Source: a virus. Taken from it: a stretch of DNA of 29,550 nucleotides. This document shows, in pieces, positions 1 through 29,550 of this stretch. Position 1 is the stretch's first letter. Every line of letters begins with the position of its first letter. Position numbers and translations under genes: made by a program. The notes beneath the pieces are model-generated. The model did no database searches. It had not been told where the DNA came from and saw nothing but the letters and a program-made list of their open reading frames with translations. The stretch covers positions 1-29,550 of the IMG/VR virus record IMGVR_UViG_3300032224_001278; one strand, given 5' to 3'.

Positions 1-1560
1 TGGGTCGCATCAACACCTATGGTGACGTTTGCTTGAATATAAGCTGCCTGTGCTAGAACCGTACCAGTATTGGCCTGTCCATAAGCCGATTGCATTTTGC
101 CGTCAGTAGAAGCAATATTGGTGTTCTGTGTAGCATCAACTCCAATTGTTACATTAGCTTGTGTATATGCAGCTTGTGCCAGAACTGTTCCAGTATTGGC
201 CTGTCCATAAGCAGACTCCATTTTACCATTGGTGGAAGATATAGCAGTATTCTGAGTTACATTAGTACCTTCTATTATAGTAAGTCTGGTATTCTGTGTA
301 TTGTTTACACTAACTAAATTTATACCATCAACTACTACTGCACCACCATTAACTATTACTGTATTAGCAATTACATTACCATGAAACTCATTTGCATTTA
401 ACTTGGCAGTTTGAAAAGAAGCATGATTGATATTAATATTATTATTAGCATCAAGTTCTGGTGTATAACCTTGGAATATATAAAATTCTTTTGTTGCTGA
501 GTCACGAATTAAACCTGTATGAGCATTTGAACCATCATTATAGTGTGCAGCAAAACCAATATCTTTTGTATCAGAAACATAATTTCCAATACCCAAAACA
601 ATCAATGGATCCGCCACAGCCAACTCTTGTAAATTTTGGGATGTTACATTACCACCTATAATTAAATTACCAGTAACAATTAAATCATTATTACCAGAAA
701 TAGTAACTTGACCTGATATAGTACCACCAGCAGAAGCAAATCTTGTATTGGCAAAATCATAAGCACTCTGCATCTTACCATCGGTAGCAGCCAACCATGT
801 ATTTTGTGTAGAATTAGTTCCTTCTATTACAGTAAGTCTAGTATTTTGAGTTGCATCAACACCTATGGTTACATTAGCTTGAATATAAGATGCTTGAGCT
901 AAAACCGTGCCGGTATTGGCTTGTCCATAAGCGTATTGCATCTTATTATCAGTAGAAGCAATATTGGTATTTTGGGTCGCATCAACACCTATGGTTACAT
1001 TAGCTTGAATATAAGATGCTTGAGCAAGAACCGTGCCAGTATTTGCTTGACCATAAGCATACTGCATCTTATTATCAGTAGCAGCTAACCATGTGTTTTG
1101 AGTTGCATCAGTACCTTCTATTACAGTAAGTCTGGTGTTTTGAGTTGTATCAACACCCATGGTTACATTGGCTTGGATATATGAAGCCTGAGCTAAAACT
1201 GTTCCTGTATTTGCTTGACCATAAGCATACTGCATCTTATTATCAGTAGAAGCAATATTGGTATTTTGGGTTGCATCAACCCCCATGGTTACATTAGCTT
1301 GAATATACGCAGCCTGTGCTAAAACCGTGCCAGTATTGGCTTGGAAGTAAGCACTCTGCATCTTGTTATCAGTAGCAGCAATGTAAGCATTTTGTGTAAC
1401 ATCTACACCTTGAATAATAATAGTATTTGATTGAGCAGAATTGGCAGTATTATATCCTGCTTGAGCTAAGACTGTACCGGTATTGGCCTGTCCGTAAGCA
1501 TACTGCATCTTGTTATCAGTAGCAGCAATGTAAGCATTTTGTGTAACATCTACACCTTGA
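1..1560 (-). repeat. Tandem 126-nt (42-residue) repeats in fibre gene
   Basis: Near-identical DNA recurs with a 126-base period; for example, sequence starting at 841 is repeated from 967. Each unit encodes a K-M-Q-x-A-Y-x-Q-A-N segment, then TGTVLAQA, then QANVTxGVDATQN. I count seven ANTGTVLAQA copies between about 50 and 1,480, some separated by shorter TQNT/IEG units. A diverged copy (ANTGTVMANA) lies near 2,505. The unit length is a multiple of three, so gain or loss of copies keeps the frame. Confidence 0.85.
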
Positions 1561-2708
1561 ATAATAACTGTATTTGCTTGTGCTGAGTTTGCTGTATCAT
1601 AGGCAGAATTGGCTTTGATGAAAGCACCATTGGCATGGAAGTAAGCAGAGTTGGCATTATTCCTGGCGGTGTTAGCCGTATCATATGCAGCTGAAGCAAT
1701 ACTATTGGTGCTGAAGTTATTGGCATTAGCCGTTACCAATCCACCAGCAGTTACGTTTGCTTGAGCAAAAGCCGCATTAGCTGTAATGAAAGCACCATTG
1801 GCATGGAAGTAAGCTGAGTTGGCATTATTTCTAGCCGTATTAGCAGTATCATATGCAGCTGAAGCATAACTGTTGGTTGCAATAATAGTAGTATTACTAT
1901 AATCTAATCTTACATTTTGGCTGGCATTATCACCTTCAATGATAGTCATTCTAGCATTTTGGCTAGTATCTACACCTTCAATAATGGTCATGCGAGTATT
2001 ACTGAAAGTCAACCTTACATTTTGGCTTAAATCTGTATCTTCAATCACCGTTATTCTGGTGTTTTGTGTAGCGTCTACACCTATAGTTACATTGGCTTGA
2101 TTGTAAGCAGCTTGTACTGATGCTCTAGCAACATTATCAACTTCATCATTAGGCACATAGGCTGTCGTTTGAATTGTGTTATCGGGAAATGTTAATGAAC
2201 CATTCGCATTAAAATTCCATATTGATGTAGTTACACCACTAGTATTTGCTACTAATTGTATAAGTGTATTTGCATATACTTGTGCAGCACCGTCACCGTA
2301 GGCAATAAAACCAGAAAGGTCACTAATAGCATTTGATGTAAGTGCTATTTGATTTTGTGCAACATTTCCTAATATTGCACCACCATAACCAAAAGTTAAA
2401 TTACCGGTCATTGTATCACCGGACTTACTTACTTTTGTATTTGAATTATTATAGGCAGTATTTGCCTTGATAAATGCACCATTGGCATGGAAATAAGCCG
2501 CATTGGCCATAACTGTACCAGTATTGGCTTGTAGATATGCAGACTGTGCTATGAATCTAGTATGTGGATCCGCAATAGCAATTACTTTGGTATTAGAACC
2601 AATAAAAAGTGTATTGGAAGTAAATGAATAGGCTAATTGGCCATCTAATAATGTATTGGGTGTTTGTGTACCATAAGACCTAAGTATTTGTATGGTTGTA
2701 TTTGCCAT
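1..2708 (-). CDS. Giant repeat-rich tail fibre protein (3' end outside window)
   Basis: The frame is open from the ATG at 2708-2706 to the left edge, giving 902 codons with no stop, so the protein is longer. It starts MANTTIQILR and carries an SGDTMTGNL motif at residues 96-104, a segment common near the start of phage tail-fibre stalks. The middle is low-complexity, Asn/Thr/Ala/Gln-rich repeats. One type is a TQNTR-hydrophobic-IEG unit (clearest at about residues 210-272), which looks like trimeric coiled-coil stalk. The other is a 42-residue unit with ANTGTVLAQA and DATQNT. At about residues 683-783 a non-repetitive segment contains DPLIVLG, DIGF, YNDG and GLIRD; this resembles a globular knob seen in environmental phage fibres. 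Repeats then resume. The ATG shares one base with the stop of the upstream 67-codon gene. Role inferred: host-surface binding fibre. Receptor and C-terminal tip cannot be seen. Confidence 0.85.
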   Translation of the reverse strand, partial: MANTTIQILRSYGTQTPNTLLDGQLAYSFTSNTLFIGSNTKVIAIADPHTRFIAQSAYLQANTGTVMANAAYFHANGAFIKANTAYNNSNTKVSKSGDTMTGNLTFGYGGAILGNVAQNQIALTSNAISDLSGFIAYGDGAAQVYANTLIQLVANTSGVTTSIWNFNANGSLTFPDNTIQTTAYVPNDEVDNVARASVQAAYNQANVTIGVDATQNTRITVIEDTDLSQNVRLTFSNTRMTIIEGVDTSQNARMTIIEGDNASQNVRLDYSNTTIIATNSYASAAYDTANTARNNANSAYFHANGAFITANAAFAQANVTAGGLVTANANNFSTNSIASAAYDTANTARNNANSAYFHANGAFIKANSAYDTANSAQANTVIIQGVDVTQNAYIAATDNKMQYAYGQANTGTVLAQAGYNTANSAQSNTIIIQGVDVTQNAYIAATDNKMQSAYFQANTGTVLAQAAYIQANVTMGVDATQNTNIASTDNKMQYAYGQANTGTVLAQASYIQANVTMGVDTTQNTRLTVIEGTDATQNTWLAATDNKMQYAYGQANTGTVLAQASYIQANVTIGVDATQNTNIASTDNKMQYAYGQANTGTVLAQASYIQANVTIGVDATQNTRLTVIEGTNSTQNTWLAATDGKMQSAYDFANTRFASAGGTISGQVTISGNNDLIVTGNLIIGGNVTSQNLQELAVADPLIVLGIGNYVSDTKDIGFAAHYNDGSNAHTGLIRDSATKEFYIFQGYTPELDANNNININHASFQTAKLNANEFHGNVIANTVIVNGGAVVVDGINLVSVNNTQNTRLTIIEGTNVTQNTAISSTNGKMESAYGQANTGTVLAQAAYTQANVTIGVDATQNTNIASTDGKMQSAYGQANTGTVLAQAAYIQANVTIGVDAT

Positions 2709-2911
2709 CAAAAGAATCCGTTGTCAATATTCGTTGTGGCTGAAGAAACGGACTGAACAAAGAAATTCCCTTCACGGTAAACTATCACATATCCATCTTG
2801 TGCGCCCGTCAGAACCAAATCAGAAGCACCTTTTAATGTTCTGTTACCATATGAAACGGTATTTACTCTTGGTGTTGCGGCTGTGCCAACACGAACTTTG
2901 AAGTCTGTCAT
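2708..2911 (-). CDS. Small conserved virion-type protein, 67 residues, unknown role
   Basis: A short beta-strand-rich sequence with no signal peptide, membrane segment or catalytic motif. Its coding nature is supported by tight coupling on both sides: its ATG overlaps the TAA of the 113-codon gene by one base, and its own TGA overlaps the ATG of the giant fibre gene by one base. It therefore belongs to the three-gene unit that starts at the late promoter near 3,290. The position directly before a fibre gene suggests a structural or fibre-attachment role, but I do not recognise the family well enough to name it. Confidence 0.75.
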   Translation of the reverse strand: MTDFKVRVGTAATPRVNTVSYGNRTLKGASDLVLTGAQDGYVIVYREGNFFVQSVSSATTNIDNGFF

Positions 2912-3252
2912 TATTGCGTTACCCTAGGAGAAACATCTACTGTACCTTCCAAAATTCTTGTTTTTGCATAGCCATTATTTGTATCAATAATGACGGTATC
3001 ATAAACATACCGACCTGCCTTCATAGTGGAAGTTACATCTGAGCTTAAATTTAGTGTGATGCTACCTGTTACAATATTAATACTTGTTACAAAAGTAGCA
3101 GTTGCGTTTGCGGAGTAGTAGGATTTTCTTATTTGACCACTTACAGTATAACCAGATAAGTCATAGATGTCACCATAGGCGTTATCTATTGCAATTGTCG
3201 TTGTAAATGTAGTTCCTTGCTCAACAAGTAAATTTTGATACGCCGCTGCCAT
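2911..3252 (-). CDS. Small beta-sandwich-like structural protein, unknown role
   Basis: 113 residues beginning MAAAYQNLLVEQGTTFTTTI, with YDLSGYTVSGQIRKSY in the middle and a C-terminal strand ending in VDVSPRVTQ. This pattern (EQGTTF, SGY, QIRKSY, SGRYVYD-like, strand, TV-SP) is a small beta protein I have seen often in environmental and cyanobacterial T4-like phages beside tail genes; its function is not established to my knowledge. It is the first gene after the late promoter at 3288-3295 and has a strong GAGGAAAAA ribosome-binding site at 3256-3264. It is translationally coupled to the next gene by a one-base overlap. Confidence 0.8.
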   Translation of the reverse strand: MAAAYQNLLVEQGTTFTTTIAIDNAYGDIYDLSGYTVSGQIRKSYYSANATATFVTSINIVTGSITLNLSSDVTSTMKAGRYVYDTVIIDTNNGYAKTRILEGTVDVSPRVTQ

Positions 3253-3287
3253 AAGTTTTTCCTCTATAAATTCATTAACCTACCATG

Positions 3288-3295
3288 TATTTATA
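3288..3295 (-). promoter_or_regulatory. T4-type late promoter (TATAAATA)
   Basis: On the minus strand this octamer reads TATAAATA, an exact match to the T4 late promoter consensus recognised by the gp55 sigma with gp33 and the sliding clamp. It lies 36 bases upstream of the start at 3252, leaving room for a leader of about 30 bases with a GAGGAAAAA ribosome-binding site. It is in the only long intergenic gap of the leftward block and should drive the 113-codon, 67-codon and giant-fibre genes as a late unit. Confidence 0.75.
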
Positions 3296-3340
3296 CCTAT
3301 CACGGAGCGTAGGAGTAAAATCGCTTTTTTAAGTTTTTGA

Positions 3341-3354
3341 TTCTCGCCGGAGAA
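3341..3354. other. Small GC-rich hairpin in the 133-base intergenic gap
   Basis: TTCTC-GCCG-GAGAA is a perfect 5-base stem with a 4-base loop. The sequence GCCGGA at 3346-3351 is repeated at 3362-3367. These are unusually GC-rich in an AT-rich gap, and lie between the stop of the 1,192-codon fibre gene (3386) and the late promoter (3295). Read leftward, the hairpin is followed by A-rich and not T-rich sequence, so it is not a convincing intrinsic terminator; an operator or RNA-processing site is equally possible. Confidence 0.35.
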
Positions 3355-3385
3355 ATTTTAGGCCGGAACGCAAAATTTTGAAATT

Positions 3386-6300
3386 TTACTTTTTCTTTAA
3401 TTCGTCTACTTCTGCTTTGAGTTCTTTGATAGCCTCAATTAACAATGGAACTAATCTTTCATAATCAATAGTCAGATATTTTGCATCAATAGGTGCTGGA
3501 CTAACAATCTCTGGCATGATTTTTTGTACATCTTGAGCAGATACTCCGACTTCACGCCTAACTTTATAACCTAAATCTTGTGCTGTTTGGTTTGCTTCGT
3601 AATAGAAACCATTTAACTGTTGAACTTTTGATAAAGCCTCAGTTATTGCACCTAATCTAGTTTTTAATCTATCATCAGAGTAATAGGCAGTAATGTTATT
3701 TGTAGCACGAATTTCACCAGCCGTGCCTGATGCTGCTGTACCTATACCAATTGAATTTACTTGATAATTATTACTAGTATTCAAAGCATTTGCTGTTGAA
3801 GCAGTTGTAGCAGTTGTTGCAGAACTAGCAGAAGTTGCGCTTGTGGCTGTTGCAGCGTTACCACCAATAGATAAACTTGAAGCTGTTCCAGTGAGACCTG
3901 TACCAGGACCTGAAAACTGTGTGGAAGCAGTTATAGTAGTACCACCTATAGTAGTTGCACTTACTGTGCCACCTGATAAATTTGTTGCTGTTGTAGCAGA
4001 TACAGCAGAACCGGCCGATGAAGCATAATTTACAGACTGGCTTCCAATATTTAAGCTAGTAATAAAAGATCCGCCGCCGTTTGGATTTGCAGCATTTGTA
4101 GCGTATGCTACATATAAAGCTGATGGTTCTTTATATGCCGCAGAGCCTCCACTACCACCATTATCATAAACATATCTAGCATAATCAGCATTTGAAGCAG
4201 TACCAGTAGTATTCTGATTTAATGTTGGAAATGTACAATTAGATAAGTTACCCGAACTTGGTGTTCCTAGTGCTGGTGAAACTAATGTAGGAGAACTATT
4301 TAATACGACACTTCCAGTTCCTGTTGAAGAAGTCACACCAGTACCACCAGAAGCAACTGCTAATGTGGCTGATAAACCTGCAGCAGTACCGCTAGTGTTT
4401 TGATTTAGTGTTGGAAAAGTACAGTTTGATAAATTACCAGAACCTGGTGTTCCTAATGCTATACTGGCACCAAAACTTGTTAAACTAGAAGCAGTAATAC
4501 CTGATGCTAAAGTAGTTCCTGTTAAAGAAGCTGCCGTTGGAACTGTATTAGCTTTGGCGTAAGCAGACTCCATTTTACCATTGGTAGCAGAAACATTGAT
4601 AGTCGCTGTATTTGCCTGACCATATGCAGATTCCATCTTACCATTGGTAGCAGATAAATTGCTCGCAACTGTGGCAGCATTAGTAGTAGCCGTATTTGCC
4701 TGACTATAGGCCGACTCCATTTTACCATTAGTAGCAGAAGCATTGGTAGTCGCTGTGTTTGCCTGTGAATACGATGATTCCATCTTACCGTTGGTGGCAG
4801 AAGCGTTTGTAGTTGCTGTGTTCGCCTGACTATAAGAAGATTCCATCTTACCGTTGGTGGCAGAAGCATTGGTGGTCGCTGTATTTGCTTGAGTGTAAGC
4901 ATTCCCCATCTTACCATCTGTAGCAGCAATATTGGTAGTTTGAGTAGAATTTACTGACTCAATAGAAGTCATTCTAGTATTTTGAGAAGTATTAACACCA
5001 GATAATACAGTAATAACTGTTGTAGATGGAACTGTTGTATAACCAGCTCCTTGAGTAAATGACTCACTAATTAAGTTAGCAGTTAAAATCTTTGAATATT
5101 GAGTTGATGTAGTTATATTATCTACATCTAAAATTTCCCACCATTTACTTGTATTATTCCATTGTATTGCAGAATTTGCAATTCCGGGACTTCTATATGA
5201 TCCAATTCTTATATTTTGATTTGGAGTATCAGCAGATAATGTGAATTGTGTTGCATTGTAAACTGTTGCGCCATTTATTGTAAAATTACCAGCAACACTC
5301 AATCCACCTGTTCCGACTGCCGTAGAAGCGAATGATGCAGTTGCAAAAGGCGCATTAATTGCTGTGTTTGCAGAAATTGTATCAACATACTGTGTACCAG
5401 TTACATTCAATGTGCCTGTTCGTGTTATTGTACCCGCAGTTAATGAAGTGCCGGCAGTTATTGAAGTACCAGAACCTATTGTTGTATTTGATACCAATGC
5501 TGCGGCTATTGCTGTACCACTAGCAGTTAAAGATGCAGTTCTTACTAAATTGTTTGCAGTTAAATCATTTACCAAAGCACCAGCAGTTGTATTTAATGTT
5601 CCTGTTTGTATATTATTGTTGGCATATAAATTACTTAGATAACCGACACCGGTAGTATTTAATGTTACAGTTCTTGTAACTGTATTAGATGTTAAATCAT
5701 TTACTATTACTGCACCACCAGCATTTAAAGTTGTTGTTTGTATATTATTATTGGCATATAAATTACTCAGATAACCAGTACCAGTAGTGTTTAATGTTGA
5801 TGTTCTAGTTATGGTATTTGAAGTTAAATCATTTACCAAAGCACCAGCAGTTGTATTTAAATTTACAGTTCTTACTAAATTGTTGGCGGTTAAATCGTTA
5901 ACCAAAGCACCAGCAGTTGTATTTAAATTTACAGTTCTCACTAAATTATTAGCAGTTAAATCATTTACCAAAGTACCAGCAGTTGTATTTAAATTTACAG
6001 TTCTTATGAGTGTATTGGATGTTAAATCATTTACTATTGTACCAGAAGATGTATTTAAATTTAGAGCGCTTATTAAATTATTAGCCGTCAAATTACTAAA
6101 ATAACCACTACCAGTAGCATTTAAAGTTGTAGTTCTAGTTACGGTGTTTGAAGTTAAATCACTTACTATTGCACCAGAAGTTGTATTTAAATTTATAGTT
6201 CTTATGAGTGTATTAGCAGTTAAATCATTTACCAAAGCACCAGCAGTTGTATTTAATGTTGATGTTCTAGTTATGGTATTTGAAGTTAAATCATTTACCA

Positions 6301-6964
6301 AAGCACCAGCAGTAGTGTTTAAATTTACAGTTCTTGTTAAACGACCAGAAGTAAGGTCTGTAGTGAAAAAACCACCACCAGTAATATACGTTCCAAATCC
6401 AATAAAACTATTTGCCGCATAGTAATTTGTGGAATTTACATCATTTGTTACATTAACATAATTCTGTGCATTAATATTACTTGTAAAAGTTCCAATACCT
6501 GTAACAGATAATGTATTACTTAATGTTGTTGCTCTGAATACGCTTAATGTATTACTTATTGCTGTATTTCCAGTAACATACAAATTACCATTTACATTTG
6601 CTGTATTTGCTACATAAAGACTTGTATTTGGACCTTGAGCAACTAAAAGACCATTGATGTTAGCTTGACCTGAATTGGTCAAACCTAATGTTGTATTTGA
6701 AAAATAAATTTGGCCAGTAGTAACAGTTAAGTTATTCTGTATCGTTGCAGAAGAACCAGCACCAACAACTTGAAAAGAACCAGCAATAATAGCACTATTT
6801 GCTACCTGTAACCCTAAAGATGGTGAATTTAGATATAGAGTACCAGTTGGTTTAATATAATTGTTGGCAGCTATATCATTATTTTCTTTGACTAAAGCGT
6901 TAGTTGTGACTACCCAATCACCAAAGGTATTAGCGTAAGTTAAAATAGAAACTGTATTAGCCAT
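3386..6964 (-). CDS. Tail fibre/spike with C-terminal S74 intramolecular chaperone
   Basis: 1,192 residues. N-terminal MANTVSILTYANTFGDWVVT is an attachment-type segment I associate with environmental phage fibres. Residues 215-478 are twelve 22-residue repeats. Further on are six GKM(E/G)-x-x-Y copies of a QANTATTN repeat (nt 4531-4935). Next is a duplicated ALGTPxSGNLSNCTF module around a GTGSVVLNSSPTL core. The last 99 residues (from YYSDDRLK at 1094, through GVSAQDVQ and LTIDYERLVPLLIEAIKEL) match the peptidase S74 chaperone domain, which trimerises the fibre and then cuts itself off. The SDxRLK motif places the cut between Ser1096 and Asp1097, releasing 96 residues. The gene overlaps the upstream 75-codon gene by 8 bases. 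Role inferred: trimeric host-binding fibre. Confidence 0.93.
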   Translation of the reverse strand: MANTVSILTYANTFGDWVVTTNALVKENNDIAANNYIKPTGTLYLNSPSLGLQVANSAIIAGSFQVVGAGSSATIQNNLTVTTGQIYFSNTTLGLTNSGQANINGLLVAQGPNTSLYVANTANVNGNLYVTGNTAISNTLSVFRATTLSNTLSVTGIGTFTSNINAQNYVNVTNDVNSTNYYAANSFIGFGTYITGGGFFTTDLTSGRLTRTVNLNTTAGALVNDLTSNTITRTSTLNTTAGALVNDLTANTLIRTINLNTTSGAIVSDLTSNTVTRTTTLNATGSGYFSNLTANNLISALNLNTSSGTIVNDLTSNTLIRTVNLNTTAGTLVNDLTANNLVRTVNLNTTAGALVNDLTANNLVRTVNLNTTAGALVNDLTSNTITRTSTLNTTGTGYLSNLYANNNIQTTTLNAGGAVIVNDLTSNTVTRTVTLNTTGVGYLSNLYANNNIQTGTLNTTAGALVNDLTANNLVRTASLTASGTAIAAALVSNTTIGSGTSITAGTSLTAGTITRTGTLNVTGTQYVDTISANTAINAPFATASFASTAVGTGGLSVAGNFTINGATVYNATQFTLSADTPNQNIRIGSYRSPGIANSAIQWNNTSKWWEILDVDNITTSTQYSKILTANLISESFTQGAGYTTVPSTTVITVLSGVNTSQNTRMTSIESVNSTQTTNIAATDGKMGNAYTQANTATTNASATNGKMESSYSQANTATTNASATNGKMESSYSQANTATTNASATNGKMESAYSQANTATTNAATVASNLSATNGKMESAYGQANTATINVSATNGKMESAYAKANTVPTAASLTGTTLASGITASSLTSFGASIALGTPGSGNLSNCTFPTLNQNTSGTAAGLSATLAVASGGTGVTSSTGTGSVVLNSSPTLVSPALGTPSSGNLSNCTFPTLNQNTTGTASNADYARYVYDNGGSGGSAAYKEPSALYVAYATNAANPNGGGSFITSLNIGSQSVNYASSAGSAVSATTATNLSGGTVSATTIGGTTITASTQFSGPGTGLTGTASSLSIGGNAATATSATSASSATTATTASTANALNTSNNYQVNSIGIGTAASGTAGEIRATNNITAYYSDDRLKTRLGAITEALSKVQQLNGFYYEANQTAQDLGYKVRREVGVSAQDVQKIMPEIVSPAPIDAKYLTIDYERLVPLLIEAIKELKAEVDELKKK
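4531..4935 (-). repeat. 21-residue QANTATTN repeats in S74 fibre
   Basis: Six tandem copies of a unit of the form ATNGKMES(S/A)YxQANTATTNAS, mostly 63 bases long, with one copy lengthened by an ATVASNLS insert. The same DGKM-x-x-A-Y core is found in the fibre genes at 1-2708 and 14898-16613. Confidence 0.85.
5531..6322 (-). repeat. Twelve tandem 66-nt (22-residue) repeats in S74 fibre
   Basis: Residues 215-478 of the fibre are twelve consecutive 22-residue units of the form LNTTAGALVNDLTxNxxxRT. Some units are nearly identical; three or four diverge to a YLSNLYANNNIQT variant. Leu, Val and Leu recur at fixed spacing with Gly/Asn turns, as expected for a trimeric beta-structured shaft. Degenerate units flank both ends. 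Confidence 0.88.
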
Positions 6965-7184
6965 ATGGACCTTTATCTAGCATTTTTAATAGCAATTGTT
7001 TTATTTCTTGGATATCACTTTTTACATCATTGATATCGGCTTTCATATTATTTATTTCTTGTTTTTGGATTGCCATTAAATTTCTTTTCTTTAAGTAATC
7101 GTCCAAACCATTTTTATCTTGATTAATAAGAGCCATTGATTTGGTGTCACGAACAAGTGTGGTGCCTGTAATTGGAACTATCAT
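6957..7184 (-). CDS. Small coiled-coil protein, unknown virion-associated role
   Basis: 75 residues. An N-terminal segment (MIVPITGTTLVRDTKSMALI) precedes a charged helix with a heptad-like run from about residue 40 to 70 (KQEINNMKADINDVKSDIQE continues into QLLLKML), a likely coiled coil. It starts 4 bases after the TAA of the 2,107-codon gene and its stop lies 8 bases inside the next fibre gene, so the three are translationally coupled. Similar RDTKS-containing short proteins occur beside tail genes in other T4-like phages; their role is unknown to me. A fibre-joining or assembly role is a guess from position. Confidence 0.75.
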   Translation of the reverse strand: MIVPITGTTLVRDTKSMALINQDKNGLDDYLKKRNLMAIQKQEINNMKADINDVKSDIQEIKQLLLKMLDKGPYG

Positions 7185-7188
7185 TTTT

Positions 7189-10100
7189 TTAGACCGTTGT
7201 GGTTACGTTTTCTGGTAAAGCGATAGCACGCATATCCGTAATATAAGGAACATAGGTACTATCGGTTGAAGTTAAAATAATCTTTAATGCAAACTGGCTA
7301 AATGATGTATATATTTGACCGGTTGAACTTGTGTATGATACATAACCTTGGTCTGTACCAGTAGTTCCTGGAGCAAAAGTATATTCATAAATCTCATTTC
7401 TAGATTGAGAAAATAATGTATCCGAGGCATTAGTTTTAGTCATTAATTGCCATTTTCCAGTTTCAAATGCTTGTGTATCATTTCTATTCAATATTTTATA
7501 ATATACATGAATATCAGTATTGACAGGACGATAAGCACTCAAGAATACATTTAAGTCGCCAGAATCAAAACCAGAATTTAATACAACTTTCTTGGTTACA
7601 TATTTAGAAGTTGCTGGGCCGCCAGAGGATGATGTTTCTCCGTAAATAACAACAGAAGAACCAGTACCTGGAGTGGTATTAGCATCAGATATAGTAACAT
7701 TTGGTGTCACAATGTAACCAGCTCCTGGAGTAGTAATGTAAATATTTTTAATAACTCCACCAGATACATTTGCTGTTGCATATGCTTGAACACCACCAGA
7801 ACCCGTAGGAGCATCAATGGTGACAGTAACATTTCCACTAGTATTACTATCATAACCTGAACCACCATTTGTTAATTGAATTAAACTATTGGATAAAGGA
7901 CAGTTATTAATATTCCAAGTGATTGCATATGTAGTTAAACCAGCATCCGAAATAACAGGAGATACAGCACTATCAGTAGAAGATAATTGTGTATATACAG
8001 ATAATGATGTTGATGTATTTGCGTCCAATTTACGTTGGCCTTTTCCATCACTCAAATATAAATTATCTACAGCTGAAGTACCATATTTACCTGGAGTAAT
8101 ATTAACCATACCTGCAGCACCACCAGCATTTAATGTGGCATTATAGGTGTAGTTAATGTTTGTTGATGTTGGAGTAAAATCTGTTGTTGTAATATTAAAA
8201 GCATCAACCAATACACTAGTATTTGAAACAGAATCTGCTGTAGTAGAAATACTATTTGCATTCAAATAATAACCTATAGATTGTTCAATTAAAGTTCTTT
8301 CTGGTAATTTTTGTGGAATTACATATTGAATTGTTGGTGATGTTGATGTATTAAAAATACACCTATTAATTACCATCATTAAACTTTGATTTTGGTCAGC
8401 TTGCCATGTTTGTGAATTTCCAGATATGAATATTCCACCAACATAAGGAGAACCACCAATTTTAGTAATTACAGTAGGAGTAGCATCTGTTGGTTGATTT
8501 TTAACTGAAGATGGTAATGCTATATCACCATTATTAGCAGTCCACAGTATGTATTCATTACTTGTTCCTGCTTTTAATATAAATGCATATAATACATTTG
8601 GTTGTATATAAACAGGTGCATTAAAAGTAAAAGTAGTAAATGTTGTTGGATCCAAATATTGTGGATTTTCAGATATATTTACTTTATCTGGTGTAAGAGT
8701 TACTACAGAATTGTCAAGTGTATCACCATTTGGATAACCATTTATAGTACCAACAATAGATAAAGTAATTGGTGTATTCTCAGTAGATTTAGTTCTAAAG
8801 AAAAGTCTAATATCATTTAAGAAAATACCATTACGATAATTAGCACCATCAATAATAAAGGACTGTGCTACAGGATCCCATTGATTTGTAGCTGTTACAA
8901 CATTAGTTAATGTTTGTTGAGAAGTTTGTGTAAATGTTCCTTTTGCACCAGAAGGTGAAGCACCAAAATCTATAGTTTGTTGTTTTGTCTGTAATCCTTG
9001 AGCATAATAAGTACCTTCAGAAAATGTTGTTGCAGTAGTTTGGTCATTAGTTCCAGTCCTATTATCTACACGGAATATTCTTTCGCCTGTATGGAATATA
9101 TTTGGAGGAAGATTGAATATACTATAAAGTGAACCTTCTTCATTAGTGGTGAAAGGTCCAATGGAATATATATCACCTACCGCAACTGTTAATGCTGATG
9201 ATAATGTGGCAATTTTAGTAGAACCAACATAACTTGAAATTGCTATGGATTGGCCAATACCAGTACCAGAATTAACATAAAATATCTGTCCGATATAGTA
9301 ATTATTTTCTGATGAAGCTAAAGCTGATAGTTGAATAGTTGTTGTTAAATTACCACCTTGTATAGTTCCACCATAATGTGCTGTTGATGCAATAGTTCCA
9401 CTTGCAGTAGTTGTACTATAATTACCATTAGAGTCAAAGAAAGCATTTTGAAAAGTTCCAGCTATACGATAATTTGTTGTATATCGGTCAGCAGCTACAT
9501 ATAATCTAACTGTGGTGGTTGAACTTGGATATCTATAAACACCAACAATACGGGCTGTAGGTGTAAAAGTTGAAGCATTATAATAACCAACAATATCATT
9601 TTCATTAAATGTTCCAGTAACCCCTGTCAATTCAATAACATTTGTTTTGCGAACATATCTACTAACATCTATATTATCAAAATGAGCTGTAACGATTGTG
9701 TTGAATAACATATTCTTAGCACGAACCACAACTTGTTGTGGACGAATATATGGCAGAATACTAACATCAGTAACATATCCATTATTTAATGCATAAGTGT
9801 TATCAATCTTAGAATATGGACCTAAAACATCATTCTTAACTTGATTCTGTATAGTTGCTGTACTTGTATCAACTTTACCAACTCCAAGACCAAATCCCCA
9901 ATTTTGACTCCAATTATGATTTTCTGTATATTGTCTTGTAATCTCTGTTGATGTGCCTGAAACAGTTTGCCAATCTCCAGCAGTTAATACATTTATATCA
10001 CCGGTAGTTGCTCGGAATATTTGTAAATTAGGATCAGTAATCAATAGAGCAGGTGAGTAACTTGTATCAACCCAATTATCCACGTTAGGAGAAAGTTCTA

Positions 10101-13100
10101 ATATACCAGATTGTATTGCATAAGCAAATGGATTTGCGTTAATTGTTCTTGATGCAAATCTTTGTGTTGCCACATTTGAAGTGGAAGCAATTGGTAGTGT
10201 AAAGTAATTAATATAACTACTTTGGCTAATATTATATCCTAATGCACTTGAAGTATCGGCCGAAGGCTTACCCATATTATATACTAAAGCCAAAGCTTTA
10301 AGTGGATAATTTTTAATATTTTGAGTAGCAGTTAATTGTCTTGTTCTTTTATTGATTGTAACTTTATAATCATCATTTAATGTATCAGCAACAGCATATG
10401 AACTAAAATCATCAACCATAATACCATTTTTGAACCTATTCAATCCAAATGCGTCTGAAATTTGTAATGAACTAGCCTTTTGTTCTAACATACTCAAAGA
10501 GGCATAATATTCAATACCATTAATTCTACTTTCTAATCCAGCAATATCCTTCATTGTATAACGCTTGTGTTTTACTTTATCAATAGACAAATCTGAGACA
10601 GTACCATTAGGAGCTTCTGTTGGAATATACCCTGTATATGGATTGTGTGTTAAATTTGCCAGCACTAAAGATGCATCAGGTTCGGAAGGAAATATTGGAT
10701 TAAGTGATGGAGTGCCTTCAATAATCTGAAAACTCCTATCTTTTGTTAAAACAAGTTTATCTTTTCTACCCAAATAATATTGATAGTCAGTTGTAAAAGT
10801 TGTTCCATCTATTGGTAAAAATATACCATAGTTTGTTGCTGAATTTGAATAACGGAACACAAAAGAGGATTGTGCATTTAATCGTGCTGGCCTAAAATCT
10901 AAGCAATCTCTTAAACTATATGTTATACCTTGTGATGTTGTATATTTTGATATTTGTTGATATGCTTCATTTGCATATGAATTAACATCAAAAAAGCCAT
11001 CACCTCCTGTGTGTTGATAGTAATTAACAAATACTAAAATATTACCAACAGGTTGTGGTGCTCCTGGCCTTAAAGTAATACTAGCATGGTCATAAAAGTT
11101 ATCTCTTTGACCATTATTAAATATATAATTTGTTGTAATATCGGCATATGTAGATAACCCTGCAGTAATTGCAGTAACACTTGATGACCTTGTATCTAAA
11201 ATTTTAACAACACTTTTAACGTCAGATAAGTATAAACTTTGTTTTGTACCTGGAGTTACTAATCCTGCATTACGAATATAAACTTGACCTTTTGAAGTAG
11301 CTGAATTATCATCCACAAAAGTATAACTTCCGACAGCCGTGTTACTAGTACTAACGGCAGTAGTATTTGCAGTAATTAATAATTTGTTTCTTAAAATGTG
11401 GTTAGTATCTTGTCCATTTGAAACAAATACTTTAGCAATAACTGTGGCAGTAAATGTACCACCAACATCAGTTGCAGCAATAGTTGCAGTTGAACCTGTT
11501 GAATTTAGTGTGATGGTTCTACCTGTTGTTGTCCAAGGAATGTTTTCACCAACATTAAGTGTTGAAGAACCTTTAGCAGTACAAATAATAATGAAATTTT
11601 CTTTTTTTAATGAATTTGATAATGTACTACTTGGTGTTCCAAAATGAGTAATAACATTATTATAATCACCAGTATATGCAATAGTTGTTTGAAAACTCCC
11701 ACCTGAAGATGTAAATGCTACGTCACGCCATACTTGTTGTGTTGTAAAAGAACTATCTGTTATTGTTGAAATATAAGGACTTCCAATTGGAAATATTAAT
11801 TCAGGTACTAATGGATTCTGCAAAGTTGTATCACCATTTGAAGCATTATTTGCACGACTTAAATTATTAATAGAAGCCGTTGAATACATTGTTAATGGAT
11901 AAGAACTCTTGATAGATGTATTTGCAACAGAATCCACATCTTTTGTGGCAAAATTCAAAGCAAATACTGAAGTAGCACCTGGAGTTGTTGTCCAGTTTTG
12001 ATTAACAGTTGCAACTCTTGTTGAACCGTTATAAGAAATAATTGTCCTAAAATCACCTGCTGATGCTCCTGCAGTAATAGAAATTATTACGCCAGCATAG
12101 GCATCAGTTATTTGTGAAAAATAAGATGGTAGTGTAATAGTACTTGCACTACCACCAGTAGCATTAGCAGTTGGTATGGCAGTTTGTAAGTCGGATACAA
12201 AGGCTTTATAAACATAAGTATTCGCAACCGCATCATTTGTGTTAAAATCATAATCTAAACCACGAATATAACCAGAAGCCACAACAGTAGCATTATAGAC
12301 TAAAGCATTTGCTGTTTGAATTTGAGTTGGGGATACACAATGTAAATCTATTGGTGCATATGATGAAGTATCAAAAAACTTACCATTTGCACCACGGACT
12401 GTATCAACATAAAAATAATTACCAAAATTCATGTATACTGGCGTATTGTTTTGTGAATCGGTTGTTCTAGCTCTTGCACTTACTATATCTGTAGTGGCTT
12501 GAGATTCTACACGATAACCATGAACATAAGCAATACCTTTACTGATACTCATTTTATAATAATCTTCATCTTCAGCATATGTTTTTGGAGTTAATTTGAA
12601 ATCATTAACAACATAATCACCGTTAGTTTCATAATCACGTTTGGCAAAATAATCATCAATTACATTATATACAGTACCATTTACTAATTTGTTTACTTCA
12701 CCCGCTTCAATACGAACCAATTCAATAAATCCATCATCATCACCAAATGTCAAAGGCCGTGTTTCAAGAGTGAGTGTAATTAAATACCTATCAGCACCTG
12801 GAGCTTGATAGTTTGATGCACCAATTGCAGGATCTAATAATGATGTATCACCCACATAATCCTGAATCGTTTCATCAATAGTTAAACCAACACGCTTAGA
12901 TGGTACATTACTATACTTATCAACAATAACTGTTTGTGGATTAACTTGAACAAAAGTACCATTTGATACTGTGAGTCCATCAGAAGGCCTCTTATAATTA
13001 CTTGAAATATAAAATACACCTTGTGCAATAGAAACAACAGAACTTAATCCTGTTGCATTCAAAGTAATTGCCTGAGCGGCTAGATTAGATAATGCATCAT

Positions 13101-13512
13101 ACACCACATCATTATCTTGAAATTGAACACCAGATTTGTAAGAAACAATTAAAGTTGGTGGGTCTCCACCTGTCGCAGCAGCAACAGCAATAACTCTTGC
13201 TACTACTAATCCTGTGCTATTACGAATTAATTTGTTTGTAAAATTATTAACATCAACTGCAATATTATTATATGTTTCTTGTAATTTAATATAATAACAG
13301 TAAAAATTTGTTGTTGTTTGACCACCGGTTACTGGTGTATTTTGCTTAAAAATATTATCGGCAAATTTAGTAACTTGGTCTTGTAATATAGTTTGTGCTT
13401 GAGTTAATTCTCTTGCTTGAACAGCAAAACCAGGCTTAAAAAGTATCCGATGATAATTTTTGGCTGGATCAAAGTCATCATAATACGGATCTACGTTAAA
13501 ATTCAGAGGCAT
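7189..13512 (-). CDS. Very large DUF4815-like baseplate/fibre-associated structural protein
   Basis: 2,107 residues, the longest gene here. The N-terminus (DPYYDDFDPAKNYHRILFKP, then GFAVQARELTQAQTILQDQV) matches the start of the DUF4815 family of large myovirus structural proteins. Other family-like landmarks are a GITYSLRDCLDFRPAR segment, an ILPYIRPQQVVVRAKNM segment and a DPVAQSFIID...GIFLNDIRLFFRTK segment. Residues about 1876-1957 hold a GGSGY-type beta module also present in gp6, gp7 and gp8. There is no enzyme motif or signal peptide. It follows gp8 by 10 bases, with an AAGGGA site before the ATG, so it occupies the place of T4 gp9-gp12 although it does not resemble them. Role inferred: peripheral baseplate or fibre-anchoring protein. 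Confidence 0.85.
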   Translation of the reverse strand: MPLNFNVDPYYDDFDPAKNYHRILFKPGFAVQARELTQAQTILQDQVTKFADNIFKQNTPVTGGQTTTNFYCYYIKLQETYNNIAVDVNNFTNKLIRNSTGLVVARVIAVAAATGGDPPTLIVSYKSGVQFQDNDVVYDALSNLAAQAITLNATGLSSVVSIAQGVFYISSNYKRPSDGLTVSNGTFVQVNPQTVIVDKYSNVPSKRVGLTIDETIQDYVGDTSLLDPAIGASNYQAPGADRYLITLTLETRPLTFGDDDGFIELVRIEAGEVNKLVNGTVYNVIDDYFAKRDYETNGDYVVNDFKLTPKTYAEDEDYYKMSISKGIAYVHGYRVESQATTDIVSARARTTDSQNNTPVYMNFGNYFYVDTVRGANGKFFDTSSYAPIDLHCVSPTQIQTANALVYNATVVASGYIRGLDYDFNTNDAVANTYVYKAFVSDLQTAIPTANATGGSASTITLPSYFSQITDAYAGVIISITAGASAGDFRTIISYNGSTRVATVNQNWTTTPGATSVFALNFATKDVDSVANTSIKSSYPLTMYSTASINNLSRANNASNGDTTLQNPLVPELIFPIGSPYISTITDSSFTTQQVWRDVAFTSSGGSFQTTIAYTGDYNNVITHFGTPSSTLSNSLKKENFIIICTAKGSSTLNVGENIPWTTTGRTITLNSTGSTATIAATDVGGTFTATVIAKVFVSNGQDTNHILRNKLLITANTTAVSTSNTAVGSYTFVDDNSATSKGQVYIRNAGLVTPGTKQSLYLSDVKSVVKILDTRSSSVTAITAGLSTYADITTNYIFNNGQRDNFYDHASITLRPGAPQPVGNILVFVNYYQHTGGDGFFDVNSYANEAYQQISKYTTSQGITYSLRDCLDFRPARLNAQSSFVFRYSNSATNYGIFLPIDGTTFTTDYQYYLGRKDKLVLTKDRSFQIIEGTPSLNPIFPSEPDASLVLANLTHNPYTGYIPTEAPNGTVSDLSIDKVKHKRYTMKDIAGLESRINGIEYYASLSMLEQKASSLQISDAFGLNRFKNGIMVDDFSSYAVADTLNDDYKVTINKRTRQLTATQNIKNYPLKALALVYNMGKPSADTSSALGYNISQSSYINYFTLPIASTSNVATQRFASRTINANPFAYAIQSGILELSPNVDNWVDTSYSPALLITDPNLQIFRATTGDINVLTAGDWQTVSGTSTEITRQYTENHNWSQNWGFGLGVGKVDTSTATIQNQVKNDVLGPYSKIDNTYALNNGYVTDVSILPYIRPQQVVVRAKNMLFNTIVTAHFDNIDVSRYVRKTNVIELTGVTGTFNENDIVGYYNASTFTPTARIVGVYRYPSSTTTVRLYVAADRYTTNYRIAGTFQNAFFDSNGNYSTTTASGTIASTAHYGGTIQGGNLTTTIQLSALASSENNYYIGQIFYVNSGTGIGQSIAISSYVGSTKIATLSSALTVAVGDIYSIGPFTTNEEGSLYSIFNLPPNIFHTGERIFRVDNRTGTNDQTTATTFSEGTYYAQGLQTKQQTIDFGASPSGAKGTFTQTSQQTLTNVVTATNQWDPVAQSFIIDGANYRNGIFLNDIRLFFRTKSTENTPITLSIVGTINGYPNGDTLDNSVVTLTPDKVNISENPQYLDPTTFTTFTFNAPVYIQPNVLYAFILKAGTSNEYILWTANNGDIALPSSVKNQPTDATPTVITKIGGSPYVGGIFISGNSQTWQADQNQSLMMVINRCIFNTSTSPTIQYVIPQKLPERTLIEQSIGYYLNANSISTTADSVSNTSVLVDAFNITTTDFTPTSTNINYTYNATLNAGGAAGMVNITPGKYGTSAVDNLYLSDGKGQRKLDANTSTSLSVYTQLSSTDSAVSPVISDAGLTTYAITWNINNCPLSNSLIQLTNGGSGYDSNTSGNVTVTIDAPTGSGGVQAYATANVSGGVIKNIYITTPGAGYIVTPNVTISDANTTPGTGSSVVIYGETSSSGGPATSKYVTKKVVLNSGFDSGDLNVFLSAYRPVNTDIHVYYKILNRNDTQAFETGKWQLMTKTNASDTLFSQSRNEIYEYTFAPGTTGTDQGYVSYTSSTGQIYTSFSQFALKIILTSTDSTYVPYITDMRAIALPENVTTTV

Positions 13513-13522
13513 TTTATTCCCT

Positions 13523-14887
13523 TTAGTAACCTAAGACAAATCTAAATTGTTCTATTCCATCAGAACTTCTTTGAATACCTGACCTATTTTCAACATATGA
13601 GATATAACCTGAAAATATTTGAAAGTCTGGATTATTAACAAATAATAATGTTCTTGTTGTTCCTGATGAACTACCAAACAATGGTGCATTCAATGTTGGT
13701 GTTCCAACTATATTTATCAGCCTAACAATATTGGTTGAAGTATTAAAATCTAAAACAGTTGCAGAATAACTGGCAGTAGCTAAACTTGTTCCTTGATAAA
13801 CTGTTTCATCGTTAGTAAAAGCACCAAAACCAGAAGCAGTCAAAGCATTAGTTGCTACTTGATAGATTGATCCGTTTGCTGGTGCAGGATAAGAATTTAA
13901 TGATGTTGGGTTTATCAATAAACCAACTTGACGATAATCAATAGATGTTGGTATCAAACCACCCTCAGAACCATTAAATTCTGCTGTATACATTGTTCTT
14001 GTACATCCTAATTCATCCATAGCGTCAAAACCATGACCTCCAATTGGAGATACAGGACTTGTGAGTATTGCACCAGAACCATTGGCTGACACTATTGCTG
14101 AATTCGCATATGTATAATTAGAACCTTGATTTGTTACTATAATATTAGTAATTACACCATTGGCTGATTCAGCTGTTGCGGCTGCACCCGTTCCATCACC
14201 AGTGATAGATACAGTAATGACAGAATTGGCCGGATCATAATTAGAACCACCATTGACAATACCAATAATATCTATATTTCCACAACCACCTGCAGTAATT
14301 CCCGCTACAATCGTATTAGCACCAACAGGAACCGGCATCCAAATCGTATCCATAAACTTTTGCTTAGAACCAATAGGAACAGTATAAATGTATTTCCATC
14401 TATATCCGTCTATTCCACTATAAATGTTGAAGTTACCGTATGTTCCTGGTTGAAAATAAGGCTCATCTGTAGATGCAACACCATTTTTATTCCAAAGGCA
14501 TTTGAAAACTTGGTCATATTTGTTTTTTACATAAAATTTCTTTTGTAAAAAACCAGAACCATCAACAGCAAACATATCAACATTGTCTTGATAATAATCA
14601 TAAACTGTACCAGAAACCCAATTAATTCTTTCAATTACAGGACTAATATCATTGGAAGTAATTTTTTTGGCCACAAATATACTTTTGAATATGTTTTTAA
14701 GATTTTGTTGGTCTTGTGTGGGAGCTGGTGGACTTGCATCACTAGTCCAAGGAGTAACATGAGCTAAAAAAGCATATACTGTGCTTACAACAGAAGTTGT
14801 ACCTGGAAATATAGCAACAGGAGCATAGAAGTCCTGCTTTACCTGTGTTACTTTTGTGTTATAAGTTAGTAGATTTTGATTAGCCAT
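13523..14887 (-). CDS. gp8: Baseplate wedge subunit gp8
   Basis: 454 residues against about 334 in T4. The block from about residue 68 to 185 is highly characteristic of gp8: SNDISPVIERINWVSGTVYD, KFYVKNKYDQVFKCLWNKNG, DEPYFQPGTY, GYRWKYIYTVPIGSKQKFMD and WMPVPVGANT. gp8 is an outer wedge protein that joins gp7 and gp10 in T4. The extra length is explained partly by a GGSNY-type beta module at residues 205-276, directly after the conserved WMPVPVG block, and partly by a VYQGT-type module at about 361-420. It begins 10 bases after the stop of the preceding fibre-like gene. An AATAAATA sequence lies just before the ATG but is too close to be its promoter. Confidence 0.93.
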   Translation of the reverse strand: MANQNLLTYNTKVTQVKQDFYAPVAIFPGTTSVVSTVYAFLAHVTPWTSDASPPAPTQDQQNLKNIFKSIFVAKKITSNDISPVIERINWVSGTVYDYYQDNVDMFAVDGSGFLQKKFYVKNKYDQVFKCLWNKNGVASTDEPYFQPGTYGNFNIYSGIDGYRWKYIYTVPIGSKQKFMDTIWMPVPVGANTIVAGITAGGCGNIDIIGIVNGGSNYDPANSVITVSITGDGTGAAATAESANGVITNIIVTNQGSNYTYANSAIVSANGSGAILTSPVSPIGGHGFDAMDELGCTRTMYTAEFNGSEGGLIPTSIDYRQVGLLINPTSLNSYPAPANGSIYQVATNALTASGFGAFTNDETVYQGTSLATASYSATVLDFNTSTNIVRLINIVGTPTLNAPLFGSSSGTTRTLLFVNNPDFQIFSGYISYVENRSGIQRSSDGIEQFRFVLGY

Positions 14888-14897
14888 GGTCTATTTA

Positions 14898-16613
14898 TTA
14901 TGAGTGGGTGACAGCTACAAAAGTATTTTGTGTTGTTCCATCAATACTCATATATCTTGCAAGAATGGTTGATGTTCCTGGAATATTGTATGTTGTTGCA
15001 TTTACAGATGAGTTGAGTGCAGAAACACCGTGTGTGAATGTTTGGTTTGTACCTGATGTATTGGTAATCCATGCAACAACTTCTTTACCAGCTAAAAGAT
15101 TAGATAATGTTACAACTAAACCAGCCGCCGTCTGTGCACGAACCATAGAATTATTTGCCATATCAATCGTAATTGCAGTCTGAGCAGCAGGATAAACTGT
15201 TGGTGTATATACAAATCCTTTTTGTGGGTTAAGATAACCATAAAATTCAGCTGATGAAGAATTAAAAGAAGCAATTTGTATTGGAGTATTTGAGCCGGTT
15301 AAATTATTGTAAAATACAATTTTTGAACCACGATTAGTGTCTGTATAATTTTCAGTAGCAACAATATCTATTCTACCAACACCAAGTGGTGCAAATCCTG
15401 TGCTTCCGTATCCGTTACCGGCAAACCTCATCAATACATCATTGTTTTGTGATGCTGTAGGAGAATCTACTGTACCTCTAGCACTTCTACCAGCAATAAT
15501 AGAATATCCTGTGTTTTGTGTAACACCAAAAGAATCAATAATCAATCTACCAGGAGTATTTGCTTTGCTTGATAAGTGTAATAGTGTGCCTGCTTGTGAT
15601 GGTATTGCTACATTAGTTGTGCCACTAATTTTTACTGCTGATTCAGTTGCGGAAAAAGATGTGTTGGTTACAACAATTTGTGCGGCCATTGAAACAATAC
15701 CAGCTACATTTAGTGTACCAGATATACTTCCAGTACCAAATACAATTAAATTACCGGTATTAACTGCTTGTGCAAATGTATTACCTGTAATCGTCAAGTC
15801 ACCAGCAAATGTTCCTGTTGTGTTTGCAAAAGCGTTGTTTGCTTTGTTGTAAGCAGACTGCATTTTACCATCGGTAGCTGTAATATTTGTATTTTGACTA
15901 GTATTAACACCTTCAATAATGGTTATTCTAGAATTCTGAGTTGTATTAACACCTAGACTAATTACAGTATTGGCAGAAGCTGAATTTGCCTGAGCAAACG
16001 CAGCAATAGAATAATCATTCGTGGCACCTGCTGTAGTTTGTTTTGTGCCATCAGCAAAAGTAATATATGATTGTGTGTTTAATGTAATACTATTCTTAGT
16101 AATCCAACCCATAATATTGTTTGGTTGAGTACCACCAATCATCAACATAACATTAGCATCAGATGATGCTGTACCAATAATTAAATTACCTTTGTTACTA
16201 TAATGTGCTGGTCCATGAACATATAGATATCCATCATAAGGCTTAAAAGCACCATAAGTTACAGTATCATTATAACTTTTTCCAGAAATACCCATATCAA
16301 TGTAACTATTTGCATTATCTGAATCGCTGGTTGATGCCACATAATCAGATGATCCATTAGCATTAAAATTTTGTAAGTTAATTTGTAAGTATGTTGGATC
16401 TGACCCTGAGAATTGTGAAATCACATTAGTGTATAAAATAGGATTTATACCAACATTAAGAATATTATTTGAATAGAGACCATTAGCTAATGTAGTTACA
16501 GTCATCTTACCTGTAGTCAAAGTTGGTACATCAACACCCACAAATAAAGTGTTGGCTGTATTGGCATTAATAGTCGATATTAAAGGCAGGTCGGTTATTT
16601 TTACGGTGGACAT
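14898..16613 (-). CDS. Fibre-like structural protein inserted between gp7 and gp8
   Basis: 571 residues. N-terminus MSTVKITDLPLISTINANTA then FVGVDVPTLTTGKMTVTTLA is an adaptor-type start known from environmental phage fibre proteins. At nt 15826-15960 it carries TTQNSRITIIEGVNTSQNTN followed by ITATDGKMQSAYNKAN, the same repeat family as in the two giant fibres to the left. The middle is beta-rich. The last 110 residues form a separate beta domain (TAITIDMANNSMVRAQT ... WITNTSGTNQTFTHG) that may be the tip. It starts with an AAGG site 9 bases after gp7 ends. T4 has no gene here, so it is an accessory fibre or wedge decoration; whether it binds a receptor is inference. Confidence 0.82.
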   Translation of the reverse strand: MSTVKITDLPLISTINANTANTLFVGVDVPTLTTGKMTVTTLANGLYSNNILNVGINPILYTNVISQFSGSDPTYLQINLQNFNANGSSDYVASTSDSDNANSYIDMGISGKSYNDTVTYGAFKPYDGYLYVHGPAHYSNKGNLIIGTASSDANVMLMIGGTQPNNIMGWITKNSITLNTQSYITFADGTKQTTAGATNDYSIAAFAQANSASANTVISLGVNTTQNSRITIIEGVNTSQNTNITATDGKMQSAYNKANNAFANTTGTFAGDLTITGNTFAQAVNTGNLIVFGTGSISGTLNVAGIVSMAAQIVVTNTSFSATESAVKISGTTNVAIPSQAGTLLHLSSKANTPGRLIIDSFGVTQNTGYSIIAGRSARGTVDSPTASQNNDVLMRFAGNGYGSTGFAPLGVGRIDIVATENYTDTNRGSKIVFYNNLTGSNTPIQIASFNSSSAEFYGYLNPQKGFVYTPTVYPAAQTAITIDMANNSMVRAQTAAGLVVTLSNLLAGKEVVAWITNTSGTNQTFTHGVSALNSSVNATTYNIPGTSTILARYMSIDGTTQNTFVAVTHS

Positions 16614-16622
16614 CTTTTTACC

Positions 16623-19463
16623 TTAATTGATTGAAATTGTATAATTATCTTCTGTCATAATAAAATAGCCATTTTCTGTTGTTAGTTGTGGCACATATTG
16701 TTGACCACTAATTGAACCAAATAAAAATACATCTTGTGCGCCAGCGCCTATTACTCTATTTACACTAACATTTCCTGATGCTGCATAAGTTAAATTATTA
16801 GTTACTGTAATTACTTTTGTACCATAATTAATGGAAGAAATTAATCTTACTTGATTATTAACCTTAACATAGTCACCAACATGAATTATATCCATCATAG
16901 GATTGTTGGCGTCAGTATAAATTCCATTATTAATTACATTATACGAACTTGTATATATGCTTGATATATTTATCTTATTCTGGCCAATGTTTGCTGTTGC
17001 ACTGGCTACATTTGCAAAAGTTAACCAAACATTATCTTTAATTGTTATTGTGTTTGCAACATAATTTACTGTATTAATTTCAGAAAATACACTTCCAGTA
17101 AAACTGATGGTGGTATTTGGAAATATAAATGTTCCAATGTTTGCACCAAACAAGTTATCAAATTTAATAATATTACTACTCAATACAGAAAAATCTCCAT
17201 AAGAAGTTATCAGAGCATTTGAAGAATTTGCTTGAGTATTATAATATAAAGTATGTGAATTAGCAAAACCACTATCTGTAGTTAAATCAATGTAATTATT
17301 AGATTTCAAAGCATATCTACCAATAACTTTCATACCAGTTGGATGCACTAAATTTAACAATGTTGTTCTATATTTGTCTATCTCTTTTTCTAATGTGATT
17401 TGATAAGTGTAGTTATTATAGTTTTCATTTTGAAGAACATTAAATGAGCTTGGTTGTCCTGTGGTGTCTAAGTATTGTCCTTGACTAATTACCAGACCAT
17501 TTAAGAAAGATGCATTTGCTTTTGCTGTACCATCTCCGTAAGTAATTACACCACTCTCATTAAATCTTGTAAGCACATTAAATGTAGGATATTGATTAGA
17601 CATATCCATTACAATAGTTTTATTATCAACTTTAATTTTTGATCCAAAAACCGGAAGAGAATTATAATTATAAGTTCTTAATCTCCAAAGTGATTGTATT
17701 GGATCAGCAAAAGGCACTAATAATTTTATATCTGAAACAGTAGATTGATATGTAAAAATTGTATTACTTGTACCTTGATAAACTATATCACCAGACTGAG
17801 GTAAATTAGAGACTATAACATTTGATACAACAATATCTTGAACTTTTAATGAAACATTAGGTGCTGCAATGTAATCTTCACCATATTCAAGTAAAGTAAT
17901 TGATGTAATAGAACCGACACGGTCAACTGAAACATCAAATTCTGCACCAGAACCTAATACTCCTGTTACAACTAATTCAGCATTAGATGCTGCCACATTC
18001 GCTGAAGTAATTGAAAGTGTTGGTAAATTAGTTGGCCGGTAACCCATACCACCTAATGGTAGTCTTTGTGGGTTACCTAAGGGTAAAACATATGAGACAG
18101 CTGTTATTGCACCATTTGAATTTACATTTATTACATTTGCACGTGCTCCAAATCCAGAACCTCCAATAATATTAATTTTATCATTGGCTACATAACCAAC
18201 ACCACTATTGACAATTCTTATTGGAGACAAAATTCCTAAACTTGCTAAATTTCCTTGTGATGCACCATATTCTGTATCATAATAAGACCTAGCCTGAACT
18301 GTAGGTAATTGTGTAATACCGCCACCAGAATTTTGTACAATTACAGAAGAAATAGGATTTGTTGAAAATGAAAGAAATGTAAATGCATTTGCTAAAGTTG
18401 TGGATGTATTTGAATTTGCTACATTAGAAAAGAAATAATTTGTATTTCCAAGCACTACTGAGGTTTTGAGTCCAATAAAATCAACAGGAATACTTACATT
18501 GGCAGTATTTGCTGCGCTTGGGTCAAAACTACCAATAATTGCAAGAGCTCCACCGCCGTTTGTTATTTCAATTACGGAATTTGGATATGGACGAAATCCA
18601 TAACCACCATTAGTTACATTGATACGCTGTATAGAACCTGAAGTGGTTGTTCCTACAATAGCAGTTGCGCCCATACCTGTTGGTGAATTTAATCCACCTT
18701 CAATAACTACCGGATCACCAGGACGATATAAGAGACCCCTAAGCGTTGGACTTATTTTTAATTGACTAATCTGACCAACTATTTTAGACCTCAGTATCGT
18801 TGCGCCTGGTGTCGTGGAAGTAACTATCTTACCATCTTTGAAGTATACATCTTGATTGTTTGAATCCACAACTCTAGAAATTTCACCAGATTGGAACAAT
18901 CGTTGAATGTCAGAAATAAAAACTTCAGCTTTGGCACCAGTTATAGTCGCCGTTTCAATAGTTGCAATTGACTTGGTTGTTTCACCTATAATTCTTAATT
19001 GACTAGTTGTCAAATAATTTAGGCTATCACTAGCCAATTTCAAACTTTTAGCCACATACCATTTACCAGAAGATGCTTTTAATACAGCATCTTTTGTATA
19101 AAAGAAATCAACATCAGAATTATATAAAATTCTAAACAAAAATTGAAATGATGCTGGCGTACCTTTAGATTGGTATAGTTCTTTGGCAATTTTAATGACT
19201 TTTTGTTTATCTGCCAATATTTCAGTTGGAAAATAAGATAGAAAATCATTATAGAAATAATCTAAAAATTCAGTAGTTGTTTCATCAATGTCTTTATAAT
19301 TTAATAAATTTTTAGTGCGGTCAGTAACATTATTTGTTTCTTCTAACCATTCATAATATGCTTGTAAAAACAATACAAAATTTGAATAGTCAGGATTATC
19401 CCGAATAAATTCAGGTAATTGTGATGGAACTAATAAAGATGTTTTTTGGCCTGATTCTATCAT
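16623..19463 (-). CDS. gp7: Baseplate wedge protein gp7 with rearranged architecture
   Basis: 946 residues. Residues about 20-120 (NFVLFLQAYYEWL, then YQSKGTPASFQFLFRILYNS) match the region late in T4 gp7 reading YSTKGIEASYKFLFKVLYNE. Residues about 687-716, ending LVHPTGMKVIG, match the T4 segment RFVHPVGFGF. In T4, as I recall it, these blocks are only about 85-105 residues apart and are preceded by roughly 650 residues. Here that long N-terminal part is absent and more than 500 residues separate the blocks, largely GGxGY-type beta modules (about 235-545). gp7 ties the wedge together with gp8, gp10 and gp6. The ATG overlaps the gp6 stop (ATGA), giving tight coupling. The assignment rests on remembered T4 sequence and gene order. 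Confidence 0.85.
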   Translation of the reverse strand: MIESGQKTSLLVPSQLPEFIRDNPDYSNFVLFLQAYYEWLEETNNVTDRTKNLLNYKDIDETTTEFLDYFYNDFLSYFPTEILADKQKVIKIAKELYQSKGTPASFQFLFRILYNSDVDFFYTKDAVLKASSGKWYVAKSLKLASDSLNYLTTSQLRIIGETTKSIATIETATITGAKAEVFISDIQRLFQSGEISRVVDSNNQDVYFKDGKIVTSTTPGATILRSKIVGQISQLKISPTLRGLLYRPGDPVVIEGGLNSPTGMGATAIVGTTTSGSIQRINVTNGGYGFRPYPNSVIEITNGGGALAIIGSFDPSAANTANVSIPVDFIGLKTSVVLGNTNYFFSNVANSNTSTTLANAFTFLSFSTNPISSVIVQNSGGGITQLPTVQARSYYDTEYGASQGNLASLGILSPIRIVNSGVGYVANDKINIIGGSGFGARANVINVNSNGAITAVSYVLPLGNPQRLPLGGMGYRPTNLPTLSITSANVAASNAELVVTGVLGSGAEFDVSVDRVGSITSITLLEYGEDYIAAPNVSLKVQDIVVSNVIVSNLPQSGDIVYQGTSNTIFTYQSTVSDIKLLVPFADPIQSLWRLRTYNYNSLPVFGSKIKVDNKTIVMDMSNQYPTFNVLTRFNESGVITYGDGTAKANASFLNGLVISQGQYLDTTGQPSSFNVLQNENYNNYTYQITLEKEIDKYRTTLLNLVHPTGMKVIGRYALKSNNYIDLTTDSGFANSHTLYYNTQANSSNALITSYGDFSVLSSNIIKFDNLFGANIGTFIFPNTTISFTGSVFSEINTVNYVANTITIKDNVWLTFANVASATANIGQNKINISSIYTSSYNVINNGIYTDANNPMMDIIHVGDYVKVNNQVRLISSINYGTKVITVTNNLTYAASGNVSVNRVIGAGAQDVFLFGSISGQQYVPQLTTENGYFIMTEDNYTISIN

Positions 19464-21544
19464 GTTTTGGCTGTAACATTAACTGTTATGGCTTGTGAAT
19501 CAAAAGGATCAATTGTAATAATTTTATTATATGATGAAGATATAATTGATGAACTTGGTGTTACTATAATTGAAAATTGACCTAATGGATCGGCAACATT
19601 ATAAGGAGCAAAAGAATTTAATGTGATTGAACCTTTTTGATAATCTACAGTACCTATATTAGAATTTATTATAGTTTTAACTTGAGTAGTATTGTTATAA
19701 TAAGTTCTTAAAGTTCCATAACGACCAGATAGGTTAGCAATCGCAGCACCATTTTGACCAGAAGTATCTCCGTCTGCTGTAGTAATTACTACCAATGCAC
19801 TAGTATAACCATTACCACCATCATCCACAACAATACTTGTTATGTAACCAGTTCCAGAAACTACAGCATGAGCAGTAGCACCAGTACCATCACCTAAGAT
19901 TGTAACAATTGGTGCTGTCGTATAACTAAAACCAGGATTAATAACAGAAATGGTTTCTACTGAATTTGTAGATGACGGCACTTCTTCAATATAAACACCT
20001 TCAATAATTGTAGCTAAATTAATCGTATCTCTGAATGACATAGCAGGATAACTACTGATACCAGTTGTATACCTATTTGTCTGTAACGGAGTATCAAAAT
20101 ATAAATTATATGTTGTTGGGTTAGTTAAATTAGGTAAGAATTTTTTCTGTAATTGTAACTTATATTCACTTGAGAGTATTGCTGGACTATAATTTTGAAC
20201 AGCAGTTAATAACTCATATGAATTAAATGTAGAATTGAATGTATTTAAGGTATTATTACCAAAATTTTGTATAGCAGTCTTTACACCTTCAGCAATTTGT
20301 GTTGATGTTTGTGATGTTTTAGTTTGGTCATATACCAAATTAACAACTAATTTAAGGTAAGTGTAATCAGGATCCACTATTGTAGGAGTAACTGTTACTA
20401 CTGAAATTGGATTAATTACATCAGCAATGATTCTTTGTTTTTGTGTTGCAGTTAAACTGTAAGCACCTGTTGGTTTTATAGAAACAAACACTTGTCCATA
20501 AATTGGTGGATTGTTTTCTTCTCCACCCCAAACACTTACGGCATCAAAACTATAACCTAAATGATTCTGTTGAATTGCAGTGATATAATCGTTTTTACTG
20601 ACGGCACGACCTTGTGCTGCAAATGATTTTGGTGCTTGGAATTTAATTGAATCAATACTTTCTTTCCCACCACCTTGAGAGGCTGCAGTTACAGATGTTG
20701 TGGTTGTATTTGAATAACCACCAACTGTACTCATAATTACAAAACTATTGGCGCCAGCAGATGCAGTACCTTGTGTAACAACATAGGATAAGTTTACAAT
20801 ATTACCATTTGATAATTTTTTACCTAGTATACCATCACCAAAATACACTTGATATGTTCCAGATAAACTTTCTTGTAAAAAATATACTTCAGATTTACCA
20901 TCTAAAGTTAAATAGTTAGTTGCTGGTGTATATGTTGCTGAATAGTTATTTGCTGATGATACCTGTACCGTGACTGTTAATGTTGAAGAATCTACAGTCG
21001 TTTCTGGTATTTCAAAAATGTATTTTGGATTTGTTGTATCATCTACAGTATAAGACAAAGTTGAAGTTAATCCTTGTTTGATTTCAACATCTTCAAATAA
21101 AGCAACATTAGTTGTTAAATTTGTATTTACTGTCTTAGCACCTGAAGTAACAAAACTATATGTCACACCATCAATTGCTTCAGAAATAAAAGGAGTAAAT
21201 TTAGGTAGAGTTAATGAAGCAGTAGTAACATTACCAACTTGTAACTTAATTGTTGCGGACGGTGCAATTGCCGACCGTGGTGTATAATTTAATATTTTAG
21301 ATTGTGAAACGACAGATGACCTTAATAATGCTGTGTCCAAGAACATTTCATTGGCAACCATATTGGTGTAATAAGCATTATACTGTGTGTTGTATGCCAA
21401 AATATCTAAAAGAACATTGAGAGCCGAACCTTCATAATTATAATCTTTTAATACATCCTGAGATTGTAAGAATGTTTTTAAGTTGGTCTTGATGTTATTA
21501 AAATCCAAATCCGTAACTTGGATATTACTATTTGCCCCAGCCAT
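19460..21544 (-). CDS. gp6: Baseplate wedge subunit gp6 (baseplate J-like)
   Basis: 694 residues, close to the 660 of T4 gp6. The N-terminus (DLDFNNIKTNLKTFLQSQDV, then GSALNVLLDILAYNTQYNAY and MVANEMFLDTALLRSSVVSQ) is the signature of gp6, and the YFGDGILGKKLSNGNIV block at about 233-250 is the baseplate J motif. gp6 dimers form the inner ring of the baseplate iris and bind gp25 and gp53. Residues about 530-611 hold two GFSY/GNGY repeats of the module also found in gp7, gp8 and the 2,107-residue protein. It starts one base after the gp25 stop with an AGAGAG ribosome site inside gp25, and ends in an ATGA overlap with gp7. Confidence 0.95.
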   Translation of the reverse strand: MAGANSNIQVTDLDFNNIKTNLKTFLQSQDVLKDYNYEGSALNVLLDILAYNTQYNAYYTNMVANEMFLDTALLRSSVVSQSKILNYTPRSAIAPSATIKLQVGNVTTASLTLPKFTPFISEAIDGVTYSFVTSGAKTVNTNLTTNVALFEDVEIKQGLTSTLSYTVDDTTNPKYIFEIPETTVDSSTLTVTVQVSSANNYSATYTPATNYLTLDGKSEVYFLQESLSGTYQVYFGDGILGKKLSNGNIVNLSYVVTQGTASAGANSFVIMSTVGGYSNTTTTSVTAASQGGGKESIDSIKFQAPKSFAAQGRAVSKNDYITAIQQNHLGYSFDAVSVWGGEENNPPIYGQVFVSIKPTGAYSLTATQKQRIIADVINPISVVTVTPTIVDPDYTYLKLVVNLVYDQTKTSQTSTQIAEGVKTAIQNFGNNTLNTFNSTFNSYELLTAVQNYSPAILSSEYKLQLQKKFLPNLTNPTTYNLYFDTPLQTNRYTTGISSYPAMSFRDTINLATIIEGVYIEEVPSSTNSVETISVINPGFSYTTAPIVTILGDGTGATAHAVVSGTGYITSIVVDDGGNGYTSALVVITTADGDTSGQNGAAIANLSGRYGTLRTYYNNTTQVKTIINSNIGTVDYQKGSITLNSFAPYNVADPLGQFSIIVTPSSSIISSSYNKIITIDPFDSQAITVNVTAKT

Positions 21545-21545
21545 G

Positions 21546-21938
21546 TTATCTATTTCTCTCTAAAAGAAGTGTTACTGTTGTTGGTAGTGTTGAGTTCTCT
21601 ATAAAAAAACTTAAAGTAACATTATAAGCATTGTAATCTGGTTGAGAAGTAACCGACACACTTTGTATGGATGCTCTAGGTTCATAGTTCTTTATAGTAT
21701 TTGTTATTTCAGTTTCCAAAGCACTTGATGTCAGAGGAGAAATAGGTTCAAACAATAAAGCATTCAAATTGGCACCTAAATCTGGATTAAAAGGTCTTTC
21801 ATAATGATTTGTGGATAATAAGTTGCGTATTGACCGTATAACTGCTTGTCCATCAAAACTAAGAGCAACATCTGCCGTTACGGGTTTCTTCGTAAAGGTG
21901 AAATCTATGTCTGAATAAATCTTAGATAAAGTTGCCAT
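21546..21938 (-). CDS. gp25: Baseplate wedge subunit gp25
   Basis: 130 residues, the usual size of the gp25/GPW family (T4 gp25, type VI secretion TssE). Family marks are YSDIDFTF near the start, VIRSIRNLL, the ERPFNPDLGANLNALLFEP block at 47-65 and the invariant Glu-Pro-Arg at residues 86-88. gp25 sits in the inner baseplate with gp6 and gp53 and is thought to nucleate sheath polymerisation. It lies directly before gp6 with one base between. Confidence 0.96.
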   Translation of the reverse strand: MATLSKIYSDIDFTFTKKPVTADVALSFDGQAVIRSIRNLLSTNHYERPFNPDLGANLNALLFEPISPLTSSALETEITNTIKNYEPRASIQSVSVTSQPDYNAYNVTLSFFIENSTLPTTVTLLLERNR

Positions 21939-21953
21939 TGTTTATTTATCTGC

Positions 21954-22784
21954 TTAGGATGGGTTAATTCTTGAAATTAACTTTGGACTGCCAATAAAAT
22001 TCTCAAGTAAATAAGTTTGAGTTTCTCCCATACCTGTAAATTGTCTGGTTGTATTGTACTTATTGATAGTCGTTTGAATATTTCCATAAAATGTTACATC
22101 ATTTGCCTGTCTACTAGTCAAGTAAACATTAGTATTTGATAAGTCTGTAGTAATTTGAGTAATCTGAGAATTGCTTAAATTTGATGTATTTGATGTAAAT
22201 CCAGTTTCAGGATCAGTATTTGATGAGATACTATTGGCTATTAGTATAATGTAGCTATTAACTGTATTTGAATAATCACGAATTTGTGGATTAACTAAAA
22301 TGCTAGTAAAGCTACCAAGAATTGGTGAACTATTAGTAATATTATCAGTTTGATTGACGATATATAGAACTTGCTTACCATAGTTCATAGCCATTTCATA
22401 ATAAGGATTTATCAAATCTTGACCTTCAAATGGCGTTAGACCTGATAACCTATTGGTATGTTGCATAAACGAATTAGCTGTAGAGGATAAAGAAACGGAT
22501 GCCGGATAAACTACGGTATTCAGGTTACTAACATTTGCAGTTAAAGTTATAATAGAATTGGCTGAATTCCAAATAATTTGTGTAGAATTTGCAACTGGAT
22601 TTTGAAAATAACCATTAACACTATTATTAGCAATATCTTGTGCTTGCCATGAACTAATGATAGCTGGTGTAGAATTCAAATGTTCTTGTACATCAGCTGA
22701 TAATGCCAATACATCATTATTAGGATCGGTAAAATTATATCCTAATGTAGCATAAACGCCTGTTGCATTATTTACTTGTGCCAT
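21954..22784 (-). CDS. Conserved virion-type protein, 276 residues, unknown role
   Basis: Asn/Ser/Thr-rich soluble protein with no signal peptide or enzyme motif. It has alternating helical stretches (for example NPYYEMAMNYGKQVLYIVNQ near 127-146) and a C-terminal tail FTGMGETQTYLLENFIGSPK. It lies between the gp5-type spike and gp25, with 12 bases before it and 15 after, and an AGGAAAA ribosome site. T4 has no counterpart in this position apart from small gp5.4, which this does not resemble. Context suggests a baseplate hub or inner-wedge component. I do not recognise a named family. Confidence 0.75.
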   Translation of the reverse strand: MAQVNNATGVYATLGYNFTDPNNDVLALSADVQEHLNSTPAIISSWQAQDIANNSVNGYFQNPVANSTQIIWNSANSIITLTANVSNLNTVVYPASVSLSSTANSFMQHTNRLSGLTPFEGQDLINPYYEMAMNYGKQVLYIVNQTDNITNSSPILGSFTSILVNPQIRDYSNTVNSYIILIANSISSNTDPETGFTSNTSNLSNSQITQITTDLSNTNVYLTSRQANDVTFYGNIQTTINKYNTTRQFTGMGETQTYLLENFIGSPKLISRINPS

Positions 22785-22796
22785 TATTTAATTTTC

Positions 22797-23597
22797 CTAA
22801 ATCATTTTAAGTAGAGGTGGACTTGTGGGTCCTTTTGGTGAATTATGTATATGAAAATTATGTAAATTTTTATTAATTATATCTGTCATTAATACAGCAC
22901 TCATTGTTCCAAACTTTGCATTAGGAGCAGACACGACACCGGGAATAGCAACATTCACAGGAAATCCAACAGTTAATCCACCAGGAGAAACAAATCCTAA
23001 TGCTCCAGCATAAACACCAGACAATGGTCCAGAGTTTACACGACCTTTAGAATCTATTTGGTCTGCCACTAATTGACCCTTTATCATTAAATCTCCAGAT
23101 AAAATTACATCACCACCAACACTAACAAATAAAGAACCTCCAAAATCTGGATTTGAAGTTATTGACATATCATAGTCAGATAACAATTTTATACCTTCCA
23201 AACCACGACATCTTTGTGTCATGTTACCACGAACTTCCATATTGTAATCACCATCAATTCTTTCATTTTTATTTCCTAAAACATGAATATTTGAATCGCC
23301 ATTTATAGTGATGTTACAAGTACCATTAATTTGAACATTCTTATCTTTGATTGTAATTTCATATCCATCACCATAAACCTTATGAACTTCATCACCATTT
23401 GGGTGCATTTCAATAAAAGTTCCAGAGCGGTGATTTAATCTAATTCGTTCACGAGCTGGTGTATCATCCATTTCAAATGTATGGCCAGATTCAGTTTGTG
23501 TTATATTATTATAAGGATAAACTGGTGGTGTTTCTGTACTGGCCGGTGATGGAGGTTCGCTCCAAGAACCATCTGCAATTGGTGGTTTTGTACTCAT
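22797..23597 (-). CDS. gp5-type beta-helix central spike with HxH tip
   Basis: 266 residues. After a Pro-rich N-terminal segment, residues about 38-125 have TGHTFEMDDT-like, then R-LNHRSGTFIEMHPNGDEV and strand-turn repeats (DGYEITIKDKNVQINGT, NITINGDSNIHVLG, DGDYNMEVRGNMTQ). These are the pattern of the gp5 C-terminal triple-stranded beta-helix and of related VgrG/gpV spikes. The C-terminus has His246, His249 and His251 (HNFHIHN) followed by KGPTSPP, resembling the HxH...G-x-T-x-x-P apex that binds an iron ion in P2 gpV-type spikes. There is no OB-fold or lysozyme domain. Trimeric membrane-piercing needle is inferred. It starts 8 bases after the 252-residue protein, with an AGGA site. Confidence 0.85.
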   Translation of the reverse strand: MSTKPPIADGSWSEPPSPASTETPPVYPYNNITQTESGHTFEMDDTPARERIRLNHRSGTFIEMHPNGDEVHKVYGDGYEITIKDKNVQINGTCNITINGDSNIHVLGNKNERIDGDYNMEVRGNMTQRCRGLEGIKLLSDYDMSITSNPDFGGSLFVSVGGDVILSGDLMIKGQLVADQIDSKGRVNSGPLSGVYAGALGFVSPGGLTVGFPVNVAIPGVVSAPNAKFGTMSAVLMTDIINKNLHNFHIHNSPKGPTSPPLLKMI

Positions 23598-23605
23598 AAT
23601 TTATC

Positions 23606-24364
23606 CTATGGTTGCTTCGTTTTCTGATTTCCTGCATTAATCGTTTCAGCTGAAGGTAATGAATCAAAATAACCAGTAATAGCTTCACCTGCAGCCGCCA
23701 CACTTTCAGCACTAGGTGGTGCAGAGATTGCAGCTGCAATATTTGTTGGAAGACCAACAACTGCACTCGTAATTGCTGTTGCTGAATTGATAGCTGTTTG
23801 TGCTACTTCTTTAGCGGCATTTAGAGTATCTCCTAAACCGCCACTATTACCACCAAAAACATCTGAAAAAATACCAGATAATAATTGATATAATCTACTC
23901 AAACAATCTTGAAATAATGCCAAAAGTTTTGCTGGTAAACTTAAAATCCATGCAATAGTTGCATTAAGATATTGTGTATATTTAATAACATATTTTTGAA
24001 AATCTTGAATTGGTTTTAAAACTTTTTTTGTATAATATTTAATTTCCGCTTTGATTTCTTTAAGTATTGATACTAAACTAGATGCTTCACCTGTAGGATC
24101 AAAACCTAAAGCTTTAATTACAGCATTAACCGCATCTCGAATATTCTGTGATTGTGAGTTTACAAATTCTTTTAATCCAAGATTTTTTATTAACTCTTGA
24201 CTAATACCACAATTATGTGATAAACTATTATTAGACTTATCAATATTTGTGTTAGCCATTTGGCTTCTGGCCAGACCGGGTATAGTTGGTTGACCAGATG
24301 TTCTATTATTGCCTGCAAATGGTGAAAGTAAATTAGTATTTCCTACTATGGGTAAAGTGCTCAT
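23606..24364 (-). CDS. Hub-associated protein with hydrophobic helices, in the gp5 lysozyme position
   Basis: 252 residues, not a recognised enzyme. The N-terminus is Asn/Ser-rich and includes LSHNCGISQELIKNLG. Helices follow at about 65-130, then a strongly hydrophobic stretch at about 132-170 (LNATIAWILSLPAKLLALF, then LSRLYQLLSGIFSDVFGG) and an Ala-rich helix at 190-213. Lysozyme-like Glu/Asp motifs are not apparent. It lies between the OB-fold and spike genes, 8 bases from each, with a strong AGGAG site. Similar proteins in this position occur, as I recall, in cyanophages without known function. Options are a hub plug or adaptor, a membrane-active factor delivered with the spike, or a tape-measure partner. 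The membrane idea rests only on hydrophobicity. Confidence 0.72.
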   Translation of the reverse strand: MSTLPIVGNTNLLSPFAGNNRTSGQPTIPGLARSQMANTNIDKSNNSLSHNCGISQELIKNLGLKEFVNSQSQNIRDAVNAVIKALGFDPTGEASSLVSILKEIKAEIKYYTKKVLKPIQDFQKYVIKYTQYLNATIAWILSLPAKLLALFQDCLSRLYQLLSGIFSDVFGGNSGGLGDTLNAAKEVAQTAINSATAITSAVVGLPTNIAAAISAPPSAESVAAAGEAITGYFDSLPSAETINAGNQKTKQP

Positions 24365-24372
24365 TTTATCTC

Positions 24373-24666
24373 CTATTGTTGAAGTCCAGGTAGAACACCC
24401 ATCATAATTGGTGATTGACCTGACATACCATCAGTAAAAAAACCAACAATCCATTCACCCAATTCAGGTACTGAAAATGATTTAGAATTGTTTAGTGCAT
24501 ACATTGGTTGTGCCCAAGGTAAATCTTTTGTTGGTAAATCAATTTTATTACTTGTGTGCCATCCAAAAATGCGAATCTGGCATCGGCCTAATCCCAATGG
24601 ATCAGCACGATTTTCAATAACTCCTATGAACCAAACAAAACCGTCTTTACCTAGAAAATTTTCCAT
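24373..24666 (-). CDS. Stand-alone gp5-type OB-fold hub protein
   Basis: 97 residues that match only the N-terminal OB-fold of T4 gp5: FVWFIGVIENRADPLGLGRC, then RIFGWHT, LPTKDLPWAQPMYA, GEWIVGFFTDG and QSPIMMGVLPG. In T4 this domain binds the gp27 trimer and is fused to a lysozyme and a beta-helix; here the protein stops after the OB fold with a TAG. The ATG shares one base with the stop of the gp27-like gene, so partner proteins are made from coupled cistrons. Role inferred: link between the gp27-like hub and the separate spike. Confidence 0.9.
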   Translation of the reverse strand: MENFLGKDGFVWFIGVIENRADPLGLGRCQIRIFGWHTSNKIDLPTKDLPWAQPMYALNNSKSFSVPELGEWIVGFFTDGMSGQSPIMMGVLPGLQQ

Positions 24667-26039
24667 TAATCAGCAATCACTTTCTTCCAATCAGGATTTG
24701 AACTATCAACACTATTAGGTTTACTTGCCAAACTATCTTTTGCAATCTCTAACACAGTTTGATATACACCTTCAGATTGGATAATATGTCTTACTGCTGT
24801 CACCAAATATTTACCTGAATAAAATTTATCTGGCTCTCGTTCTTTCAGAGTAGGTTTAATTGTCATTAAACTAAAATTAATTGTTCTACCTACTGTAATT
24901 CCTGGGTCACCTGGTATTGTTAGCTTAACTACTATATAGTTTGCTAATGAGAGTTGTGCTGTTCTATTAGGTACATAATTCTCAATAGCAATATCTTTTG
25001 CCACAGATCCTGGTTGTTGTTTTATATAAGATGCTTTTGTTTGACCAGAATTTGATGTTGTAAGTTTTAGTTTTGCATCAGATGTTTGATTCTGAGTTTG
25101 GCCAAATCTATTTTGTGAAGGAGTAAGAGCACCACTACTATCTAATGCTTTAACATTGGCATTTGTTTTATATTTGTTATAATCAAATTTGGTTAAATTA
25201 GTAGTCCTTGCTAAAGTATCTAAAGACAATACACTATTGGCAAATGTACCAGAATTAATATCATCCAATTGGTCATATGTTTTAACAAACTCATAATTTA
25301 ATACACTTATGGTGCTTTCTTGAAAAGATTCTGTCTCATTTGATAAATTTGTTTGTTGGTACTTATATGTAGCATAAACTTTTTGTCTCATCATAGACTG
25401 TATTGACCTAAAATTGTACCCATACTTAGTTTCAAAAAATAACATATCAGCACCAAATGCACCAGTAATAGCTGGTCTTGCATAAGTTGATAACCAACTA
25501 ATCGTTTCAAAAGGTTTTAGTCTCGGCACAACAAAATTATATACACCAAAAGTTTCTTCTATGTAAGCTTTTTTTACTCCTAAATCTTCTTTTAATATTT
25601 TAGATATAGATTCTGATATGGTTTGTCCAGATAAAGATTTGCTAATCTTTTTTTGTTCCGATATTAATAATTCTTCTGAACAAAAATATAATGTATAAAA
25701 TTCCATGTTTAAATTACCTGATGGAACTCTATCACCAACTTTATATATTCTATATACACTGGTAGTATCATTTGAAGCATCTTTAATTTTACCAAAATCA
25801 ATTTCTATAAATTCATTACCTTGTAATTGCAATGATTCAATAAAACCTTGCCCATCTTTTAATGTTAAATGTCCAGATACACAAAAGGAATATAAATCTT
25901 CATAGAATGAAAACTCAACTAAAAGCTTCCTCATCTCAAACTTTTGGCCTGCTGCCGTAAGTATATTAAGTGTATTTAATGAAAAATCTTGTGAATAAAT
26001 TGCACCAGCATTTTCCACTAAAGCATTAGTATCATCCAT
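24666..26039 (-). CDS. gp27: gp27-like baseplate hub protein
   Basis: 457 residues. The fold expected of gp27/Mu gp44-type hubs is suggested by an N-terminal domain with FEMRKLLVEFSFYEDLYSFC and GHLTLKDGQGFIESLQLQGN, then a mixed helix-strand region with SESISKILKEDLG and LKPFETISWLSTYARP, which is a typical hub motif. The C-terminal part has VVKLTIPGDPGITVGRTINF and a FYSGKYLVTAVRH strand pair that recurs in hub proteins. gp27 trimers form the torus between tail tube and spike. The next gene is the OB-fold protein that would sit on it, and gp53 is one base upstream. The longer length than T4 gp27 (391) is due partly to a polar linker at about 280-345. Family assignment is firm; exact equivalence to gp27 is inference. 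Confidence 0.85.
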   Translation of the reverse strand: MDDTNALVENAGAIYSQDFSLNTLNILTAAGQKFEMRKLLVEFSFYEDLYSFCVSGHLTLKDGQGFIESLQLQGNEFIEIDFGKIKDASNDTTSVYRIYKVGDRVPSGNLNMEFYTLYFCSEELLISEQKKISKSLSGQTISESISKILKEDLGVKKAYIEETFGVYNFVVPRLKPFETISWLSTYARPAITGAFGADMLFFETKYGYNFRSIQSMMRQKVYATYKYQQTNLSNETESFQESTISVLNYEFVKTYDQLDDINSGTFANSVLSLDTLARTTNLTKFDYNKYKTNANVKALDSSGALTPSQNRFGQTQNQTSDAKLKLTTSNSGQTKASYIKQQPGSVAKDIAIENYVPNRTAQLSLANYIVVKLTIPGDPGITVGRTINFSLMTIKPTLKEREPDKFYSGKYLVTAVRHIIQSEGVYQTVLEIAKDSLASKPNSVDSSNPDWKKVIAD

Positions 26040-26040
26040 A

Positions 26041-26652
26041 TTACTGGCTCATCAATGATTTAAATTGTTTTTCTAATTGACCAACATAATTATTTTTCAA
26101 AATTTTAATACTTCTTTTATCTTCATTTAACTGTAATTCATAATCATAAATGTTTATTAAATTTTTAGAAATAGTTACTTTTACTGTACCAGTTGCTAGT
26201 GAATAATTTGTTGTACCAATCGTTAAAGAATTATATGTATCTAATGATATTGCAATTTTATTGGTAGTTGTAATGTTGGTCGATATATCAAGTGTGTCAA
26301 TTTGTTTTTCATAATGATGTACTGTTGTATATGGATTAACTGCCGGAGTAGCCAATGTATATTTATTATCAATATATGATTCAAATACAACACCAGACAT
26401 TGGCCATTCCCATTGAGGATCAATAATTTGATTAGCAAATAATACTACCCAATATCTATATACATCACCGTAATACTTATGAGCAATAATTTCTGGTGTA
26501 TCGCCGTCTTGAATATTGTATTCATAATAGATTGCTGGACTAGTTAAAAAATTTTGTAATAAATTGGCTCTGGCTAATATATTGGTCAGAAGTAACGAAT
26601 TGCCTTTATCATCAGTTTTTACAAGTTTTGGTAATGTATTAAAGTATTGCAT
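26041..26652 (-). CDS. gp53: Baseplate wedge subunit gp53
   Basis: 203 residues (T4 gp53: 196). N-terminal MQYFNTLPKLVK and the YYEYNIQDGDTPEIIAHKYY block at about 42-61, followed by DVYRYWVVLFANQIIDPQWE and WPMS, are the hallmark of gp53. The DGDTPEIIAHKYYG part is the LysM-like fold seen in T4 gp53. gp53 clamps neighbouring gp6-gp7-gp25 wedges to each other during baseplate closure. There is one base between it and each neighbour (gp48-like upstream, gp27-like downstream). Confidence 0.95.
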   Translation of the reverse strand: MQYFNTLPKLVKTDDKGNSLLLTNILARANLLQNFLTSPAIYYEYNIQDGDTPEIIAHKYYGDVYRYWVVLFANQIIDPQWEWPMSGVVFESYIDNKYTLATPAVNPYTTVHHYEKQIDTLDISTNITTTNKIAISLDTYNSLTIGTTNYSLATGTVKVTISKNLINIYDYELQLNEDKRSIKILKNNYVGQLEKQFKSLMSQ

Positions 26653-26653
26653 A

Positions 26654-27706
26654 TTAATATCCTTGATTTACTGCATTTCTATCAACAAGTTCAATTTCTT
26701 TGAATTGTACTGTCATTGTTGTTTGTACTGGAGTGCCATCATCATGTGCAGCCCATCCATTTGGAGAATAGTTCACATCAATACCAGTTATTACACTTTC
26801 TTTAATTTTATTTAAGTGTGTATTTTCTTTACCATTGAATAAAAATTTAACAGCAAATGCTGATGGAGCAACAAAAAACATACCACCAGCACCAGTTTGA
26901 ACCCTAGGTGATGCGTGCATTCTAAACATTTTAACAATCTTTTCTACTGTCTCTGATTCTTGTCTGGAATATGGAGTAAAAGTAAAAGCCATTTGATATT
27001 CTCTAAAACCAATTCCCTGAAACAAAACTTGCATTTGTGGATTAACAGCAAGTCCTGCTTTACCTAATGCTAATCCTCCAAAATTTTGAATACCAGATGC
27101 AATCATTGAAGTGGCAAAACTTGATTTATCTCCTACTTTTTTAGCTGAAATTAAATTATCTACAGCTGAAGTTGCAACATTTTTTAATGCATCAGTAACA
27201 CTAATTTCATTATATCCAGCGGCTATTTGAAAATTCAATGTGTCTGGCATATATAGTGATATATAACTTATAGCTTTTGTTCTTCTTGGTTGAAAATTTA
27301 ATTTAGAAGAATCTAGATAATTAAGAACATCTCCTGCTGCAGTTCCGAAAGATGCTGCAGCATTAGTAATATCAGAAAAATCTCCTTTGAAAACTGAACC
27401 TAATGTATTTTTTAATTTATCTAAAGAAGCTCCACTTGTTGCATTACTAAAAGCTTGTTTTGCTCCATTTTCAACATCATTAGCTAAAGATATGGCTGTT
27501 GATTTAATTTCTTCATATGATAAAGGTATAGTTTCCAATATACCAAACTGAACAACATGACCTTTGGTTGCTGAATTTAAGTCTCTTGGATATTGTAATA
27601 TGTCTTGTCTAAATGGATTATCAAACAAAGCACCCAAAGGACCCTTACTTGATAATCCTGGAATTGATATACCAGCGATTGAATTTGGAATTGAGATAAT
27701 AGCCAT
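26654..27706 (-). CDS. gp48: gp48-like baseplate tail-tube cap
   Basis: 350 residues (T4 gp48: 364). The C-terminal half has the tube-fold pattern of gp48: FREYQMAFTFTPYSRQESET, KIVKMFRMH, FFVAPSAFAVKFLFNGKE, then GIDVNYSPNGWAAHDDGTPV with a last strand TMTVQFKEIELVDRNAV. The N-terminal half is low-complexity and includes an FRQDILQYPRDL segment. gp48 sits on the gp27 hub and, with gp54, starts tube assembly. It is the first gene of the leftward block, divergent from gp4 with 34 bases between, and has AAGAG before the ATG and a near-consensus late promoter upstream. gp54 is an alternative name, but a better gp54 candidate lies at 28782-29465. Confidence 0.85.
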   Translation of the reverse strand: MAIISIPNSIAGISIPGLSSKGPLGALFDNPFRQDILQYPRDLNSATKGHVVQFGILETIPLSYEEIKSTAISLANDVENGAKQAFSNATSGASLDKLKNTLGSVFKGDFSDITNAAASFGTAAGDVLNYLDSSKLNFQPRRTKAISYISLYMPDTLNFQIAAGYNEISVTDALKNVATSAVDNLISAKKVGDKSSFATSMIASGIQNFGGLALGKAGLAVNPQMQVLFQGIGFREYQMAFTFTPYSRQESETVEKIVKMFRMHASPRVQTGAGGMFFVAPSAFAVKFLFNGKENTHLNKIKESVITGIDVNYSPNGWAAHDDGTPVQTTMTVQFKEIELVDRNAVNQGY

Positions 27707-27735
27707 GGTTTACTCTTTATAATTGATATACATAG

Positions 27736-27743
27736 TATTTATG
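27736..27743 (-). promoter_or_regulatory. Candidate late promoter (CATAAATA) for the leftward baseplate block
   Basis: On the minus strand the octamer is CATAAATA, one base from the T4 late consensus TATAAATA, and it ends 29 bases before the gp48 start. This is similar in spacing to the exact match at 3288-3295. It overlaps the ATG of gp4 on the other strand. No other start site upstream of gp48 is visible in the 34-base gap; the gap also contains an AT-rich TTATAATT that could serve either direction. Confidence 0.4.
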
Positions 27744-28175
27744 GCATATTCAGGACTATTCAAACCAAAACACCCAGAAAAATATGTTGGTGACCCCAAT
27801 AATATTGTATATCGCTCGTCTTGGGAAGTCAGAGTGATGAAATGGTTAGACGAAAACCCAAATATAATCACTTGGGCGTCAGAGGAATTACACATTTCCT
27901 ACAAATCTCCAATAGATAATAGGTTTCACCGATACTTTCCAGACTTTATTGTTAAGATGAAAACTAGAGAAGGTAAACAAAAAACGATGATGCTCGAGGT
28001 TAAACCTAAAAAACAAACTAAACCACCTGAAATACCTAAAAGAAAAACTAAACATTTTATCACCGAAGTCACCACATGGGGTGTCAATCAAGCCAAATGG
28101 AAAGCAGCTAAAGAGTTTTGTTTGGATCGTGGCTGGGAGTTTCAACTGATTACTGAGGATCACCTAGGTCTCTAA
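27741..28175 (+). CDS. gp4: Head completion protein gp4 (TnsA-like nuclease fold)
   Basis: 144 residues from the ATG at 27741; a TTG six codons upstream would add MIYIVF, but MAYSG is how T4 gp4 begins. Family landmarks are MAYSGLFKP, YVGDPNNIVYRSSWE, WLDENPNIITWASEE, RYFPDFIV, MLEVKPKKQT and WKAAKEFCLDRGWEFQLITE. gp4 (with gp50 in T4) completes the filled head so that the tail can join. The order Glu29, Pro67-Asp68 and Glu86-Val-Lys88 has the spacing of a PD-(D/E)xK nuclease active site, as in TnsA-like proteins. No clear ribosome site precedes the ATG. It is the first of the rightward genes. Confidence 0.93.
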   Translation: MAYSGLFKPKHPEKYVGDPNNIVYRSSWEVRVMKWLDENPNIITWASEELHISYKSPIDNRFHRYFPDFIVKMKTREGKQKTMMLEVKPKKQTKPPEIPKRKTKHFITEVTTWGVNQAKWKAAKEFCLDRGWEFQLITEDHLGL

Positions 28176-28187
28176 CTAAATACTGTA

Positions 28188-28781
28188 ATGGCCTCTATAC
28201 TAACACAATTAGCACAAGAAAAATCTGCTGGCGAACTAAGAACCATGTCAAAGGATTCTTTGAAGTGGTTGATGGCCAAGATTGCTGATGTCCGTGGTGT
28301 AAGGGTTGCAAAAGGTATTTCAAATGAAAAAGTTAGGCAAGTAAACAAATTCATTTTAGGTGGATTATATTGTTTTTATTATAATCCTAAGGGTAAGATG
28401 GATTTACCATATTATGACCAGTTTCCTATGGTGCTGGCATTAGAAAGATATAATGATGGATTTTTAGGTCTAAATTTCCATTATTTACCTATTAAATACC
28501 GAGTGGTATTTTTGGATAAATTGATGCATTTCGCAATGATGGGTGACGCTGGAGAAATTATGCGTATGAGAGTCACCTATGATATTTTAACTGCGTCCAA
28601 GAGTCTAAAACTGTTTAAACCGTGTGTTAAGAGATATCTATCTTCACATATACAGTCTAAGATACTTACCATCCAACCAAATGAGTGGGATATTGCCGCT
28701 TTATTGCCTTTACAACAATTCAAAGGTGCCTCAGCATCCGAAGTATGGCAAGATTCAGTAGACGAACTAAGGAAAAACTAA
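28188..28781 (+). CDS. Conserved T4-like phage protein, 197 residues, unknown role
   Basis: Not assigned to a named T4 protein. A polar, helical N-terminal region (about 1-55) precedes the best-conserved-looking block: YCFYYNPKGKMDLPYYDQFP at about 61-80, then NDGFLGLNFHYLPIKYR at about 89-105. The remainder is helical with FKPCVKRYLSSHIQSK and PNEWDIAALLPLQQF. I recall PYYD...GFxGLNxHYLP proteins in other T4-like phages. It lies 12 bases after gp4 and touches the gp54-like gene, so DNA-packaging, DNA-end protection (gp2-like) or baseplate hub assembly (gp51-like) are all possible. Basic residues are frequent in the N-terminal half, which fits nucleic-acid binding only weakly. Confidence 0.8.
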   Translation: MASILTQLAQEKSAGELRTMSKDSLKWLMAKIADVRGVRVAKGISNEKVRQVNKFILGGLYCFYYNPKGKMDLPYYDQFPMVLALERYNDGFLGLNFHYLPIKYRVVFLDKLMHFAMMGDAGEIMRMRVTYDILTASKSLKLFKPCVKRYLSSHIQSKILTIQPNEWDIAALLPLQQFKGASASEVWQDSVDELRKN

Positions 28782-29465
28782 ATGGCAGGTTCAATTAACG
28801 AATTTAAATCCAGTTTCAATAAGGACTTGGCAAGATCCAGTCGTTTTGATGTTAATATTAATATTCCTTTAACAATGATACCATACTTGAATTCCGCAAA
28901 GAGATTGAATTATCGGTGTGAGAGTGCTAATTTACCCGGCAGAACTTTAGGCACGACAGAACAAAAAACATATGGACCAATAGAAAAATTTCCATACATG
29001 ACAACATATAATGATATGTCACTTACTTTTATTGTTGATGATGATATGAGTCAAAAGGTTTTCTTTGATGCTTGGTTGAATTATATTAATCCACAATATA
29101 ACAATAACTTTAGATATAAGAGTGATTATGCAACAATCATTACAATCAACCAATATAATGTAGCAAATGAATTAACTTATTCGTGTAATTTATACGATGC
29201 TTATCCTATTTCTATAAATCAATTAGATTTGAATTGGGCTGATGATAGTTTTCATAAAATATCTGTAGATTTTGCCTATACATACTGGCAGAACAATTCG
29301 TTACAAGCACTTGGTATGCAATTGGTTGATGCTGGAATTAATTCAATTTCTTCTGCTCTTGGTGGTGTATTGAGTGGTTCAACTGGTACTTTTGCAGAAC
29401 CTACTATCTTAGGAGCAGGATTTGGTCTGACAGCTGAACAAGCAAATGAAGGTGGCGGTTTATAA
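28782..29465 (+). CDS. gp54-like tail-tube initiator (tail-tube fold)
   Basis: 227 residues. FNKDLARSSRFDVNINIP at the start, RCESANLPGRTLGTTEQKTY, a VFFDAWLNYINPQYN segment, CNLYDAYPISINQLDLNWAD and a final KISVDFAYTYWQN strand reproduce the pattern of the tail-tube fold (gp19, gp48, gp54). The extra C-terminal part, with QLVDAGINSISSALGGVLSG, resembles the end of T4 gp54 (AAINSIQSVFGNQGG), so gp54, the baseplate tube initiator, is favoured over gp19, which lacks such a tail. Its ATG directly follows the TAA of the previous gene, and an AAGGAAAA ribosome site lies in that gene's last codons. In T4, genes 48 and 54 are adjacent; here they are on opposite strands. Confidence 0.75.
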   Translation: MAGSINEFKSSFNKDLARSSRFDVNINIPLTMIPYLNSAKRLNYRCESANLPGRTLGTTEQKTYGPIEKFPYMTTYNDMSLTFIVDDDMSQKVFFDAWLNYINPQYNNNFRYKSDYATIITINQYNVANELTYSCNLYDAYPISINQLDLNWADDSFHKISVDFAYTYWQNNSLQALGMQLVDAGINSISSALGGVLSGSTGTFAEPTILGAGFGLTAEQANEGGGL

Positions 29466-29490
29466 TTTTAACTAATGGAGTGAAAATAAA

Positions 29491-29550
29491 ATGGCATTAC
29501 CAAAAATTGATGTACCGATTTATGAAATTGAATTACCAGTTTCAAAGAAA
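29491..29550 (+). CDS. gp26-like baseplate protein, N-terminal fragment
   Basis: Only 20 codons are in the window, starting MALPKIDVPIYEIELPVSKK and still open at the right edge. A GGAG ribosome site at 29477-29480 precedes the ATG with suitable spacing. The sequence fits the start of the T4 baseplate hub family that includes gp26 (proteins beginning MALPKL-x-VP-x-Y-x-L-x-LP). Its location after a gp54-like gene agrees with a hub or tail-assembly gene. The identification rests on a very short stretch. Confidence 0.6.
   Translation, partial: MALPKIDVPIYEIELPVSKK

Follow-up and report, generated by a model that had tools for sequence, protein, structure and literature searches.

Three genes at the gene 5 position of an uncultured T4-type phage, and a wall-cutting enzyme most likely encoded elsewhere in the tail cluster

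We wondered how an uncultured T4-type phage might open the murein of its host when the T4 gene 5 position is occupied by three genes (OB, MID and SPIKE) and none of the three products carries a muramidase or amidase signature. Judged from the sequence of this locus and of its relatives, the wall-cutter would most likely have been moved rather than lost.

Three genes in place of gene 5

The window, by which we mean the whole 29.55-kb virus fragment analyzed here, carries a T4-type tail cluster on its minus strand with genes for a gp48-like protein, gp53, a gp27-like hub, OB, MID, SPIKE, a protein termed G276, gp25, gp6 and more baseplate proteins (Table 1). Members of the T4 gp5 family are single polypeptides with a lysozyme domain (PF00959) between OB and spike. 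Here we found three ORFs, which are conserved in close relatives, and no such domain. The start codon of OB overlaps the stop codon of the hub gene (TAATG), and MID and SPIKE each follow after a gap of 8 nt with a Shine-Dalgarno sequence that overlaps the upstream stop (caaTAGGAGataaaATG; ccaTAGGAtaaattATG), which suggests that the translation of the three genes is coupled. The initial annotation had proposed separate genes for a 97-residue OB protein and a 266-residue spike, each with its own ribosome site or coupling, and both proposals held, with the coordinates exact. A sequencing error or a pseudogene was ruled out because OB and MID are read in different frames, the gene order is the same in five independent close contigs and none of the three genes has a dN/dS as high as 1. 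G276 is without a match in Pfam and PHROG, and is longer in the relatives L010 (668 aa) and L014 (614 aa). Elsewhere in the window, positions 3386-6964 hold a repetitive fibre-like ORF of 1192 aa whose C-terminus resembles a self-cleaving fibre chaperone domain.

Table 1. Position and assignment of the tail genes discussed in the text
Feature	Position in the window	Strand	Basis or remark
OB, stand-alone gp5 N-terminal OB-fold protein, 97 aa	24373..24666	-	PHROG and T4 gp5 matches
MID, helical protein at the lysozyme position, 252 aa	23606..24364	-	No Pfam family; predicted all-helical by AF2 with low confidence
SPIKE, stand-alone gp5C-like beta-helix spike, 266 aa, C-terminal HNFHIH apex-like motif	22797..23597	-	PHROG 430
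gp27-like hub protein, 457 aa, expected partner of an OB trimer	24666..26039	-	PHROG 350, E 2e-78
G276, between SPIKE and gp25, no family	21954..22784	-	Syntenic in nearly all relatives
gp25-like baseplate wedge	21546..21938	-	PF04965, E 9.7e-15
gp53-like baseplate wedge	26041..26652	-	PF11246, over cut-off
Tail tube-like protein, synteny anchor for the hydrolase gene in relatives	28782..29465	+	
gp26-like gene, first 20 codons (MALPKIDVPIYEIELPVSKK), cut by the window end	29491..29550	+	

OB matched the OB part of PHROG 430, 694 and 1922 with E-values of 1e-21 to 1e-27 (PHROG 430 positions 14-107, E 1.3e-27) and aligned with residues 8-88 of T4 gp5 (E 4e-8). Pfam PF06714 detected the window protein below and its relatives above the cut-off. 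In the predicted structure of the fused homologue L134 the OB barrel reached a pLDDT of about 86-90, and Foldseek matched this fusion model to T4 gp5 with an E-value of 1e-6. By profile and by model, OB corresponds to the N-terminal OB domain of the gp5 family. The relative G018 (L005:4537-5240, compared with window positions 24364-24666) has an insert of ~400 bp between OB and MID and an OB that is longer by ~107 aa, the extension containing SVVTPS repeats and a stretch rich in His (GKAYYGPFHQHQGKKMTGAFH). The 3' end of OB (ATGATGGGTGTTTTACCTGGACTT) is repeated on both sides of this insert, which suggests that the insert arose by recombination.

SPIKE aligned with positions 322-466 of PHROG 430 (E 5.1e-42) and with residues 366-492 of T4 gp5 (E 4.6e-18), and its match to PF22178 was sub-threshold. 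The alignments identify it as a putative C-terminal trimeric beta-helix of the gp5 type. Maturation of T4 gp5 involves cleavage between Ser351 and Ala352 (PMC3004832). As residue 5 of SPIKE aligns with residue 366 of T4 gp5, the SPIKE gene starts about ten residues beyond the gp5*/gp5C cleavage site. An HxH motif was present within the last 45 residues of all complete separate spikes (83/83), compared with 5.7% of shuffled tails. Fused OB-spike proteins were without a terminal HxH, the one exception being L154, which was also the only relative matched by the Pfam Apex family (PF18946), the model of GpV-type metal-binding spike apices; SPIKE of the window was not matched. Genes for PAAR proteins are present in Vibrio phage K362 and Pelagibacter phage Mosig, a sub-threshold match was seen in phage Melnitz, and none were found in nine IMG/VR records of the group, all of them fragments and the window included. 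A histidine apex has been described for compact spikes (PMC11948020), and by analogy the separate spike probably carries a metal-binding apex of its own.

The middle protein

The related set comprised 80 IMG/VR contigs, 73 of which were informative for the junction between OB and MID. The two form one ORF in 39 of these and two ORFs in the remaining 34, window included; every one of the 78 MID-bearing loci in the tree set has SPIKE as a gene of its own. Because OB and MID so often form a single ORF, MID can be placed by sequence within the equivalent of gp5*, where the gp5 lysozyme sits, as the initial annotation had it. Its further statement, that the 252-residue protein shows no muramidase motif, withstood profile searches against lysozyme and peptidase families: MID matched no Pfam family when the cut-off was relaxed to E ≤ 1, and lysozyme, amidase or peptidase domains were found in none of 51 OB-MID or MID relatives. 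A gp5 lysozyme hidden in the longer OB-MID proteins was looked for, and none was found. A tblastn search of MID against 50,697 phage records was likewise without match. Using an OB-MID fusion, tblastn produced an alignment over gp5 of Xanthomonas phage X1; hhalign, however, gave no support for homology between MID and the internal part of this protein or proteins of cyanophage ACG-2014g, Mosig or Melnitz.

Structure prediction yielded the OB barrel by way of the L134 fusion; MID alone was modelled by AF2 as all-helical with a mean pLDDT of 47 and was for this reason left out of the fold search. The MID part of the L134 fusion consisted of long helices with a pLDDT of 55-70, and a fold search with the OB-MID fusion returned only gp5-type OB folds, the helical matches being meaningless. 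The only other matches of MID and its relatives were many weak ones of coiled-coil or tape-measure-like type, which are consistent with a helical module of elongated shape. MID is the fastest-evolving of the three genes among close relatives, with a dN/dS of 0.45-0.79 against 0.12-0.20 for OB and 0.12-0.17 for SPIKE. On a quick SPIKE tree with long branches, the well-supported branches call for six or more switches of the OB/MID junction between a fused and a split state, and fusion versus separation of OB and spike needs one or two changes. MID is missing from some relatives. As both MID and lysozyme are lacking in the relatives with a fused OB-spike, MID is dispensable for this class of tail.

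We also considered that MID might itself act on the wall, as a murein hydrolase or another kind of enzyme with a new fold, and replace the lysozyme at the same position. The exact positional replacement, often as a fusion to OB, would agree with this idea, as would a conserved N-x4-H-x-C motif and an LP...C motif (residues N45, H50, C52 and C154), and the fold prediction is too poor to exclude an enzymatic fold. However, no family match was found, the predicted fold consists of long helices, MID evolves fast, the fused OB-spike relatives do without MID altogether, and relatives encode hydrolases in another protein, H1 (see below). We therefore consider an enzymatic MID highly improbable. Most likely, MID would serve as a structural module, helical and probably trimeric, that lies between OB and the spike or tape measure.

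Hydrolase genes behind the tail tube in relatives

In relatives, hydrolase domains were found in a tail-cluster protein other than gp5, at a gene position that in the window lies beyond its end. A scan anchored on the tube gene gave the same order in all sufficiently long contigs: tube, gp26-like gene, H1 with an enzyme and H2 without. Altogether 42 of the 51 H1 proteins scanned had a murein-hydrolase domain, and seven families were represented (GH19, lysozyme, SLT, VanY and others). In the tube-anchored set, where domain scans were combined with local GH19 matches, 37 of 42 H1 proteins had a recognized domain, namely GH19 (25), SLT (3), VgrG3-like (3), phage lysozyme (3, one of them also with VanY), VanY (2) and glucosaminidase (1). 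Nine more H1 proteins from contigs with a split gp5 included five with a murein hydrolase (Phage_lysozyme2, 1; SLT, 2; VgrG3-like, 1; glucosaminidase, 1), one with a weak GDSL match and three with none. Since 9/51 H1 proteins have no recognized murein-hydrolase domain, some members may have lost the enzyme. Where one contig covered the gp5 locus as well as a complete H1 that was scanned, this H1 carried a murein hydrolase in 26/31 cases. Amidase_2 was not found in the relatives.

Individual domains aligned with known enzymes: the M15 zinc-ligand motifs (SxHxxGxAxD, EPWH) of H1 align with those of B. subtilis YodJ, and an H1 GH19 domain aligns with a phage endolysin structure (2e-21). Contig G009 has a phage lysozyme in a 524-aa protein whose gene comes after those of the tube and the gp26-like protein, and PF00959 was found in the H1 of L088. 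One H1 (L135:11597-13681) combines phage lysozyme and VanY peptidase domains. Another (L120:11566-13521) has a sub-threshold match to GDSL lipase/acylhydrolase instead of a murein hydrolase and possibly has a non-murein activity.

G018, whose spike is 94% identical to SPIKE of the window, carries VanY and GH19 domains in two adjacent genes after the tube and gp26-like genes, and the closest relative with an H1 region (tube 86% identical) has two hydrolase genes in succession. The N-terminal region of H1 is common to its non-catalytic neighbour H2 (L088:4071-7759; L108:1-3712). This shared region and the tandem hydrolase paralogues of G018 suggest that the H1/H2 genes arose by repeated duplication. 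No phage match was obtained for H2, no hydrolase match for the gene adjoining gp26 in cyanophage S-SKS1, and the closest H1 gave a weak match to a PHROG tape-measure family.

H1 might simply be a lysis endolysin that adjoins tail genes and takes no part in entry, and the best matches of several H1 catalytic domains are indeed PHROG endolysins. Nevertheless, we regard this as unlikely, because H1 is large (about 450-770 aa), its end regions are kept around varying catalytic domains, its N-terminal region recurs in H2, and its genes lie within the tail cluster. From gene position and the region shared with H2, we infer that H1 is a virion protein of the tail tip.

The window is connected to these relatives by its final 60 bases, which are the beginning of the gp26-like gene. 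The encoded start is identical to the N-terminus of L108:3895-4620, and a 44-mer from this gene recurs exactly in four other contigs, L130, L128/L208, G018/L209 and L132. In relatives the gp26-like gene follows the tube gene and, where the contig is long enough, is itself followed by H1; the three contigs with the 44-mer that reach far enough (L130, L128 and G018) have an H1 with VanY or GH19. As the H1 position lies past the window end, we infer from these relatives that the virus has H1 and which types of enzyme it may carry; the gene would be expected roughly 180 bp after the end of the gp26-like gene.

The initial annotation had left two options, a phage that pierces the wall without a tail lysozyme or a different protein that supplies it. 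The relatives favor the second, as they encode a hydrolase-bearing H1 within this tail cluster, at a distance of a few kb. That there is no tail-borne murein hydrolase and that spike and contraction energy are enough, as proposed for phage phiCD508, would be in line with the absence of a hydrolase from every gp5-derived gene, with the existence of a myophage without detectable enzymatic domains (PMC11948020) and with the nine H1 proteins that have no hydrolase domain; the VanY or GH19 domains in H1 of the contigs that share the 44-mer with the window and reach far enough make it quite unlikely. A bearing on thin-walled hosts, also put forward at the time, found no support, as the relatives carry many kinds of murein hydrolase.

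It is thus probable that the T4 gp5 device has been dismantled into parts and that murein is opened by H1, a separate tail protein with an exchangeable catalytic domain. OB and the helical MID would together be the counterpart of gp5*, with MID replacing the lysozyme, and both would sit on the gp27-like trimer. SPIKE would be the counterpart of gp5C, translated alone from near the T4 gp5 cut point and bearing its own apex in place of a PAAR tip. Upon tail contraction SPIKE would pierce the outer membrane, and H1, the product of the gene behind the tube and gp26-like genes, would then open the murein with a catalytic domain that can be exchanged between lineages. A wider reading, to which we give slightly less than an even chance, is that gp5 lost its lysozyme, was divided at the old maturation site and was fitted with a helical replacement domain, and that in an abundant aquatic T4-type lineage a constant H1 exchanges its catalytic domain among no fewer than seven unrelated murein-hydrolase families, perhaps in step with the wall chemistry of the host.

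Comparison with known systems

Like T4 gp5, the tail-associated lysozyme (PDB 1k28), the locus combines an OB fold with a beta-helix spike and adjoins the gene of a gp27-like hub. T4 gp5 also ends up in two pieces, gp5* and gp5C (PMC3004832), and its cut site lies near the point that corresponds to the start of the SPIKE gene. Unlike T4, the window has no lysozyme, three genes and a helical MID in the lysozyme place, and SPIKE ends in an HxH apex-like motif, whereas the T4 end binds the PAAR protein gp5.4. The textbook single-protein spike with built-in lysozyme can therefore be spread over separate genes.

T4 as the sole yardstick is misleading, since gp5 without a detectable lysozyme domain occurs in other T4-type phages, among them Pelagibacter phage Mosig and Vibrio phage K362, although in both OB and spike form one chain and PAAR proteins are encoded in the genome. 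In PHROG and GenBank such proteins, too, go by 'baseplate hub and tail lysozyme', a misleading name for them. Pelagimyophage gp5 has been described as unusually divergent and tentatively tied to host walls (PMC7029224). The cultured T4-type Methylophilales phage Melnitz (MZ577095-98) also has its OB in a separate gene, with a gene for the spike after it, but differs in that the OB protein has a weak VanY match that stays under the curated cut-off, MID is absent and the spike gene is 667 aa long.

Enzymes outside gp5 have precedents. The gp5 of phage P1 has no lysozyme; its proposed replacement is an SLT domain of the tape measure protein Sit (PMC9024508). In this tape-measure-fused type of tail hydrolase (P1 Sit, TM4), too, the enzyme is assigned to a tail protein other than gp5, which we see here in the genes of relatives; in P1, however, gp5 is one protein and the enzyme lies at the tape measure C-terminus, in contrast to a separate H1 gene after gp26 with many enzyme types. 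Anabaena myophage A-1(L) combines an enzyme-free spike (OB and beta) with hydrolases in another baseplate protein, the hub protein gp15, of which they are domains (PMC10966104). In phiCD508 no enzymatic domain is detectable (PMC11948020). Our literature search, incomplete in its coverage, found no description of the three-gene arrangement or of the H1 series. A lysozyme-less gp5 with the enzyme elsewhere is already known from P1 and A-1(L); the notable part here is the swappable enzyme cassette. H1 is a specific, testable candidate for the relocated wall-opening activity, and with so many enzyme types borne by a single carrier, a natural series is available in which to test how tail enzymes match host cell walls.
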